Positions 1 through 64,000 of a DNA stretch of 64,000 nt are shown in pieces. The translations under genes were made by a program, and so were the position numbers. Below the pieces are notes generated by a model. That model ran no database searches. It saw nothing but the letters and a program-made list of their open reading frames with translations, and had not been told where the DNA came from. The DNA is from an uncultured Bacteroidales bacterium. Lineage in GTDB: Bacteria; Bacteroidota; Bacteroidia; Bacteroidales; FEN-979. Position 1 is the stretch's first letter. Each line of letters opens with the position of its first letter. The stretch covers positions 1-64,000 of the forward strand of contig CAJAUM010000089.1 in the NCBI GenBank assembly GCA_903945175.1. Direction: 5' to 3'.

Positions 1-255
1 CCAATAGAAATGGGTGGTAAGCATTCCATATTTTGCTCCTGAGCCGGCCATGCCCATCACTTCAAGTGCGCCGAGGTTGGTGGATATAAATGCCAGGCCG
101 GCAACCCAGGCCGGCATCGAGCGACCGGCTTCGAGAAATGCATTGGCATCTTTCATGTATCGTTTCAAGGCCCATCCGATGCCAAGGACAAAGACAAAAT
201 AGACAATCATGATGGTGTAGTCAATCCAACTGAGAGCAAAACCTGTTTCTATCAT
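1..255 (-). CDS. Sodium:solute symporter family protein, N-terminal fragment
   Basis: Read on the minus strand from an ATG at 255, the frame stays open for 85 codons to the window edge, so only the N-terminus is present. The residues show a first hydrophobic helix (about 11-30), then the hallmark stretch of SSS/SGLT symporters: an E-A-G-R-S-M-P-A-W-V-A-G-L block at about 44-56, then S-T-N-L-G and M-G-M-A-G-S-G-A-K-Y-G at about 65-75, where the family places TM2 and Na+-binding residues. Such proteins import sugars or other solutes with Na+ across the inner membrane. The substrate cannot be read from this fragment. Galactose mutarotase and galactokinase lie nearby but are not in one operon with it. 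It is divergent from the metallophosphoesterase gene. Confidence 0.8.
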   Translation of the reverse strand, partial: MIETGFALSWIDYTIMIVYFVFVLGIGWALKRYMKDANAFLEAGRSMPAWVAGLAFISTNLGALEVMGMAGSGAKYGMLTTHFYW

Positions 256-396
256 CGATTAAAGATTAAAGGTAAATACCATAGTTAACATGAAATTCAA
301 AAGGGAATTTGCTGATTTTTTGACCTAACAAATTTAATGGTATATTTTTATGAATGGGTATCTTTGCAAAAAAAATCAAAGAAAGGATAATAATTT
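256..396. promoter_or_regulatory. Divergent intergenic region with a Bacteroidota -7 element (359-366, + strand)
   Basis: This AT-rich gap separates the divergent symporter and metallophosphoesterase genes. On the + strand TATCTTTG at 359-366 matches the Bacteroidota -7 consensus TAnnTTTG exactly and lies about 30 bases before the TTG start at 397. A purine-rich GAAAGGA at 381-387 could be a ribosome site. No clear TTTG -33 box is seen at the usual spacing, so this rests on the -7 element and its position alone. Confidence 0.4.
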
Positions 397-1557
397 TTGA
401 AAACAGGTGCGTTCATCGTTTTTTTTACCATAGTCCTGGTTATTTACGGACTCGTTAACAGTTATATTTTCATCCGCGGTCTGCAGTCCATTCCTGTCGG
501 TTCATCTCTGAGGCCCTGGTATGTTGCCGGTTTTTGGTTAATAGCCGCTACCTTTATCCTGGCCCGAATTCTGGAACGGGCTTATCCCTGCGGCTTTACG
601 GGAATCATAACCTGGATCGGTTCATTCTGGCTGGCCTTTATGTTGTATTTTATTCTGATCGCCCTTTTCATTGATTTTGCCAGGATTATCAACCATTTTT
701 TTCATATTTTTCCTTCCTCTTTTTATGTTGATTATCAGCGGACAAAGCTGATCTTGTTATTGATCTCCGTGGCAACGGTCACCCTCCTCGTGGCAGGTGG
801 TTTCATCAATGCGCGGATACCCCGGATCAAAAAGCTGGAGCTGCATATAAAAAAGGCTGTGGCCGGGGAAAAATCACTAAACATTGTTATGGCTTCCGAT
901 ATTCACCTGGGAACCATAATTGCAAAACGAAAGGCCAACAGGCTGGTTTCTGTTATCAATTCGCTACATCCTGATATTGTGCTTTTCGCCGGCGACCTGG
1001 TTGACGAGGACCTTGCCCCGGTGATCAAGAACGACCTGGGAGCCAATTTTGACCAGATAAAGTCTAAGTTTGGGGTATTTGCCATCACCGGAAATCATGA
1101 ATATATAGGAGGCGCTGAATCTGCGGTAAAATATCTGAGAGATCATGGTATCCAAGTTTTGAGGGATACCTCGCTGCTGATAGATCAAAGGTTTTATCTG
1201 GTTGGGCGTGATGATCGCGACAAATCGCGGTTTACAGGAAAAAAACGCAAGGAACTCGGGGAACTCATGCAGCATGTTGATTTAAGCCGCCCGGTTATTT
1301 TAATGGACCATCAGCCTTTCAATCTTGAAAAGGCCCGGGAACTGGGGGTCGATCTTCAGGTTTCGGGACATACGCATCATGGGCAGCTATGGCCGTTCAA
1401 TTATATCACGAATGCCATATATGAATTAAGCTACGGTTATAAGCAGATCGGGCAGACCCATTTTTATGTATCCACAGGTTTTGGAACCTGGGGGCCACCG
1501 GTCAGGCTTGGCAACCGGCCTGAAATTGTTCAGATAAAACTTATATTCGACCAGTGA
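397..1557 (+). CDS. Membrane-anchored metallophosphoesterase (YaeI-like)
   Basis: Predicted calcineurin-like phosphoesterase of 386 residues. Four hydrophobic helices occupy roughly residues 4-24, 42-58, 70-92 and 117-137, followed by the catalytic domain. The metal-binding motifs are all present in order: D168-x-H170, G-D at 199-200, G-N-H-E at 232-235, a D-H-Q at 304-306, and G-H-T-H-H-G at 324-329. YaeI relatives act on lipid-linked or nucleotide phosphates at the membrane, but the substrate here is unknown. The start is TTG with GAAAGGA about ten bases upstream; no ATG fits the N-terminal helix better. The stop overlaps the GTG of the M23 peptidase gene by four bases, so the two are probably cotranscribed and both may act on the cell envelope. 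Confidence 0.88.
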   Translation: MKTGAFIVFFTIVLVIYGLVNSYIFIRGLQSIPVGSSLRPWYVAGFWLIAATFILARILERAYPCGFTGIITWIGSFWLAFMLYFILIALFIDFARIINHFFHIFPSSFYVDYQRTKLILLLISVATVTLLVAGGFINARIPRIKKLELHIKKAVAGEKSLNIVMASDIHLGTIIAKRKANRLVSVINSLHPDIVLFAGDLVDEDLAPVIKNDLGANFDQIKSKFGVFAITGNHEYIGGAESAVKYLRDHGIQVLRDTSLLIDQRFYLVGRDDRDKSRFTGKKRKELGELMQHVDLSRPVILMDHQPFNLEKARELGVDLQVSGHTHHGQLWPFNYITNAIYELSYGYKQIGQTHFYVSTGFGTWGPPVRLGNRPEIVQIKLIFDQ

Positions 1558-2837
1558 AAATACATCTGAAACCCTCCCTGCTTTTCTATTCAATTGTAGC
1601 GGCTATTCTTGTGCTGGCCATCGTTGTGATCATTGGATTTTTCATCCCTTTTTCAGGCAAACTGAATAAACCAGGAAAACCAGACAAACATACTGCTCAG
1701 CCCAGAACTGCCTATAAAATCAAACTGGACAGCCTTAAGATCGTGCATGGCCAGGTTGCAAGTAACCAGAACCTTTCTACGCTGTTGTTGCCACATATAT
1801 CCGGCGCCATGATTGATAAAATTGCCAGGGAGACGCAGGGCGTTTTTGATGTCAGAAAGATCAAAGCAGGCAATTTGTACGCCAGGATATTTAGCAATGA
1901 TTCGGTGCCCCGGACACTTTACTTTATATACGAACTTAATCCGATCGACTTTGTGGTATATGATTTCAGGGATTCACTGAGGGTGTATATGGATAAAAAA
2001 TCTGTAACGAGGCTTGTGCAGACCTCCTCCGGAATCATCAAGAGTTCCCTATGGAATTGCTTTGTCGAGAATAAGCTCGATGTCAATCTCGGCATGGCGT
2101 TATCGGATGTATATGCCTGGAATATTGATTTTTATGGTTTGCAGCAGGGGGATAATTTCACTGTTATCTACGAGGAGGTGTTTGTTGACAGCAAATTAAT
2201 TGGCATCGACCGCATCCTGGCTGCTAAGTTTCAAAGCAATGGCAAGGATTTTTACGCCTATTACTTTATGCAGCAAGGGAAAGGGGTGTATTTCGATGAA
2301 AACGGGCAGAGCCTTCAACGTTCCTTTTTAAAGGCACCCCTGAAATTCTCACGCATCAGTTCCCGTTTCTCCCGTTCGCGGATGCATCCCATACTGCGGA
2401 TTGCACGCCCCCACTTTGGAATTGATTATTCAGCACCCCGTGGAACACCGGTTGTTGCGCTGGGCGATGGGAATATCAATAAACTGGGGTTTCACGGAGG
2501 ATATGGACGGTTCATCAGCATCCGACACAATACAGCTTATACTACAACATATGCCCACCTTTCAGGTTATGCCAAGGGATTAAAATCGGGCAGCCATGTT
2601 CAGCAGGGACAGGTAATCGGCTTTGTGGGCAGCAGCGGACTTTCAACAGGTCCCCATCTTGATTTCCGGGTTTACCGCAACGGAAGCCCTACCGATCCAT
2701 TAAAACTTGAATCACCTCACGCCAAACCTGTTGAATCAAAAGATATGCAACATTTTCAGCAGGTGATTGCCAAATTGAATATTCAATTGAATGGAGCGCC
2801 CCCTGCTAAAAAAACAGCGGTTACTCAAAAACCATAA
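1554..2837 (+). CDS. M23 family (LytM-type) peptidoglycan endopeptidase
   Basis: Protein of 427 residues with a GTG start that overlaps the upstream stop (GTGA). One N-terminal hydrophobic helix (about 9-30) anchors it in the inner membrane. A middle region of about 200 residues resembles the OapA/LysM-like N-terminal part seen in Bacteroidota M23 proteins. The C-terminal M23 domain has H-F-G-I-D-Y near residue 287 (Zn ligands H and D), Y-A-H-L-S near 333, and G-P-H-L-D-F-R near 367. The last motif carries Asp where the textbook H-x-H motif has a second His; I recall this variant from other Bacteroidota proteins, so it is not by itself a sign of inactivity. Role: cleavage of peptide cross-links in cell-wall growth or division. 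Confidence 0.88.
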   Translation: MKIHLKPSLLFYSIVAAILVLAIVVIIGFFIPFSGKLNKPGKPDKHTAQPRTAYKIKLDSLKIVHGQVASNQNLSTLLLPHISGAMIDKIARETQGVFDVRKIKAGNLYARIFSNDSVPRTLYFIYELNPIDFVVYDFRDSLRVYMDKKSVTRLVQTSSGIIKSSLWNCFVENKLDVNLGMALSDVYAWNIDFYGLQQGDNFTVIYEEVFVDSKLIGIDRILAAKFQSNGKDFYAYYFMQQGKGVYFDENGQSLQRSFLKAPLKFSRISSRFSRSRMHPILRIARPHFGIDYSAPRGTPVVALGDGNINKLGFHGGYGRFISIRHNTAYTTTYAHLSGYAKGLKSGSHVQQGQVIGFVGSSGLSTGPHLDFRVYRNGSPTDPLKLESPHAKPVESKDMQHFQQVIAKLNIQLNGAPPAKKTAVTQKP

Positions 2838-2860
2838 GTCGGCTGAAAAAAGATTTTTTA

Positions 2861-3370
2861 TCAGGCATCCCGGGTAAAGGGGTGCTCATTTTTCCACATT
2901 TTCCATATCAGAAATATCGGGAAAAGAAACCATGGGGCATTGGCGATGGTGACGATGACGATGGCATTTGATGCATGTGGTCCCCAGAATTCCTCGCTCA
3001 TGATGATAAACACATTGGTGAAGAGTATGGAAGAATAGATGAATGTCGGAATCCTGATCCACTCCTTTCCTTTGATGAATGCATAGATGGCAAAGGCGTA
3101 GTAGGGTCCGAAAAAGACGACATCAAGCCAGATGGTTGCTTTCCACCAGGTTGGGCGCGCCCATTGCAGCGGGTCAAAGTTGCCGCCCCACCAGTGAACC
3201 ATATCTACCAGAAAGGGAAGCGGCCACCATGGATACTGAAAATCATCCGGATTTTTTATCACAAGTTGCTCAAGATCTACAATATAGGTGATGTAAAACA
3301 AGTTCAGAAAGAAAAAGGCAAGATAGATGTAATCGGTTTTTCGTTCTCTTAAAGGGATGGGTTGTCTCAT
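2861..3370 (-). CDS. EXPERA/emopamil-binding-like four-helix membrane protein
   Basis: A 169-residue, very hydrophobic and Trp-rich protein with about four transmembrane helices (near 13-34, 83-104, 112-132 and 138-157). The N-terminal pattern of basic residues, then D-Y-I-Y-L-A-F-F-F-L-N and a Y-I-V-D-L-E-Q-L stretch resembles the EXPERA domain of the TMEM97/EBP group, in which acidic residues in the helices bind a sterol-like ligand. That assignment is by pattern only. Function in bacteria is unknown. The ATG follows an octamer repeat tract (3372-3411) that separates it from the upstream short-chain dehydrogenase gene on the same strand. Its stop is convergent with the M23 gene, 23 bases away. 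Confidence 0.6.
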   Translation of the reverse strand: MRQPIPLRERKTDYIYLAFFFLNLFYITYIVDLEQLVIKNPDDFQYPWWPLPFLVDMVHWWGGNFDPLQWARPTWWKATIWLDVVFFGPYYAFAIYAFIKGKEWIRIPTFIYSSILFTNVFIIMSEEFWGPHASNAIVIVTIANAPWFLFPIFLIWKMWKNEHPFTRDA

Positions 3371-3371
3371 A

Positions 3372-3411
3372 GTTTGGGGATTTGAGGATTTGAAAATTTG
3401 GGGATTTGGGG
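3372..3411 (-). repeat. Tandem octamer repeat, CCCCAAAT-type
   Basis: Five 8-bp units read on the minus strand as CCCCAAAT with variants TTTCAAAT, CCTCAAAT and CCCCAAAC. The tract fills the gap between the SDR stop and the EXPERA start codon. The same unit, nine copies long, occurs inside the glycyl-radical activase gene at 16276-16347, so this is a dispersed repeat family and not a local accident. Confidence 0.8.
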
Positions 3412-3417
3412 ATTGGG

Positions 3418-4257
3418 TTATTTGTCAAATATAGAAAGGTTCTTTTTTTTACGTGCGTTGTTGGCAAGTTGACGGGCAATGTTCAACCGGAAGCCAGGAA
3501 TATTGGAGATGAATGCGCCTATTTTCACACTGAAGTCAGAATAGACCAGGGTTTTCGGTTTTAAGATCAGTCTGACGAGTTGCCGTGCTACATCCCCTGC
3601 TCTCTTTGGCTTTGTAAAGATTTTAGCCAGGAGATTCTGATGTTCTGCCATGAGAAAATCCTGGTTCAATGGTCCAAGTCTGGAATCGGGAGGTGAATCG
3701 GTTTTAATGTACCCGGGAAAATATTCACTCACCATGATCTCTGTTCCGGCCCATTCAGCCTGGATGGTGCGGGTCCATGCAGAAAACGCAGCCTTTGAAC
3801 AAACATAAGGGGCATAAAACGGAATACCCATCATAAAACCGGGGGAGCCTACATTGATGATGTGTCCGCCCCCATTTTTACGCATAAAACGAATGGCCTC
3901 CTGGGTTGCGACGACCGGTGCAATCAGATTTGTATTGAATGCGGCGCGCAAATCAGCCGGCGTAACAGCATCAGACTTTGCCACAATGATGCTGGCTGCA
4001 TTATTAACAAGAACATCTATACGGCCATATTGCGCAACAACCTTGCGTACCATTTCACATGCTGCGGTTTCATCAGAAAGATCCACTTCAATGACCAGGG
4101 GATTGTGCATGACGGAGGCCAGTTCATCCAGTTTTTCTTTTCTGCGTGCAGCGATGGCAACTGTTGCCCCGGCTGCATCAAAGGCCATTGCCGAAGCTGC
4201 ACCAATCCCTGATGAGGCTCCGGTGATAAGAATGACTTTGTTTTGAAGGAGAAACAT
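3418..4257 (-). CDS. Short-chain dehydrogenase/reductase (SDR)
   Basis: Classical SDR of 279 residues from the ATG at 4257. The frame stays open upstream to a TTG at 4317, but the ATG begins directly before the first beta strand of the Rossmann fold. Visible motifs: T-G-A-S-S-G-I-G at 12-19 (NAD(P) binding), N-N-A-A at 85-88 (in place of N-N-A-G), catalytic Ser138, and Y151-x-x-x-K155. Substrate is unknown; the overall pattern resembles SDRs annotated as short-chain alcohol or ketoacyl dehydrogenases. It precedes the EXPERA gene on the same strand with only 47 bases of repeat sequence between, so the two may be cotranscribed and could act on the same lipid-like substrate (inference). Confidence 0.85.
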   Translation of the reverse strand: MFLLQNKVILITGASSGIGAASAMAFDAAGATVAIAARRKEKLDELASVMHNPLVIEVDLSDETAACEMVRKVVAQYGRIDVLVNNAASIIVAKSDAVTPADLRAAFNTNLIAPVVATQEAIRFMRKNGGGHIINVGSPGFMMGIPFYAPYVCSKAAFSAWTRTIQAEWAGTEIMVSEYFPGYIKTDSPPDSRLGPLNQDFLMAEHQNLLAKIFTKPKRAGDVARQLVRLILKPKTLVYSDFSVKIGAFISNIPGFRLNIARQLANNARKKKNLSIFDK

Positions 4258-4331
4258 GTTATGATGTACGATTTTTGATAAAAAGTGTGATGTGGATCGC
4301 GCGACAAAAAAGTTCAAAAGTAAAAAGATTG

Positions 4332-4362
4332 TTGGTCACTTGACTTTGTTTTGATAAGTTTG
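4332..4362 (+). promoter_or_regulatory. Putative promoter of galM (TTG-N20-TAAGTTTG)
   Basis: TTG at 4332-4334 is followed after 20 bases by TAAGTTTG at 4355-4362, a full match to the TAnnTTTG -7 element with near-canonical -33 spacing for the Bacteroidota sigma factor. It ends 23 bases before the ATG of the galactose mutarotase gene. Confidence 0.5.
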
Positions 4363-4385
4363 TATGGAAATCAATTTCCCAGGAT

Positions 4386-5570
4386 ATGTATAAGAACATT
4401 ATTTTATTCCTTGCAGTACTTGTTTTATTTATAACTCCAGCCTGTAATGTGCAGGTTAATGACAAAAACGAGGAACTGAATGATTCCACGATCATCTCAG
4501 ATATCCAGGACCTTATTCCGGAAGACAAAAATCCTACAGCAATGAAAGAACCATTTGGAAAAGCAGATCAAAAGGAAATTTTTCGCTTCGTTCTGACCAA
4601 TAGCAATGGCATCAAAGTAAAGATTATTAATTACGGCGGTATAATCACTTCGATCCTTGTTCCTGATAAAGGCGGCCGGATGGGCGATATCGTTCTGGGC
4701 TATGACAGCCTGAACCAATATATTGCCAACAGCCCCTATTTTGGCGCCACCATCGGTCGGTATGCAAACCGAATCGCAAAAGGAAAATTTGCCCTGAATG
4801 GTAAAATTTACAAGCTTGCAAAAAACAATGGAAATAATTCCCTGCATGGCGGATTGAAAGGATTTGACAAGGTGGTATGGGATGCAAAGGAAACTGCAGA
4901 TTCATCGGGAGCTCATCTGGAGCTGACCTATCTCAGTAAAGATGGAGAAGAGGGTTATCCCGGAAACCTGAAGGTAAAGGTAATCTATTCTCTCAATGAG
5001 TCCAATGAACTAACCATGCTTATTGAAGCGGAAACCGATAAGCCTACACCCGTGAATCTATGCAACCACACCTATTTTAATCTAAGTGAAGCAGATACCA
5101 ATATTCTGGGACATATTCTTACCCTGTACGCTGATCATTACACACAAGTTAGCGGTGAACTGATTCCTACAGGGGCTTTAGCGGATGTAAGGGGAACTGC
5201 CATGGATTTCAACAATTCTATATCCATTGGTGAGCGTATCAACCTGGTTAAAGGCGGTTACGACCATAATTATGTATTAACCAAAAGTCCGGGAAAGTTG
5301 GCCATGGCTGCTCAATTATTCGATCCGCGCACAGGTCGTCAGGTTGAAATTTTCACGACACAACCTGGCATGCAACTCTATTCCGGTAATTTTCTGGATG
5401 GCTCCATTGTGGGAAAAGGTAGTAAGTCGTATAAAAGCCATTGGGGATTATGCCTTGAAACGCAGCATTTTCCTGATTCTCCAAACCAACCGTCTTTCCC
5501 GAACACCATTTTAAAACCAGGTGAGAAATTCTCGGAGAAGACGGTTTACCGGTTTTCGGTGATTAAGTAA
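4386..5570 (+). CDS. galM: Galactose mutarotase (aldose 1-epimerase), lipoprotein form
   Basis: Interconverts alpha and beta anomers of galactose or related hexoses. The protein has 394 residues. A hydrophobic N-terminus ends in I-T-P-A-C20, a lipobox, so the enzyme is probably a lipoprotein on the periplasmic side and not cytoplasmic like E. coli GalM. A spacer of about 30 residues leads into the GalM fold. Family residues are visible: L-H-G-G around 153-156, the N-H-T-Y-F motif near 227-231 (His acid), and L-C-L-E-T-Q-H near 355-361 with the catalytic Glu at about 357. It lies close to galactokinase but on the opposite strand, with polyphosphate kinase 2 between them. Together they indicate galactose use; the exported form suggests sugar handling before uptake. 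Confidence 0.93.
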   Translation: MYKNIILFLAVLVLFITPACNVQVNDKNEELNDSTIISDIQDLIPEDKNPTAMKEPFGKADQKEIFRFVLTNSNGIKVKIINYGGIITSILVPDKGGRMGDIVLGYDSLNQYIANSPYFGATIGRYANRIAKGKFALNGKIYKLAKNNGNNSLHGGLKGFDKVVWDAKETADSSGAHLELTYLSKDGEEGYPGNLKVKVIYSLNESNELTMLIEAETDKPTPVNLCNHTYFNLSEADTNILGHILTLYADHYTQVSGELIPTGALADVRGTAMDFNNSISIGERINLVKGGYDHNYVLTKSPGKLAMAAQLFDPRTGRQVEIFTTQPGMQLYSGNFLDGSIVGKGSKSYKSHWGLCLETQHFPDSPNQPSFPNTILKPGEKFSEKTVYRFSVIK

Positions 5571-5588
5571 CGAGAGGGGTTACAACAA

Positions 5589-6491
5589 CTAAAATTTATT
5601 TGGTACAAACGTTTGCTCCGACATGGGGGGCCTTACATAGGCTTTGTCGTGTTCGAGCGGTGGCAGAATGATGGTTTCACGCGGAACATCCCCGTATGGA
5701 ATGAAGCTCAGCAAATGGCTGATACAATTGAGGCGCGCCCGGCGTTTGTCATCCGCCTCTACAACGAACCACGGTGATTGCTTGGTATCGGTATAGGCAA
5801 ACATTTCATCCTTTGCTTTGGAGTAATCAATCCACTTGGTGCGGGATTCCACGTCCATCGGACTGATTTTCCAGCGGCGGGTAGGATCGTTGATGCGCTG
5901 TAGAAACCGCTTTTCCTGTTCTTTGTCACTGACAGAAAACCAGTACTTTAAGAGGATAATACCGGAGCGCGTCAGCATATTTTCAAAGTTCGGGCAAGAG
6001 CGCAGAAAATCCCAGTATTCTTCATCGGAACAAAACCCCATCACACGTTCAACACCAGCCCGGTTATACCAACTGCGGTCAAAGAGTACCATCTCTCCGG
6101 CTGCAGGCAAATGCGGTACATAGCGCTGAAAATACCATTGCGTTTTCTCCTTCTCCGTGGGGACCCCCAAGGCAACAACCCGGCAGACCCTGGGATTCAA
6201 GCTTTCCGTGATCCGTTTAATAGCCCCCCCCTTTCCGGCAGCATCCCTTCCTTCGAACAATGCAACCACCTTCAGCCCCTTATATTTGATCCACTCCTGG
6301 AGCCTGACCAGCTCAACCTGCAGTTTGGCCAGCTCATCCTCATATATGTGACCGGGAAGTTTATCATGCCCCTCATCTTCATGATCGATTGGTTTTGAAC
6401 CTGTAGCAGCATTTGAATCCTCAATGTTCTGCTTTTTCTTCTTGTCATTCACCTTTGTGCTGTCTTTTTGCTTTTCCTTCTTGTGTCCCAT
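5589..6491 (-). CDS. ppk2: Polyphosphate kinase 2
   Basis: PPK2 uses polyphosphate to phosphorylate nucleoside diphosphates or monophosphates. The 300-residue protein begins with a charged lysine-rich tail (1-45), then the kinase fold: Walker A G-R-D-A-A-G-K-G-G at 81-89, the Walker-B-like F-D-R-S-W-Y-N-R at 137-144, and an arginine-rich lid further on. Length and motifs fit single-domain PPK2; the exact class (NDP or NMP acceptor) cannot be assigned by eye. A heptamer repeat (6505-6524) lies just upstream of the ATG. It follows galK on the same strand with a 60-base gap, so it may be transcribed with it. Its stop faces the galM stop 18 bases away. Confidence 0.92.
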   Translation of the reverse strand: MGHKKEKQKDSTKVNDKKKKQNIEDSNAATGSKPIDHEDEGHDKLPGHIYEDELAKLQVELVRLQEWIKYKGLKVVALFEGRDAAGKGGAIKRITESLNPRVCRVVALGVPTEKEKTQWYFQRYVPHLPAAGEMVLFDRSWYNRAGVERVMGFCSDEEYWDFLRSCPNFENMLTRSGIILLKYWFSVSDKEQEKRFLQRINDPTRRWKISPMDVESRTKWIDYSKAKDEMFAYTDTKQSPWFVVEADDKRRARLNCISHLLSFIPYGDVPRETIILPPLEHDKAYVRPPMSEQTFVPNKF

Positions 6492-6504
6492 GGCTGATAG
6501 TTTT

Positions 6505-6524
6505 GATTTACGATTTACGATTTT
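6505..6524 (+). repeat. Heptamer repeat, GATTTAC-type
   Basis: Two perfect copies of GATTTAC followed by a degenerate third, period 7, about 14 bases upstream of the ppk2 start codon. Read on the minus strand the unit is GTAAATC, which shares the CGT(A/C)A core and the 7-bp period with the tracts at 10325-10358, 19082-19112 and 53639-53677. Confidence 0.55.
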
Positions 6525-6551
6525 TTACATGAATTCAACAACAACATGTAA

Positions 6552-7727
6552 TTAAACAACTTCAATTTCCCTGACCCCGTCAGATACCTCGGTCTGGTAA
6601 AAATCTGCCCTCAGGCCAGTTTTTGCATGATATTCCTTTCCTACCTGGTCTATAAATTTCTCAACAGTATCTTCGCGTACAAGACTCACCGTACATCCGC
6701 CGAAGCCGGCGCCCGTCATTCGGGATCCGACAACCCCGTTTATTTTTTGTGCAGCCCCTGCCATTGTATCGAGTTCAATGCCAGTCACCTCATAATTTTC
6801 ACGTAACGATTCGTGCGAGGCATTCATGAGGGAGCCAAACTGCAGAATGTCTCCCTTGAGCAGGCATGAAACCGCATTTAAAACACGTTGATTCTCAGAA
6901 ATGACATGGCGCGCCCTTCTTCTGACCAGTTCATCAGGAATACACTCCTGCATTTTATAGAACTGCATAAAACTGATCTCCCCAAGCTTCGAAATGGACA
7001 TCTCATGACTCAGATAGGTCACAGCAAGCTGACATTCTGCCACCCTTTCATTGTATTTTGAATCGGCCAGACCACGCTGTTTATGGGTGTTGGCGATAAT
7101 AAGTCTGAATCCATCCAGCACCAATGAAACCCGCTTGTACTCAAGGGTCAGGCAATTCAGGAAAATGGCGTTGTCCCTCTTCCCCATACCGACCGCAAAC
7201 ATATCCATGATGCCGCAGTTAAGGCCAATAAATTCATTTTCAGCACGCTGCGACATCTTAATGAGGTCGAGCATATCAAGATGCGTGGCATTTAACAGGA
7301 CCGAGAGTGCAAAGGCGGTAACCATTTCAATAGAAGCCGAAGATGATAAGCCGGCGCCATTGGGAATATCTCCGGAATAAAGCATGTCGAACCCTGTACA
7401 AGGAATGTTCATCTGCCTGAACTGATCAAAGATGCCGAGGGGATAATTTACCCATTGGCTGTTTACCTTTTTCGATAATTCTGCCAGGGGAATTTCTGTA
7501 CGAAAATCCATGTTGGTAGAAGCCAACCGCACGATCAGGTCATTGTTAGAACGAATCAACAGGTAGGTGCCATATTGAATGGCGCATGGCAGAACGAAAC
7601 CACCATTGTAATCGGTATGTTCGCCGATCAGGTTAACCCGGCCAGGTGCAAAAAAATAGCGCGGCATCTCTTCCGTCTTGCCATAAAGTTCGAAAAAGCG
7701 GTCGTATAGCACAGTTACGTTCATCAT
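6552..7727 (-). CDS. galK: Galactokinase
   Basis: Phosphorylates galactose to galactose 1-phosphate, the first committed Leloir step. All GHMP-kinase signatures are visible in this 391-residue protein: the galactokinase motif G-R-V-N-L-I-G-E-H-T-D-Y at 29-40, the ATP-binding G-A-G-L-S-S-S-A-S motif near 124-132, and G-A-G-F-G-G-C near 340. The length is normal for GalK. The start codon is one of two adjacent ATGs; the first is used here. It is divergent from the GH2 beta-mannosidase gene with 70 bases between. No galT or galE is in the window, so the rest of the pathway lies elsewhere. Confidence 0.96.
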   Translation of the reverse strand: MMNVTVLYDRFFELYGKTEEMPRYFFAPGRVNLIGEHTDYNGGFVLPCAIQYGTYLLIRSNNDLIVRLASTNMDFRTEIPLAELSKKVNSQWVNYPLGIFDQFRQMNIPCTGFDMLYSGDIPNGAGLSSSASIEMVTAFALSVLLNATHLDMLDLIKMSQRAENEFIGLNCGIMDMFAVGMGKRDNAIFLNCLTLEYKRVSLVLDGFRLIIANTHKQRGLADSKYNERVAECQLAVTYLSHEMSISKLGEISFMQFYKMQECIPDELVRRRARHVISENQRVLNAVSCLLKGDILQFGSLMNASHESLRENYEVTGIELDTMAGAAQKINGVVGSRMTGAGFGGCTVSLVREDTVEKFIDQVGKEYHAKTGLRADFYQTEVSDGVREIEVV

Positions 7728-7797
7728 CTTAGTTCCTCTATTTTGTGTCTAAATTAGAAATAATAATGATAATTTTGTAAGATTAATAATATATCTT

Positions 7798-10323
7798 GTG
7801 TTTCGTTTTTTTTCCGCATTTTTCCTCGCCAACCTACTTCTTTTTTCAGGGTACCTTCCTGCCCAGGATTTAAATACATTGCCGCTCGACGGAAACTGGA
7901 AATTTCGAAAAGAGGGGACTGAGGAATGGATGCCAGCGAGTGTACCCGGCGTTGTTCACCTTGATCTGATGCGAAACAAGGTCATTCCTGATCCCTGTTT
8001 ACTCGAAAATGAGGCAACTTCGCAATGGATTGGCGATGTGGGATGGGAATATGTAAAGTCTTTTGAATACGGAGCGGAAAATTTTTCGTGGCGTCATATT
8101 GATCTGGTATTCAAGGGGCTCGACACCTATGCGCGGGTATACCTTAATGATTCCCTGGTGCTGGTGGCCAACAACATGTTTCGTGAATGGATCGTCGATG
8201 TGAAATTTCGGTTATATATTGGGACCAACACACTTCGGGTGGTGTTTCCTGCGGTGAATCCTCAAATCAAAAGGCTGGCTGATCAATTGCCGCAAAAGCT
8301 TCCGGGGGATGAAAAGGTTGTATGTCGAAAAGCGGCCTATCACTTTGGCTGGGATTGGGGTCCAAAGCTCGTGACCAGCGGAATATGGAAGTCTGTTTAT
8401 CTTCGTCCCAGGAGTACTGTTCAGGTAGCGGATGTGCAATTTATCCAGAAAAGTTTGACGGATTCAATCGCTGATTTAACGGCCAAATTTACCATCCTGG
8501 CCGAGCTGGATGATTCGGTGAATATCAGACTGTTTCTTGATTCAACTGAAATTGTCAGGGATTCCGTGTTGCTGAGCCGGAAAGTCAATGTGGTCAAAAC
8601 TGAGATTTCAATTCCAAATCCTGCCCGCTGGTGGCCCAATGGCATGGGTAAACCGACCCTTTACAATTTCAGCTATGAAGTTTATGCCAGAAAGCGACTG
8701 ATTGCCAAGGGTCAACAAAGGATCGGGCTTCGAACCATTGAACTTATCCAGGAAAAAGATACCATTGGCCAGTCCTTTTATTTCAAGGTCAATGATATCC
8801 CTGTATTCATACGGGGCGCCAATTATATTCCCCAGGATAATTTTTTACCACGGGTGAAGGCATCGGCATACAGGGCCCTTATTGGTGATGTGAAAGCGGC
8901 CAACATGAATATGCTGCGTGTGTGGGGAGGCGGCATTTATGAAAATGATATTTTTTATGATCTGTGTGATGAAAATGGCATCATGGTTTGGCAGGATTTC
9001 ATGTTCGCCTGCGCCATGTATCCTGCAAACAACGAATTTCTTGATAACGTAAGAGAAGAGGCAATCCAGAATATCACACGGTTGCGTCGTCATCCCTCTC
9101 TGGCATTGTGGTGCGGGAACAATGAAATTGATGAAGGCTGGAAAAACTGGGGGTGGCAGAAGCAGTACAATTATTCAGCTGAAGATTCCGCCGCGATTTA
9201 TAAAAACTACGAGATGATTTTCAACACCATCCTTCCCGATATGGTTAGAAAATTTGATCTCCAGCGCCCCTACATTGCCTCCTCTCCTCTTCACGGCTGG
9301 GGCCGCAGGGAAAGCATGACAGCGGGTGATTCACATTACTGGGGTGTATGGTGGGGCAAAGAGCCCTTTTCGGTATATGAGAAAAAGGTGGGCCGGTTCA
9401 TGTCCGAATTTGGATTTCAGGGCTTTCCTGATTTTACGACCATCCGGGAATTCACTTCACCGGGAGACCGGACGCTTGGATCGGGCGTGATGAAAGCGCA
9501 CCAGAAGCATCCAATCGGGTACGAAACCATCGACGAGTACCTCTTACGCGACTACAAAAAACCAAAGGACTTTGAATCGTATGCCTACGTATCCCAGCTT
9601 CTGCAAGCCAAAGGGATAAAGCTGGCGATCGAAGCCCAACGCAGGGCAGCACCCAAATGTATGGGAACGTTATACTGGCAGTTGAACGATTGCTGGCCTG
9701 GGGTTTCCTGGTCTTCACGCGATTACTATGGAAAGAAAAAAGCGCTTCACTTTGCACTTCCTGCAGTCTTTAGCAACATTCTCGTTTCACCTGTTGTAGA
9801 AGATGGGCATGTAAGGGTGTATATTTCCTCAGATGAATTTAAGGTGATGAAAGGAACGTTAGCTATTAAACTTATTGATTTTAAGGGAAATGCATATTTC
9901 ATACAAAATCAGCCTGTTGAAATTCCGGGTAAAAGGTCCGTCATCTGTTTTGATACAGTTCAATCGGCCCTGCTTGGAAACCTGAATCCCGGCTCGGTAC
10001 TACTCCGCGTGACCTTAAGCTCCGATTTATTTGATCGGGATCGACAAAACCAGCTCTATTTTGTATCTCCCAAAGAGCTTTTACTGACGACTCCCTTTAT
10101 TACGAAAAAGGTAACCGAAACAAAAACAGGATATACCATTGAACTTTCGAGCGATAAACTGGCAAAAAATGTGTTTATCTCACCCCTGGTGCGGGGTGAC
10201 CTGTCAGATAACTATTTCGACCTGTTGCCAGGGGAAGCCAGACAGGTGAATTTTACCACGCCGAAAAAATTCCAGAACATGGCTGATCTGATTGTCGTGA
10301 AAAGCCTGACAGATAGCTATTGA
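7798..10323 (+). CDS. Secreted GH2 family beta-mannosidase
   Basis: Predicted exo-beta-mannosidase of 841 residues that removes terminal beta-linked mannose from N-glycan cores or mannans. A signal peptide of about 22 residues ends near Y-L-P-A-Q, so the enzyme is periplasmic or surface-exposed. A GH2 sugar-binding jelly roll and immunoglobulin-like domain precede the TIM barrel. The acid/base Glu443 sits in C-G-N-N-E-I-D and the nucleophile Glu537 in M-S-E-F-G-F-Q, the usual spacing for GH2. The start is GTG at 7798. TAATTTTG at 7770-7777 matches the -7 consensus upstream. The adjacent GH92 alpha-mannosidase, in the same direction, would act on the outer mannoses of the same glycans. Confidence 0.9.
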   Translation: MFRFFSAFFLANLLLFSGYLPAQDLNTLPLDGNWKFRKEGTEEWMPASVPGVVHLDLMRNKVIPDPCLLENEATSQWIGDVGWEYVKSFEYGAENFSWRHIDLVFKGLDTYARVYLNDSLVLVANNMFREWIVDVKFRLYIGTNTLRVVFPAVNPQIKRLADQLPQKLPGDEKVVCRKAAYHFGWDWGPKLVTSGIWKSVYLRPRSTVQVADVQFIQKSLTDSIADLTAKFTILAELDDSVNIRLFLDSTEIVRDSVLLSRKVNVVKTEISIPNPARWWPNGMGKPTLYNFSYEVYARKRLIAKGQQRIGLRTIELIQEKDTIGQSFYFKVNDIPVFIRGANYIPQDNFLPRVKASAYRALIGDVKAANMNMLRVWGGGIYENDIFYDLCDENGIMVWQDFMFACAMYPANNEFLDNVREEAIQNITRLRRHPSLALWCGNNEIDEGWKNWGWQKQYNYSAEDSAAIYKNYEMIFNTILPDMVRKFDLQRPYIASSPLHGWGRRESMTAGDSHYWGVWWGKEPFSVYEKKVGRFMSEFGFQGFPDFTTIREFTSPGDRTLGSGVMKAHQKHPIGYETIDEYLLRDYKKPKDFESYAYVSQLLQAKGIKLAIEAQRRAAPKCMGTLYWQLNDCWPGVSWSSRDYYGKKKALHFALPAVFSNILVSPVVEDGHVRVYISSDEFKVMKGTLAIKLIDFKGNAYFIQNQPVEIPGKRSVICFDTVQSALLGNLNPGSVLLRVTLSSDLFDRDRQNQLYFVSPKELLLTTPFITKKVTETKTGYTIELSSDKLAKNVFISPLVRGDLSDNYFDLLPGEARQVNFTTPKKFQNMADLIVVKSLTDSY

Positions 10324-10324
10324 T

Positions 10325-10358
10325 AATGACAAATGACGAATGACGAATGACAAGTAAC
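10325..10358 (+). repeat. Tandem heptamer repeat, AATGACN-type
   Basis: Almost five units of AATGAC plus one variable base, period 7, starting two bases after the beta-mannosidase stop codon. The complement (NGTCATT) has the same GTCA core and period as the tract inside hypD. A closely matching tract lies at 53639-53677. Confidence 0.75.
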
Positions 10359-10419
10359 AGGCGATCTGTTCCAGAATGGGATATTCAATTTTAGGCATGC
10401 TTACAAAATCAAAAACGAG

Positions 10420-13359
10420 ATGAAACGGAAATGGATGTGTATTATTTTTTGCCTGGCCAATACTGTACTGATTCAGGCCCAATCGCCAAAAACCATTTTT
10501 CCGACCGATTATGTAAACCCATTTATAGGAACAGGGGGCCACGGGCATACCTATCCGGGGGCAACCGTTCCGTTCGGGATGGTACAGCTCAGTCCGGATA
10601 CCCGACTCGAGGGCTGGGATGGATGTTCGGCCTATCATGGCAGTGATTCTTTGATTTACGGGTTCAGCCACACCCACCTCAGCGGAACCGGGTGCTCCGA
10701 TTACGGCGACATCCTGATCATGCCGGTTACCGGGCCTGTCACCCTGGATAATTATGGCTATGCCTCTCCTTTCAGAAAAGCTGATGAAGTGGCCTCTCCG
10801 GGATATTACAGGGTAGATTTGCTGAAGAGCAACGTCAAGGCCGAGCTGACAGCTACGGCGCGGGTGGGATTTCACCGCTATACATTCCCGGAAGCCGGAC
10901 TTGCAAACATCGTGATTGACCTGAAGCATCGCGACAAGGTGCTCGAATCAGGCCTGAAGGTCACCGGCCCTGATGAAGCCGAGGGATTCCGCGTCTCTCA
11001 AGCCTGGGCGCAGCGTCAGATGGTCTATTTCGTTGTAAAGTTCTCCAAACCATTTGAATCAGCAACCCTTTCATCAGGTGATCAGTTATCGAACGAGGTG
11101 AAAGAGGTCAACGGCGATAACATCAAATCCTTTTTTACCTTCAAAACCACATCAGGAGAGCAGATACTCGTGAAGGTCGGTATTTCTGGCGTAAGTGTTG
11201 AAGGAGCCAGAAAAAACCTTGAAGCAGAGGTTCCCGGCTGGAATTTTGACACCATTGTCAGCCAGGCTTCAAAAGCATGGAATGAAGCATTGGGGAAAAT
11301 CAAGGCAGAGGATGGTACCCGCGACCAGCAGGTTATCTTTTACACCGCGCTATACCACACCATGCTGCAACCAAACGTATACAACGATGTGGACGGCTGG
11401 TACCGGGGCCGCGACCTGAAGGTTCACAAAGCTGAAGGGTTTGATTATTATACAGTCTTTTCATTGTGGGATACCTATCGCGCCGCAAATCCGCTTTATA
11501 CTATTATAGAACCCAAGCGGGTGAATGACTTTGTCAGGACATTTCTAAGTCAATACCAGGATGGTGGAATGCTCCCCGTGTGGGAACTTTCGGGCAACGA
11601 AACCGGGTGCATGATCGGTTACCATGCCATCCCGGTGATAACGGATGCCTGGCTAAAGGGAATTCAGGGTTATGACGGCCATAAAGCACTGGAGGCCATG
11701 AAACACAGCGCTGAACAAGATCATCTTGGTTTGAAATATTATAAATCGAAAGGATATATTCCCGCCGACCGTGATGGGGAATCGGTGTCAAAAACGCTGG
11801 AATATGCCTATGATGACTGGTGCATCGCCATGATGGCCAAATCATTAAACAAGCCGGATGATTACAAAACCTATCTTATAAGGGCGCAGAACTATAAAAA
11901 TGTATTTGACAGGATTACCGGGTTTATGCGTGCCAAATCAAATGAAACATGGGCCACGCCCTTTGATCCTGCTGAGGTGAATTTCAACTATACCGAGGCC
12001 AACGCATGGCAATACAGCTTCTATGTTCCTCATGACCTGGGCGGATTGATGATGCTCCATGGCGGACGTGACAAATTTGCATTGAAACTGGATGATTTGT
12101 TTGCGGCAGACTCAAAAACCACGGGACGGGAACAAGCCGACATAACCGGGCTCATCGGTCAATATGCCCATGGCAACGAGCCAAGCCATCATATGGCCTA
12201 TTTGTATGACTATGTTGGTATTCCATGGAAAACCCAGGAGTTGGTACACCGGATTTGTCATGATTTTTATAAAAACGCTGCAGATGGACTGATTGGCAAT
12301 GAAGATTGCGGACAGATGTCGGCCTGGTATGTGCTGAGTGCAATGGGTTTTTATCCTGTTACGCCCGCCTCCGGCATCTATGCCTTCGGATCGCCTGTTT
12401 TTCCAAAATTGACCCTTAACCTCGAGAATGGAAAAGCATTCACCATCAGGGCCATCAATGTGAACGAGCGTAACTTTTATATCCAGTCGGCCAGTCTTAA
12501 TAACAAGCCCTACACCAAATGTTACATCAGCCATGAAGATTTAATGAAAGGCGGAGAACTCAGATTTACCATGGGCCCGCAGCCAAACAAGGCCTGGGGT
12601 GTGGGTTATGGCGCCTTTCCAGATTCATATATTGCTGAATTTGCCATCACGCCGGTTCCATCGGTGTACCAGGGCAATCAAACCTTTATCGATTCAACGG
12701 TGGTGGGTCTGACCAGCGCCCTTCCAGGGGTCTCCATCCATTTCACCCTCGATGGCTCGGAGCCAACCCTGAAATCAACGGTCTATCAACGTCCTTTTAT
12801 CCTGAGAAAATCGGCTACGCTGAAAGCATTTGCCATCGGGAAGGAGTCGCCCAAAAGCCTGCCGATTGAAGCCCGGTTTATGCAAATCCCGAAAAACAGA
12901 AAAATTACGCTGAATACCCTCTATGCAGGCCAATATGCTGCTGGTGGTGACCTTGCACTGATTGATTTTCTTCAGGGCGGCGACAATTTCAAAACCGGGG
13001 TATGGCAGGGTTATGAAGGCGTAAATATCGATGCCATCGTCGATCTTGGATCGGTTCAGTCCATTCGCAAACTCTCGATCAGATGCATGCAGGACCAGGG
13101 CGCGTGGATTTTTATGCCTGTTGATGTCTCCTTTTGGATTTCGGACGATGGCGCGAATTACACCCTGGTGTCAACGATAGCCCATGATGTGGATGAACAT
13201 GCTGATGGAGCCATAATGAAAGATTTCACATTGAATATAAAAAACCAAAAAACACGATACGTCAAAGTTATCGCCAAAAACCGGGGTGTATGTCCCTCGT
13301 GGCATCCGGGCGCCGGCGGGAAGGCATGGGTGTTTGCGGATGAAATAACGGTGGAATAA
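10420..13359 (+). CDS. Secreted GH92 alpha-mannosidase with C-terminal carbohydrate-binding domains
   Basis: Calcium-dependent inverting exo-alpha-mannosidase of 979 residues. A signal peptide ends around residue 20 (I-Q-A-Q). The GH92 N-terminal beta-sandwich opens with D-Y-V-N-P-F-I-G-T-G and G-A-T-V-P-F-G-M, typical of the family. The helical barrel carries the conserved G-N-E-P-S-H-H near 586, containing the catalytic Glu, and G-N-E-D-C-G-Q-M-S near 626. After about residue 745 come a chitobiase-C-terminal-like segment (I-H-F-T-L-D-G-S-E-P) and an F5/8-type discoidin-like domain, both common glycan-binding additions. With the preceding GH2 it suggests dismantling of high-mannose N-glycans. 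No SusCD pair is present, so it is not a canonical polysaccharide utilization locus within this window. Confidence 0.93.
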   Translation: MKRKWMCIIFCLANTVLIQAQSPKTIFPTDYVNPFIGTGGHGHTYPGATVPFGMVQLSPDTRLEGWDGCSAYHGSDSLIYGFSHTHLSGTGCSDYGDILIMPVTGPVTLDNYGYASPFRKADEVASPGYYRVDLLKSNVKAELTATARVGFHRYTFPEAGLANIVIDLKHRDKVLESGLKVTGPDEAEGFRVSQAWAQRQMVYFVVKFSKPFESATLSSGDQLSNEVKEVNGDNIKSFFTFKTTSGEQILVKVGISGVSVEGARKNLEAEVPGWNFDTIVSQASKAWNEALGKIKAEDGTRDQQVIFYTALYHTMLQPNVYNDVDGWYRGRDLKVHKAEGFDYYTVFSLWDTYRAANPLYTIIEPKRVNDFVRTFLSQYQDGGMLPVWELSGNETGCMIGYHAIPVITDAWLKGIQGYDGHKALEAMKHSAEQDHLGLKYYKSKGYIPADRDGESVSKTLEYAYDDWCIAMMAKSLNKPDDYKTYLIRAQNYKNVFDRITGFMRAKSNETWATPFDPAEVNFNYTEANAWQYSFYVPHDLGGLMMLHGGRDKFALKLDDLFAADSKTTGREQADITGLIGQYAHGNEPSHHMAYLYDYVGIPWKTQELVHRICHDFYKNAADGLIGNEDCGQMSAWYVLSAMGFYPVTPASGIYAFGSPVFPKLTLNLENGKAFTIRAINVNERNFYIQSASLNNKPYTKCYISHEDLMKGGELRFTMGPQPNKAWGVGYGAFPDSYIAEFAITPVPSVYQGNQTFIDSTVVGLTSALPGVSIHFTLDGSEPTLKSTVYQRPFILRKSATLKAFAIGKESPKSLPIEARFMQIPKNRKITLNTLYAGQYAAGGDLALIDFLQGGDNFKTGVWQGYEGVNIDAIVDLGSVQSIRKLSIRCMQDQGAWIFMPVDVSFWISDDGANYTLVSTIAHDVDEHADGAIMKDFTLNIKNQKTRYVKVIAKNRGVCPSWHPGAGGKAWVFADEITVE

Positions 13360-13365
13360 TGACCA

Positions 13366-14250
13366 ATGGATAGAAGCCCCCTTCGCTCCGACCTGATCCT
13401 TCTTCTTGCTGCCATCATCTGGGGTTTTGCCTTTGTGGCCCAGCGGATCGGGATGGATTATGTGGGCCCGTTTACCTACAATGGCGTGCGGTTTGCACTG
13501 GGTACGATCATCCTTCTCCCCTTTCTCTTTATAAATGCCTCGAAAAATGAACCGCTGATCAAGGTTTCACATCCATCCGACCGCCGTAAAATCATGATCG
13601 GAAGTTTGATGACCGGACTATTCTTATTTGGCGGCGTTGCGTTGCAGCAATTGGGATTACAGCAGACCACGGCCGGGAAAGCAGGTTTTATCACCGGGCT
13701 GTACGTCGTTCTGGTACCGATTGTCGGGTTGCTTTTTGGCCAGCGTTCTCATCTTGCCATGTGGATCGGAGCCGCTCTTTCGGTCGCCGGACTTTACCTG
13801 CTCAGCATGACAAGCTCTTTTATCATTGCCCCGGGCGATAAGCTGGTTCTCTATTGTGCAGTGATTTTCACCTTCCATGTTTTATTCATTGCCTGGCTTT
13901 CACCGCTTATGAACAGTTTCCTGCTGGCCGTGATCCAATTTGCCATCTGCGCGCTGCTCAATCTGGTTATTGCTTTTGCTATCGAGCCAGTCGCCATAAC
14001 CTCCATCATGCAAGCCTGGCTTCCCATTGCCTACGGAGGCATTCTCTCAGTAGGGGTTGCCTACACACTCCAGGTGATCGCCCAGAAAACGGCCCATCCT
14101 GCCTATGCCTCGATCATTCTCAGCCTCGAGGCAGTCTTTGCCGTGCTGGGCGGCTGGTTGATCCTGCATGAGCAGTTGAACCAGCGGATGATTATGGGAT
14201 GCCTTTTGATGTTGGCGGGGATGGTGGTAGTGCAGGTGAGGAGGAAATAA
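13366..14250 (+). CDS. DMT superfamily (EamA) transporter
   Basis: A 294-residue protein with ten predicted transmembrane helices in two five-helix EamA repeats. The first helix carries the family pattern A-A-I-I-W-G-F-A-F-V and the second repeat resembles the first (V-A-Y-T-L-Q-V-I-A-Q, then A-S-I-I-L-S-L-E-A-V-F-A). Such transporters exchange or export metabolites across the inner membrane; substrate unknown. It starts seven bases after the GH92 stop. The ATG lies within an AATGACCAATGG sequence that resembles a partial copy of the AATGACN heptamer repeat. Confidence 0.9.
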   Translation: MDRSPLRSDLILLLAAIIWGFAFVAQRIGMDYVGPFTYNGVRFALGTIILLPFLFINASKNEPLIKVSHPSDRRKIMIGSLMTGLFLFGGVALQQLGLQQTTAGKAGFITGLYVVLVPIVGLLFGQRSHLAMWIGAALSVAGLYLLSMTSSFIIAPGDKLVLYCAVIFTFHVLFIAWLSPLMNSFLLAVIQFAICALLNLVIAFAIEPVAITSIMQAWLPIAYGGILSVGVAYTLQVIAQKTAHPAYASIILSLEAVFAVLGGWLILHEQLNQRMIMGCLLMLAGMVVVQVRRK

Positions 14251-14301
14251 TGCCGGAATTGCCTAATTTTGCCTGATATTTATGAACACAGCCATTTATT
14301 A

Positions 14302-14309
14302 TAGTTTTG
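14302..14309 (+). promoter_or_regulatory. -7-type element directly before the M64 peptidase gene
   Basis: TAGTTTTG matches TAnnTTTG and ends only four bases before the ATG at 14314. If used, the transcript would start at or next to the start codon. No TTTG is found at the usual -33 spacing, so this is tentative. Confidence 0.3.
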
Positions 14310-14313
14310 AATT

Positions 14314-15654
14314 ATGCAAATTAAACCACTTTTTCTTGCCATCCTGATAACTATAGCCCTGAATTCAGGATTTAAGACCATCGCGCAGATTGAAATGACA
14401 GCCTCCGCTGAGCCAACTGCAGCAATTGAAACCATTGATTTTGATTTATGGTTCATCCCGAAAACGTTACGGGTCGATTATCTCCTCACCGGTGATGCAA
14501 ATTCGGAAGTGGCCTGTTTCCTGAATATGAAACAGGAACCATCCTGGGGCGGGCCGCATAAACATCTCATCGATCCCTTCGGAAATGGTACTTACAGGTA
14601 TGCTGCCTACGATTCGGCCACCAATAAACTGATTTTTTCCCGTGGATTCAGCACGCTGTTCCAGGAATGGAAAGGCACGGATGAGGCGAAAAAGATGAAA
14701 CGCGCCTTTCCCATGACGGCTGTCATGCCATTTCCCAAAGCCACCATCCGCTTTGTTATTGAAAAAAGAAATTTCGAAACCAACACCTTTGAGAACCTCT
14801 TCGAACGTTTGATCAATCCTGACGATTATTTTATCTGTCAGGAGAATATTCATCCGTATAAGTATAAGAAAATCAAAAACGCAGGAGATCCGCAGAATCA
14901 TGTCGATGTGGCATTTCTTGCCGAAGGGTACACGGCCATGGAGATGGATAAATTTCTGGAGGATGCCAAACGCATCAGCGAATATTTCATGTCGGTGGAG
15001 CCCTATGCCAGTCTTTCCAACCGGTTTAATTTCTATGCCATCGAATCGCCTTCAGATGAATCGGGCGTGACCATTCCCGGAAAGGATATCTATGTGAATA
15101 CCAACATCCACAGCAGTTTCTACACCTTTGATATGGATCGGTACCTGACAACGTCCGATACCAAAACGATGTATGACATTGCTGCAAACGTGCCGTATGA
15201 TATGATCTTCGTATTGGTTAACAGCAAGCGTTACGGTGGTGGAGGCTTCTATAATCATTACGGACAAAGTACAGTTGATAACCAGTTGTCGAACATCGTG
15301 GCCATCCATGAATTCGGGCATGAATTTGCTGGTTTGGCTGATGAATATTACACTTCCCAAATCACCTATTCCGATTATTACAACCTGAAATTCGAACCCT
15401 GGGAACCAAATATCACGACCAATGTGAATTTTGATTCCAAATGGAAAAGTATGATTAAGCCGGGAACACCTATTCCCACTCCGCGGGAAGAAAAAAACAA
15501 AGGAATAACCGGCATGTTTGAAGGAGGCGGATATCTTTCAAAGGGGATTTACAGTCCGGCCATGGATTGCCGCATGAAGAGCAATGAGGCCAAAGCGTTC
15601 TGTCCGGCTTGCCAGGATGCCATCCGTAAAATGATTATGTTCTATTGTGAATAA
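14314..15654 (+). CDS. Secreted M64 family (IgA peptidase-like) zinc metallopeptidase
   Basis: A 446-residue protein with a signal peptide ending near residue 25 (T-I-A-Q), an N-terminal M64 prodomain-like beta region (about 30-180), and the M64 peptidase domain. The zinc site is plain: H332-E333-F-G-H336, followed by E-F-A-G-L-A-D-E-Y-Y, which supplies the third ligand. Other family stretches include V-A-F-L-A-E-G-Y-T near 200 and G-G-G-G-F-Y-N near 310. The Clostridium ramosum founder cleaves IgA, but most Bacteroidota members have unknown substrates, so general extracellular proteolysis is the safer reading. The stop overlaps the next gene by eight bases. Confidence 0.9.
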   Translation: MQIKPLFLAILITIALNSGFKTIAQIEMTASAEPTAAIETIDFDLWFIPKTLRVDYLLTGDANSEVACFLNMKQEPSWGGPHKHLIDPFGNGTYRYAAYDSATNKLIFSRGFSTLFQEWKGTDEAKKMKRAFPMTAVMPFPKATIRFVIEKRNFETNTFENLFERLINPDDYFICQENIHPYKYKKIKNAGDPQNHVDVAFLAEGYTAMEMDKFLEDAKRISEYFMSVEPYASLSNRFNFYAIESPSDESGVTIPGKDIYVNTNIHSSFYTFDMDRYLTTSDTKTMYDIAANVPYDMIFVLVNSKRYGGGGFYNHYGQSTVDNQLSNIVAIHEFGHEFAGLADEYYTSQITYSDYYNLKFEPWEPNITTNVNFDSKWKSMIKPGTPIPTPREEKNKGITGMFEGGGYLSKGIYSPAMDCRMKSNEAKAFCPACQDAIRKMIMFYCE

Positions 15655-16504
15655 AGGTCTCATTTTTGATATCCGCCGCTTCTCGGTACATGATGGTCCG
15701 GGAATCAGGACGACAGTTTTTTTCAAGGGTTGTCCGCTGACCTGCTGGTGGTGCCACAACCCGGAAAGCCGCGATATCCGGCCTGAACAATCAACCAAAC
15801 ATCTTGCCCTTGACGGACGGAGTTTCGAACGTGAAGAGACCACAGGGAGGTGGATGTCTGTTGAGGAGGTCATGCAGGAGATATTACAGGATCGGATTTT
15901 TTACGATGAATCGGATGGCGGGGTCACATTTTCGGGAGGGGAACCGATGCTGCAGGAGGGGTTTTTGATCAAATTGCTCAAAGAATGCCACGAGCAAGGT
16001 ATTCACACCACCCTTGATACATCCGGATTTGCATCGATTGCCTCGATTGAAAAAATCGCAAATTGGGTTGATTTATTTCTTTACGACCTGAAGATCATCC
16101 ATGATGAGATGCATATAAAATACACCGGCGAGTCAAACCAATCCATCCTGGAAAATCTGAAATTTCTTTACACATCAGGCAAAAATGTAATTCTCAGATT
16201 TCCTGTCATTCCCGGAATTACTGATACGCCCGAAAACATCCGGGATTTAAAAGAATTTATCACCCATCTTCAAATCCCCACATCCCCAAATCCCGACATC
16301 CCCACATCCCCAAATCCCCAAATCCCCGCATCCCCAAATCCCCACATCAGTCTTCTCCCCTATCACGCAATGGCCCGTGAAAAATATCGCCGTTTTTGTA
16401 TGTCAAATCCGATGGAGGGAATTCCCAATCTGAAGCCGGAAGCGCTTGGTTCACTCAAAACCGTGTTTGAATCAATGGGGCTGACGGTATCCATCGGTGG
16501 ATAG
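15647..16504 (+). CDS. Glycyl-radical enzyme activase (radical SAM), with in-frame repeat insertion
   Basis: Generates the glycyl radical on a partner enzyme with S-adenosylmethionine and a [4Fe-4S] cluster. The 285-residue protein starts at GTG, overlapping the M64 gene by eight bases. Signatures: V-H-D-G-P-G-I-R-T at 14-22, C29-x3-C33-x2-C36 for the radical-SAM cluster, and S-G-G-E-P near 93-97. The 55 residues between cluster and SGGEP are short and have no extra cysteine clusters, so the ferredoxin-like insert found in many non-PFL activases is absent. Nine 8-bp repeats at 16276-16347 encode three copies of an 8-residue P-(T/A)-S-P-N-P-x-I unit in the loop before L-L-P-Y-H. The probable partner, HypD, lies 1.9 kb downstream behind two opposite-strand genes. 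Confidence 0.85.
   Translation: MNKGLIFDIRRFSVHDGPGIRTTVFFKGCPLTCWWCHNPESRDIRPEQSTKHLALDGRSFEREETTGRWMSVEEVMQEILQDRIFYDESDGGVTFSGGEPMLQEGFLIKLLKECHEQGIHTTLDTSGFASIASIEKIANWVDLFLYDLKIIHDEMHIKYTGESNQSILENLKFLYTSGKNVILRFPVIPGITDTPENIRDLKEFITHLQIPTSPNPDIPTSPNPQIPASPNPHISLLPYHAMAREKYRRFCMSNPMEGIPNLKPEALGSLKTVFESMGLTVSIGG
16271..16348 (+). repeat. In-frame octamer repeat array inside the activase gene
   Basis: Nine consecutive 8-bp units (CCCCACAT, CCCCAAAT, CCCGACAT and close variants) total 72 bases. Because three units make 24 bases, the array keeps the reading frame and encodes three near-identical 8-residue repeats. The unit matches the intergenic tract at 3372-3411. Confidence 0.9.
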
Positions 16505-16527
16505 TCCAAGGCCACCCTGCCTCCACG

Positions 16528-17208
16528 TTACTTTTTTCCCATCAGTTTAAAGGCATACCCCACCGAAATACCAACAGACATACTTCGGGCTACGATGAAG
16601 GCATCCTCCAGCACATCGCTTAAGCCGTATTGGTAGGATAATTTGACCATCACGTCGCCAGGCCCCAGCGGATAAGCCAGACCAGCTTCAGTCCTCCACG
16701 AAAGATCAACTTCGTTGAACCGGGAAAAAGGCATGAAAAATCTGTAATAGGGGCCTGAAAACAGGGTGCCGCCATTGGGCGTTCCAACGGCAAAATCAGC
16801 CTGGAGACCTGTTGCAAGTTGCAATCCCAGTTTACTTTGATTGAAATGAAAATGATATCCGATCAGCATGGATAATCCGAGGTAATGCTGCCTTGCCGAA
16901 GTTGACCATGGCCAACCGGTTGAATCAGCAAAGGTCACATTCGACAGCCCTTTGTTGCTGTAATGAAAGCCCGTAGACAGAAAAAGGTTCTTTCCCAGAT
17001 CGATATCCATGTTAAAAGCCGCCTGAACAGACCCGGCAGTTTTGTTCAGCTTCACGGAATCGAGGAGGTAATCGCGCCGGCCTATACGTTCGTATTCGGC
17101 CACACTTGTATAGGTTCCAAGGAACCCAACCTGGATACCAATTGAATTCTGGGCCTGCAGCTGAGCCATCAATAAACTTACAAAAAGGAACAAAGTCAAT
17201 CTCTTCAT
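16528..17208 (-). CDS. Outer-membrane beta-barrel protein (PorT-like)
   Basis: A 226-residue secreted protein. The signal peptide ends near residue 19 (Q-L-Q-A-Q). The mature part alternates polar and hydrophobic residues in amphipathic strands, with Gly and aromatic residues at strand ends, typical of a small eight- to ten-strand outer-membrane barrel of the PorT/OMP_b-brl family. The C-terminus ends in S-V-G-I-S-V-G-Y-A-F-K-L, a plausible last strand for barrel insertion. No enzymatic motif is visible. It is on the opposite strand to the flanking activase and hypD genes, and its stop is convergent with the activase stop. Confidence 0.7.
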   Translation of the reverse strand: MKRLTLFLFVSLLMAQLQAQNSIGIQVGFLGTYTSVAEYERIGRRDYLLDSVKLNKTAGSVQAAFNMDIDLGKNLFLSTGFHYSNKGLSNVTFADSTGWPWSTSARQHYLGLSMLIGYHFHFNQSKLGLQLATGLQADFAVGTPNGGTLFSGPYYRFFMPFSRFNEVDLSWRTEAGLAYPLGPGDVMVKLSYQYGLSDVLEDAFIVARSMSVGISVGYAFKLMGKK

Positions 17209-17240
17209 TGAAATGGGTATGGTATGCGTTTATAAAGTAT

Positions 17241-18305
17241 TTAATTTTTCAGCCAAAGGAGAAACAGGTTGTAACCAAGCGACAGCACCACCGCTCCTAC
17301 AAAAAGTCCGATGGTACCGAAACCGATGAATCCGCCAATGGCGCCCAGGAAAATTACCAGCATTGGAACAGGTGCGCCTCGTCCAAGCATCAATGGTTTC
17401 AGCACATTATCAATCACAAGCAGCGGAGCGCACCAAATGGTCAGGAGGATGGCCGTCAATGTACCAAGCTTCAGAAATGCATAGATCAACACCCCGATCA
17501 CGACTGGTCCAACGCCAATCTGCACAATGGCCATCACGAAACCGATGAGGGCCCACAAACCGGCTCCCGGAATACCGGCAACCAAAAAACCAAGACCCGC
17601 AAGAAATGCCTGCAGGAAGGCGATCCCAAGGATACCGCGCGCTACGTTACGGATGGTGATTTCAGCATTGGAAACTGTTTCAATCCCTTTGGGGCCCATC
17701 AGCCTGACTGCGATTCTGCGCGTTGTCTCTGCTCCAGCATTGGCAAATACCAGGAATATTCCTGATATGATAATCGAAACGAGGAACATCAGAACACCAA
17801 CTCCGGCATTTGTAAGGGCAGACAAGAACCAGCTGAGCCCTGCCATGAGTTGAGGTTTATACTCTTGTACGACCCCTGCAAGGTTGTCGGAGGCATTAAC
17901 CCACTGTGCATGCACAGTCGCACCAACCAGGGGCCATTCCTTGACGGAGTCGGGAGGCGGAGGAATCAGGCTCTGGCCTGTTGTCATGAACTCCTTCACA
18001 AATTTTACCGCATCAGACAGAGAACCACCAAGCAAAAGGATTGGCACCAGGATGATAGCCAACAATAAAAGAGTCACCAGCGCTGCTGCAAGTTTGGTCC
18101 GGTTTCCAAGCCATGATTTCAACATAGCGAAGAGCGGATATACTGCTACCGCAAGAATGATCCCCCATAGCGTGATCATCATAAATGGGTGAATGATCAT
18201 GAAGCACCAAGCAACCAATCCCAGTGCAAGGCCAACTTTGATGGCGACCTCCAAACTTTTCTTTACATAATCGTGATCACCTGCTGGCGTGTTAGGCTGC
18301 TCCAT
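17241..18305 (-). CDS. AI-2E family (UPF0118) membrane transporter
   Basis: A 354-residue permease with about eight transmembrane helices: two pairs in the N-terminal third, a soluble stretch around 110-160, then four or more helices ending at the C-terminus. The pattern L-A-F-L-Q-A-F-L-A-G-L-G-F near 220-232 and the G-x-x-x-P-V-x-I-G-V-L motif near 265 are typical. Family members include TqsA and sodium/proton antiporters, so the substrate cannot be assigned. It is divergent from hypD and followed on the same strand by the barrel protein gene. Confidence 0.85.
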   Translation of the reverse strand: MEQPNTPAGDHDYVKKSLEVAIKVGLALGLVAWCFMIIHPFMMITLWGIILAVAVYPLFAMLKSWLGNRTKLAAALVTLLLLAIILVPILLLGGSLSDAVKFVKEFMTTGQSLIPPPPDSVKEWPLVGATVHAQWVNASDNLAGVVQEYKPQLMAGLSWFLSALTNAGVGVLMFLVSIIISGIFLVFANAGAETTRRIAVRLMGPKGIETVSNAEITIRNVARGILGIAFLQAFLAGLGFLVAGIPGAGLWALIGFVMAIVQIGVGPVVIGVLIYAFLKLGTLTAILLTIWCAPLLVIDNVLKPLMLGRGAPVPMLVIFLGAIGGFIGFGTIGLFVGAVVLSLGYNLFLLWLKN

Positions 18306-18385
18306 TGTCTAATTTTTGTTCAAATTTATGATAAATGTTTATTGATCTTTCATCTCGTTCAAAAAAAGAAATTCAGAAATTTCGA

Positions 18386-18393
18386 TATCTTTG
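18386..18393 (+). promoter_or_regulatory. -7-type element directly before hypD
   Basis: TATCTTTG is an exact TAnnTTTG match ending four bases before the ATG at 18398. Transcription from it would begin at about the start codon, which would make the hypD mRNA leaderless or nearly so. No convincing -33 TTTG was found. Confidence 0.4.
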
Positions 18394-18397
18394 TGAC

Positions 18398-20776
18398 ATG
18401 ACAGACCGTATAAAAATTCTGCGTGAGAGCAGCCTTAAGGCGACTAACCGAATTTCGGCCGAAAGGGCATTGCTGGTGACTGAATTTTATCAGACCGGGA
18501 TTGATCGTGAAGTATCTGTTCCTGTGATGCGCGCCATGACGCTCGATCATATTCTCTCCTACAAAGAACTTTGTTATAACCCGGGAGAATTGATTGTCGG
18601 GGAGCGCGGTCCTGCCCCCAAAGCCTGCCCTACCTATCCCGAAATTTGCCTGCATTCGCCGGAAGACTTGGATATTCTGGATAAAAGGAGGAAAGTATCC
18701 TTTAAAGTTAATGCTGCAACCAAAAAGATTTACGTTGAAACGATCATCCCATTCTGGAAAGATAAAAGTAACCGCGACCGGGTGATGCAGTCGGTGCCCC
18801 CGGAATGGCTGGATGCTTACAAAGCCGGTGTTTTTACAGAATTCCAGGAGCAGCGTGGTCCGGGACATACTGTGGCTGGTGATAAGATATTTCGCAAAGG
18901 GATGGTTGATTTGATCAACGAAATCAAGTTTACGAGATCTGCCATCGATTGGATGAATGACCCGCTCAGCCTTGCCAGGGAAGAGGAGCTGAAGGCCATG
19001 GAAATTGCTGCAAATGCGGTGATCCGATTTGCAGAGCGATATGCCATTTATCTGGAAGATTTGGCTCTCCGGATTCCTGAAACACGTCACGCGTCACCCG
19101 TCACGCGTCACGAACTAACAGAGCTTGCCCGTATCTGCCGCCGTGTTCCAGCCCATGCTCCGCAGACCTTTCATGAAGCATTGCAATATTACTGGTTTGT
19201 GCATCTTTGTGTGATCACTGAGCTTAACCCATGGGATTCATTCAACCCGGGAAGGCTCGATCAGCATCTCTATCCGTTTTACAAAAGAGAGGTCGACCAG
19301 GGGACCCTCACGAGGGAAAAAGCAGTTGAAATCCTGGAGAGTTTCTGGATCAAATTCAACAACCACCCGGCTCCGCCAAAGGTGGGCGTTACGGCCCAGG
19401 AGAGCAATACCTATACAGACTTTTCCCTTATCAACCTGGGAGGCCTGAAGGCAGATGGAACCGATGCGGTAAATGAAATGACCTTTATCCTGCTGGATGT
19501 GATCGAGGAGATGCGGTTGCTGCAACCCAGCTCGATGGTGCAGGTGAGCAAGAAAAACCCCGACAGCCTTATCCACCGCACAATGGAGATTACTAAAACA
19601 GGTTTCGGGCAACCCTCCTATTTCAACACCGATGCCATTATACAGGAGCTGGTACGACAAGGCAAGGATCTTGCGGATGCCAGGAATGGAGGAGCCAGCG
19701 GATGTGTTGAGGCAGGAGCATTCGGAACTGAAGCCTATATCCTCAGCGGTTATTTCAACATCCCGAAAGTCCTTGAAATTACCCTTCACAATGGCTTTGA
19801 TCCGCGCACCGGGAAGCAGATTGGCCCTGCTACCGGAAATCCGGAGCAATTCAAATCGTACGAAGATCTGATGGCTGCATTTAACACCCAATTGCGCCAT
19901 TTTATTGATATCAAGATCAAGGGAAACAACATCATCGCACAAATTTTCGCCCGCCATCTTCCGGTTCCGTTTCTTTCGCTGATCATCGATGACTGTATTA
20001 CCAAAGGTGTTGATTATAATGCCGGCGGAGCCAGATATAACACGACCTATATCCAGGGAGTCGGTCTTGGAACAATCACCGATGCCTTGACCGCCCTCAA
20101 ATACCATGTGTTCGACAACAAATCCATCTCCATGAAGGGGATGATAATGGCTTTATCCAACGATTTCAAGGATTTTGAAGAATTCCATGTCGACCTGGTT
20201 TATTCGACCCCGAAATATGGCAATGATAACGATTATGCGGATAACCAGGCCCGTGAGGTATTTGAATCCTACTACAACTGTGTCAACGGCAGGCCAAATG
20301 CCCTCGGTGGAACCCATCGCATCAACCTGCTGCCAACCACCTGCCATGTTTATTTCGGCAGTGTAATCGGTGCACTTCCTGACGGAAGGAAAGCGAAACA
20401 GCCTTTATCCGAAGGCATCTCTCCTGTTCAGGGCGCTGATCGCAAGGGTCCAACAGCTGTGCTGAAATCGGCCGCAAAGATCGACCACCTTCGTACGGGA
20501 GGGACATTGCTAAATCAGAAATTTTCTCCTGAATTTTTTGATGGCGCCGACAGCATAAACAAACTTACAGCCCTTATCCGTTCCTATTTCCGGATGGATG
20601 GACATCATATCCAATTCAACGTGGTATCGGCCGATACCCTGCGTGATGCACAAAAAAATCCTGAAAAACACCGCGACCTGATTGTGCGGGTAGCTGGTTA
20701 TAGTGATTATTTCAATGACCTTGGAGAAGATCTTCAGAATGAGATCATTTTGAGAACGGAACAAGGATCATTTTAA
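18398..20776 (+). CDS. hypD: Glycyl-radical dehydratase, probable trans-4-hydroxy-L-proline dehydratase
   Basis: HypD removes water from trans-4-hydroxy-L-proline to give pyrroline-5-carboxylate, letting anaerobes use collagen-type protein. The protein has 792 residues from the ATG at 18398. The frame is open to 18335, but the ATG matches the family start M-T-D-R-I-K-x-L-R. Catalytic elements: S-G-C436-V-E438 (thiyl Cys and base Glu) and the glycyl-radical loop R-V-A-G767-Y-S near the C-terminus. Both positions are within two residues of those I recall for Clostridioides difficile HypD, and the flanks (A-P-T-Y-P-E-I-C, T-E-L-N-x-W-D, L-Q-P-S-S) and the ending R-T-E-Q also agree. A 7-bp repeat inserted in frame at 19082-19112 adds a T-R-H-A-S-P-V-T-R-H segment. 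Other GRE dehydratases are possible but fit less well. Confidence 0.82.
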   Translation: MTDRIKILRESSLKATNRISAERALLVTEFYQTGIDREVSVPVMRAMTLDHILSYKELCYNPGELIVGERGPAPKACPTYPEICLHSPEDLDILDKRRKVSFKVNAATKKIYVETIIPFWKDKSNRDRVMQSVPPEWLDAYKAGVFTEFQEQRGPGHTVAGDKIFRKGMVDLINEIKFTRSAIDWMNDPLSLAREEELKAMEIAANAVIRFAERYAIYLEDLALRIPETRHASPVTRHELTELARICRRVPAHAPQTFHEALQYYWFVHLCVITELNPWDSFNPGRLDQHLYPFYKREVDQGTLTREKAVEILESFWIKFNNHPAPPKVGVTAQESNTYTDFSLINLGGLKADGTDAVNEMTFILLDVIEEMRLLQPSSMVQVSKKNPDSLIHRTMEITKTGFGQPSYFNTDAIIQELVRQGKDLADARNGGASGCVEAGAFGTEAYILSGYFNIPKVLEITLHNGFDPRTGKQIGPATGNPEQFKSYEDLMAAFNTQLRHFIDIKIKGNNIIAQIFARHLPVPFLSLIIDDCITKGVDYNAGGARYNTTYIQGVGLGTITDALTALKYHVFDNKSISMKGMIMALSNDFKDFEEFHVDLVYSTPKYGNDNDYADNQAREVFESYYNCVNGRPNALGGTHRINLLPTTCHVYFGSVIGALPDGRKAKQPLSEGISPVQGADRKGPTAVLKSAAKIDHLRTGGTLLNQKFSPEFFDGADSINKLTALIRSYFRMDGHHIQFNVVSADTLRDAQKNPEKHRDLIVRVAGYSDYFNDLGEDLQNEIILRTEQGSF
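19082..19112 (+). repeat. In-frame heptamer repeat inside hypD
   Basis: Four copies of a CGTCACG-type unit (period 7, consensus ACGCGTC) lie within the coding sequence. Three units make 21 bases, so the frame is kept and T-R-H recurs seven residues apart. The unit shares the GTCA core and period with the intergenic AATGACN tracts. Confidence 0.8.
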
Positions 20777-20782
20777 CCAAAT

Positions 20783-23191
20783 ATGTATATGAAAAAAACG
20801 TTTTACCTGTTCCTGGTCTGCTTGATTCTCGCTCCTGTATGGATCAGCGCCCAATCGGATTCCCCTGTGTTTGCCGGAAAAGTTAAATCTGTTCTCCAAA
20901 AGGAACATTCGGTGCAGGTGAAGACAGAAAATGGCTTTGCGGAAATTTATCTCTATTCCCCTACCGTGATTCGGGTGCGCATTAACCGGACAGAACCAAA
21001 GGACTATTTCTCCCATGCGGTGATCCAGTCACCTGTGGCAGGCTACAAAGTGACATCAGATCACCCCGATTCCTTAATTATGGCCACCGATTCGCTGAAG
21101 ATCATCCTCTTCAAGAACCCCTTCAGGGTTGTCGTTAAAACGCTTCATGGGAATGTGATCTCTGAAGATTATGCAGCACTTCCCGTATCATGGCTTGGAA
21201 CTGAGGTAACCTGCTACAAAAAAATGTTCGCGGATGAGAAATTTCTCGGATTGGGAGAAAAGACCGGAAACCTCGATAAGCGTGGGAATTCCTTTGAAAA
21301 CTGGAATTCAGATGTTCCTGCCTATGCCACCAACCTCGATCCGCTGTACCAGAGTATTCCGTTCTTTATCGGTATTCATGGAAAAGAAACCTACGGTATC
21401 TTCCTTGATAATACCTACAGAACGAAATTCAACTTTGGGGCATCTACCGATGAACAGTTCAGCAGTTTCTCTGCGGCGGATGGTGAAATGAACTATTATC
21501 TTTTCGGCGCATCCAGTGTTGCCGGGATCATCAGGGATTACACATGGCTTACCGGAAGAATGAACATGCCGCCATACTGGAGTCTTGGTTATCAGCAATC
21601 GCGCTGGAGCTACTTCCCCGAATCGCAGGTGATGCATATTGCACAACAATTCCGGGACAAGCAAATCCCCTGTGATGTCATTTATCTTGATATCGATTAC
21701 ATGGATGCTTACAAGATCTTTACCTGGAACAAAGATCGGTTTCCTCAACCAAAGGCGATGATCGACAAGCTGAACGGCATGGGCTTTCACGTTGCAACCA
21801 TTGTCGACCCGGGGATCAAGGTCGAAAAGGGGTATTTTGCCTATGATGAGGGCGTCGCAAACCATTACTTTGCAAAATATCCGGATGGAAGCAATTATAT
21901 CGGGAGTGTTTGGCCTGGTCGCTGCCATTTTCCCGATTTCACCAACAGCGCCGTACGGAAATGGTGGGGCGCTTCGTTTAACAGGCTTGCTGATGCAGGG
22001 GTCGAAGGCTTCTGGAACGACATGAACGAACCCTCCGCCTGGGGTCAGAGCATCCCGAACATCATTCAGTTTGATTTTGAAGGGCGTAAAGGTTCAATCA
22101 CCAAGGCTCACAACATCTATGGATTGGAAATGTCTCGTGCCACCTTTGAAGGTACAAGCCTGCTTTTAAAGGGTAAACGCCCATTCATACTCACCCGTGC
22201 CGGTTATGCCGGGATACAGCGCTATTCAGCCGTGTGGACCGGCGATAACGATGCCACTGATGACCACATGTTGCTTTCGGCACGCATGGTAACCGGACTG
22301 GGGCTTTCAGGTGTTTCGTTTACGGGTCCGGATGTCGGCGGGTTCATAGGCAATCCTTCAGAGCAATTGTATACCCGCTGGATGTCGATGGGCGTTTACA
22401 CCCCCTTTTTCCGGAACCATTCGGCCTGGGATACCAAAAGCAAGGAACCATGGTCGTTCGGGCCCAACGTGGAGCGTATGGTGAAGGAGATGATCGAACA
22501 GCGTTACCGCTTGCTGCCATACATCTATGCTGCATTCAATGAATCAGCCATAAGCGGACTGCCCGTAGCGCGCAGTCTGGCGATCAACTATACCTTCGAT
22601 GAAAAGGTGTACTGGTGGAAATACCAAAATGAATATCTTTTCGGAGACAACCTCCTGGTTGCGCCTGTTTCATGCAACCAGCAGGCAGCTTCTGTTTACC
22701 TGCCCCAAGGCGGCTGGTACCGCCTTAGCAGCGGCGAATACTACAAGGGAAACTCAGAGGTAGTTGTAAATGCCCCTTTGAATGATCTTCCCGTTTTTGT
22801 AAAAGCATCGGGTATCATCCCCATGCAGTCAGATATCCAATTTACCGCCCAGAAACCATCACCTACCCTGGAATTGCACATTTACAATGGTGAAAAGCCG
22901 AACAGCTTTACCTATTATGAGGATGACGGCCAGACATATCAGTTTGAAAACGGGCAGTTTTACCGCAGAATGATCACATTTGACCCATTAAATAAAACGA
23001 TCCGATTAGCAAAACCTGAAGGAGCATTTACAACAAAATTTACAACTTTCAGGCTGGTTTTGCACGCATTTGATGATGTAATGTCCGTCAAATCAAATGG
23101 AAAGGATTATTCTGTCAAACTTAAGTCAACCAAAGCGCGCTTCGTGGAAATTCCGGTAAGCAGTGAAACCATGGTTATCAGCTACCAATGA
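20783..23191 (+). CDS. Secreted GH31 alpha-glucosidase/alpha-xylosidase
   Basis: A retaining alpha-glycosidase of 802 residues. A signal peptide ends near residue 24 (W-I-S-A-Q). An N-terminal beta-sandwich (galactose-mutarotase-like) precedes the TIM barrel. The nucleophile Asp413 is in G-F-W-N-D-M-N-E-P, the GH31 hallmark, and the acid/base Asp488 in V-W-T-G-D-N. The C-terminus carries a proximal beta domain and a DUF5110-like domain. Either of two in-frame ATGs (20783 or 20789) could be the start. It starts six bases after hypD and its stop overlaps the next gene (ATGA), so hypD, this gene and the transglutaminase gene may form one transcript, although no functional link is evident. Confidence 0.93.
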   Translation: MYMKKTFYLFLVCLILAPVWISAQSDSPVFAGKVKSVLQKEHSVQVKTENGFAEIYLYSPTVIRVRINRTEPKDYFSHAVIQSPVAGYKVTSDHPDSLIMATDSLKIILFKNPFRVVVKTLHGNVISEDYAALPVSWLGTEVTCYKKMFADEKFLGLGEKTGNLDKRGNSFENWNSDVPAYATNLDPLYQSIPFFIGIHGKETYGIFLDNTYRTKFNFGASTDEQFSSFSAADGEMNYYLFGASSVAGIIRDYTWLTGRMNMPPYWSLGYQQSRWSYFPESQVMHIAQQFRDKQIPCDVIYLDIDYMDAYKIFTWNKDRFPQPKAMIDKLNGMGFHVATIVDPGIKVEKGYFAYDEGVANHYFAKYPDGSNYIGSVWPGRCHFPDFTNSAVRKWWGASFNRLADAGVEGFWNDMNEPSAWGQSIPNIIQFDFEGRKGSITKAHNIYGLEMSRATFEGTSLLLKGKRPFILTRAGYAGIQRYSAVWTGDNDATDDHMLLSARMVTGLGLSGVSFTGPDVGGFIGNPSEQLYTRWMSMGVYTPFFRNHSAWDTKSKEPWSFGPNVERMVKEMIEQRYRLLPYIYAAFNESAISGLPVARSLAINYTFDEKVYWWKYQNEYLFGDNLLVAPVSCNQQAASVYLPQGGWYRLSSGEYYKGNSEVVVNAPLNDLPVFVKASGIIPMQSDIQFTAQKPSPTLELHIYNGEKPNSFTYYEDDGQTYQFENGQFYRRMITFDPLNKTIRLAKPEGAFTTKFTTFRLVLHAFDDVMSVKSNGKDYSVKLKSTKARFVEIPVSSETMVISYQ

Positions 23192-25782
23192 AAAAGACGA
23201 TCTACCTGGTGATCCTGTTGGTGTTAATCACTGCTTCATGCAGCGAAAACCATTTTATTACCGACAAATCCTACCGTAGAAAAGTAGAAATTCAGTTCGA
23301 ATCTCAAAAGGAGTTGGCAAAAAACCGCGCCGAACAGCTCTTCGGTGTCTTTAATACAGGTTTGTCCACGCGCGAAACGGAGGCGCTGAAATTTCTTTAT
23401 GCATACAGTTCTTTGAATGATCTGGCCGATTATAACGGTGATTTCTTTCTGCAGAATGTCCGCTCATCGTTTGCAGCCCGGGATACCTTTAATTGGGGAA
23501 AAACCGTGCCTGAAAACCTGTTTCGTCATTTTGTACTGCCTGTGAGGGTGAACAATGAAAACCTGGACTCCTCAAGATGGGTATTCATGGCCGAACTGAA
23601 AGACCGGGTTAAGAAACTTTCAATGAAAGATGCCGTATTGGAAGTCAACCACTGGTGCCACGAAAAGGTCACCTATCGTGCTTCTGACGGTCGGACCTCC
23701 TCTCCCCTTGCATCGGTAAATACGGCCTGGGGCCGTTGTGGAGAAGAATCGACGTTTACAGTGGCTGCGTTACGTTCTGTTGGAATTCCGGCCAGGCAAT
23801 GTTACACACCGCGTTGGGCCCACAGCGATGATAACCATGCCTGGGTTGAAGTTTGGGTTGATGGCACATGGCACTTTATCGGTGCCTGTGAACCGGAGGC
23901 CGACCTTGATCTCGCCTGGTTTACCGCACCGGCCAAAAGGGCGATGCTTGTCAATACGACAGTTTTTGGAGATTATGAAGGTACCGAAGAGGTCTTGCAG
24001 AAAGATCCGCTGTTCACCAGGATCAATGTTCTCCAAAATTACGCCCCGGTTAAAAAAGTGTATGCACTCGTCACCGATGCCCACAATCAGGCTGTTGACA
24101 GCGCATCGGTCGAATTTCAGCTGTACAATTATGCAGAATTTTACCCGCTTTACAAAACATCGACAGCCCCTGATGGCCTTTGTTCCTTTATCACCGGATA
24201 TGGGGATCTTGTTGTGTGGGCTGCCAAAGACGGAAAATATGGCTTTCAAAAGCTGGATGTACGGAAAACAGATACCGTCATTGTAAAATTAAATTTCGAA
24301 CCCGGAATGGTTGCCAGCATGGAGTTCGACCTGGTTCCGCCCGCCGCAGCCGTCATCAATGCATCTGTAAGCGATTTGGTGAGACAAAGAAACAGCGACA
24401 GGCTTGCGTTCGAAGACAAGCTCAGGGGCGGCTATGAGTCTACCTTTATCGACTCGTCAAAAAGCGCCCGCTTTGCCAAATTGGTGAATCTGGATTCGGA
24501 CACCCTCTGGGGTTATCTGAATAAAAGCCGGGGAAACTGGCGCCTGCTAACTGCTTTTATAACCCAGACAGGGCTCTCCGGAAAATCACTCCTATTCCCA
24601 ATCCTTGAAAATATTTCGGAAAAAGACCTCCGGGATATCGACACGGCTGTTCTTTCAGATCTGGTGAACCATGCATTAACATATTCAGCGCTTACCTCAA
24701 ACAGGGAGGAGTTTGAAAAATATGTTCTCTCTCCAAGGGTGGATAATGAATGGCTAAAGCCCTTCAGGCTGTTTTTTCAATCCAATTTCGATGCGGGTTT
24801 TATCAAAGATGCGCGAAAAGATCCGATGAAGATTGCCAACTGGCTTCGCGACAATGTAGCATTGAACAAAACCGCCAATTATAGCCGTGCTCCCATAACG
24901 CCTGTTGGCGTGTATGAGATGAAGGCCGCTGACGGTCATTCTGTCGATCTGTGTTTTGTGGCCATATGCCGGAGTTTTGGCATTGGCGCCCGGCTCGATC
25001 CATCCACCAAAATTCCGGTGTTTCTGACCGATGGCAAATGGAATGAAGCATACCTATACGATAAAAAGGAGCATGCCGGCGCAAAAGGAGCTGTGACCCT
25101 TACCAACCCGTCCTCAAACAGCAAGAAACCGGAATACACAACAAACTACACCTTGGAAGAATTTAAAGAGGGCTTTTTCCGCACCCTTGATTACGAAGCG
25201 AGTTCGTTGGTTCAGAATTATCCCTGCACCATCGAAGTTCCGGCTGGCCCTTGTATGCTGGTTACAGGAAACAGGCTGACGGATGGCACCGTGATTTCGC
25301 AATTGAAGATTTTTGAAGTGAAAGCGGGTGAATCGACCTCTCAATCGATTGTCCTTCGAAAAAACCAGCTTCCTTTACCGGAATACGGAAAGATAAACCC
25401 GGCGCTTTTCAGCGATGTGATCAGCTCCGGTAGGATCATAGCGTGGATCGATCCTGATAAGGAGCCGACCAAACACCTGCTGGCCGATCTGAGGCAAAAG
25501 AAAAATGATTTTGATCAATGGAAAGGAAGGCTTGTCATGGTTTTTCCGACGGAAGAACAGATGAAATCCTTCGTGGCCAAAGAAGCAACCCTGCTGCCTG
25601 CGATTGTTAGCTATTCTTTTCAGTCAACCTTTCCCGTGAGGCCATCCGACCTCAGGGTCAAAACAGGGGAATTGAAGAGCTTTCCAGTTGTGATCTACAT
25701 CAATCCCAAAGGAGTTATAAACTATCTTTCGGAAGGATACAAGATCGGGATCTGTGAAGAACTGCTTACATTAATTAAATAA
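23188..25782 (+). CDS. Transglutaminase-like lipoprotein with C-terminal thioredoxin-like domain
   Basis: An 864-residue lipoprotein (lipobox L-I-T-A-S-C18). The transglutaminase core has Cys184 in G-R-C-G-E-E-S and His217 in D-N-H-A-W-V-E-V-W. The usual Asp of the triad is not obvious: the aligned position reads G-A-C-E-P-E, so Glu may substitute. After the core comes an Ig-like or carboxypeptidase-regulatory-like beta domain, a long helical region, a second partial transglutaminase-like stretch (about 540-700), and a C-terminal thioredoxin-like domain without a C-x-x-C motif. Bacterial proteins of this type are often peptidases or amidases acting on envelope or food polymers; the substrate is unknown. 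It overlaps the GH31 gene by four bases. Confidence 0.8.
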   Translation: MKKTIYLVILLVLITASCSENHFITDKSYRRKVEIQFESQKELAKNRAEQLFGVFNTGLSTRETEALKFLYAYSSLNDLADYNGDFFLQNVRSSFAARDTFNWGKTVPENLFRHFVLPVRVNNENLDSSRWVFMAELKDRVKKLSMKDAVLEVNHWCHEKVTYRASDGRTSSPLASVNTAWGRCGEESTFTVAALRSVGIPARQCYTPRWAHSDDNHAWVEVWVDGTWHFIGACEPEADLDLAWFTAPAKRAMLVNTTVFGDYEGTEEVLQKDPLFTRINVLQNYAPVKKVYALVTDAHNQAVDSASVEFQLYNYAEFYPLYKTSTAPDGLCSFITGYGDLVVWAAKDGKYGFQKLDVRKTDTVIVKLNFEPGMVASMEFDLVPPAAAVINASVSDLVRQRNSDRLAFEDKLRGGYESTFIDSSKSARFAKLVNLDSDTLWGYLNKSRGNWRLLTAFITQTGLSGKSLLFPILENISEKDLRDIDTAVLSDLVNHALTYSALTSNREEFEKYVLSPRVDNEWLKPFRLFFQSNFDAGFIKDARKDPMKIANWLRDNVALNKTANYSRAPITPVGVYEMKAADGHSVDLCFVAICRSFGIGARLDPSTKIPVFLTDGKWNEAYLYDKKEHAGAKGAVTLTNPSSNSKKPEYTTNYTLEEFKEGFFRTLDYEASSLVQNYPCTIEVPAGPCMLVTGNRLTDGTVISQLKIFEVKAGESTSQSIVLRKNQLPLPEYGKINPALFSDVISSGRIIAWIDPDKEPTKHLLADLRQKKNDFDQWKGRLVMVFPTEEQMKSFVAKEATLLPAIVSYSFQSTFPVRPSDLRVKTGELKSFPVVIYINPKGVINYLSEGYKIGICEELLTLIK

Positions 25783-25788
25783 CTGCCC

Positions 25789-27717
25789 ATGAAGATATTG
25801 CTGATCAGTCCGGGAAGCCCTGATGATATTGACAGCCAAATTACACAAGGCATTCCATATCTTTTCGCAAAAACACTGTTTGCACCACATGCCATTGCAG
25901 CCGTGGCTGCACTTACGCCACCTGAGCACGAGGTTGCGTTGCATGATGAGTATACCTGCGGCATGGCTGAATCAGCCATACAGAACAATACCTTTGACAT
26001 CATTGGGATTTCGGTGACATCCAATCAGCAAAACAGGTCACTGCAACTTGCCATGTTTTCTAAAAAACACAGCCCGTCGTCGCTTGTTATTTTTGGTGGC
26101 ATCGGGGTGGAACATTTCATTCATAAAACGATGTCGGATGTTGATGTCATTTTCCATGGAGAGGCCGAAGAGACCTGGCCGCGCTTCCTTGAAGATGTAA
26201 AAACAGGCTCCTATCCGCGCATTTACAAGAATATTTCAAAGCCTGATATGACAAAGACGCCTGCTCCGCGATGGGATCTGTTATCAAAAGAGATGAACTC
26301 CTATACCGCCACGTTGTTGCAGACCACCCGTGGATGCCCCTTCGATTGCAGCTTTTGCGATGTCATCTATACTTTTGGCCGAAAACTTCGCAGTAAAACC
26401 ATCGAACAGGTGCTGGAAGAGGTTCGCAGGCTTAGTGCACTGAAGGTGAAGATGATTTTCATTGCGGATGATAACTTTGCCGGAGATAAAAAGTATACCA
26501 AGGCGTTACTTAAGCAGTTGATTCCGCTGAACAACTCCTTCCAAAGCCCGATTGAATTCATTACCCAGATCGACATCACCATTGCCGATGACGTAGAATT
26601 GCTTACCCTGCTCGCCGATTGCAACTTTCAGGCTGTGATGATCGGCATTGAATCGGTGAACGAGCAATCGTTGAAGGATTACAACAAACATCAGAACCTG
26701 CGCATTCCTATTCGTGAAGCCGTTCAGAAGATCCAGGCCTATGGTATTATTGTTTTGGCGCACATGGTCATTGGGGCCGATTCGGACAACGCGGATGTCT
26801 TTAAAAAAACTGAAGCATTCATTGCCGATGCCAACATCGTTCATCATTTGTGCCACCCGCTTGCGGCACCTCCGGGCACCAAAATGTGGTATGAACTCAA
26901 GCGGGCCGGGCGGATCATCCTCACCGATCAGGAAGAGATTGCAGATAAACTCGATATCATTTCGAATATCATCCCCAAGCAGATGACGCGGGTCGAGTTG
27001 TTCGAAGGATTGGCCGATTACTGGGAAAGTATTTATGACCCTGAAAAATTCACCCAACGCGCAATTACATTTATTGAACATGTTCAGTATAAACCCAAGG
27101 TTAAGGAACCTGGCCTGAAAGATCTATGGAATCTACGCAAAATGCTGTGGCGTGTATTCACCTTTTTTATGTTTGATGCCGGAAAGGATCACAAGAAGGC
27201 CTTTTTTACCATTCTCAGGGCTACACAAAAAAAAGGGATGTACTTGTTGCCTAAAATTATATACATCTATACCTGTTACCTGGTTGATTATAACAGGTCA
27301 ATGTATGATGCAAAGGTGGCACGCACCCATGCCCAATGGGAACGTGTAAATGGTCACAAACTCGTCATGGACAATGACCCCATTCCGGTTTCCGAAAAAA
27401 TAAGGGAGCATGCCTCTTCCATGTTTCATACGGCTTACCAGCATATCCAGGCGAGGATATCTCACAAAGAGACGCTTTACACGGCTGTTGTTTCGGCCAT
27501 GGTTGATTTCAACGACCGTTTTGGTAAAAGTTTCGAAACCTATGATGCCTTGCATGAATCTCATATCAGGGATATTTGTGACCGGATACTAAACCAACTA
27601 CCAGATAAAGACCTGCCGACAACAGAACCGATGGGGTCATCCCCCCCTGCCGGATTTGCCCGGGAAATACTTGATGCACTGGACAATGCAGTAAGGTATC
27701 GGTACAGCAACAATTAG
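25789..27717 (+). CDS. Cobalamin-binding-type radical SAM protein with DUF4070-like region
   Basis: A 642-residue protein. Residues 1-140 form a B12-binding-like Rossmann domain (start M-K-I-L-L-I-S-P-G), lacking the D-x-H-x-x-G motif, so cobalamin would bind base-off without His or not at all. The radical-SAM barrel follows with C183-x3-C187-x2-C190. The order of domains and the region after about residue 390 recall the DUF4070 group, which includes HpnR-type hopanoid C-3 methylase relatives. About 200 extra C-terminal residues, rich in Lys and Tyr, have no motif I can name. No hopanoid or other lipid gene adjoins it, so a role in methylating or rearranging a lipid is only a family-based guess. 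It starts six bases after the transglutaminase stop. Confidence 0.8.
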   Translation: MKILLISPGSPDDIDSQITQGIPYLFAKTLFAPHAIAAVAALTPPEHEVALHDEYTCGMAESAIQNNTFDIIGISVTSNQQNRSLQLAMFSKKHSPSSLVIFGGIGVEHFIHKTMSDVDVIFHGEAEETWPRFLEDVKTGSYPRIYKNISKPDMTKTPAPRWDLLSKEMNSYTATLLQTTRGCPFDCSFCDVIYTFGRKLRSKTIEQVLEEVRRLSALKVKMIFIADDNFAGDKKYTKALLKQLIPLNNSFQSPIEFITQIDITIADDVELLTLLADCNFQAVMIGIESVNEQSLKDYNKHQNLRIPIREAVQKIQAYGIIVLAHMVIGADSDNADVFKKTEAFIADANIVHHLCHPLAAPPGTKMWYELKRAGRIILTDQEEIADKLDIISNIIPKQMTRVELFEGLADYWESIYDPEKFTQRAITFIEHVQYKPKVKEPGLKDLWNLRKMLWRVFTFFMFDAGKDHKKAFFTILRATQKKGMYLLPKIIYIYTCYLVDYNRSMYDAKVARTHAQWERVNGHKLVMDNDPIPVSEKIREHASSMFHTAYQHIQARISHKETLYTAVVSAMVDFNDRFGKSFETYDALHESHIRDICDRILNQLPDKDLPTTEPMGSSPPAGFAREILDALDNAVRYRYSNN

Positions 27718-27830
27718 CTGCCTGATAATAAATTTATCACCAATTTTTGTTAATAAAAAGGCCAGGATCACTGTCAGGATGACAGGAATTGATCTGTATT
27801 TTAGGCGAAAATTACAAGATTTCAGGTGCC

Positions 27831-28043
27831 ATGAAAAACATACGACACATAGCCAAAAATGATCTCCTTGATAATAAATTGGAGATTTCAAATCATCAGG
27901 TTGCTGTACCCAAATCGAAATTATCATCTGGATCAGTTGTGGATAAGTATCCTGTCATGCTGGATGATGGCCGTACGATCGTTTATATTTCAGACAAAAG
28001 CAAAGAGAGGGAAATAAGGTTACGATACGCCACGCGCAAATAA
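27831..28043 (+). CDS. Small hypothetical protein (70 aa)
   Basis: A short, charged protein with no signal peptide or transmembrane helix. An ATG at 27831 (M-K-N-I-R-H) is chosen over an upstream in-frame TTG at 27789 because it follows the intergenic region directly and gives a more ordinary N-terminus. The segment V-M-L-D-D-G-R-T-I-V-Y-I-S-D resembles a beta hairpin, and the tail is basic. I do not recognise the family. Codon use looks like that of neighbouring genes. It is convergent with the efflux pump gene. A CTGTCA-GGA-TGACAG hairpin lies 50 bases upstream. Confidence 0.45.
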   Translation: MKNIRHIAKNDLLDNKLEISNHQVAVPKSKLSSGSVVDKYPVMLDDGRTIVYISDKSKEREIRLRYATRK

Positions 28044-28076
28044 TTTTAATTCATTTCCAATCACAGCCCCCTTCGA

Positions 28077-31000
28077 TCATTCATACCTGCCTGTCGCTTG
28101 CTTATATTGGGTAAGTCGAATATTATAGTTTGAATGTGCTTCGGCAAATCGGTTTTGAGTTTGTTGTAGCAGGACTTGTGCCTCAAGCATGTCCGAAATA
28201 TTAACAATGCCTGCTTTATAGTTATCCCCGTTTATTCTGAGATTTTCCTCAGCCTGCATCAATGATTCAACCATGACCTCTATTTGTTTGCAGGCTTCGG
28301 TGAGGTCGAACCAATATTGTCTCATTTGGAGGGTAAGACGCGTAGCCGCATTCTGACTTGTATTTGACATAATCTCTTCCCTGATCTTTCGCTCCTTGAT
28401 ACTGTGAGAAGCTTCCCACCATCCTGAGATGGGGAACTTTGCAGTTGCGAAAGCGACCGTATTTCCCATTTGGTCGCCCATAATATTGGTATAATAGGAC
28501 CCGATTCCCACGCCAACTTCGGGCAGATACTCTCCGAGTTTCATGCGCGACTGGAGTTCTTCTGCTTCAATACTTTTCTTCAAAAGCTTATATTCTTCCC
28601 TGTTTTCAAGGGCCTGCGCAGGATCGACCCATGCAGATGAAGGAGGAAGCAGTACCGTGAGGGTATCCGTAATAACAAGCGCAGTATCATAAACAATACC
28701 CATGGTCTGGCATAGGGCCATCGAAGCCATCCTGATGCCATTTTCCAATTGCAAACGGCTGATTTTAAGATCCCCCTGCTTGAGCTGGACCTTCATCACA
28801 TCATTGCGGTTGATGATCCCTGCATGCCAGGCATCACCGGCCTGTTTATAAAGTGTATCGAGCAGGTTTTCTGCAAGCTGCTGGGCTTTCATCTTTTTGT
28901 AAAGCATAATCAGTTGCCAATATTCCTGCTCGGTTTTCAGCAGTACCTCATTTCTTGAAAGAATTTTCCGGCTGTTACTTACGCTTATACCCAACGTGGC
29001 AAGTGCATTGCCGGTGATGATCCGGCCTCCTGCGAATAATGGCTGAACTGCTGAGATCATCCCAATGGTACCTTTACCAAAATAGGACATGGTAACATCC
29101 GGAAAATAGGCGTATTGAGTCGGCGGGAACAAGTGACTGGGGTTTCCATCATAAACCGGGAGATTTCCTCCCTTCATGGTGATATCGAACAGTGGATCCT
29201 GCGCTTTAAAGGAGAAGCCTGTTGCTTCAATTTTTGGGAAAAACCGTGTAAAGGCCATCTTTTTTGTCTGTTTCGACGCCTCTATTTCAAGTCCTGCATT
29301 CTTTATACCGACATTGTTTTCCAGGGCCAGATTTTTACAATCGGCAAGGGAATAAGTCTTCTGTGCATTCAAAGCCGGTGTGGCCAATAAAAGGATCAAT
29401 CCAGCCATGATCGCACCGGCTGTTGCTGCAATGGGACGCCGCTCCGATTTTTCACCGGAGGATTTGTCGATTCCGCGAAAGATGAGCCAATAGACAACCG
29501 GTAAAACAAAAACAAGGAATACCATGGAAAGAATGGTCCCAAAACAGATCACGGTTCCCATCGGGGCCCAGAGTGCACTTTTACTTACAATCATTGGGAT
29601 GACACCGACAGATGCAGCCGCTGAGGTCAGAAAAATAGGGCGCATCCTGCGTTTTCCTGCTTCGATTGCAGCCTCTCTGACCGTCATTCCATGGGTAATC
29701 CTTAACTCTTCCGCGTAATCGAGCATGATGATCCCGTTACGCACAACGATACCAATTACACTGACAACACCAAGAATGGAGGTAAGCCCGAATTCCACCC
29801 CGATGATCAGTCCTCCGAGGCATGCACCTAAAAGGGTCAGGCTGGATGAACCGAGCACAAGCAATGACAGGCTGATCTTTCTGAAATGGAATAACAGGAT
29901 CATGAAAATGATGATGATACTGAGTACAAAACCAGAAAGGATGCGTGGCAGGGTTTCCATATCAGATTCCTTTGTACCGCCATAGGATAGCACAATCCCT
30001 TCAGGTAACCGGATTTTTTCCATTCGCTTTTTTACCTCCGGGAAAATTTCATTTACGCTGGCCTTCCTGTCCAGATCTGCCAAAACCGTGATGGTCCTGA
30101 TGCCATTCCTGTGCACAATCTGGCCCCTGCTCCACTCGGGTTTCACAACGGCAATTTGCCTCAGGGGAACAGAAATACCAGGGATCACGGAGTGGATATA
30201 ATCGTTCTCAATGCCGGTATCTGTGAGGGTGTCATTCCTTTCAGTCTTTACGACGACAGGGAGCGCACGGTCTCCCTCCCAAAGGGTAGTCACAGGCAAT
30301 CCGTCAAGGTGCATGGCCAGATTTGCTGCCACGGTTGTTCTGTTGATCCCCAATCGGTTTGCCTGCGAGGCGTCCAAATCGATGAAAATACCAGGAAGCC
30401 GCTCTTCAAAGTTCGTCCTTATGTGAGAAATGCCATTGATCCGGCCCATCATTAAAGCTGCCTTTTCTGCACTTTTCTGCAATTCGTCCAGGTTATCTCC
30501 TGAAAAGCGCACCTCAAGGGGAGCGGCCACAGCCTGGTAATCCAACTCTTTGAACCTGACATAGGCATTTGGGAAATAGTGTGCATAACCATTTGAAAAT
30601 TTGTCCAGAACAGCCTTTGTTGACTGGATTGAAGCGGTATTGACAATGAACTGTCCATAATTTTTTGTCGGAAGGTTGGGAGCATAGGTTGTATGAAAAC
30701 GTGGTGAACTGGTCCCGATAAAGGATGTAACCGAAACCACAAGGGAGTCTGTTTTCAATAATTTTTCAAGACTGTCGCAAACAAGCGCGGTCTCTTCCAG
30801 CGAACCTCCCTTTGGAAGATAGATCTCAACAGCAAATTGGTTGCGGTCGGCAATGGGCATTAAACGCTGCGGAATCTGGGTGAACAGGATAACCCCCGCA
30901 ATTACGGAAATCAGGCCTGTTCCAACAGTCAAATATTTGTAGCGAAAAGCCCATCCCAGTAAGAATTCATAGGATTTCTGAATTGCCTCAAGCATGGTTT

Positions 31001-32528
31001 TATGGCTCTTCTTCGCGCTGGCCTCCTTGTGAAATCCTTTTTTTATAAAGAAATATTGCAGAAATGGAATAACCAGCATCGCAACCAGAAGAGATATCCC
31101 CAGCGTAAGGGTAACAGTCCATGGGAAGAACTCAACAAAATCGTGAAAGGTTCCTTTGAGGGTGAAAAGGAAAGGGAAAAAGGTGATACTGATCGCCAGG
31201 GTAGCGGACAAGATGGCTTTAAAGAAGCCTTTGGCACTTGTAACGGAGGCATCCCACCGTGAGAATCCGTGATCCAGCTTCTCCATATAGCTGTCGACAA
31301 TCACGACCGAATTATCTACGATCATCCCGAGCACAACAATCAGGGCTGCCAGCGTCACCGTATTCAGCTCAAGCCCGGCCATGTACATCAATCCAACTGA
31401 AATGAAGATGGTGATGGGAATGGAGGCTGCCGATACCGACGCGGCGCGGAACGGGAGGAGGAGCATGGTGACCAGGATCACTGCCGCGATGGCGAAGAGC
31501 AGCTCCTTCAGGAAGGTCGCCACCGAATCACTGACCACTTCAGGCTGGTCGGCAATGCGGCTGATGAAATATCCCCCGGGCAGCTCTTTCTTAAACTTTT
31601 CAAGTATCGTATTCACCTCCGATCCAAATTGCACAATGTTATTCCCATCCTGCATCTCAAGGGAGATAAGCAGGCATTTCATGCCATTGTTGAGGATATA
31701 GCTATCGGGATCAGGGTACGCTCTCACGATCCGGGCCACATCTTTCAACCGCACGATGTTTCCCAAAGGATCGGAGTAAATGATCTGTTCGGCAATCTCT
31801 TTTTCAGTGGAGTAGGATTCTGAGATATGGACAGGAATCTCCATCTTGCTATTCCGGATGGTGCCGCTGGTAGTGGTCAAACCCTGGGTAAACAGGCTGG
31901 CCAGCAAGGTAGTGGAATTGATACCCAGGCTGGTGAGTTTCTCGGGTTCCAGATAAACCGTGATCTGCTCTTTTTGAAGACCATATCTTCTGATCTTTGA
32001 GACTGGCTCCAGAGTCCGGAGCTCTCCCTCCAGCTTATCGAGCCACTGTTCGAGTTGCCGGTAGCTTGCCCGGTCCGATTCAAGGGATATCAGCAATGCA
32101 GAGGTATCGCCAAAATCACTGTTCGAAAAAAGCGCAAAAACGCCTGCAGGCAGTTGATTCCTGAACAGGGAAAGCCCATGGTTTAACTTTGACCAGAATT
32201 CATCCGCATTCCTGACGTTTTCATTCAGTTCAACGAAAATTATCATCATCCCCTCTTTTGACACGGAGTAGGTCTTTTTCTTCCTGATCTCCTTGAAGCC
32301 AAAAAGGTACTTCTCCACTTTGCCGGTAAGTTGTTCCTCAACCTGTGCGGCAGTTGCCCCTGGAAAAACTCCAATCACCAGTCCCTGACGGATGGTCACA
32401 ACAGGAAACTCCTGACGTGGCATCTGAAAAAGCGCATAAATTCCAAATGCAATGAGCAATATGATGAGGAGAAACACAATATGCCAGTGTTTCATGGCTG
32501 ATCCTACAATGCCATCCCTAGTTTTCAT
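28077..32528 (-). CDS. RND efflux transporter fused to a TolC-like outer-membrane factor
   Basis: A single frame of 1,483 residues from the ATG at 32528 joins two normally separate parts of a tripartite pump. Residues 1 to about 1025 are an AcrB/MdtB-type RND permease: a first TM helix near 17-36, two large periplasmic loops, a central TM bundle with V-D-N-S-V-V-I-V-D around 400-410, and a final bundle ending in V-Y-W-L-I-F-R-G. After a basic linker comes a hydrophobic helix and A-T-P-A-L-N-A1055-Q1056, which looks like an internal signal peptide. Residues 1056-1483 are an outer-membrane-factor domain (Y-S-L-A-D-C-K-N-L-A-L-E-N-N start, TolC-type helical hairpins). An ORF start at 32561 is possible but would overlap the adaptor gene more. 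It overlaps the adaptor gene by 11 bases. Substrate unknown; a hydrophobic compound or drug is most likely. Confidence 0.92.
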   Translation of the reverse strand: MKTRDGIVGSAMKHWHIVFLLIILLIAFGIYALFQMPRQEFPVVTIRQGLVIGVFPGATAAQVEEQLTGKVEKYLFGFKEIRKKKTYSVSKEGMMIIFVELNENVRNADEFWSKLNHGLSLFRNQLPAGVFALFSNSDFGDTSALLISLESDRASYRQLEQWLDKLEGELRTLEPVSKIRRYGLQKEQITVYLEPEKLTSLGINSTTLLASLFTQGLTTTSGTIRNSKMEIPVHISESYSTEKEIAEQIIYSDPLGNIVRLKDVARIVRAYPDPDSYILNNGMKCLLISLEMQDGNNIVQFGSEVNTILEKFKKELPGGYFISRIADQPEVVSDSVATFLKELLFAIAAVILVTMLLLPFRAASVSAASIPITIFISVGLMYMAGLELNTVTLAALIVVLGMIVDNSVVIVDSYMEKLDHGFSRWDASVTSAKGFFKAILSATLAISITFFPFLFTLKGTFHDFVEFFPWTVTLTLGISLLVAMLVIPFLQYFFIKKGFHKEASAKKSHKTMLEAIQKSYEFLLGWAFRYKYLTVGTGLISVIAGVILFTQIPQRLMPIADRNQFAVEIYLPKGGSLEETALVCDSLEKLLKTDSLVVSVTSFIGTSSPRFHTTYAPNLPTKNYGQFIVNTASIQSTKAVLDKFSNGYAHYFPNAYVRFKELDYQAVAAPLEVRFSGDNLDELQKSAEKAALMMGRINGISHIRTNFEERLPGIFIDLDASQANRLGINRTTVAANLAMHLDGLPVTTLWEGDRALPVVVKTERNDTLTDTGIENDYIHSVIPGISVPLRQIAVVKPEWSRGQIVHRNGIRTITVLADLDRKASVNEIFPEVKKRMEKIRLPEGIVLSYGGTKESDMETLPRILSGFVLSIIIIFMILLFHFRKISLSLLVLGSSSLTLLGACLGGLIIGVEFGLTSILGVVSVIGIVVRNGIIMLDYAEELRITHGMTVREAAIEAGKRRMRPIFLTSAAASVGVIPMIVSKSALWAPMGTVICFGTILSMVFLVFVLPVVYWLIFRGIDKSSGEKSERRPIAATAGAIMAGLILLLATPALNAQKTYSLADCKNLALENNVGIKNAGLEIEASKQTKKMAFTRFFPKIEATGFSFKAQDPLFDITMKGGNLPVYDGNPSHLFPPTQYAYFPDVTMSYFGKGTIGMISAVQPLFAGGRIITGNALATLGISVSNSRKILSRNEVLLKTEQEYWQLIMLYKKMKAQQLAENLLDTLYKQAGDAWHAGIINRNDVMKVQLKQGDLKISRLQLENGIRMASMALCQTMGIVYDTALVITDTLTVLLPPSSAWVDPAQALENREEYKLLKKSIEAEELQSRMKLGEYLPEVGVGIGSYYTNIMGDQMGNTVAFATAKFPISGWWEASHSIKERKIREEIMSNTSQNAATRLTLQMRQYWFDLTEACKQIEVMVESLMQAEENLRINGDNYKAGIVNISDMLEAQVLLQQTQNRFAEAHSNYNIRLTQYKQATGRYE

Positions 32529-33579
32529 CTCTTCCAATGATTTCAATATTATCATTATCATTCAGTTGCTGATACCCTTCCACAATCAATCGATCACCTG
32601 TTTTTAAACCATCCTTCACAATTACCTTTAGGTCTTGCGCGGTGCCGGTTACGATCATTTGCTTCAGGGCTTTCTTTGCGATGGGATCGGCCAGGTAAAC
32701 AAACCTCCTCCCCTCTTCATCCGTTTGCACTGCATTCAGAGGAATAAGGATCAGGGCACTGCGATCGGGGCGGTCGAGGTAAACCCGTCCGATCATTCCC
32801 GGCATAAGTCTTTCAGATTGGTTGTCGACCATGATCCTGACATCGTAGGTATGTGAGATTGGATTGGCCATGACTCCCTTTTCCTTGATTTTGCCAGTGA
32901 ACATGGCCTCGTTCAGGGCCGGTAAACGGATTGTCGCAATCTGACCGATAAGGATCTGCGGTATTTCCTTTTCCGGAACGGAGATCTTAATCTTCACCTG
33001 CCGGATGTCGATCAGGGTCAGAACCGTTTTTATTGGCATGACGTTCTCGCCTGGCTCCAGGGTTCGTTTGCCGATGATGCCATCAGCCGGTGATATAAGC
33101 TCGCAGTAAGAGAGATTTTTCAGGGCAACCTGGGTCGCGGCCCTGGCCTGGTCAAGGGATGTCTGTATCTCCACAAACCTGATCTCAGGAAGACTTCCTT
33201 TGTTAAAAAGTTCAGAGAGCCTGCGATACGCATCTTCAGCCTGATTTTCCTTTGCTAGCGCAATCTGGTAAGCCTGACTGTAATTCTCATTATTGAGAAC
33301 TGCCAGCTTTTCCCCTTTTTTCACCTTGCGCCCCTCCGAAACCAGCACCTGCTCAACCAACCCTGTGGTCATAAAACTCAACGGGACGGAGGAAGATTCT
33401 TCAACGGTCCCGATGTAATAATCAGATGATTCCGTTTCCGGGGCCACCACCGCAATGGCTACTCTGACCGGCTGCTCTGCAGAGTCCATTCCAACCCGGC
33501 CGGCACACCCTGAAAGCAGCAAAAGCCCAACGGGCAGCATTATGATAAAGATTTTTTTTCTGGTCATGTTACCTTTCAT
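32518..33579 (-). CDS. RND efflux membrane-fusion (adaptor) lipoprotein
   Basis: Periplasmic adaptor that joins the inner-membrane RND pump to the outer-membrane channel. The 353-residue protein has a lipobox (L-L-L-S-G-C25), then the usual order: beta-barrel strand, biotinyl-lipoyl half-motif (G-L-V-E-Q-V-L-V-S-E-G-R-K-V-K-K-G), a short alpha-hairpin (about 100-155), second lipoyl half (S-P-A-D-G-I-I-G-K), beta-barrel and membrane-proximal domain. The short hairpin is typical of MexA/AcrA types. It is the first gene after the TetR regulator on the same strand and overlaps the pump gene, giving a tetR-adaptor-pump/OMF order, which makes it likely that the repressor controls the pump. Confidence 0.93.
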   Translation of the reverse strand: MKGNMTRKKIFIIMLPVGLLLLSGCAGRVGMDSAEQPVRVAIAVVAPETESSDYYIGTVEESSSVPLSFMTTGLVEQVLVSEGRKVKKGEKLAVLNNENYSQAYQIALAKENQAEDAYRRLSELFNKGSLPEIRFVEIQTSLDQARAATQVALKNLSYCELISPADGIIGKRTLEPGENVMPIKTVLTLIDIRQVKIKISVPEKEIPQILIGQIATIRLPALNEAMFTGKIKEKGVMANPISHTYDVRIMVDNQSERLMPGMIGRVYLDRPDRSALILIPLNAVQTDEEGRRFVYLADPIAKKALKQMIVTGTAQDLKVIVKDGLKTGDRLIVEGYQQLNDNDNIEIIGRDEN

Positions 33580-33651
33580 TTAATGTGATCATGTGATAAT
33601 ATTAAACTATAAAACGATATTGGTATTTTGGTCGAATTATGGATAAAAAAA

Positions 33652-34254
33652 TTATCGTTTCAGCCCCCGGAGAAACACTTCGCTGAGTACACCGATCCGT
33701 TCATCCCAATGAGGAAACCGTTCCTCTACCACCAGGTCGACCATGATGCCGCGCAATGCTGACACAATAGAATAGGCAATGAGGTCAACATCTGCTTCAA
33801 TCTCGCTGACCCATTCTTTTCTTTCAACTCCCAGTGAAAGAATCTCCCTGATGAACTGCACCTCATAGTTGTCCATTTTATATTTCAAATTCACGATCGT
33901 CTTCAGGTTCTCCCCTATCTCTCCTTTCATGATCTGGTATAGGAGTATCTTCTTTTGAACTGATTTGATTGCAGTGGTGAAGTAGATGCGCAATTTCTCT
34001 TCAGCGCTGCTAACATTTTCAACAGAAGAACGAATTTCCTGAAAGACATCGCGGATCTCGTTGGAAACGACCGCCTCAAATATCTCTTCTTTGTTCTTGT
34101 AGTAATAATAAAGTGTGCTTTTCCCTTTGTTTAGAGCCCGGGCAATGTCTTCCATGGTGGTTTTGATAAGACCATACTTCTGAAACAGGCCCCTGGCAGC
34201 CGCAATGATTTCAGCTTTTATGAGATCTTCTTTGTTGATTTCAATTTTAGTCAT
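33652..34254 (-). CDS. TetR family transcriptional regulator
   Basis: A 200-residue repressor. The N-terminal helix-turn-helix reads I-I-A-A-A-R-G-L-F, then T-T-M-E-D-I-A-R-A-L-N-K-G-K-S-T-L-Y-Y-Y-Y at about 30-50, the TetR_N signature. The C-terminal helical domain would bind the inducer, perhaps a pump substrate. It sits directly upstream of the adaptor gene with 72 bases between, and its own promoter region contains an imperfect palindrome (34312-34325). It probably represses itself and the efflux operon. Confidence 0.93.
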   Translation of the reverse strand: MTKIEINKEDLIKAEIIAAARGLFQKYGLIKTTMEDIARALNKGKSTLYYYYKNKEEIFEAVVSNEIRDVFQEIRSSVENVSSAEEKLRIYFTTAIKSVQKKILLYQIMKGEIGENLKTIVNLKYKMDNYEVQFIREILSLGVERKEWVSEIEADVDLIAYSIVSALRGIMVDLVVEERFPHWDERIGVLSEVFLRGLKR

Positions 34255-34278
34255 AATGACCTATTTCGTTTTGCGGTC

Positions 34279-34307
34279 CAAAGATACAATAATAATAATA
34301 ATAACAA
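34279..34307 (-). promoter_or_regulatory. Promoter of the tetR-efflux operon
   Basis: On the minus strand TTG (34307-34305) is separated by 18 bases, mostly an ATT triplet run, from TATCTTTG (34286-34279), a perfect -7 element. It ends 25 bases before the tetR ATG. Spacing and sequence fit the Bacteroidota housekeeping promoter. Confidence 0.55.
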
Positions 34308-34311
34308 GCAT

Positions 34312-34325
34312 CACATCATGTAGTG
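34312..34325. promoter_or_regulatory. Possible TetR operator palindrome
   Basis: CACATCATGTAGTG is an imperfect palindrome (CAC-at-CATG-ta-GTG; ten of fourteen positions symmetric) directly upstream of the -33 box of the tetR promoter. Its position suits a repressor site, but no second copy was found before the adaptor gene. Confidence 0.3.
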
Positions 34326-34498
34326 TAAAACATCACCAAAAAAAATCATTTCAACTATTTGATTTTGAATAATGATAACTTATCTTAGCTCTCTTTTTCA
34401 TTCTCATTCAGAATGATATTTTTTTTTGACCTGACAGAATACTTTCTGATTGGCCCACAAAGCCCTGCAGAAGGAATATAATAAATAAGCATTCCGTC

Positions 34499-36163
34499 AT
34501 GAAACGTCTCAACAGCAATTCTGAATCCGAAATTCTGCGTCAGAAAGCCGAAAAATTGGTGAAATTATTGCCGCAAAGGACAGTGTCGTCCCTCTCAAAA
34601 GTTGAAGCACTGAAAATCATTCACGAGCTGGATGTACACCACATTGAATTGGAATTGCAAAATGAAGAGCTTAAGCTGGCAATAGAACAGGCAGAATCAG
34701 CCGCCAATAAGTATTCTAAACTATATGATTTAGCTCCCTCAGGATATTTTACCCTTTCCAGGGAGGGAACGATCATTGAGCTAAACCTGCATGCATCAAA
34801 AATTCTGGGCAAAATACGCTCTCATGTAAAAAATAGTCAGTTTGGCTTTTTTGTCTCTGATGATACCAAGGCCATCTTCAATCTCTTTCTTGAGAAGGTA
34901 TTTGCCAGCAAAACAGAAGTGACATGTGAGGTGACCTTGTTAAATAATGAAAGTTTACCCATAATTGGCCACCTCACCGGCATTGTATCTGAAAATGGAG
35001 ATCAATGCCTGATAGCCTTGTTTGACATCACCGCCCGGAGACAATTAGAATTGTCGGTGTTGCAGAGCGAAGTGCGGTTGGCATTGGCGGTACGGGCCGG
35101 GGGTGTAGGCGTATGGGATTATGATGTTGTCAACAACAAACTTTTGTGGGACGATCAAATGTTTAATCTTTATGGCGTAGACAAAGATTTTTTTGGGGGC
35201 GGATATGAAGCCTGGCGGAAAGGGATTCATCCAGATGATGCGGCACGTTGCGACCTGGAACATCAAATGGCGCTATGCGATGAAAAAGAGTATAACACGG
35301 AGTTTCGGATACGCTTGCCCAATGGAACTATACGATATATTAGAGCGCTTGGTATTGTTCAGCGCGATGATTCAGGAAAGCCATTGCACATGATTGGAAC
35401 AAATTGGGATATTACTGCCCAGAAGAACACCGAGAAGGCTTTGCTCCAAAGCAAAGAAAAGCTGCAAAAAATAAATGCAGAAAAGGACAAGTTCTTTTCC
35501 ATTATTGCCCACGACCTTCGTAGCCCGCTTCAGCCGCTTCTTGGCTATACACACATGATGGTCGAAGAGCTGCCTACCTTAACACCAGACCAGACCCAGC
35601 GGATGGCTTTGAATATGAGAAACGCAGCTGCCAAACTATTCAGCCTGCTCGAAAACCTGTTGGAGTGGTCACGATTACAAAGGGGCCTTACCTCGTTCAA
35701 GCCTGAGCCGTTTCTATTGATGCCCATGATTGCTCAAAGTATGTATCCTGTAATGGATTCAGCAAATGTGAAGGAGATAGAGATCATCTATGCCATCCCT
35801 GCCGATCTGGAAGTGTTTGCCGATGATTATATGCTTTCCTCCATCATCCGCAACCTGACCTCCAATGCCGTGAAATTCACCCATAAAGGCGGGAAGGTTA
35901 CCATTGCGGCAAAGTCTGTGAACAGCCATTCAGTTGAAATCTCAGTCAAGGACACTGGCATCGGCATGAGCCCTGAAATTGTCAATGATTTATTCCGGCT
36001 CGATGTTCAATCAAACCGCAGAGGCACCGATAACGAACCCAGCGTCGGCCTGGGACTGATTATTTGCCAAGACTTTATTGAAAAGCACGGCGGAAAAATA
36101 TGGGTGGAAAGCGAAGTTGGTAAGGGTTCCGTGTTTTATTTCACCCTCCCCTCCCATGCTTAA
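34499..36163 (+). CDS. PAS-domain sensor histidine kinase (cytoplasmic)
   Basis: A 554-residue kinase with no membrane helix. An N-terminal coiled-coil (I-L-R-Q-K-A-E-K-L and onward, 1-70) leads to a PAS domain (about 70-185), a PAS_3/PAC fold (about 195-310), a dimerization/phosphoacceptor helix with His338 in I-A-H-D-L-R-S-P-L, and an HATPase_c domain with N-boxes and G-L-G-L. The C-terminal 120 residues are almost identical in sequence to those of the TPR kinase at 44581-46737, pointing to recent shared ancestry. No response regulator is adjacent, so it may phosphorelay to a distant partner. A ligand-binding or redox cue in the PAS domains is likely but unidentified. Confidence 0.92.
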   Translation: MKRLNSNSESEILRQKAEKLVKLLPQRTVSSLSKVEALKIIHELDVHHIELELQNEELKLAIEQAESAANKYSKLYDLAPSGYFTLSREGTIIELNLHASKILGKIRSHVKNSQFGFFVSDDTKAIFNLFLEKVFASKTEVTCEVTLLNNESLPIIGHLTGIVSENGDQCLIALFDITARRQLELSVLQSEVRLALAVRAGGVGVWDYDVVNNKLLWDDQMFNLYGVDKDFFGGGYEAWRKGIHPDDAARCDLEHQMALCDEKEYNTEFRIRLPNGTIRYIRALGIVQRDDSGKPLHMIGTNWDITAQKNTEKALLQSKEKLQKINAEKDKFFSIIAHDLRSPLQPLLGYTHMMVEELPTLTPDQTQRMALNMRNAAAKLFSLLENLLEWSRLQRGLTSFKPEPFLLMPMIAQSMYPVMDSANVKEIEIIYAIPADLEVFADDYMLSSIIRNLTSNAVKFTHKGGKVTIAAKSVNSHSVEISVKDTGIGMSPEIVNDLFRLDVQSNRRGTDNEPSVGLGLIICQDFIEKHGGKIWVESEVGKGSVFYFTLPSHA

Positions 36164-36202
36164 GCGCCTATAATCAACGAACTCCTTGGCAAACAATCAA
36201 CA

Positions 36203-36817
36203 TCATGGCGCCGCGAAATGCTCAAACCCAGCCACCACCCCCGATGCCCAGTGGGCTGTGTAACCCATATGGGAACAAGTACCATACGTTTTTGCTTTAT
36301 ACAGCACTTTTCTTGATTGAATATTGAAGAAAACAACCCAGGTATAAGCTGTTTCCTTGGGCTTACTGAATAGTTCGGGGATGAGCACCAAACCCAGTCC
36401 CGATTTTGCATGGAGCTTATACTTTGCAACAATGGCATTCAGCGTATCGGGAGGAATGGTATGGTCAACTCCGGTGATTAACCGGGGATTCGCTGCAATG
36501 GATACCTCAAAAATATCCCGCTGCTGGTAGATGAAGTCTTTGTATCCAAGCATACTCCTCACATAAACATCCGGGGGCATCTCCTTCTCCACATAGGCGA
36601 TCCATGCCGACGGATATTTCTGGCTATAGGTGGCATTCTTGGAAATTTTTGGCGCATCGTTGATTCTAACATGTGAGAAGTCAACGCCATAATAGAACAA
36701 GGTATCAAATTGACCAGCGGCATTGACCTGTTTTAACGCTGAGGCCAGATTGTTTTGAGCATGTGTTACACCCAAGATCAGGATGGTCAGCAAAAATAGA
36801 AAGATGATTTTTTTCAT
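36203..36817 (-). CDS. Secreted hypothetical protein
   Basis: A 204-residue exported protein. The ATG at 36817 opens a clear signal peptide (M-K-K-I-I-F-L-F-L-L, cleavage near T-H-A-Q at about residue 20); the frame extends further upstream to 36961 but without features. The mature protein contains F-D-T-L-F-Y-Y-G-V-D-F-S-H-V-R, a pattern often seen in small Bacteroidota periplasmic proteins that I cannot assign to a named family. No catalytic motif is visible. It lies between a histidine kinase and a methyltransferase on the opposite strand. Confidence 0.7.
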   Translation of the reverse strand: MKKIIFLFLLTILILGVTHAQNNLASALKQVNAAGQFDTLFYYGVDFSHVRINDAPKISKNATYSQKYPSAWIAYVEKEMPPDVYVRSMLGYKDFIYQQRDIFEVSIAANPRLITGVDHTIPPDTLNAIVAKYKLHAKSGLGLVLIPELFSKPKETAYTWVVFFNIQSRKVLYKAKTYGTCSHMGYTAHWASGVVAGFEHFAAP

Positions 36818-36990
36818 GTTACAGCGGTTAGATTTTTGAACCATAATATTAAACAAAATTTTGACTGCATACACATCCATACCAGCATAGTTTCTTTGTA
36901 TATTTAATTTTTTTCTAACGCTTTCAACAAATGCGCGTTTTGCAATAAAATCAAGCTGCAACGCGATGGATGAATTTAAAATAAGGTAAA

Positions 36991-37758
36991 ATGAACAAAA
37001 AGCAATGGTACGAATCGCTGTTTGAGAATTACGGCCAGAAATACGACAATGAGAATTTTACCCGGGGTACGGTGGGTGAATGTGATTTTATTGAACATGA
37101 ACTCAATGCTGATAAATCATTGAAGATACTGGATGTCGGATGCGGCACTGGAAGACATGCCATTGAATTGTCAAAAAGAGGATATACGGTTACCGGGATT
37201 GATTTATCAGAAACACAACTCATCCGGGCAAGGGAAAAAGCAGAAAGGGATCACCTCAGCATTAATTTTATAAAGCAGGATGCAAGAAATTTGTCCTTTA
37301 ACGGTGAATTTGATATGGCCATCATGCTTTGTGAAGGGGGCTTTCCATTGATGGAAACGGATGAAATGAATTATGAGATTCTGAAGGGTGCGACAAAATC
37401 GCTCAGAGCGCATGGGAAATTTATATTTACCACACTCAACGGACTTTTCCCATTATATCATTCTGTTGAAGAATTTTGTGCTTCAGCATCCGGAGAAGGG
37501 AATGCGACCTATCGAAGCAATACGTTTGATTTAATGACATTTCGCGACCATAATATTACTGAATTTGAAGACGATTCAGGAAATATAAAAAGGCTTGAAT
37601 GCAACGAAAGATACTATGTACCCAGTGAAATAACCTGGGTATTAAAATCGCTTGGATACAGAAAAATTGACATATTTGGAGCGAAACTCGGAGCATTTTC
37701 GAGAACGGACACATTGACAACCGAAGATTTTGAAATGCTTGTTATTGCTGAAAAATAA
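36991..37758 (+). CDS. Class I SAM-dependent methyltransferase
   Basis: A 255-residue enzyme with the Rossmann-like methyltransferase fold. Motif I, D-V-G-C-G-T-G at 48-54, binds S-adenosylmethionine; acidic loop G-I-D-L-S at about 69-73 follows, then Q-D-A-R-N-L near 93. The overall pattern recalls methyltransf_25 proteins of unknown substrate. It has its own upstream gap of about 170 bases and is not evidently in an operon. Confidence 0.9.
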   Translation: MNKKQWYESLFENYGQKYDNENFTRGTVGECDFIEHELNADKSLKILDVGCGTGRHAIELSKRGYTVTGIDLSETQLIRAREKAERDHLSINFIKQDARNLSFNGEFDMAIMLCEGGFPLMETDEMNYEILKGATKSLRAHGKFIFTTLNGLFPLYHSVEEFCASASGEGNATYRSNTFDLMTFRDHNITEFEDDSGNIKRLECNERYYVPSEITWVLKSLGYRKIDIFGAKLGAFSRTDTLTTEDFEMLVIAEK

Positions 37759-37771
37759 TGATGATCTTGAA

Positions 37772-37803
37772 TTGAAAAACCACCGATAACCTTTGTATAT
37801 TTG
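37772..37803 (+). promoter_or_regulatory. Promoter of the lipase-like lipoprotein gene
   Basis: TTG at 37772-37774 and TATATTTG at 37796-37803, 21 bases apart, match the Bacteroidota -33/-7 pattern. The start codon is 51 bases downstream. Confidence 0.5.
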
Positions 37804-37854
37804 ATATCAGTTTGATTGTCCATACAAAGAATCATCATTTAATATTCCCGCATC

Positions 37855-39087
37855 ATGAAAGCAAGACACATTGAAAAATTTATTGGTTTATTGACGCTGC
37901 TAATTGTCATCTCCCTGGCCTCATGTAAAAAAGACAATCCGGCGCCTTCGCACAGCGAGTCGGCGTTACAGGGAACGACCTTCTGGGAATGTGCATTGCT
38001 GGAGGTAAATCCCGATACGACGGCTTATTTTTATCTCATCACGCTGTCGCTGGATGGAAAACAGTTGACGGGAGAGGTTTTTGTACGCGACTCCGCAGAT
38101 CAGGAACCAGGTACAATAATGGGCGTGATTGAGCAGGACAGTGTCTTCTTTACTGCCGATTTCGGGAATAATAAACTGGATTTCAGCTTCCGTGGAGTGG
38201 CGGTGGATGATGCGGAACGGCACAATCTTGAAGGATCAGTGCAATCTGTCCTGCCTCAGTCCGGCGGTAACAATGAACAGATCATCATTGTAAGCTCCAC
38301 CCTCGACTTCCGCTGTCCCGATGTCTTTCCCGACAATCCGTCTGTTTTCAGAAAAGTAAGCGCTTCGGAACATCCCAATGACTCCGCGGTCATCTTTATC
38401 CACGGCATGACCGGGGATCTCACGCATTGGGACAAGGTCATCGAACAGTTAACGGCCGATTTCAAAAAGCGCCATGATGTTTACGTGTATCAATATAACT
38501 GGAAAGATTCGATCATGACCAATGGGAGGATATTGCTCGACTCGGTACAGAAAGCCGGCCTGACCAACCCGATCATTGTGGCCCATTCCATGGGAGGGCT
38601 GGTGGCAAGGGCTTACATTGCGAAAGGAGGAGCGATTGCCACCCTGGTTGCCCTCGGAACGCCCCATCTCGGAAGTCCCCTGGCAACCCTGGTAAAACTC
38701 CTCTGCTTTATCAATTTCCCGGGGCCCAAAGACATGGCGCCTCAATCTGTTTGTATTAAATCGTTGCTTGCCAGTACAAGCGATGCTCAGAACAGGAAGA
38801 GGTATGTTGTTTTTGCGGGCCAGATGAAAGGGAGTTTCAAAATCGTGAATCACCGCCTGAAATGGGTCTGGGCTGAAGATTATTACGATATCATGGACAA
38901 AGTTGGCTTTGATGCCTTTGTCCTGTTTAAAAGTCCTCCCAACGACGGACTGGTAACACTCTCCTCAGGCCTTTTTGAAGGGTACCCCGTTAAGGAGAGA
39001 AAACCCATCCTCGAATGGGTTGACCATAAAAACCTTCGGAACCCCGGTATTTCGACCCAAGTGATGGACTACATCAACGCGCTGTAA
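37855..39087 (+). CDS. Alpha/beta-hydrolase (lipase/PGAP1-like) lipoprotein
   Basis: A 410-residue lipoprotein (lipobox S-L-A-S-C24). Residues 40-150 form a beta-rich N-terminal domain of unknown role. The hydrolase follows: oxyanion H-G-M-T-G near 182-186 and nucleophile elbow A-H-S245-M-G-G, then L-G-T-P-H-L-G-S-P, as in triacylglycerol lipases and PGAP1-like esterases. The Asp and His of the triad are not assigned with certainty; H366 or the late N-D-G-L-V region fits. It would act on an ester or lipid at the cell surface or in the periplasm. Confidence 0.82.
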   Translation: MKARHIEKFIGLLTLLIVISLASCKKDNPAPSHSESALQGTTFWECALLEVNPDTTAYFYLITLSLDGKQLTGEVFVRDSADQEPGTIMGVIEQDSVFFTADFGNNKLDFSFRGVAVDDAERHNLEGSVQSVLPQSGGNNEQIIIVSSTLDFRCPDVFPDNPSVFRKVSASEHPNDSAVIFIHGMTGDLTHWDKVIEQLTADFKKRHDVYVYQYNWKDSIMTNGRILLDSVQKAGLTNPIIVAHSMGGLVARAYIAKGGAIATLVALGTPHLGSPLATLVKLLCFINFPGPKDMAPQSVCIKSLLASTSDAQNRKRYVVFAGQMKGSFKIVNHRLKWVWAEDYYDIMDKVGFDAFVLFKSPPNDGLVTLSSGLFEGYPVKERKPILEWVDHKNLRNPGISTQVMDYINAL

Positions 39088-39359
39088 CGGTTAATTGGGT
39101 CTCGACCCCCAATTGGACAATACGCGAACTTGTACCACCTTCCGCCAGTTTTCTACATTTTCCACGAAACATGGTCATATCTCTTGAATAATTGCGGCGT
39201 CCCGAATCAAAAAAGTAAAAACCACCTATCTTTGTGTAAAGTTACAACCTCATTCAACGTTTATAACATAGATAAAATATTGCGTGGCACCCAACGGATG
39301 TGTTCCTCTTGCTATTTCAGTTGCATTTGCTACGACACAATGCTGATCAGCAGTTTATC
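39088..39359 (+). other. Intergenic region with hairpin and -7 element
   Basis: After the lipase stop lies an interrupted inverted repeat (AATTGGGTC / GACCCCCAATT, 39096-39116), possibly a terminator but lacking a T run. TATCTTTG at 39227-39234 is a perfect -7 element about 125 bases before the kinase ATG. A 77-codon open frame at 39130-39363 has unlikely composition and is not taken as a gene. Confidence 0.35.
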
Positions 39360-41528
39360 ATGAAAAATGCCCATCATTCAGAAGCTGAAACCCTGCGCCA
39401 AAAGGCGGAAGAGCTGCTGAAATCGAAATCAGAAGCCCAAATACTGGAGCTTATTGAGGAGCTGGCCATTCAGAATGAGGAGAAAGCAAAACGTGCAGAT
39501 GAGCTGGTCATTGCCAATAAAGAGCTTGCTTATCAAAATGAAGAGAAGGAAAAAAGGGCTGATGAATTAAGCACTGCAGTGGCCTATTCACTGAAACTCA
39601 CGCATGAACTCCAGGTGTATCAGGTTGAGTTGGAAATACAAAATGATGAGCTTAAAAGGGCAAAGGAGCAGATAGCAAAGGCAGCCAACGACAAATATGC
39701 TGAATTATACGATTTTAGCCCATCGGGATATTTTACACTTTCCAAAGAAGGGAAAATTATAGAGTTAAACCTGTGCGGAGCAACGATGTTAGGCGGGGAA
39801 CGCGCGCATTTTAAAAATGCACAGTTTGATTTTTTTGTTTCTGATGATACAAAAACAAACTTTAGTCTCTTTCTTTCACGGGTATTCTCAGCTAAAGCCA
39901 AAGAAACCTGCGAGGTAACCATCTCATCAACGAGCAATTTACCAATGTATATTCTCCTTTCAGGCATATCAGCCGGTCAAGGAGAACAATGCCTGGTGAC
40001 TGCGGTTGATATCACCGGGCGCAAGCTTACGGAGGATGCACTGCGAAAAAGCGAAGAACTGCTCAAAACAGTTGTTTCCAACAGCAGCGACCTCACTACG
40101 CTTACCGATGTTAATGGCATTGTACTCTTTGTCAGTCCGCAATGTGAATCCGTTCTCGGATATCCGGTTGATAAATTTATCGGGCTTCAAATACCCGACA
40201 TCATTCATCCCGATGATGTTGAGATGGTCAGGTTAGCCTGGGGTGGGGTATATCATGGAGGGAAGGAACTCAGAGAATTCGAATATCGGATTATTGATGC
40301 GCAAGGTGCAACAAGGTGGGTGTCTCATTCTGCAAAGAAATACTTTATCAATGAGATAGCGATTGGTGTGGTGAGTACTATTCGTAACATCACCGACCGT
40401 AAGAATCCTGAGCATGCGATGAAAGCAAGCGAAGTAAAATACAAAACCATGTTAAATGCTTCTCCCGACGCAATGGTATTAATCGACCTTAAAGGGATGA
40501 TCACCGAAGCTTCTGAAATGGGGCTGCATTTATTTGGCGTCGATACCAGAGATGACCTGGTGGGCAAAGAAATTTTTCAATTCGTTCCAACAGAAGCGAA
40601 TGAAATATTCAGGGAAATGCTTGTAACGACAGCGAACGAAGGGTTTACACAAAATATCGGGTTGATTGTTAAAAAGAAAGACCAATCCCTGTTTACCAGT
40701 GAAATCAGCGCCACCATTATGCAAGACCAACATGGGGCGCCCATTTCATTTATGATCATCATACGCGATATTTCACACCGTAAGAAAATGGAGGCAAAGC
40801 AGATCCATGCCGACCGCCTGACGACGCTTGGAGAAATGGCCGCGGGTATTGCGCATGAGATCAACCAGCCCTTAAATATCATTTCGATGGTACTAGATAG
40901 AATTCTATTTGAGATTGCCAAACCCGAAATGGTCGATGTGGAATTCCTAAAAATCAAATCAGACAAGATTTTCGAAAACATAACCCGTATCAGAGATATT
41001 ATTGATCATGTAAAGGCTTTCTCGAGTAGCCGCGATGATTACATGCTCGCAGCTTTCAATGTTAATTCTAGCATTGTAAATGCCACTTCAATGATTTTGG
41101 AACAATTCAAACACCATGGCATCAACCTGAATCTGCAGCTTGAACAGCAAATTCCGCCAACAATTGGCAATACCTATAAATTTGAGCAGGTTATCCTTAA
41201 TTTGCTGGCCAATGCCAAAGATGCAATGACCGAGAAGAAAAGGAAACAGACTAACGATTTTGAAATGCTTGTTGGGATCAGATCCTGGCAGGAAAATCAC
41301 TGTATTCTCGTTGAAATTACAGATAATGGGATTGGTCTCAACAAGGAAGATATCCCTCATATTATGCTTCCTTTTTATACAACAAAGGAGGAAGGAAAGG
41401 GTACCGGACTCGGGTTATCCATATGTCAACAGATCATTAAGGAAATGGGTGGGACCATTGAAATAATGAGTGACAGCTTATCCGATACGAAATTCAGACT
41501 GGTTTTGCCAATTCAAAAGAAAACGTAA
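39360..41528 (+). CDS. Multi-PAS sensor histidine kinase (NtrB-like transmitter)
   Basis: A 722-residue cytoplasmic kinase from ATG 39360; the frame is open to 39300 but the ATG matches the start of its neighbour at 41531. The N-terminal coiled-coil contains two imperfect copies of a (Q/E)-N-E-E-K-(A/E)-K-R-A-D-E-L unit. Three PAS domains follow (about 110-225, 230-355 and 360-475). The transmitter is of the NtrB/HisKA group: H499 in G-I-A-H-E-I-N-Q-P, then an HATPase_c with N-L-L-A-N-A-K-D-A and G-T-G-L-G-L-S. The next kinase gene starts two bases downstream, so both are cotranscribed. Confidence 0.92.
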   Translation: MKNAHHSEAETLRQKAEELLKSKSEAQILELIEELAIQNEEKAKRADELVIANKELAYQNEEKEKRADELSTAVAYSLKLTHELQVYQVELEIQNDELKRAKEQIAKAANDKYAELYDFSPSGYFTLSKEGKIIELNLCGATMLGGERAHFKNAQFDFFVSDDTKTNFSLFLSRVFSAKAKETCEVTISSTSNLPMYILLSGISAGQGEQCLVTAVDITGRKLTEDALRKSEELLKTVVSNSSDLTTLTDVNGIVLFVSPQCESVLGYPVDKFIGLQIPDIIHPDDVEMVRLAWGGVYHGGKELREFEYRIIDAQGATRWVSHSAKKYFINEIAIGVVSTIRNITDRKNPEHAMKASEVKYKTMLNASPDAMVLIDLKGMITEASEMGLHLFGVDTRDDLVGKEIFQFVPTEANEIFREMLVTTANEGFTQNIGLIVKKKDQSLFTSEISATIMQDQHGAPISFMIIIRDISHRKKMEAKQIHADRLTTLGEMAAGIAHEINQPLNIISMVLDRILFEIAKPEMVDVEFLKIKSDKIFENITRIRDIIDHVKAFSSSRDDYMLAAFNVNSSIVNATSMILEQFKHHGINLNLQLEQQIPPTIGNTYKFEQVILNLLANAKDAMTEKKRKQTNDFEMLVGIRSWQENHCILVEITDNGIGLNKEDIPHIMLPFYTTKEEGKGTGLGLSICQQIIKEMGGTIEIMSDSLSDTKFRLVLPIQKKT

Positions 41529-41530
41529 AG

Positions 41531-44431
41531 ATGGAAAGAAATGACAGTACTAACCTCCTGCGCCAAAAAGCAGAAGAACTTCTGAGAAAGAAAGCAGAGA
41601 TCGAAATTCTGGAACTTGTTGAGGAACTTGCCTTTCAAAATGAAGAGAAAGCAAAGCGGGCCGATGAACTGATCATTGCCAATAAAGAGCTTGCCTTTCA
41701 AAATGAAGAGAAAGCAAAGCGGGCCGATGAACTGATCATTGCCAATAAAGAGCTGACTTTTCAACAGGATAATCTGAGAAAAATCGCCAGCCAGGTCCCG
41801 GGAGTTGTTTATCAATATCGGCTACGCCCCGATGGCACCTCCTGTTTCCCCTATGCCAGTGAGGCCATCAAGGAGATATACCGGGTAACCCCCGATGAAG
41901 TTCGTGACGATGCATCAGCTGTATTCACAAACCTTCACCCGGAGTACCTTGCCAGTGTGGCTGATACCATACAGGCATCAGCAAAAGACCTTACACCATG
42001 GCAACATGAATACCGTGTAAAATTTTCCGATGGCACAATCCGCTCACTTTACGGCAATGCTTTGCCGCAGCGGGAGGCTGACGGATCAGTACTCTGGCAT
42101 GGATTTATCACCGACATCACCGAACGCAAGCAGATGGAAGATGAACTGAAACTTGCCTCTTCGCGCCTATTTCTGGCCACCCGTGCCGGGGGGATTGGGA
42201 TATGGGACTACGATATTAATAACAACATTCTTGCCTGGGACGATCGTATGTATGACCTCTATGGCATTGAAAAAAAAGATTTCGCAGGGTTATACGATTC
42301 ATGGAAAACAAGGATTCATCCTGATGATCTGCAACGGAGCAACGATGAATATAATAAGGCGTTACGCGGCGAAAAAGAGTATGACACCGAGTTCAGGGTT
42401 GTATGGCCGGATAGTTCAATCCACTATATCAGGGCACTTGCTGTAGTTCAACGTGATGATTCAGGAAAGGCGCTGCGCATGATCGGCACGAACTGGGACA
42501 TTTCTGAACTCAGGAATGCAGAAAACGAAAAGCTGGAAGATTCCGAAAGCAGGTATCGTTCGATTTTCAATGGTAGTCCCGATGGAATTATGGTCGTTGA
42601 TGAGCAAACCAAAATGATTATTTATGCGAATTCGTCTCAATGTCTGCTGCTTGGATATGCCGAAGAGGAGCTTAAAACGATGACCATTGCCGGGATTCAT
42701 CCTGCAGATACTTTTCCAGATGCCATTGCCATGTTTGAAAGTATTTCGCGCGGGGAGAAAACCATTGCCGGAAATATTCAATGTGTTAAAAAGAATAGAG
42801 AAATTTTTTACGTAGATATTGCTGCGAGTTTCTTAACCATCAACGGACGGAAATGCATCGTAGGATTTTTCAGGGACATTACCCAGCACAGGGATGCGGA
42901 GGAGGAATTAAAGAATAAGGCATCGCTGCTTACCAACCTTATCATCAACTTGCATGAAGGTGTTTTGCTGGAAGATTCAACCAGGAAGATTTTAATAACC
43001 AACCAGCTGTTTTGCGATATGTTTGGCATTCCTGTTCCTCCCGAAGCGCTCCTTGGCGCTGATTGCTCAAACGCAGCGGAAGAGAGTAAAATGTTTTTCA
43101 AAAACCCCGACAAATTTATTGCTGATATCAAGTTAATTCTGGCCAAAAAACAAGCAGTTCTCAACGACGAGCTGGAATTAGTGGATGGAAGGTTTCTCGA
43201 ACGGGATTATATTCCTACATACCTTAATCATCAATATAGCGGTCATTTATGGAAATACAGAGACATTACCCAGAGCAAGCTGGCTGAGGTGTCGCTTAAA
43301 GAAGCCCTTGTAAAATCCGAAGCAAGCAACCGCCTCAAAACAGCGTTCATGAATAACATTTCGCATGAAGTTCGCACGCCGCTCAATGGGATCATGGGAT
43401 TCGGAAGCCTGCTTGCCGATCCGCACCTCACCTCTGAAGAGCGGCAGCAGTATAACCAATTTCTGAAAGCTTCGGGCAACCGCCTGATAAATACCATTAC
43501 CGACTACATGGATATCTCGCTGATTGCATCCAAAAATATAGAAGTCAGCCTCAATCCGGTTAATGTGCGTGACCTGCTGAAAGAATTACAAGCCAAATTC
43601 CAGGACTCCTGCACCATCAAAAAGTTAGCGCTTAATCTTACAATCCCCAGGGAACAGGAACACTTCACGCTGAATACCGATACTGAATTGCTGCGAAAGA
43701 TCATCGCCTGTTTATTGGACAATGCCATTAAATTTACCAGCCTCGGATCAATAACCTTTGGCTATTCGGTAAAATCCGGTACCATTGATTTTTTTGTCAT
43801 CGATACCGGTATAGGGGTTGCCTCAGATGCGCAGGAACGGATATTTGAACCCTTTATGCAGGAAGATATCACCGATACCCGCGGTCATGAAGGGAGCGGA
43901 CTTGGTTTATCGATCATCAAAGGGTTTTTAAAGCTGCTGGGGAGTGAAATCCGCCTTGAATCGGTCAAAGGACACGGCGCTTCATTTTTCTTCTCCCTGC
44001 CGATGGAACCCGGGATAACTGAAGAGAATGAGCCCATCGATCCCCCTGTCCTACATGCAGAGATTATCCGTCCGGTGGTTCTGGTTGCGGAGGATGACCT
44101 TCTCACGATGATGTACATTGAAGTCATTTTGAAACAGAAAGCTTCGTTTATGTACAAAGCAGTCAATGGCCAGGAAGCGGTTGATTTATGCCGCGCACAT
44201 CCCGAAATATCTATGGTGCTGATGGATATTAAAATGCCGGTGATGAATGGATTTGAGGCCACCCGCGAGATTCGGAGATTTAACAAGGAAATGGTCATTA
44301 TAGCTCAAACAGCATATGCACATGCAGGCATAAGGGAAGAGGCCCTGACTGCAGGTTGCAATGATTACATTTCAAAGCCCATTGACGAAGATGAATTACT
44401 GAGGTTAATACATAAGTATTTCTCAGTATAG
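41531..44431 (+). CDS. Hybrid histidine kinase with several PAS domains and receiver domain
   Basis: A 966-residue cytoplasmic hybrid kinase. The N-terminal coiled-coil carries two identical 21-residue repeats encoded by a perfect 63-bp duplication (41627-41752). PAS_3-type domains at about 85-195 and 205-325, further PAS domains at about 335-455 and 460-590, then HisKA with H612 in I-S-H-E-V-R-T-P-L-N-G and HATPase_c. The C-terminal receiver has phosphoacceptor D899 in V-L-M-D-I-K-M-P. It is the only kinase of the four with a receiver domain, so it may pass phosphate onward from its own transmitter or accept it from the neighbouring kinase with which it is cotranscribed. Confidence 0.93.
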   Translation: MERNDSTNLLRQKAEELLRKKAEIEILELVEELAFQNEEKAKRADELIIANKELAFQNEEKAKRADELIIANKELTFQQDNLRKIASQVPGVVYQYRLRPDGTSCFPYASEAIKEIYRVTPDEVRDDASAVFTNLHPEYLASVADTIQASAKDLTPWQHEYRVKFSDGTIRSLYGNALPQREADGSVLWHGFITDITERKQMEDELKLASSRLFLATRAGGIGIWDYDINNNILAWDDRMYDLYGIEKKDFAGLYDSWKTRIHPDDLQRSNDEYNKALRGEKEYDTEFRVVWPDSSIHYIRALAVVQRDDSGKALRMIGTNWDISELRNAENEKLEDSESRYRSIFNGSPDGIMVVDEQTKMIIYANSSQCLLLGYAEEELKTMTIAGIHPADTFPDAIAMFESISRGEKTIAGNIQCVKKNREIFYVDIAASFLTINGRKCIVGFFRDITQHRDAEEELKNKASLLTNLIINLHEGVLLEDSTRKILITNQLFCDMFGIPVPPEALLGADCSNAAEESKMFFKNPDKFIADIKLILAKKQAVLNDELELVDGRFLERDYIPTYLNHQYSGHLWKYRDITQSKLAEVSLKEALVKSEASNRLKTAFMNNISHEVRTPLNGIMGFGSLLADPHLTSEERQQYNQFLKASGNRLINTITDYMDISLIASKNIEVSLNPVNVRDLLKELQAKFQDSCTIKKLALNLTIPREQEHFTLNTDTELLRKIIACLLDNAIKFTSLGSITFGYSVKSGTIDFFVIDTGIGVASDAQERIFEPFMQEDITDTRGHEGSGLGLSIIKGFLKLLGSEIRLESVKGHGASFFFSLPMEPGITEENEPIDPPVLHAEIIRPVVLVAEDDLLTMMYIEVILKQKASFMYKAVNGQEAVDLCRAHPEISMVLMDIKMPVMNGFEATREIRRFNKEMVIIAQTAYAHAGIREEALTAGCNDYISKPIDEDELLRLIHKYFSV
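41627..41752 (+). repeat. Perfect 63-bp tandem duplication in the hybrid kinase gene
   Basis: Two adjacent identical 63-bp copies (41627-41689 and 41690-41752) encode two identical 21-residue coiled-coil segments; a degenerate third begins after them. Three heptads per copy preserve the coiled-coil register. Confidence 0.95.
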
Positions 44432-44456
44432 TTAAGTCAAGGTCATCTTTTATATC

Positions 44457-44464
44457 TATATTTG
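44457..44464 (+). promoter_or_regulatory. -7-type element upstream of the TPR kinase gene
   Basis: TATATTTG matches TAnnTTTG and lies 116 bases before the ATG at 44581. No -33 TTTG at the expected distance. It may serve the TPR kinase gene. Confidence 0.3.
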
Positions 44465-44580
44465 CATTTTCACGATATTAGATGATTGATTTACAGGTAT
44501 TTATATGAATGGCTTGTTTTCAGGCCACCGGCAATCTTCAGTCAAATTCAGGATTTTTTAAACAGATACAACTTTTCGTC

Positions 44581-46737
44581 ATGATAAACCGCATCCTGAT
44601 TTTGATAATGTTGCTTTTTGCAACGATGGCAGGGCACTCCCAGCCAAAGCCATCAGCAGCTGACAGTATAGCCCGTCTCCTGGCTTTATCACCCCAAGAG
44701 GACAGCAACAGAGTAAAACTGCTGCTGGAATATAACCGTTGTTTTTTTCCGACGGATCTTGACAGCTCTTTGAAGATATGCCGGCAGGCATTCACCCTCT
44801 CGGCTAAAATCAATTTCAGTTACGGGATTATCAAGGGATTGAACGGCATGGCTATATGTTATTGGTACCAGAATGATCCAGACCAGGCCATCCCAACGTT
44901 TCACAAGGCGCTTGCCAGGGCCATGAAGGATAACAACATCGACATGGAAACGAAAGTTCTTAGCAACCTCGGCATGTATTACAAAGTGCTCGGTGTTTCC
45001 GACAGCGCTGAAAAATATCAAATATTGGCTGTAAATAAAGGGAAGCAGCTTCAGGACAAAAGCCAGTACGCACAAGCGCTTTCTGAGCTTGCCACAATTT
45101 ATTTCAACAAGGGCGACTACATCGGAGCCATGCAAAACAGCTTAGAGGCGCAAAAGATATATGAAGCCAAACACATGAACATTGATCTGGCAAAATCTAA
45201 TATCAGGCTTGGCATGATCTACTACGACCTTGACGATTTTGAAAAATCAATAGGCGCTTACCGTATGGCGCTTAAAATCAATAAACCGCTTGGCGATATC
45301 AACATCGACCTGGCTGTTTTTCTGAACATAGGGCTTTTATATTCTCTGGTAAAAGGGGATCAGGATTCGGCCCTGATTTTTCTGACCAGGGCGCTGCGTA
45401 TGGCAGAGGAAAACAAGGATGAGGATACCCGTTTAAATGCATTGGTCAACCTCGGCAATATTGCCCTGTCCAAAGAGGATTTCAAAACGGCGCTGCAATA
45501 TTTCACAGATGCCTATCAATCGCCTCTGATTCCTTACCGGAACATGCAGCGTGCCGCCTTGTTGGTGAACCTCGGAGGGGTTTATCTTGAATTCGGAGAC
45601 CTTGCAAAAGCAGAGAAATTTACAAAAAGCGGACTTCTGCTGGCCCAAGAGCAGAAATTTGTGACCTACGAAAAATCCGCCTGCAAAATTATGGGAGATA
45701 TTGAAGCCAGGAAGGGGAACTACAAAGCAGCATTTGAATATTCTGCCAGGTACTCCTTATTGCAGGACACCCTTGGAAGTGAAACGGTGAAGCATAAAGT
45801 GGCCGAAACAGTTTTTAAGAATGAATTGAAGGAAAAGGAAAATGAGAATATCCTGTTGCAAAAGAACAATGAAATCAAGCAGAAGACGATAATAATTCAA
45901 AGCTTTTACCTTATCACTGCCAGCGGGATTTTGTTGCTTGTCTTGCTTCTCTTGTTCGTTAACAAAAGGAACGGCCGCAGGATTCAGGCCATGAACCAGC
46001 TCCTCGACCTGAAAAACAAAGAATTGCATGAACTCAACCTGACGAAGGACAAATTTTTCTCCATCATTTCCCACGATTTACGCGGCCCTTTCAACGGATT
46101 TTTAGGACTGTCAAAATTACTGGCTGAAAGTTTGCAAGAACTGACGCAGGAGGAGATTAAAAGGATGGCAGGGGCGCTGAGAGTCTCCGCAGCCAATCTC
46201 TTCCGGTTACTCGAAAACCTGCTGGAGTGGTCGCGGATGCAGCAGGAGAGAATCATATTTAATCCTGACTCATCCCTGTTGATGCCCATGATTGCTGAAA
46301 CCATGCGCCCGGTAATGGATTCGGCTATCAAAAAAAGGATTGAGATCAGTTATGAAATCCCGGCCGGTCTGGAAGTTTTTGCCGATAAACATATGCTTGC
46401 CTCAACCATCCGCAATATAACCACCAATGCTGTAAAGTATACGCCCACAGGCGGGAAAGTTACAATAGCTGCAAAACTGTTACCCGGCAATTCAGTTGAA
46501 ATCTCAGTCAGTGACACTGGCATTGGCATGAGTCCTGAAATTGTCAGCGATTTATTCCGGCTCGATGTTCAATCTAACCGCAGGGGCACCGAAAATGAAC
46601 CCAGCAGCGGTTTGGGATTAATCCTTTGCAAAGATTTCGTTGAAAAGCATGGTGGGAAGATTTGGGTGGAGAGCGAGGAAGGAAAAGGAAGTACGTTCTA
46701 CTTTACGTTGACAGGTGCTCCACATCCCAACCGGTAA
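44581..46737 (+). CDS. TPR-domain membrane-bound sensor histidine kinase
   Basis: A 718-residue kinase. The ATG at 44581 begins a signal peptide (M-I-N-R-I-L-I-L-I-M, cleaved near G-H-S-Q at about 21); an upstream in-frame start at 44509 would bury it. The periplasmic part has about seven TPR repeats (roughly 60-400), a coiled-coil, then one TM helix (about 441-460). The cytoplasmic transmitter has H498 in I-I-S-H-D-L-R-G-P-F and an HATPase_c domain nearly identical to that of the kinase at 34499. TPR kinases of this architecture are common in Bacteroidota and usually signal to an unlinked regulator. Ligand unknown. Confidence 0.92.
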   Translation: MINRILILIMLLFATMAGHSQPKPSAADSIARLLALSPQEDSNRVKLLLEYNRCFFPTDLDSSLKICRQAFTLSAKINFSYGIIKGLNGMAICYWYQNDPDQAIPTFHKALARAMKDNNIDMETKVLSNLGMYYKVLGVSDSAEKYQILAVNKGKQLQDKSQYAQALSELATIYFNKGDYIGAMQNSLEAQKIYEAKHMNIDLAKSNIRLGMIYYDLDDFEKSIGAYRMALKINKPLGDINIDLAVFLNIGLLYSLVKGDQDSALIFLTRALRMAEENKDEDTRLNALVNLGNIALSKEDFKTALQYFTDAYQSPLIPYRNMQRAALLVNLGGVYLEFGDLAKAEKFTKSGLLLAQEQKFVTYEKSACKIMGDIEARKGNYKAAFEYSARYSLLQDTLGSETVKHKVAETVFKNELKEKENENILLQKNNEIKQKTIIIQSFYLITASGILLLVLLLLFVNKRNGRRIQAMNQLLDLKNKELHELNLTKDKFFSIISHDLRGPFNGFLGLSKLLAESLQELTQEEIKRMAGALRVSAANLFRLLENLLEWSRMQQERIIFNPDSSLLMPMIAETMRPVMDSAIKKRIEISYEIPAGLEVFADKHMLASTIRNITTNAVKYTPTGGKVTIAAKLLPGNSVEISVSDTGIGMSPEIVSDLFRLDVQSNRRGTENEPSSGLGLILCKDFVEKHGGKIWVESEEGKGSTFYFTLTGAPHPNR

Positions 46738-46836
46738 TCCATCCTACCTGAGCAACCTTATTCTTTTTTTACCATAGGTTTAAAGTTTGGCAAATTTTAG
46801 ATATTCGGATGATAAACAGCAAAAAATTATTTTTTC

Positions 46837-47415
46837 ATGGAAACCAAAAACTACACGATCGTTTTTAGAATAATACACTGGGCTATAGCTATTTGTATGA
46901 TCCTGATGCTTATCACCATTTTTTTACGATTGAATTGGATGAACAAAAACCATATGGCCGACATCATTCAAAACTATCTGTCTTCCATAGATCAATCGCT
47001 AACGCAAGATCAGCTTATTGCCCTTGCAAAACAAATCAGAAAACCAATGTGGGATTGGCATATCTATATCGGTTATGTTTTGGTAGGATTGTTTAGTATA
47101 AGAGCGCTCATCCCTTTTTTGGGCGAAATGAATTTTTCAAATCCCATCAAAAAAGGTCTTTCATTTAAAGAAAAGTTTCAGTTTTGGGTATATTTAATTT
47201 TTTATGGCGGTATAGCTGTTTCATTGATTACAGGTTTATTTATTGAATTTGGTACTGCAAGCTTAAAAAAGCAAATGGAGGAGATCCACAAGTTATCTCT
47301 CTATTATTTAGTAGTCTTTATCTCTCTTCACATTGGGGGTATTCTATTGGCTGAATTAACCAACCAACAGGGTATTATATCAAAGATAGTAAGTGGGAAA
47401 AGTAAAACGCCTTAG
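46837..47415 (+). CDS. Cytochrome b561/b-type membrane protein
   Basis: A 192-residue protein with four transmembrane helices. Candidate haem-ligand histidines occur in the expected helices: R-I-I-H-W-A-I-A (about 14), D-W-H-I-Y-I-G-Y (about 75), E-E-I-H-K-L-S-L-Y-Y (about 150) and S-L-H-I-G-G-I (about 165). This fits the Ni-hydrogenase/cytochrome b561 type that passes electrons between quinone and a periplasmic partner. The partner is not encoded here. No haem c motif is present. Confidence 0.8.
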   Translation: METKNYTIVFRIIHWAIAICMILMLITIFLRLNWMNKNHMADIIQNYLSSIDQSLTQDQLIALAKQIRKPMWDWHIYIGYVLVGLFSIRALIPFLGEMNFSNPIKKGLSFKEKFQFWVYLIFYGGIAVSLITGLFIEFGTASLKKQMEEIHKLSLYYLVVFISLHIGGILLAELTNQQGIISKIVSGKSKTP

Positions 47416-47504
47416 CTAAACCTGAAACATTTCATTTATCAATTCCCCGTTCCCGAAGCCGGTTCCCAGCTCAAAATTATCATCCTTTACGTTAAAGTGT
47501 TTTT

Positions 47505-47526
47505 GCGTACATACGCGTTTTTTTTT
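47505..47526 (+). terminator. Possible terminator after the cytochrome b gene
   Basis: GCGT-ACAT-ACGC stem-loop followed by about nine T residues, 90 bases after the stop codon. The stem is only four to five pairs, so confidence is low. Confidence 0.3.
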
Positions 47527-47574
47527 AATCTTCCTTGCACAATACATATACATACCCTTTCCCAGGTGGCCGAT

Positions 47575-47601
47575 ATTATATAAAAATGAATTTTATATAA
47601 T
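47575..47601. repeat. Perfect AT-only inverted repeat
   Basis: ATTATATAAAA and TTTTATATAAT are exact complements separated by ATGAA. It lies in the intergenic region 127 bases before the T9SS gene. It might be a protein-binding site or a weak hairpin; no similar site was found elsewhere in the window. Confidence 0.5.
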
Positions 47602-47727
47602 TCAATTTCATTCATTTAGCAATTTCAGGCCAGTTATTTTACCTTTCAAACCTTTCTGGTATGTATTTTGTGTTTAGTAGGTGCTTTTCGTTGAAAATCC
47701 CTTTATCATCATTAAAATTGAACTCCT

Positions 47728-49518
47728 ATGAATACAAAATCTATTTTTATAATCTGTTCACTTATACTTACGGTGAACAGTGCAATGGCTCAATGGGTTT
47801 CCGACCCATCGGTAAACACCCTTTTAGCAGGGGTCGACACAGCCTGTGCCTATGGCGAAATGGTTGGGAACAGCAATGATTCCGCCTCCTATCTGCTATA
47901 CTACAAATCCACCGCTCCAAATCCGCCCTTCTTTAAACTTTACCTGCAAAAAATTGATTATCATGGATACCGGAAATTCGGGAATGATGGCATACTGATC
48001 GATCCGGGACCGAATAAGACCTGGGTTGCCGGAGTGGCGGTGGTACCAAACCAGGATTCATGCGTGTATGTGGCCTATTCAAAAGTTCTGTTCTATCCCG
48101 GACCGCAGGATACAGTCACCGCTATTTTCATGAATAAAGTGACCAAAAACGGAGTAAAATTGTGGGGTGATGAGGGAATACGGGTGAGCAAAGGATCCAC
48201 CACCTGCTCCAGCTATTCTCCTTATTTACTGGCTACTGAAGACAACCAGGTCTGCGTTGGTTACATCACAATCGATTCAACACTTACGCCCACCGGCAGT
48301 TTACAAAACGTGATTTTAAGAAAACTATCGTCCGCCGGAACATTGGTATGGGAGTATACATTTCCCCAGGGGTCAGCTGAGTTTAACTGGGGAGTTTCCA
48401 TGCATCCCATGGACAATGGCAATATCATGGCGATCTGCCGGCATGACAGCACCAACTTCAATGACACCTCTTTCATGCAATCGCTTTGGGCACAAAAATT
48501 TGACGCGAACGGTCTCCCGTTGTTTGCCAAACCGAAAAATATTTTAAGTTATCCCAAATACACCGGCGATTATCCCATGACCATGGTGCAGGTCGAAAGC
48601 AATTCAGAGGATGGTTTTTATATCGGTGTTGCTTACGACGAGGGGGTGATTACCATTCAGAACTTTATTCAGCAAATCGATGCCAATGCAAACACCCTTT
48701 TCCCTGAACCTGTTCCGGTAATTATTGATGCTGCCACCAATCTTGAACGCACCGATTTCGGAATCCGTTACCTCCCTGAAACGCAGGAATTGCTGGTCAT
48801 CTGGGCTGAGAAAAATTTCACAACGCATACGGCTTCTATCCTGGGACAAAAAATATCCTCCATGGGAACTAGAGTTTGGGGTGATTCTGCAAAAGAGTTC
48901 TATCCCAAAATCTCCATGATGGATTCCACTTACGCATTTCTGACACTCCGGAAATCCGGCACAAATGAGAGCATCCTGTTTTTTATGAAAAGAATATCCC
49001 CTTCAGCAGCCATTTATTCCTATGCGAGTAAATTAGATCCCAGCGGCAACAGTGTCTGGGGAAAAACCGTATTACTTTCAAATAAATCAGGAAGTAATAT
49101 TGGGCTGATGGCGCTAGAAGAGATCGGCAGTCAATGGGTGGCCTATTACATAGATCAGATGGATTCCGCCCATTACCATCAATCCAAGGGACAATTATAT
49201 GGCCAGAATATTTTCAACAATGGAAGCATCGGAGTCGGGGTGGAAGAAATTGTTGCAACCTCATTTCCGATGACCGTATTCCCAAATCCTGCGTTCGACC
49301 ATATTTCAGTCGATTTTAAATTGGCATCTTCATCAATCATAAATGCATCATTGTGGAGTTCAGACGGACGGATGATCCAGACCTGGGAATATTCAAAAGT
49401 AGCAGCTGGTCATTCCCAGCTACTCTTTGATGTTAAAGGGATTCCGGATGGCTTTTATGTTCTGAAAGTTCGTGATGGTAACAGATCTTCAACTGCAAAA
49501 GTAATGATTCGAAAATGA
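47728..49518 (+). CDS. Type IX secretion system cargo protein of unknown function
   Basis: A 596-residue secreted protein. A signal peptide ends near residue 22 (N-S-A-M-A-Q). The bulk (about 25-500) is beta-rich with repeated W-G-D-x-G and G-x-x-W motifs, reminiscent of a beta-propeller made of imperfect blades; no catalytic residues are recognised. The last ~80 residues form a type A sorting domain: V-F-P-N-P at about 514-518, then D-G-R-M-I-Q-T, and the final K-V-M-I-R-K strand. This directs the protein through the T9SS to the cell surface, where it is usually anchored to A-LPS. Likely role: adhesion or binding of extracellular material. Confidence 0.85.
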   Translation: MNTKSIFIICSLILTVNSAMAQWVSDPSVNTLLAGVDTACAYGEMVGNSNDSASYLLYYKSTAPNPPFFKLYLQKIDYHGYRKFGNDGILIDPGPNKTWVAGVAVVPNQDSCVYVAYSKVLFYPGPQDTVTAIFMNKVTKNGVKLWGDEGIRVSKGSTTCSSYSPYLLATEDNQVCVGYITIDSTLTPTGSLQNVILRKLSSAGTLVWEYTFPQGSAEFNWGVSMHPMDNGNIMAICRHDSTNFNDTSFMQSLWAQKFDANGLPLFAKPKNILSYPKYTGDYPMTMVQVESNSEDGFYIGVAYDEGVITIQNFIQQIDANANTLFPEPVPVIIDAATNLERTDFGIRYLPETQELLVIWAEKNFTTHTASILGQKISSMGTRVWGDSAKEFYPKISMMDSTYAFLTLRKSGTNESILFFMKRISPSAAIYSYASKLDPSGNSVWGKTVLLSNKSGSNIGLMALEEIGSQWVAYYIDQMDSAHYHQSKGQLYGQNIFNNGSIGVGVEEIVATSFPMTVFPNPAFDHISVDFKLASSSIINASLWSSDGRMIQTWEYSKVAAGHSQLLFDVKGIPDGFYVLKVRDGNRSSTAKVMIRK

Positions 49519-49527
49519 CTCCATCAG

Positions 49528-49549
49528 AAAAAAACGGTTTCGATTTTTT
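49528..49549 (+). terminator. Possible terminator after the T9SS cargo gene
   Basis: An A-rich arm with CG (49529-49536) and CG-A-TTTTTT (49541-49549) form a weak hairpin directly after the stop codon and end in a T run. Only two GC pairs support it. Confidence 0.3.
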
Positions 49550-49727
49550 CCTTTCTTTACGTTGCCAATTAGAAAACCAAAATTTCTTGAAAAGAATTCA
49601 TAAAAAATAATTTCGGGGCTAAAATTAGTTTTGAACAAATTTTATAGGTGTAATATGAATACAATACGGATATTTGAAAAATTGTCGTATATTTACCGGG
49701 TAGAATGAAGGTATAATACAGGTATAT

Positions 49728-50798
49728 ATGTTTGAGAAAAAGATTGAATTCGATTTTAAAACCAACCAGGAAATCCTTAAAAGGATCAGTGCAATAGATG
49801 GTTTCAAGTCAGTCTGGCTGGGAATTGAGAAGAAAGAGAGCAGGTATCTCCGCGAGCTCCGTCAGATTGCCACCATTCAAAGTATTGGATCATCGACCCG
49901 TATTGAGGGTGCGACCATGAATGATGAAGAAATTAAATCGTTGTTAAATAATATCAAGATAACCAAGCTTAAATCTAGGGATGAGCAGGATGTTGTGGGA
50001 TACTATGAAGCGATTGACATGGTATATGCCAATTTCCAGGATATCCAATTAACTGAAAACTATATTAAACAGCTTCATGGAATGTTGTTGAAGTATAGTG
50101 AAAAGGATGTCAGGCACAGGGGCAAATACAAGAATTTACCGAACAAGGTCGTAGCTAATTATCCGGATGGTCAGCAGAAGGGAATCTTCAACACTACTGA
50201 ACCCCACCTGGTTGATAAAGAAATTATGGAAATCCTTCAATGGACCAATGTACAACTTGAGCAAAGCAGTATTCATCCTTTATTGACCATTCCATTATTT
50301 GTTTATGAGTTTCTGTCTATTCATCCTTTTCAGGATGGCAATGGCCGACTTTCCCGGCTTTTGACAACATTGTTACTTTTAAAGCATGGTTATTCCTTTG
50401 TTCCCTATATTTCATTTGAGAACATTATTGAACGACAAAAAAAACAGTATTATGAAGCCCTGATGTTGGGTCAGAAAAACCGTTATTCAAAAAAAGAAAA
50501 AATTGATGATTGGATTTTGTTCTTCCTGGATTGTCTGCAGGAGATGATTGCTCTGTTGGGAAAGAAGTACGATGTTCATAAAGAAAAGGGAGGATATTTA
50601 AACCCCAGGCAGAAAGAGGTACTGGAAGCGATCCGGGTAAATCAACCGGTCAAGTTCAGTGATATTATTGCTGCCTTACCGGCCTATTCACAAAATACTA
50701 TTAAGAAGGATTTGATTTACTTGGTTAATGAGCACCAGATCGAATCAATAGGTAGGAATAAAGGAACGGTTTATCATATCAGATCGGCTAATTCCTAA
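49728..50798 (+). CDS. Fic family protein with C-terminal winged helix
   Basis: Fic proteins transfer AMP or other nucleotide parts to target proteins. The 356-residue protein has the active-site loop H199-P-F-Q-D-G-N-G-R, an exact HPFx(D/E)GNGR match. An inhibitory helix S56-T-R-I-E60-G61 (S/T-x-x-x-E-G) precedes the Fic core, the class II arrangement, so the enzyme is probably self-inhibited until the Glu is displaced. The last 65 residues resemble a winged helix (L-N-P-R-Q-K-E-V-L-E-A-I), as in the Fic-DOC_N/DUF4172-type proteins. It stands alone; no antitoxin gene is adjacent. Confidence 0.92.
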   Translation: MFEKKIEFDFKTNQEILKRISAIDGFKSVWLGIEKKESRYLRELRQIATIQSIGSSTRIEGATMNDEEIKSLLNNIKITKLKSRDEQDVVGYYEAIDMVYANFQDIQLTENYIKQLHGMLLKYSEKDVRHRGKYKNLPNKVVANYPDGQQKGIFNTTEPHLVDKEIMEILQWTNVQLEQSSIHPLLTIPLFVYEFLSIHPFQDGNGRLSRLLTTLLLLKHGYSFVPYISFENIIERQKKQYYEALMLGQKNRYSKKEKIDDWILFFLDCLQEMIALLGKKYDVHKEKGGYLNPRQKEVLEAIRVNQPVKFSDIIAALPAYSQNTIKKDLIYLVNEHQIESIGRNKGTVYHIRSANS

Positions 50799-51064
50799 TG
50801 CTATCTGTAATGTAAGAACCTGTCAAATTAACCAATCACAGCACATAAGTATAGACCACTGAATGTTTTGATTACCAGTGGGATGAGGTGGTCAATTAAA
50901 TCGGCGTCAGGTTGACAATTATGCCTGCTCATCTAATGACTTTCGAGATCACTTTATTTTCAAATAGTTTTCGAAGTACCCAAAATGAAGAACTGCGGCT
51001 TCAAACGAATCATTCTGTAAGTAATATCGGGATATACTAATGGTTACAAGCCTTTACAACTAAA

Positions 51065-51106
51065 AAACCCAAACGATTTAACCTTAATAGTTTATCGTTT
51101 GGGTTT
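51065..51106 (-). terminator. Rho-independent terminator of the tRNA-Arg transcript
   Basis: AAACCCAAACGAT (51065-51077) and ATCGTTTGGGTTT (51094-51106) are perfect complements across a 16-base loop. On the minus strand the hairpin is followed by a T run (six A on the + strand at 51062-51067, partly in the stem), as expected for a terminator 84 bases downstream of the tRNA. Confidence 0.75.
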
Positions 51107-51189
51107 AATTGTTGTCAAAATAGTTGCCAGTTTTTTGACGATAACATTCTGAAACATCAGTAAAATCAATATGTTCAGAACTATTTCAG

Positions 51190-51263
51190 TGACCCCGGAG
51201 GGATTCAAACCCCCAACCTGCTGATCCGTAGTCAGCTACTCTATTCAGTTGAGCTACGAGGCC
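51190..51263 (-). tRNA. tRNA-Arg (anticodon ACG)
   Basis: On the minus strand the sequence folds into a full cloverleaf: acceptor stem GGCCTCG with CGGGGTC (several G-U pairs), D arm, anticodon stem GCTGA/TCAGC around loop CTACGGA giving anticodon ACG, and T arm GGGGG-TTTGAAT-CCCTC with one G-U pair. The discriminator base is A and the CCA end is not encoded. ACG becomes ICG after deamination and reads CGU, CGC and CGA. Confidence 0.93.
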
Positions 51264-51306
51264 ATTTTCAAGGGTGCAAAGATAACACTTTTTTTAAAAA
51301 AAAGTA

Positions 51307-51314
51307 TACCTTTG
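51307..51314 (+). promoter_or_regulatory. -7 element of the TAL-led biosynthetic operon
   Basis: TACCTTTG matches TAnnTTTG, 53 bases before the tyrosine ammonia-lyase ATG. It follows directly on a perfect A/T palindrome ACTTTTTTT-A-AAAAAAAGT (51287-51305) that might act as an UP-like element or a regulator site. No -33 TTTG is seen. Confidence 0.45.
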
Positions 51315-51366
51315 CAACTTTGATTTTCGGATTGATCAGAACGAGAAGGTAAAACCACATAAAACA

Positions 51367-52914
51367 ATGATAAGCGTTGGAATTCAGAAATTAACTCCGG
51401 ACGATTTCTATAAAATTCTTTTCCTTGAAGAGAAAATAAAACTTGACCCCAAGGCTGTTGCTAAGGTAAAGGCAAACTACCAATTTCTGAAAGAATTTGC
51501 CAAAGGAAAGGTGATCTATGGAATCAATACAGGACTTGGGCCCATGGCTCAATATAAAATAAACGGCAACAGCGAACTTCAATTACAATACAACCTGATT
51601 CGCAGCCACAGCGCCGGCTGCGGGACTCCCCTGCCAGCCATCTATGCCAAAGCAACCATGCTCGCCCGACTGAATACGTTTTTGCAGGCCAAATCGGGAA
51701 TCCATATCGAGGTGGTTGAATTACTGAAAGAACTGATCAATCGGAACATCAATCCCTATATCCCTGAGCACGGCGGTGTAGGAGCCAGCGGCGATCTCGT
51801 GCAACTGGCCCATCTTGCCCTGAACCTGATTGGAGAGGGGGAGATCTGGTATAAAGGCAAATTGCACCCTGCAAAGGAGGTTTTTCAGAAAGAGAAACTT
51901 ACACCTGTCAAAATGCACATCCGCGAAGGGCTCTCCCTTATCAACGGAACTTCGGCCATGACCGGTATCGGCATGATCAACCTTGTGCACGCAAAAAACC
52001 TCCTGGATTGGGCCGTGCTTGCTTCATCCATGATCAATGAAATTGTGGAATCCTACGATGACCATTTTTCAGAAGGACTGAACAAAGTAAAATCACATGA
52101 CGGGCAGAACCAGGTAGCACGGATGATGCGGTCGATTCTCCAGGACAGCAAACTGATCCGGCGCAGGGCCGACCACCTCTACAACGGAAAAACGGAAGAG
52201 GTGGAGGTGTTCACCCATAAAGTGCAGGAGTTTTACTCCCTGCGCTGCGTTCCCCAGGTACTTGGCCCGATCCTCGATACCATCCTGTATGCAGAGAAGG
52301 TGCTTATCAACGAAGTCAATTCAGCCAATGATAATCCCATTATCGACAGCGATGCCAAAAATGTATTTCATGGGGGTAATTTTCATGGGGATTATGTGGC
52401 CTTTGAGATGGATAAGCTGAAAATCGCCGTTACCAAACTCTCGATGCTCGCCGAGCGCCAGCTCAACTACCTGATGAACGAAAAGATGAACCAGAAACTG
52501 CCACCCTTTGTCAACCTGGGTAAACTTGGATTTAACCTTGGCATGCAGGGAGTGCAGTTCACAGCTGTGTCCACAGTGGCCGAAAATCAAACCATGTGCT
52601 TCCCCATGTCGATCCACAGCATAACAAACAACAACGACAACCAGGATATCGTGAGTATGGGCACCAACGCGGCCATGATGTCAAAGCGTGTAATCGACCA
52701 TACCTATATTGTGATGTCTATCCACATGATTGCGATTCTTCAGGCCATTGATTTTATGAAATTCAAACCCAAACTTTCGGCCTATTCCAGGAAAAAATTT
52801 GAAGATTTGCGCAAAATAGTCCCGAAATTCACAGAGGATACTACGAAGTATAAGGAGATACAACAGATCGTGAATTATATTCTTGAGAATAAACCTAAGT
52901 TTCCTGTGTTATGA
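51367..52914 (+). CDS. Tyrosine ammonia-lyase (aromatic amino acid lyase, FjTAL-like)
   Basis: Converts tyrosine to p-coumarate without cofactor other than the self-made MIO group. The 515-residue protein has the MIO triad A140-S141-G142 in G-G-V-G-A-S-G-D-L, the catalytic Tyr in V-I-Y-G-I-N-T-G near 56, and the family stretch G-N-F-H-G-D-Y near 340. The selectivity region reads Y-N-L-I-R-S-H-S-A-G, almost the same as in Flavobacterium johnsoniae TAL as I recall it (Y-N-L-I-R-S-H-S-S-G), which is a specific tyrosine lyase although S-H also occurs in histidine lyases. No other hut genes are adjacent. It heads the + strand gene cluster; p-coumarate would be the starter acid. Stop overlaps the fabG-like gene (ATGA). 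Confidence 0.85.
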   Translation: MISVGIQKLTPDDFYKILFLEEKIKLDPKAVAKVKANYQFLKEFAKGKVIYGINTGLGPMAQYKINGNSELQLQYNLIRSHSAGCGTPLPAIYAKATMLARLNTFLQAKSGIHIEVVELLKELINRNINPYIPEHGGVGASGDLVQLAHLALNLIGEGEIWYKGKLHPAKEVFQKEKLTPVKMHIREGLSLINGTSAMTGIGMINLVHAKNLLDWAVLASSMINEIVESYDDHFSEGLNKVKSHDGQNQVARMMRSILQDSKLIRRRADHLYNGKTEEVEVFTHKVQEFYSLRCVPQVLGPILDTILYAEKVLINEVNSANDNPIIDSDAKNVFHGGNFHGDYVAFEMDKLKIAVTKLSMLAERQLNYLMNEKMNQKLPPFVNLGKLGFNLGMQGVQFTAVSTVAENQTMCFPMSIHSITNNNDNQDIVSMGTNAAMMSKRVIDHTYIVMSIHMIAILQAIDFMKFKPKLSAYSRKKFEDLRKIVPKFTEDTTKYKEIQQIVNYILENKPKFPVL

Positions 52915-53639
52915 AGTACGCATTGATTACTGGCGGATCGCGGGGTATCGGGAGGGCAGTTTCAATAAAACTCGCTGAGATGGGTTATTCCGTTCTGATC
53001 AACTACCAGTCAAATCATCAGGAAGCTGAAATCACCCTGGAACAGGTTCGCGCAAAGGGCGGAAACGGGGAAATCGTAAAATTCAATGTGGCCTCCCAGG
53101 CAGAAGTTGAACAGGCACTCGGTGAATGGCAGGCAGCCCATCAAGGGGCCTATATCCAGGTACTCGTTAACAACGCCGGCATTCGGAAGGATGCCCTGGT
53201 GATGTGGATGAAAAATGAGGAATGGCACGATGTACTGGATACAAACCTCCACAGTTTCCTGTATGTCACGCGGTTCCTGATCAAGGATATGCTTGTCAAT
53301 AAAATGGGACGGATTATCAATGTGGTTTCTCTTTCAGGACTTAAGGGATTGCCAGGCCAGGTAAACTATTCAGCAGCCAAAGCCGGCGTGATAGGCGCCA
53401 CCAAGGCGCTGGCACAGGAAATTGCCAAGAAAAACGTAACTGTCAACGCCGTTGCACCCGGTTTCATTAAAACCGACATGACGAAAGATCTGGATGAAGC
53501 GCAACTGAAAACCATGATTCCCACAGGGCGCTTTGGAAGACCTGAAGAGGTGGCAGCCGTCGTGGGCTTCCTTGCCTCCGATGAGGCATCTTACGTAACA
53601 GGTGCGGTAATTAATGTGAATGGAGGACTGTATACATAG
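52911..53639 (+). CDS. fabG: 3-oxoacyl-ACP reductase (FabG-like)
   Basis: NADPH-dependent ketoreductase of 242 residues: T-G-G-S-R-G-I-G at 7-14, N-N-A-G near 89-92, catalytic Ser near 140 (V-S-L-S-G) and Y-S-A-A-K near 153-157. Length and motifs match FabG and ApeQ-type reductases of aryl-polyene pathways. It overlaps the TAL gene by four bases and precedes the ketosynthase, so a dedicated role in this pathway is more likely than the housekeeping one. Confidence 0.92.
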   Translation: MKYALITGGSRGIGRAVSIKLAEMGYSVLINYQSNHQEAEITLEQVRAKGGNGEIVKFNVASQAEVEQALGEWQAAHQGAYIQVLVNNAGIRKDALVMWMKNEEWHDVLDTNLHSFLYVTRFLIKDMLVNKMGRIINVVSLSGLKGLPGQVNYSAAKAGVIGATKALAQEIAKKNVTVNAVAPGFIKTDMTKDLDEAQLKTMIPTGRFGRPEEVAAVVGFLASDEASYVTGAVINVNGGLYT

Positions 53640-53677
53640 TGACCAATGACCAATGACAAATGACGAATGACCAATAG
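53639..53677 (+). repeat. Tandem heptamer repeat that supplies the ketosynthase start codon
   Basis: About five AATGACN units (AATGACC, AATGACA, AATGACG) begin at the fabG stop and run into the next gene. The last ATGACCAAT gives the ketosynthase start codon and residues 1-3 (M-T-N). Its unit is the same as at 10325-10358. Confidence 0.85.
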
Positions 53678-54887
53678 GGTTGTCATAACAGGTATGGGTA
53701 TTTACTCCGTGATTGGGAAAAATCTCGCTGAGGTAAAGGATTCGCTGTATCACGGCCGCTCCGGAATTATTTTTGATCCGGCCCGGAAGGCGTTGGGCTT
53801 CCGCTCTGCGCTCACCGGAATGGTCGACCGTCCTCATCTAAAAGGCATTCTCGATCGCAGAATGCGCATCGGATTACCCCTTCAGGGCGAATATGCCTAT
53901 ATTTCAACGCTTGAAGCGCTTCAGCATGCAGGGATCGAACAACCTTACCTGGATGCACATGAAGTCGGCATTCTTTTCGGCAATGACAGCTCGGCCCTGC
54001 CTGTGGTCGAATCTGTGGATATTCTGCGCCAGAAGAAAGATACCATGATGATCGGATCCGGATATATTTTTCAGTCGATGAATTCGACAGTTTCGATGAA
54101 TCTTTCGGTAATTTTCCGGTTGAAAGGAGTCAATTTCACCCTCAGCGGCGCCTGTGCCAGCGGTTCACATGCCATCGGCATCGGTTACTTGCTGATCAAG
54201 CAGGGACTTCAGGAGATGATCATTTGCGGCGGCGCCCAGGAGATCAACCCCGAATCAACAGCCAGCTTCGATGCGTTAAATGCCTTCTCGACCAGGGAAT
54301 CGGAACCGACCAAAGCATCCCGCCCCTTTGACCGCGACCGGGACGGACTTGTTCCCAGCGGTGGAGCTGCAACCGTTATTATTGAAAGTTATGAATCAGC
54401 GCTTAAACGCGGGGCAACCATATATGGAGAGGTGATCGGATATGGTTTTTCATCCAATGGAGAACATATTTCCATGCCCAACGTTGATGGACCAGTCCGT
54501 GCCATGGAGAAAGCCCTTTCCGATGCCGGAATAAAGCCCTTCGAAATCGGATACATCAATGCCCATGCGACTTCGACGCCGGCAGGCGACAGAAATGAAG
54601 CCCAGTCCATCGATCTGCTCTTTGGAAAATCAAAACCGATGATCAGCAGCACCAAATCAATGACAGGGCACGAAATGTGGATGGGTGGCGCCAGTGAAGT
54701 GATCTATTCGACCCTGATGATGAACCAGGGCTTTGTTGCTCCGAATATCAATTTTGAGAACCCGGATGACGCAACGGAAAAACTGAATATCGCTTCGAAA
54801 ACCACCCCATGCGAATTCAATGCCTTTCTCTCCAATTCGTTCGGTTTTGGCGGCACCAATTCATCATTGATCATCCGAAAAGTTTAA
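53667..54887 (+). CDS. Beta-ketoacyl-ACP synthase (FabF-like)
   Basis: Condensing enzyme of 406 residues that extends acyl-ACP with malonyl-ACP. The complete Cys-His-His triad is present: C163 in G-A-C-A-S-G-S-H, H300 in N-A-H-A-T-S-T-P-A-G-D and H335 in M-T-G-H-E-M-W-M-G-G. The conserved Phe in S-F-G-F-G-G-T-N-S near the C-terminus is also there. It is therefore a functional ketosynthase and not a chain-length factor. It follows fabG across a heptamer repeat. With the second ketosynthase near the right edge it could form a heterodimer, as in aryl-polyene and flexirubin pathways, but two independent enzymes are also possible. Confidence 0.92.
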   Translation: MTNRVVITGMGIYSVIGKNLAEVKDSLYHGRSGIIFDPARKALGFRSALTGMVDRPHLKGILDRRMRIGLPLQGEYAYISTLEALQHAGIEQPYLDAHEVGILFGNDSSALPVVESVDILRQKKDTMMIGSGYIFQSMNSTVSMNLSVIFRLKGVNFTLSGACASGSHAIGIGYLLIKQGLQEMIICGGAQEINPESTASFDALNAFSTRESEPTKASRPFDRDRDGLVPSGGAATVIIESYESALKRGATIYGEVIGYGFSSNGEHISMPNVDGPVRAMEKALSDAGIKPFEIGYINAHATSTPAGDRNEAQSIDLLFGKSKPMISSTKSMTGHEMWMGGASEVIYSTLMMNQGFVAPNINFENPDDATEKLNIASKTTPCEFNAFLSNSFGFGGTNSSLIIRKV

Positions 54888-54915
54888 TCCCTTTCTTTCT
54901 TAAAAGAAAATTAGC

Positions 54916-54923
54916 TATTTTTG
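54916..54923 (+). promoter_or_regulatory. -7-type element before the ACP gene
   Basis: TATTTTTG matches TAnnTTTG, 22 bases before the ACP ATG, in the 58-base gap after the ketosynthase. An internal promoter here would uncouple the ACP and downstream genes from the TAL part. No -33 TTTG was found. Confidence 0.35.
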
Positions 54924-54945
54924 CATCGGTTAAAGAACGATACAG

Positions 54946-55194
54946 ATGCAAAATGATGAGATTATCAGGAAGATAAACCAGCTCCTGATTGATGAGATTG
55001 AAATTGATGTAAACCAGATACACCCTGCTGCCGATCTTAAAAAAGACTTAGGAATTGACAGCCTTGATTTTGTTGACCTTTTTGTGATTGTTGAAAATAA
55101 TTTTGGCTTTAAGATGAAGGCTGAAGAGATGACTGACCTCAAATCATTGGAGGATTTTTACAGCTACATCATCAAACGAATCAACCCAAATTAA
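54946..55194 (+). CDS. Acyl carrier protein
   Basis: An 82-residue acidic carrier. The phosphopantetheine site is Ser39 in G-I-D-S39-L-D-F-V-D-L, preceded by the usual helix and D-L-K-K-D-L. It would carry the growing acyl chain for the ketosynthase, reductase and dehydratase here. Only one ACP is seen within the window, whereas flexirubin and aryl-polyene clusters often have two. Confidence 0.93.
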   Translation: MQNDEIIRKINQLLIDEIEIDVNQIHPAADLKKDLGIDSLDFVDLFVIVENNFGFKMKAEEMTDLKSLEDFYSYIIKRINPN

Positions 55195-55200
55195 TCGTAA

Positions 55201-56121
55201 ATGTCATCTTGGGAAGGCAAAACCCGGGGAGGGGTTCTGGGGTATAAAATATTTGTCTGGACCCTGAAATATCTGGGTCTCCGCTTCGCTTACTTCCTGC
55301 TCTCATTCGTTGTGATCTATTTCCTGGCTACCTCAGGTAAGGCATTTAATGCCATTTTTCATTTTTACAGCAAGGTGATGAAGTACAACCGCGCAAAAGC
55401 TTTCCTCAGTATCTACCGGAATTATTACATGTTCGGACAGATTCTACTCGATAAAATTGCAATGATTGCGGGATTTCAGCAACGCTTCACCTTTAATTTT
55501 GAAGGGGAAGAGTACCTGCGCCAGATGCATGACGGCGGATTGCTGGTGAGCGCACATGTAGGTAACTGGGAAATTGCCGGCCAGTTATTGAGCAGACTTG
55601 AAAAACGAATCCATATCATTTTATTTGACGCTGAACATCAGCGAATTAAAGGATATTTATCTGATGTGATGTCCAACCGCAATGTCAGCTTCATCGTAAT
55701 ACGCGATGATTTTTCGCATCTGCTGGAGATCAAACAAGCGCTTGCCAATAAAGAGATCATTGCCATGCACGGCGACCGGTTCATTGAAGGGAACAAGACC
55801 ATCCTGCTCGAATTCATGGGAAGCGCTGCGGCATTCCCGATCGGCCCCATCAATATGGCCGCCAAATTCAATGTTCCGGTTTCTTTTGTCTTTGCAGTGA
55901 AGGAGTCCCGCAGCCATTATCATTTTTATGCTACACCGCTCACCACGGTGGCCTTTAGCACAAATCAGAAACAGCGGGAAGATAATTTCCGCCGGGCCCT
56001 GGAAATCTATGTTGCTAAATTTGAAGAGATCCTGTTTAAATATCCGCTTCAATGGTTTAATTATTACGATTTTTGGAAACTTCCGGATAATTTACCACGG
56101 TTACCTGAAACGAGCCCATGA
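55201..56121 (+). CDS. LpxL/HtrB-like lysophospholipid acyltransferase
   Basis: A 306-residue membrane-associated acyltransferase. One N-terminal hydrophobic helix (about 35-50) anchors it. The catalytic H-x4-E motif is H119-V-G-N-W-E124 and the binding stretch H-G-D-R-F (about 195-199) is present. LpxL relatives transfer acyl chains from ACP to lipid A, and in aryl-polyene and flexirubin clusters similar proteins attach the chain to a lipid. It starts six bases after the ACP gene and overlaps the radical SAM gene by four bases (ATGA). Confidence 0.88.
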   Translation: MSSWEGKTRGGVLGYKIFVWTLKYLGLRFAYFLLSFVVIYFLATSGKAFNAIFHFYSKVMKYNRAKAFLSIYRNYYMFGQILLDKIAMIAGFQQRFTFNFEGEEYLRQMHDGGLLVSAHVGNWEIAGQLLSRLEKRIHIILFDAEHQRIKGYLSDVMSNRNVSFIVIRDDFSHLLEIKQALANKEIIAMHGDRFIEGNKTILLEFMGSAAAFPIGPINMAAKFNVPVSFVFAVKESRSHYHFYATPLTTVAFSTNQKQREDNFRRALEIYVAKFEEILFKYPLQWFNYYDFWKLPDNLPRLPETSP

Positions 56122-57482
56122 CCATGAAAGAGAAAAAGCTACTCTTTGTTTCAGCAAACCGTTATGCCAACCCCTACCCGGTTTACCCGTTGGGGATCTC
56201 ATACCTGTTTACCTATCTGAGCGAACGCCTTCCCCATTACCAAATCAGGATATTTGACTTTAACCTCCATACGCCCGACTCTTTCAGGGAATATCTTAAG
56301 GATTTTCAACCGGATTATGTTGGCCTATCACTGCGAAATATTGATGATGTTAACTTTTACAGCCAGGAAAGCTTCGTCCATGGATATAAAATGATTGTTG
56401 ACATCATACGTGAAATGTCCAAATCACCGCTGATCATCGGTGGCTCTGCCTTCTCTATCTATCCAAAGGAGCTTTTTTCCATGCTGAACCCCGATTATGG
56501 AATACAGGGCGAAGGAGAAGAAAGCCTTCATAACTTTTTAGTCAGCCTCGATTCAGGAACACCCGATTTAAGTATTGATGGTCTTGTATACCGAAATAGC
56601 GAGGAGGTGCTGGTCAACAGCCGGAAACACTTCATCAAAACACCTGACCTTGATTTCGACAAGGGATTGCTTGAGTTTTATTGGGATAAAGCCGGGATGG
56701 TGAATGTGCAGACAAAGCGTGGCTGTCCCTATAATTGCATCTATTGCACCTACCCGCTTATCGAAGGGCACAACGTGCGCACGCTCGATCCGGATAAAAT
56801 TGTTTATACCCTGCGTCAGTTGTATGAAAAGCACAAAATCGATTATGTGTTTTTTACCGATTCCGTGTTCAACATCAGCAACCAATTCAACATCGACCTG
56901 GCCAATAAGATGATCGCCTCAAAGCTGCCTATGCACTGGGGAGCCTATTTCTCACCACATAATTTATCGCTTGAAAATCTGAAATTATTTGCTCAGGCAG
57001 GCCTGACCCATATCGAATTTGGCACTGAATCTCTTTCAGATACCACCCTGAAAAAATATGGAAAACATTTCAATGTGGACGAAGTTGTCACTGTATCGGA
57101 TTTTTGCAACCAGGCAGGCATCTATTTCTGTCATTTCATGATCATAGGCGGATATGGTGAAACAGAAGCCACCATCAACGAGAGTTTTGAAAATTCCAAA
57201 CGCATCGAAAATACCGTATTCTTTCCCTTCATTGGCATGCGGATCTATCCGGGAACGGTACTGCATCATATTGCCATTGAACAGGGGATCATTCATGCCG
57301 AAGACAAACTGCTTGAACCGGTCTATTACATTGCCCCCGGAATTGACTATGATACACTGAAGGAGCGCGCCGACCAAACCGGCCGCAGATGGGTCTTTCC
57401 CAATGAAGATGTTGCAACAGCCATGAACCGGCTCAGGAAACGAAAACGTAAAGGATCGCTATGGCACCATTTGAAAAAATAA
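56118..57482 (+). CDS. B12-binding-domain radical SAM protein of the lipid cluster
   Basis: A 454-residue protein: an N-terminal B12-binding-like domain (1-130) with no D-x-H-x-x-G motif, then a radical SAM barrel with C203-x3-C207-x2-C210 and an F-T-D-S-V-F-N-I-S-N strand. It resembles the B12-binding/radical SAM proteins NCBI labels as lipid biosynthesis enzymes, some of which occur in anammox ladderane candidate clusters. That link is by recollection. In this operon its substrate is probably the ACP-bound or released acyl chain; it could methylate, cyclize or isomerize it. The gene overlaps the acyltransferase (4 bases) and the hotdog gene (22 bases), so translation is tightly coupled. Confidence 0.82.
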   Translation: MTMKEKKLLFVSANRYANPYPVYPLGISYLFTYLSERLPHYQIRIFDFNLHTPDSFREYLKDFQPDYVGLSLRNIDDVNFYSQESFVHGYKMIVDIIREMSKSPLIIGGSAFSIYPKELFSMLNPDYGIQGEGEESLHNFLVSLDSGTPDLSIDGLVYRNSEEVLVNSRKHFIKTPDLDFDKGLLEFYWDKAGMVNVQTKRGCPYNCIYCTYPLIEGHNVRTLDPDKIVYTLRQLYEKHKIDYVFFTDSVFNISNQFNIDLANKMIASKLPMHWGAYFSPHNLSLENLKLFAQAGLTHIEFGTESLSDTTLKKYGKHFNVDEVVTVSDFCNQAGIYFCHFMIIGGYGETEATINESFENSKRIENTVFFPFIGMRIYPGTVLHHIAIEQGIIHAEDKLLEPVYYIAPGIDYDTLKERADQTGRRWVFPNEDVATAMNRLRKRKRKGSLWHHLKK

Positions 57483-57874
57483 ACATACCTCAGGCCCCCC
57501 CGATGGTGATGGTCGACAAACTCGTTGAGATAGTCGATAAAACCACTGTGACCACTTTTTTGATTCTTGAAGACAATGTTTTTTGTGAGAACGGGGAGTT
57601 CCGTGAAGCGGGTATGATTGAAAACATGGCTCAAACTGCCGCTGCCGGCGTGGGTGCAACACATGGAATTCCTGGAGGGAACGCTCCGCTTGGTTTTATT
57701 GGGGGCATACGAAACCTTAAAATTGAAGCATTGCCTAAGGTTGGCCAGGAGATTATGACAAGGGTTACCGTTTTGCATGAAGTATTTGATGCGACCATTG
57801 TTCAGGGAGAGATATTCCTGAACACGCGGTTGATAGCTGGATGTGAACTTAAAATTTTCTTAATCAATAATTAG
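57461..57874 (+). CDS. Hotdog-fold 3-hydroxyacyl-ACP dehydratase-like protein lacking the catalytic His
   Basis: A 137-residue single hotdog protein. The Glu helix reads A-G-M-I-E-N-M-A-Q-T-A, matching the FabZ/ApeP active-site helix. The catalytic His of the preceding P-H-R-x-P-F/M motif is replaced: the sequence is I-P-Q-A-P-P-M-V-M-V-D. The enzyme is therefore either a non-canonical dehydratase or acts as a partner subunit or in substrate binding. It overlaps the radical SAM gene by 22 bases. If it is inactive, dehydration in this pathway must come from an enzyme outside the window. Confidence 0.8.
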   Translation: MAPFEKINIPQAPPMVMVDKLVEIVDKTTVTTFLILEDNVFCENGEFREAGMIENMAQTAAAGVGATHGIPGGNAPLGFIGGIRNLKIEALPKVGQEIMTRVTVLHEVFDATIVQGEIFLNTRLIAGCELKIFLINN

Positions 57875-57877
57875 CAT

Positions 57878-58303
57878 ATGGAACATTCGACAGTAGAGGA
57901 AAGTGACCGCCTACCCGATGAAAGCGAATTGCTATATACGTATAACCGGGAGGTTTTTTATCATTTTGACAAGGAGAAGGGGTTCACGCAAAAAATTGAG
58001 TATCAGAACCCAAACAACCAGGTGATCATCAAACAGAGTTGGGATGCCGCTGAACAACGTCTCGAAGAGGTAAAGCAGCTGGTTATCATTGGAAAACTCA
58101 GTCCCATTGCCTATTATATGGAAAAAATACTCATGGAGGTTCCCATGTTGGCGGCCTACATGGAAATTCCAAAATGGCGGGTTAAAAGACATATGAAAAG
58201 TAAAATTTTTAAAAAACTGAAACCTGAACTGCTGGCAAAATATGCTGCTGTATTCGAAATCCCCGTTGGGCAGTTGACCAATCCTGATTTTTTAAATAAA
58301 TAA
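57878..58303 (+). CDS. Small conserved protein with Xre-like C-terminus, copy 1
   Basis: A 141-residue protein of a family I cannot name. N-terminal half is hydrophilic (E-L-L-Y-T-Y-N-R, then N-N-Q-V-I-I-K-Q-S-W-D). The middle has a highly conserved S-P-I-A-Y-Y-M-E-K, and the C-terminal ~50 residues have the pattern of a Cro/Xre-type helix-turn-helix: M-L-A-A-Y-M-E-I-P-K-W-R-V-K-R-H-M and L-L-A-K-Y-A-A-V-F-E-I-P-V-G-Q-L. Copy 2 at 59372 shares about half its residues by eye. Each copy directly precedes a BtrH-like gene, here with 12 bases between. It may bind DNA, or use this fold to bind an ACP or the BtrH partner. Confidence 0.72.
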   Translation: MEHSTVEESDRLPDESELLYTYNREVFYHFDKEKGFTQKIEYQNPNNQVIIKQSWDAAEQRLEEVKQLVIIGKLSPIAYYMEKILMEVPMLAAYMEIPKWRVKRHMKSKIFKKLKPELLAKYAAVFEIPVGQLTNPDFLNK

Positions 58304-58315
58304 AAAGACAAAATA

Positions 58316-59317
58316 ATGGTGAAACTTGAATTTGAGCATCGGCAAGCAGGACATTGTGAAAGTGGCGTAACACGCAACCTGCTTAACTATCATCATTTTA
58401 AAATAAGCGAACCCATGGCGTTCGGTATCGGGGCCGGGCTGTTTTTCAGCTACCTGCCTTTTCTCAAGATGCAGCATGCACCAACCACATCCTTCAGGGT
58501 GTGGCCTGGGCAGGTGTTCGATCGGGCCACCAAGGAACTCGGCGTAAAAACTGCGGTTCACACCTTCCGTAACCCGAAAGATTCCATGGATAAACTGAAT
58601 GCGGTGCTTGATCAGGGTTATCCGGTCGGGCTGCAGGTAGGAACCTTTCACCTGCCATTTTTTCCGCCTGAATACCGTATGCATTATAATATGCATAACA
58701 TGATTGCCTATGGCCATGATAATGGGACCTATTATATTAGCGATACCCTGATGGAGAACCTGGTGGAGATCAATTACGAAGACCTCATGCGGGTACGATT
58801 TGCCAAAGGGGCCTTTGCTCCCCAGGGGAGAATGTATTATCCAACGTTTGTCCCCAAAGATATTGATATCAAACCTGCCATCATCAAAGGAATCCGGAAA
58901 ACGGCCAACAATATGGTTGGCATTCCCTTCCCGCTCATTGGTGCCAAAGGAATCCGTTATCTGGCAGGCCGGATGAGAAAATGGGAAAAGAACCTTGGCC
59001 CTGAGAAGGCCTCCTATTACCTCGGGCAGGTTTTGCGCATGGAGGAGGAGGTCGGTACTGCCGGTGCAGGTTTCAGATTTATCTATGGTGCCTTCCTCGA
59101 AGAGGCATCCACAGCCCTGAACCAGCCATGGCTCAAGGAATTATCAATCGAAATGGGTGAAACAGCCAATAAATGGCGGGAATTTTCATACCTCGGATCC
59201 AGGAATTGTAAAAAACGGGGAAAAGCAGATCAGTCCTATAACTTTTTAGCGGACATGCTCATTGAGATTGCCGGACGCGAGGAGAAGATTTTCCGCAAAT
59301 TGGCCAAAATCAAATAA
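58316..59317 (+). CDS. BtrH-like cysteine acyltransferase, copy 1
   Basis: A 333-residue protein. Residues 1-170 match the BtrH_N domain, a papain-like fold: nucleophile Cys in H-R-Q-A-G-H-C-E-S-G near residue 15, the base His in M-H-N-M-I-A-Y-G-H-D near 122-127, and Y-I-S-D near 133-136. A DUF4872-like helical C-terminus follows. BtrH moves an acyl group from an ACP to the amine of an aminoglycoside in butirosin biosynthesis. By analogy this protein may release or transfer the acyl chain built here. Copy 2 is similar along its whole length. Confidence 0.78.
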   Translation: MVKLEFEHRQAGHCESGVTRNLLNYHHFKISEPMAFGIGAGLFFSYLPFLKMQHAPTTSFRVWPGQVFDRATKELGVKTAVHTFRNPKDSMDKLNAVLDQGYPVGLQVGTFHLPFFPPEYRMHYNMHNMIAYGHDNGTYYISDTLMENLVEINYEDLMRVRFAKGAFAPQGRMYYPTFVPKDIDIKPAIIKGIRKTANNMVGIPFPLIGAKGIRYLAGRMRKWEKNLGPEKASYYLGQVLRMEEEVGTAGAGFRFIYGAFLEEASTALNQPWLKELSIEMGETANKWREFSYLGSRNCKKRGKADQSYNFLADMLIEIAGREEKIFRKLAKIK

Positions 59318-59371
59318 AATCTATAATTTCGCATCAGTAAAATTGATTGTGGTAATTTAATACTGGAATCT

Positions 59372-59767
59372 ATGGAAGAAAATCCCAATCCGGTTTACAA
59401 GGATCAGCGTTATGGCCAGTCAAAGGAATTGCTTTATTCCTACGATGCAGATGGTCAGTTTCATAAAAACGTCGGTTTTCATGGTGAACCCGACAGGATC
59501 ATTTTGCAGCAAGCGTGGGATCATTTTGATGAACGCATTGCGGATGCCAGACAAAGGGTGTTGGCCGGCAAGGCAAGCCCGATTGTTTATTACATGGAGA
59601 AATTTCTCGCCGATCCACTGAATCTTTCAATGATGGCGGGTATTTCGATTTGGCGGGTAAAATGGCATCTCCGACCTGGTGCATTCAAGCGTTTAAATGA
59701 AAAAACGCTGAAGAAATATGCTGATGCCTTTAATATTACGGTGGCACAGCTAAAGAAAGTTGAATAA
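59372..59767 (+). CDS. Small conserved protein with Xre-like C-terminus, copy 2
   Basis: A 131-residue paralogue of the protein at 57878. Shared features: E-L-L-Y-S-Y-D near the start, I-I-L-Q-Q-A-W-D, G-K-A-S-P-I-V-Y-Y-M-E-K-F-L, W-R-V-K-W-H-L and L-K-K-Y-A-D-A-F-N-I-T-V-A-Q-L. The last block matches the final two helices of Xre-family DNA-binding domains. It is followed 18 bases later by the second BtrH-like gene. The duplication must be old, since the two are clearly diverged, but the order and spacing have been preserved. Confidence 0.72.
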   Translation: MEENPNPVYKDQRYGQSKELLYSYDADGQFHKNVGFHGEPDRIILQQAWDHFDERIADARQRVLAGKASPIVYYMEKFLADPLNLSMMAGISIWRVKWHLRPGAFKRLNEKTLKKYADAFNITVAQLKKVE

Positions 59768-59785
59768 GATCAAAAACAACTTCCT

Positions 59786-60802
59786 ATGGAAATAAAAACA
59801 ATGATAAATTATACGCATCGCCAAGCCGGACATTGCGAAAGTGGTGCCACATCCAATTTATTGAACTACTACGGAATTAACATGTCGGAGCCGATGGCCT
59901 TTGGAATCGGGAACGGACTATATTTTAGCTATATCCCGTTTTTAAAAGTGCAGTTTGCACCCATGATCTCTTTTCGTAATCTTCCGAACACTGTTTTTCA
60001 TCGCTCAATGAAGTACCTGGGAATCGAGGCAACAGTGATAAAAAAATTCAGGGATCCGAAAGAGGCCATGGTTGCCCTCGACCGAAACCTCGAAAAGGGA
60101 ATCCCTACCGGGATGCAGGTGGGTGTGTTTAATCTTACCTTCTTTCCGCCTGAATACCGTATGCACTATAACATGCACAACCTTGTTTGTTATGGAAAAG
60201 AAGGGGATCTTTACCATATCAGTGATACGGTGATGGAAACAGCCCAGGTGCTTACCTATGAAGATCTGCTCAGGGTACGATATGCAAAGGGTGTTTTTGC
60301 CCCTGAAGGAAAGATGTACTGGATCGACAAGATCCCAAATGAGTTAGATATCAAGTCGGCCGTTTCGATGGGAATTAAAAAGACCGTTTACGAAATGATC
60401 AAGATCCCGTTTCCCTTAATTGGCGTTAAAGGGCTGAAATGGATGGGCCGGGATCTCCGGAAGTGGCCTAAAAAACATGGTGTGGACAAAGCCTCATTTT
60501 ATCTTGGCCAGGTTTTGAGAATGGCAGAAGATTTTGGAACAGGAGGTGCCGGATTCCGGTTTATTTATGGTGATTTCCTCAAAGAGGCAGGTGAAAAATT
60601 TAACCATACGGAACTGCTTGAAGCTTCCCAGATGATGGGTAAAACGGCCAACAAATGGAGGGAATTCACCTATATCGGCGCACGTAACTGTAAAAACCGG
60701 TCAAAACCCGAAGAAGATTATGGCATGCTTGGGGATATGATGCATGAAATTGCCGGAATGGAAGAACAGGTTTACAAAAAATTAGACAAAATAAAGCTTT
60801 AG
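59786..60802 (+). CDS. BtrH-like cysteine acyltransferase, copy 2
   Basis: A 338-residue paralogue of the protein at 58316, with the same nucleophile motif H-R-Q-A-G-H-C-E-S-G (Cys near residue 17), the M-H-Y-N-M-H-N-L-V-C-Y-G His region and H-I-S-D. A second in-frame ATG five codons in would give an N-terminus like copy 1. Its stop TAG adjoins the ATG of the ABC ATPase gene without a gap, so it is cotranscribed with the exporter. Two BtrH-type enzymes suggest two acyl transfer steps or two acceptor positions (inference). Confidence 0.78.
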   Translation: MEIKTMINYTHRQAGHCESGATSNLLNYYGINMSEPMAFGIGNGLYFSYIPFLKVQFAPMISFRNLPNTVFHRSMKYLGIEATVIKKFRDPKEAMVALDRNLEKGIPTGMQVGVFNLTFFPPEYRMHYNMHNLVCYGKEGDLYHISDTVMETAQVLTYEDLLRVRYAKGVFAPEGKMYWIDKIPNELDIKSAVSMGIKKTVYEMIKIPFPLIGVKGLKWMGRDLRKWPKKHGVDKASFYLGQVLRMAEDFGTGGAGFRFIYGDFLKEAGEKFNHTELLEASQMMGKTANKWREFTYIGARNCKNRSKPEEDYGMLGDMMHEIAGMEEQVYKKLDKIKL

Positions 60803-61555
60803 ATGTCTGACCGACCGATTATTGAAATCAGGGAGTTAACAAAATTCTACAAGGGGAATGACGAGCCGGCCTTAAATACGATTTCCCTGGAGATATTCCC
60901 AGGCGAGATATTTGGACTGCTGGGCCCCAACGGAGCTGGAAAAACCACGACCATCTCCATTCTTTGCGGACTATTCCCCCCTACCCGGGGAGAGGTGTAT
61001 ATTGACGGAATGGAAATCAGGTCGAATCTTGATAAAATCAAACACATCATTGGTGTTGTACCCCAGGATCTCGCCCTCTACCCTACTTTGACTGCCCTGG
61101 AGAATCTCACTTTTTTTGGTAATATGTATGGATTGAGAGGCCAGGATTTGCGCACCCGCATCTTTGAATACCTGAAGGTATTCGGGCTTGAAAAGGCATC
61201 GCGCAAAAGAATTTCCAGCTATTCAGGCGGTATGAAGCGCAGGGTGAACCTGATCGCTGGCTTGCTTCACCGCCCCAAGGTGCTTTTTCTGGATGAACCA
61301 ACCGTCGGTATCGATGTTCAATCGCGCATGGTCATTCTTGATTATCTTAAGGAAATCAATAAAATCGGAACGACCATCATCTATACGTCACATTACATGG
61401 AAGAGGCGGAAAACCTGTGTTCCAGGGTGGCCATTGTCGATCATGGCAGGATCATCTCCATCGGAAATCCCAGGGAATTATTAAAAGATCATCCGGAATT
61501 CAAAAATTTGGAAAATATCTTCTTACATCTCACCGGAAAAGAGATGAGAGACTAA
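60803..61555 (+). CDS. ABC transporter ATP-binding protein (ABC-2 type)
   Basis: A 250-residue ATPase with Walker A G-P-N-G-A-G-K-T-T near 39-47, Q-loop V-V-P-Q-D-L, signature Y-S-G-G-M-K-R-R-V near 134-142, Walker B V-L-F-L-D-E-P-T-V near 153-161, and H-loop T-S-H-Y-M-E-E near 189-195. It pairs with the permease gene nine bases downstream. The cluster context suggests export of the pathway's lipid product or precursor, a role common to flexirubin and aryl-polyene clusters. Confidence 0.95.
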   Translation: MSDRPIIEIRELTKFYKGNDEPALNTISLEIFPGEIFGLLGPNGAGKTTTISILCGLFPPTRGEVYIDGMEIRSNLDKIKHIIGVVPQDLALYPTLTALENLTFFGNMYGLRGQDLRTRIFEYLKVFGLEKASRKRISSYSGGMKRRVNLIAGLLHRPKVLFLDEPTVGIDVQSRMVILDYLKEINKIGTTIIYTSHYMEEAENLCSRVAIVDHGRIISIGNPRELLKDHPEFKNLENIFLHLTGKEMRD

Positions 61556-61564
61556 ACAGACCGT

Positions 61565-62866
61565 ATGTTTAAATTCATATCTACCATCAGGAAGGAAACG
61601 CTGATCCTGCTTCGTGATAAAGCTGGATTAATCATTGTTTTCCTGATGCCCATGGTGTTGATTATCATTATGTCTTTGCTACAGGAGGTAGGTTATAGTT
61701 CAATCAACCGCGAGACGCAGATTGATATTCTTTTTTTGGATCAGGATAAAGACAGCCTTGGCCTTAAAATCAGGGAAGGACTTAACAGCTCCCATTATTT
61801 TCACCTGCTCGATTCGGTTCATCAGGAACCTGCAACGGATTCGAATATCAGGGAAGCCGTTAAAAGGGGTGAATATGTTATCGGGATCGTCATACCAAAG
61901 GGTGTTACTAAAAAAATAAGGTCGAATGTGCGGATTATGGTTGCAAAAACCCTGGAAGGCTTTGGCTTGTATAATGCCAACCTCTTTGGGGATATTCCAT
62001 TGGCTAAAGCAGACACGATTACCATCTATTTTGACCCGACTGTTAAGCAGACCTTTAAAAATACCATTATCAGCTCCCTGAAACAGTATAATTACAAAAT
62101 TGAATCAGAAATGATTTTTTCCACCTTTAACCATGAGATGGCTAAAGCATTTCCGACTTACCAGCCCCCGGATCTGATGTTTAAGGATGCTGTTGAATTC
62201 CATGAGGTTTTTCCTTCCTACCATGCAATTGACAAGATACCCACCACAGCACAACACAATGTGCCGTCATGGGCCGTTTTTGCAATGTTCTTCATCATTA
62301 TCCCCTTGACTTCAAGTATGATTGTTGAAAGGGAGGAAGGAAGCATGTTCCGTATCATGGCCATGCCAGTCAACTACCTGATGCTGCTTATCGGAAAGGT
62401 GTTTGTTTATATGGTCGTCTGTTTTGTCCAGACTGTCTTTATGATCCTTGCCGGAATATTTATCCTTCCGTTATTCAATTCCGCTCCTTTGGTTATGGGA
62501 AATCACATATTTCCGCTTGTGGTGATGACCATCATGAGTGCCCTTGCAGCATTGGGATATGGTGTGATGGTTGGAACAATGGCCACCACGCATCAGCAGG
62601 CAGCTGCATTTGGGGCAGTTTCCATCATCATCATGGCCGCCCTGGGCGGACTCTGGGTGCCCATGTACCTCATGGCCCCGGTTATGCAGCACGTGGCAAC
62701 CTTCAGCCCTTTGAACTGGGCATTAAGCGGTTATTATGATATTTTTATCCGGGGAGGCGGATTGAAAGAGATCCTTCCTGAATTATTGAAATTGTTGATT
62801 TTTTTCCTCTCTTCCATTGTAATAACCGGGATATATATGAAAGTTAAAAATCCCATGTCTAAATAA
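61565..62866 (+). CDS. ABC-2 type permease
   Basis: A 433-residue permease. The first TM helix (about 20-42) is followed by a large extracytoplasmic region (about 45-235), then five further helices from about 235 to 425. The F-I-I-I-P-L-T-S-S-M and S-I-I-I-M-A-A-L-G-G-L-W-V-P segments are typical of ABC2_membrane_3 proteins. Two such subunits and two ATPases form the exporter. The thioesterase gene begins three bases after the stop. Confidence 0.93.
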   Translation: MFKFISTIRKETLILLRDKAGLIIVFLMPMVLIIIMSLLQEVGYSSINRETQIDILFLDQDKDSLGLKIREGLNSSHYFHLLDSVHQEPATDSNIREAVKRGEYVIGIVIPKGVTKKIRSNVRIMVAKTLEGFGLYNANLFGDIPLAKADTITIYFDPTVKQTFKNTIISSLKQYNYKIESEMIFSTFNHEMAKAFPTYQPPDLMFKDAVEFHEVFPSYHAIDKIPTTAQHNVPSWAVFAMFFIIIPLTSSMIVEREEGSMFRIMAMPVNYLMLLIGKVFVYMVVCFVQTVFMILAGIFILPLFNSAPLVMGNHIFPLVVMTIMSALAALGYGVMVGTMATTHQQAAAFGAVSIIIMAALGGLWVPMYLMAPVMQHVATFSPLNWALSGYYDIFIRGGGLKEILPELLKLLIFFLSSIVITGIYMKVKNPMSK

Positions 62867-62869
62867 TTT

Positions 62870-63283
62870 ATGCAACTCATCGACTCCAGAGAGATCATTG
62901 TGAGGTTCTCAGAAGTTGATTCCATGCGCATCGTATGGCATGGAAACTATCTGAAATACTTTGAAGATGGCCGTGAATCATTCGGATTGAAATACAGCCT
63001 TGGATACCTTGATGTCTATAAACACCATGTGATGATCCCGCTTGTCAAAATCAACTGTGACTACAAACGTCCACTTGAATATGGAGATACAGCCATCGTT
63101 GAAACCCGTTTTATTCCGACGGATGCCGCGAAGATTGTGTTTGAATACACCATCTACAAGAACAATGATCAGGATGTAGCCGCAACGGGTTCTTCCACCC
63201 AGGTTTTTCTTACTCCCGAGGGTGAATTGCTGCTGAACTCCCCTGAATTTTTCACCGGTTGGAAAAAGAGATGGGGCGTTTAA
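62870..63283 (+). CDS. Acyl-ACP/CoA thioesterase (YbgC/4HBT type)
   Basis: A 137-residue hotdog thioesterase. The catalytic loop reads S-E-V-D-S-M-R-I-V-W-H-G-N-Y-L-K-Y-F-E-D-G-R, close to the 4-hydroxybenzoyl-CoA thioesterase motif D-x-x-x-x-x-x-H-x-x-Y. It would hydrolyse the acyl-ACP or acyl-CoA thioester of the cluster's product or trim wrongly loaded chains. Thioesterases of this kind are standard in aryl-polyene clusters. It starts three bases after the permease stop. Confidence 0.88.
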   Translation: MQLIDSREIIVRFSEVDSMRIVWHGNYLKYFEDGRESFGLKYSLGYLDVYKHHVMIPLVKINCDYKRPLEYGDTAIVETRFIPTDAAKIVFEYTIYKNNDQDVAATGSSTQVFLTPEGELLLNSPEFFTGWKKRWGV

Positions 63284-63294
63284 CCGTGAACAAA

Positions 63295-64000
63295 ATGAAA
63301 CCAGTTTATATTTTTAATGACAGCATCATCTCTTCACTTGGATTTACCACAGCCGAAAATGTTGCTGCCATTAAAAACGATACCATCGGGATCCGCATGG
63401 TGAATGATCCTGCGCTTTACCCTAAACCGGTTCTGCTTTCACTTGTTGATACCGATAAACTCAATGTGAGATTTGCGGAAGTTTTGAAGGAATACAAAAA
63501 AAGCGTTCCGGCTGAATCATTTACCCGCCTCGAAAAAATGTTCATCGTTTCAATCTCAGATGCCTTGAAAGAACAGGCAAATGTCCTGCGAAGTCGCCAA
63601 ACGCTGCTGGTAATCTCAACGACAAAAGGAAACATCGATCTTCTTGAGAATCGCCACAAGGCTGCCTTCAGCCACAAACGGGTTTATCTTTGGGAACTGG
63701 GGCGGGTCATTCAACAGTTTTTTGGTTTCCTGAATCCTCCGTTGATTATCTCCAATGCCTGTATTTCAGGTGTTGTAGCCATGATGACGGCAACCCGTTG
63801 TCTGCAGTCGGGAGCCTATGACCATGCCATTGTTACAGGAGGCGATATGGCCTCTGAATTCGTCATCTCCGGTTTTGCCTCATTCCAGGCTCTGAGCCCT
63901 GATGCGTGCAAACCCTTCGATATGAACCGGTCCGGATTATCGCTGGGCGAAGGATGTGGGACCGTGGTTCTTTCAACCGAACAGCCGCTATCTTCTGAAG
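63295..64000 (+). CDS. Second beta-ketoacyl synthase, 3' end outside window
   Basis: An open frame from an ATG at 63295 (an in-frame GTG at 63286 is less likely) through the window end, 235 codons so far. The thiolase fold is recognisable by S-N-A-C-I-S-G-V-V-A-M at about 157-167, with the active-site Cys near 160, and by the D-M-N-R-S-G-L-S-L-G-E-G-C-G-T segment near 210-224. The N-terminal third is shorter and diverged from FabF. The two His cannot be judged. Similar diverged ketosynthases occur as partners of the main ketosynthase in aryl-polyene and flexirubin clusters. The gene follows the thioesterase by 11 bases. Confidence 0.85.
   Translation, partial: MKPVYIFNDSIISSLGFTTAENVAAIKNDTIGIRMVNDPALYPKPVLLSLVDTDKLNVRFAEVLKEYKKSVPAESFTRLEKMFIVSISDALKEQANVLRSRQTLLVISTTKGNIDLLENRHKAAFSHKRVYLWELGRVIQQFFGFLNPPLIISNACISGVVAMMTATRCLQSGAYDHAIVTGGDMASEFVISGFASFQALSPDACKPFDMNRSGLSLGEGCGTVVLSTEQPLSSE

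Follow-up and report, generated by a model that had tools for sequence, protein, structure and literature searches.

A B12-binding radical SAM gene at the FlxJ position of a flexirubin-type aryl-polyene cluster, with a proposed role in aryl C-methylation

Described clusters and layout of the locus

Flexirubin (flx) gene clusters are known from Chitinophaga pinensis and Flavobacterium johnsoniae, which correspond to MIBiG entries BGC0000839 and BGC0000838 (PMC9248904). According to the portion of PMC3992019 consulted, the methyl group on the flexirubin head group derives from methionine, and one ring deuterium is lost during its addition. The ape cluster of Escherichia coli offers a parallel in that its aryl head is probably methylated by a dedicated enzyme, ApeB, which is a likely SAM methyltransferase (PMC8253772, in part). 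Two differences are that ApeB is SAM-dependent and works without B12, and that the consulted part of the E. coli gene table lists no tyrosine ammonia-lyase (TAL). The comparison with C. pinensis and F. johnsoniae given below was made through part of the text of PMC3992019 and through the clusters of relatives. As far as that text covers them, the shared components are TAL, ketoreductase, ketosynthases, dehydratase, thioesterase, deacetylase, LolA, and FlxY.

The window analyzed here is a stretch of 64,000 nucleotides from an uncultured Bacteroidales bacterium (contig CAJAUM010000089.1, hereafter C89). From position 51367 to its end, the plus strand carries 14 complete genes and a 15th, encoding a ketosynthase, that is cut at 64000. 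The original prediction correctly described a run of codirectional and often overlapping genes, although its count of thirteen was too low. The overlaps are 4 bases between the TAL and FabG genes, 4 bases between the acyltransferase and radical SAM genes, and 22 bases between the radical SAM and hotdog genes.

The first gene is flxA (51367–52914), which encodes TAL (NF053541, 829 bits, cut-off 700), followed by flxB (52911–53639), encoding an SDR ketoreductase (NF053542, 400 bits, cut-off 340). Next come a ketosynthase, KS1, in the flxC position (53667–54887; PF00109/PF02801), the acyl carrier protein ACP1 (54946–55194; PF00550), and an LpxL-like acyltransferase (55201–56121; PF03279). The B12-binding radical SAM protein (56118–57482), our proposed aryl C-methylase, occupies the FlxJ slot and matches TIGR04072 with 428 bits (cut-off 360). 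It is followed by a candidate hotdog dehydratase in the flxF position (57461–57874). Profile matches bear out the domains that had been named for this region, except that the hotdog call is weak: this protein scores 25 bits against the FabZ cut-off of 113 and has no Pfam domain at an E value of 0.001.

Further downstream are two tandem modules of darG and darH, a BtrH-related acyltransferase gene. The first darG (57878–58303) scores 103 bits with the DarG family model NF053536 (cut-off 70) and 111 bits with the flexirubin_DarG equivalog model (cut-off 170). Its partner darH (58316–59317) scores 415 bits with NF053550 (cut-off 300) and carries PF14399 and PF16169. For the second module, the corresponding values are 118 and 115 bits for darG (59372–59767) and 405 bits for darH (59786–60802). 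An ABC transporter ATPase (60803–61555; PF00005), an ABC-2 permease (61565–62866; PF12698), and a 4HBT thioesterase (62870–63283; PF13279; TIGR00051, 72 bits, cut-off 68.7) complete the set. The truncated ketosynthase KS2 begins at 63259, or more likely at 63295, and runs on past 64000 to C89:64470.

The window thus holds the left part of a cluster whose right end lies near C89:72286. The remaining portion encodes an ACP, further ketosynthases, a deacetylase, LolA2 (200 bits, cut-off 125), and LolB2 (75 bits, cut-off 60), the last two scoring above their NCBIfam cut-offs. Chance is not an issue for these assignments, as the FlxA, TIGR04072, and DarH scores clear their cut-offs. Farther along C89, a second locus at ∼111–125 kb encodes a third DarG–DarH pair (DarH, 329 bits, cut-off 300), an ACP, a sulfotransferase, another B12 radical SAM protein, and the coumarate ligase FlxY (C89:123359–124663; 717 bits, cut-off 520), which lies some 51 kb to the right of the main cluster.

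DarG–DarH modules and the class of the cluster

Two modules composed of a small protein and a BtrH-like protein had been recognized in the window, and both are present. The suggestion that they are nonstandard parts does not hold, and we rejected them as a novelty: They are DarG–DarH pairs with NCBIfam models, and such pairs adjoin DarB in the flx clusters of three other genomes (L127, L133, and L138). A BtrH-like gene also appears among the dar cluster genes of Azoarcus in the part of PMC3949708 consulted. The two copies in the window share 37% identity for darG and 57% for darH. Searches by sequence gave no confident solved relative for DarH, the best matches being Azi29 (E = 0.74) and AziU3 (E = 0.78). 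Two tandem modules plus a third, with no DarB above the cut-off, set this system apart from those of C. pinensis and F. johnsoniae.

DarB is the enzyme that makes the dialkylresorcinol partner to which the aryl polyene is esterified in flexirubin. As had been predicted, the window contains no darB, with no DarB match at an E value of 1e-20. A darB gene directly to the right of the cluster was considered and rejected, since a hybrid kinase gene and gas-vesicle genes lie beyond LolB2 and no DarB passes the cut-off anywhere in the genome. The same is true for all 43 genomes of the family to which this bacterium belongs (0/43 above 550 bits; the genome of the window reaches 86 bits at most). Candidate DarA neighbors of DarB in three relatives matched no NCBIfam model at an E value of 1e-10. 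Because no DarB exceeds the cut-off, the locus is filed as a flexirubin-type aryl polyene cluster and not as a proven flexirubin cluster. The dialkylresorcinol partner of genuine flexirubins is at most a hypothetical part of its product. The predicted TAL-primed aryl-polyene pathway related to flexirubin is supported. FlxA and FlxB pass their NCBIfam cut-offs.

One could still argue that this is an ordinary flexirubin cluster that makes the standard product, with the dar genes located elsewhere and the radical SAM gene as a passenger. FlxA, FlxB, FlxY, DarH, LolA2, and LolB2 all exceed their cut-offs, and C. pinensis has darA and darB at a distance from its flx locus (PMC3992019, in part). A KAS III gene at C89:94913 is weakly DarB-like, and similarly weak matches occur in 27 of the 43 family genomes. 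We consider this explanation very unlikely, given the failure of any family genome to yield DarB above the cut-off and the distribution of the radical SAM gene described below.

Distribution of the radical SAM gene and its exchange with FlxJ

The view that the B12-type radical SAM protein is a nonstandard part is supported by its rarity. In a draw of 395 genomes from the phylum, FlxA was found in 33 and TIGR04072 in two (E = 1e-60), counts for which up to four first-look candidates were scored per genome, so that misses are possible. A standard role for this gene in flexirubin clusters was rejected on these numbers. Among the 33 FlxA genomes, FlxJ is present in eight (in two of them far from FlxA), TIGR04072 in one, and neither in 24. 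The large last group indicates that methylation is not universal and that joint absence of the two genes is partly expected. The single TIGR04072 carrier among these FlxA genomes is the genome of the window itself, which argues against an ordinary flexirubin cluster.

FlxJ was found in none of the 43 family genomes at an E value of 1e-40. Within the order, 67 genomes with FlxJ were examined, and TIGR04072 occurs in only one of them, a count that covers FlxJ-bearing genomes only. In this one genome (G713), the two genes are not in the same cluster, and FlxJ lies outside the flx cluster. FlxJ is also sometimes located outside flx clusters in other genomes (e.g., L184 and L197).

To compare gene positions, we used 83 clusters, each chosen because it contains the radical SAM gene, FlxA, or FlxJ, a nonrandom set that includes close relatives. 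The radical SAM loci were drawn partly from the best 80 of 548 confirmed matches; 48 of these 80 are in flx clusters (42 in the set of 83, plus six repeats), whereas the other 32 sit on short contigs or have a different gene context. The six repeats and one further duplicate were excluded from the set. So were loci no longer than 3.9 kb, small loci for which a larger version exists, and loci in which no recognized flxB or KS1 accompanies an acyltransferase or dehydratase.

Among the 83 chosen clusters, 54 carry the radical SAM gene, 21 carry FlxJ, eight carry neither, and none carries both. When neighbors are counted among recognized genes only, the radical SAM gene lies between the acyltransferase and dehydratase genes in 46 of its 54 clusters. 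In 45 of these 46 cases it is within 400 bases of both neighbors, the exception being L066, where 4.5 kb separate the acyltransferase and radical SAM genes. In four more clusters, the gene follows the acyltransferase and no recognized gene lies beyond it. FlxJ resides in this same slot in eight of 21 FlxJ clusters, always within 400 bases (8/8), and in two other slots in seven and five of the 21. The same surrounding genes are seen around FlxJ in G280 and nine further examples, two of them outside the 83. Unlike the C. pinensis and F. johnsoniae clusters, the present one has a B12 radical SAM gene where some relatives have FlxJ. The FlxJ family methyltransferase, with domains PF21212 and PF00891, is unrelated to the radical SAM protein in its domains, and by inference from the shared slot the two may carry out the same step.

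The position of the radical SAM gene is kept over very distant lineages, and in some relatives from at least two lineages the gene is naturally fused to its acyltransferase neighbor. Both features are difficult to reconcile with a passenger. The cultured species Flammeovirga aprica is among the carriers of such a cluster (L085). The gene flxA is absent from 14 of the 54 radical SAM loci, in some cases through contig ends. For four family genomes, flxA was also missing in a genome search, and the starter may therefore differ in these organisms.

A tree of FlxB and KS1 sequences was built from 68 clusters, of which 48 have the radical SAM gene, 14 have FlxJ, and six have neither. Left out were 14 of the 83 clusters that lack a usable flxB or KS1, and L045 was also dropped from the best tree and from the AU test, its KS1 being a member of a different gene group. 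In the best tree, the radical SAM and FlxJ genes swap five times. If only firm branches are considered, the radical SAM label must have changed three times and the FlxJ label four times, and a quick tree that includes L045 gives seven changes between types instead of five. The AU test rejects a single clade of FlxJ clusters (p = 5e-7) as well as a single clade of radical SAM clusters (p = 1.4e-4). From these trees, the two genes seem to have replaced each other several times in evolution.

None of the open-access papers searched contains both "flexirubin" and "radical SAM." The proposal that the cluster is possibly undescribed goes too far for the entire cluster, although it may fit the radical SAM variant. 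For TIGR04072, a family whose name is derived from ladderanes, and for FlxJ itself, no tested function was found in the literature searched.

Fold and proposed function of the radical SAM protein

TsrM is a cobalamin-dependent methylase that acts on C2 of tryptophan. Its Arg69 lies below the cobalt, and its Glu273, on the cluster iron, keeps SAM away from that iron. The predicted model of the radical SAM protein (mean pLDDT 92) has TsrM as its best PDB fold, with TM scores, normalized to the query length, of 0.84–0.89 across four chains; the enzymes ranked after it reach 0.73 at most. Besides this overall fold, the two proteins share the CX3CX2C motif (C203, C207, and C210 here) and the arginine, as Arg73 aligns with TsrM Arg69. 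This residue is kept in 91 of 92 relatives, the remaining one reading X, and it has no equivalent in nine further, distinct B12-radical-SAM-like proteins encoded by this genome (12 frames, among which three pairs are identical). Arg73 is common to relatives outside flx clusters and so marks the family, not the substrate. TsrM differs in belonging to another pathway, in its ∼20% identity, and in the residue at the position of Glu273, which is Val250 here. Among the 92 relatives, this position is V in 71, T in seven, I in seven, L in four, A in three, and never Glu. The TsrM model TIGR04428 gives 109 bits, which is far below its cut-off of 500.

We propose that the radical SAM protein is a cobalamin-dependent methylase that replaces FlxJ on the aryl head group of a flexirubin-type aryl polyene, a function we regard as fairly probable. 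In its favor are the shared slot, the lack of any cluster in the set with both genes, their repeated exchange on the tree, the TsrM-like predicted fold with its conserved arginine, the BzaD match, the acyltransferase–radical SAM fusions, and the fact that head groups of this kind are known to be tailored by methylation. We infer methyl transfer, its substrate, position, and timing, as well as every product-assembly step that follows. FlxA would deaminate tyrosine to 4-coumarate, FlxY from the second locus would activate it, and the FabF, ACP, FabG, and dehydratase set would extend it to a polyene. The radical SAM protein would transfer a methyl group from SAM via methylcobalamin onto the aryl head group. 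The most likely site is the position ortho to the phenol, with chemistry resembling that of TsrM, and a phenolate carbon at this position could plausibly serve as the nucleophile. Enzymes of the BtrH type carry out acyl transfer, and the LpxL-like acyltransferase and DarG–DarH modules could pass the polyene from ACP to acceptors. The ABC exporter and LolA2/LolB2 would then take the product to the outer membrane, in roles that go partly beyond the proposal in PMC3992019.

Tailoring genes of different function can swap at one place, which is a point against the methylase reading. Other such points are the valine at the position of TsrM Glu273, the low TsrM and BzaD scores, the occurrence of FlxJ in other slots and outside flx clusters, the presence of both genes in G713, the many FlxA genomes with neither gene, and the radical SAM loci that show no flxA.

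A different chemistry is possible, although we find it doubtful. The radical SAM protein and FlxJ might be alternative tailoring enzymes, with the former catalyzing chain or acceptor methylation or a radical cyclization or rearrangement of a polyenoyl-ACP. TIGR04072 is named for ladderane clusters. In those of anammox bacteria, the B12 radical SAM enzyme Kuste2803, at most a candidate TIGR04072 member, has been proposed for cyclization (PMC2649909, in part), which serves as an analogy. With valine in place of the TsrM glutamate, SAM may reach the iron, and radical chemistry becomes possible. TIGR04072 relatives also occur in other ketosynthase/ACP settings, most family genomes have a second radical SAM paralog elsewhere, and the acyltransferase fusions fit an acyl substrate. 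However, this scenario offers no explanation for the exchange of the radical SAM gene with FlxJ at one slot or for the lack of clusters with both. An aromatic C-methylase is also clearly the closest match to the predicted fold, and the arginine corresponding to Arg69 is kept.

Here TIGR04072 belongs to a pathway whose chemistry is partly known and exchanges with a candidate methyltransferase, so that its role comes down to a single gene and a mass difference of 14 Da in a culture-collection Flammeovirga strain. The methylase reading would also mean that two unrelated enzymes, one of which requires B12, carry out a single biosynthetic step and substitute for each other at the same position. Cobalamin-dependent radical SAM enzymes are oxygen-sensitive as a class. 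TIGR04072 also provides a new opportunity to learn which features decide whether such an enzyme follows radical or nonradical chemistry.

A broader and rather unlikely extension is that all TIGR04072 members, those in ladderane-like clusters included, use cobalamin and a cobalt site like that of TsrM to methylate carbon atoms of electron-rich, conjugated substrates held on a carrier protein, with repeated exchange for an unrelated SAM methyltransferase in flexirubin-type clusters. Because the blocking glutamate of TsrM is missing, such enzymes may be a mechanistic halfway form with a SAM-accessible iron and with a cobalt that is Arg-capped, like that of the nonradical enzyme TsrM.

BzaD is a B12 lower-ligand radical SAM protein. 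Its model (TIGR04385) is the nearest NCBIfam model after TIGR04072, with 202 bits over residues 22–405, but this is far below the cut-off of 450 and BzaD belongs to another pathway. The part of PMC8123684 consulted terms BzaD a methyltransferase.

The cluster and its radical SAM gene

The cluster is of a known, flexirubin-type kind, and its novelty lies in the radical SAM variant. From position 51367, the window holds 15 genes, all on the + strand; 14 are complete and the last is cut by the window edge. A tRNA-Arg gene (51189–51263) sits on the opposite strand just before this start, and a Fic-domain protein is encoded further upstream (49728–50798). The window covers bases 1–64000 of a contig 140,913 bases long, in a genome whose completeness is given as 98%. 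On this contig the cluster extends past the window to position 72286, where it encodes an ACP, additional ketosynthases together with ketosynthase-like proteins, a polysaccharide deacetylase, LolA2, and LolB2. Beyond this point the strand switches. A hybrid sensor kinase is encoded there, as are gas-vesicle proteins; the gas-vesicle genes (L002:11770–19953) specify several GvpL/GvpF proteins (one of them carrying a DnaJ domain), a CDC48-like AAA ATPase, and an ArsA-like ATPase.

In profile searches, FlxA, FlxB, both DarH proteins, LolA2, and LolB2 passed their NCBIfam cut-offs. The two pairs of a small protein and a BtrH-like protein, which the original prediction considered unusual, are ordinary: They consist of DarH and a small protein that scores over the DarG subfamily cut-off and under the stricter flexirubin DarG cut-off. 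The valuable point of that prediction was the B12-binding radical SAM protein (56118–57482), which belongs to TIGR04072 (428 bits versus a cut-off of 360). Among 395 genomes drawn from the phylum, FlxA is present in 33, whereas TIGR04072 is found at E 1e-60 in two, one of them the window's own. Flexirubin clusters therefore usually lack this gene, in line with the original prediction. With the thresholds used, 24 of the 33 FlxA genomes carry neither it nor FlxJ, the SAM methyltransferase of some other Bacteroidota clusters. No paper in the open-access collection searched combines the terms "flexirubin" and "radical SAM," although a description in other wording or in subscription papers is possible.

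In the window's family, FlxA occurs in 37 of 43 genomes and TIGR04072 over its cut-off in 38, or in 42 at E 1e-60 if the count includes a weaker second paralogue located elsewhere in the genome. For 31 of the 37 FlxA genomes, the coordinates put the two genes on one contig, with the radical SAM gene a few kilobases downstream from FlxA. In the remaining six, the two are on separate contigs or a full flx copy was not found; in three of these the contig stops shortly after FlxA. Among the best 80 of 548 confirmed TIGR04072 matches in a scan of named genomes, the same or a similar arrangement, sometimes without flxA, is present in many Bacteroidales assemblies, in at least two Flammeovirga genomes, and in assemblies of SAR324 and Sumerlaeota.

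An apparent exchange between FlxJ and the radical SAM gene

In a genome of the same order (G280), the gene order is flxA, flxB, KS1, ACP1, acyltransferase, FlxJ, dehydratase, thioesterase, and KS2. Radical SAM clusters, such as that of Flammeovirga (L083), have this order with the radical SAM gene at the position of FlxJ. Among 83 clusters chosen for carrying FlxA, FlxJ, or the radical SAM gene, 54 have the radical SAM gene, 21 have FlxJ, eight have neither, and none has both. The radical SAM gene is flanked by the acyltransferase and dehydratase genes in 46 of its 54 clusters. FlxJ occupies this slot in 8/21, two other slots in 7/21 and 5/21, and an acyltransferase–thioesterase slot in 1/21. 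Both neighbors lie within 400 bases in 45 of the 46 radical SAM cases and in all eight FlxJ cases in the shared slot. Among 393 genomes of the order, FlxJ is present in 67, and it is in none of the 43 genomes of the window's family. One of the 67 also has TIGR04072, and there the radical SAM gene is inside the flx cluster and FlxJ is outside.

The best tree of FlxB and KS1 (68 rows) implies five changes between FlxJ and radical SAM, or seven when clusters with neither are included as a third state. Its firm branches by themselves force three radical SAM and four FlxJ label changes, and the AU test rejects a single clade for either type (FlxJ clusters, p 5e-7; radical SAM clusters, p 1.4e-4). 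Of the flx radical SAM proteins, 53/54 fall in one 72-row clade, shared with some relatives from other settings. From these comparisons, the pattern looks like repeated nonorthologous replacement. However, exchange alone does not prove equal chemistry, and the main rival explanation, that the radical SAM protein performs a different tailoring reaction, is considered possible but rather unlikely.

The acyltransferase and radical SAM genes form a single open frame in two family genomes, and frames of 713–798 residues point to the same fusion in seven more; it also occurs in at least three loci from named records (L051, L052, L075). Since the fused proteins occupy two separate positions in the radical SAM tree, the fusion probably arose at least twice. 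Four genomes of one genus (L029, L030, L031, L032) keep the cluster without flxA, and long frames (about 860–1130 amino acids) of no assigned identity lie upstream. In the window's genus, locus L045 is reduced and rearranged: Only TAL, FlxB, radical SAM, dehydratase, DarG, and acyltransferase genes remain together, and an adjacent ketosynthase is absent.

A probable role in methylation

Our preferred explanation, to which we give somewhat better than even weight, is that the radical SAM protein is a cobalamin-dependent aryl C-methylase standing in for FlxJ. A domain search identifies a methyltransferase domain in FlxJ. In Chitinophaga pinensis flexirubin, methionine supplies a methyl group on the ring, and one ring deuterium is lost (PMC3992019); for the Escherichia coli aryl polyene, ApeB is the likely head-group methyltransferase (PMC8253772). 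In one FlxJ cluster (L136), the gene next after FlxJ is tryptophan-halogenase-like. This neighbor fits a site of head-group tailoring because flexirubins differ in ring methylation and chlorination (PMC3992019).

The predicted model of the radical SAM protein (pLDDT 92) has as its top fold match the tryptophan C2-methylase TsrM (TM 0.84–0.89 by query length, four chains); the next enzymes reach at most 0.73. In TsrM, Arg69 sits below the cobalt and blocks cobalt ligation (PMC8992657; PMC13331322). This residue aligns with Arg73, which is present in 91 of 92 relatives of the radical SAM protein and has no equivalent in nine distinct other B12-radical-SAM-like proteins of the same genome. In contrast, all 92 relatives have Val or another nonacidic residue in place of TsrM Glu273, the residue that prevents SAM from reaching the iron. 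Judged from this alignment, the replacement counts against a full TsrM mechanism.

The second locus and the resorcinol half

A second locus at ∼111–125 kb of the contig (L007, L008) encodes FlxY (over its cut-off), a third DarG–DarH pair, an ACP, a sulfotransferase, an O-methyltransferase-like protein, and a further B12 radical SAM protein. We link it to the main cluster because its genes directly adjoin flxA, on the opposite strand, in eight relatives (L059, L062, L063, L064, L068, L071, L086, L185). DarB, the maker of the dialkylresorcinol partner, passes its cut-off in none of the 43 family genomes; the top match in this genome is 86 bits versus a cut-off of 550, and a weak match occurs in 27/43. 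Thus, the polyene half of the flexirubin pathway is well supported, whereas the resorcinol half lacks such support.

A lipid-type gene group at 92.6–101.5 kb (L003:9635–18539) might be the source of the polyene acceptor. It encodes a thioesterase, two enoyl-CoA hydratases, a weakly DarB-like KAS III, a heme-binding protein, FabF, and a FabD-like protein. The group also contains a natural fusion of 859 amino acids that joins a B12 radical SAM-like part to a 3-hydroxyacyl-CoA dehydrogenase. In several family relatives (L039, L040, L042, L044), it adjoins a second TIGR04072 paralogue.
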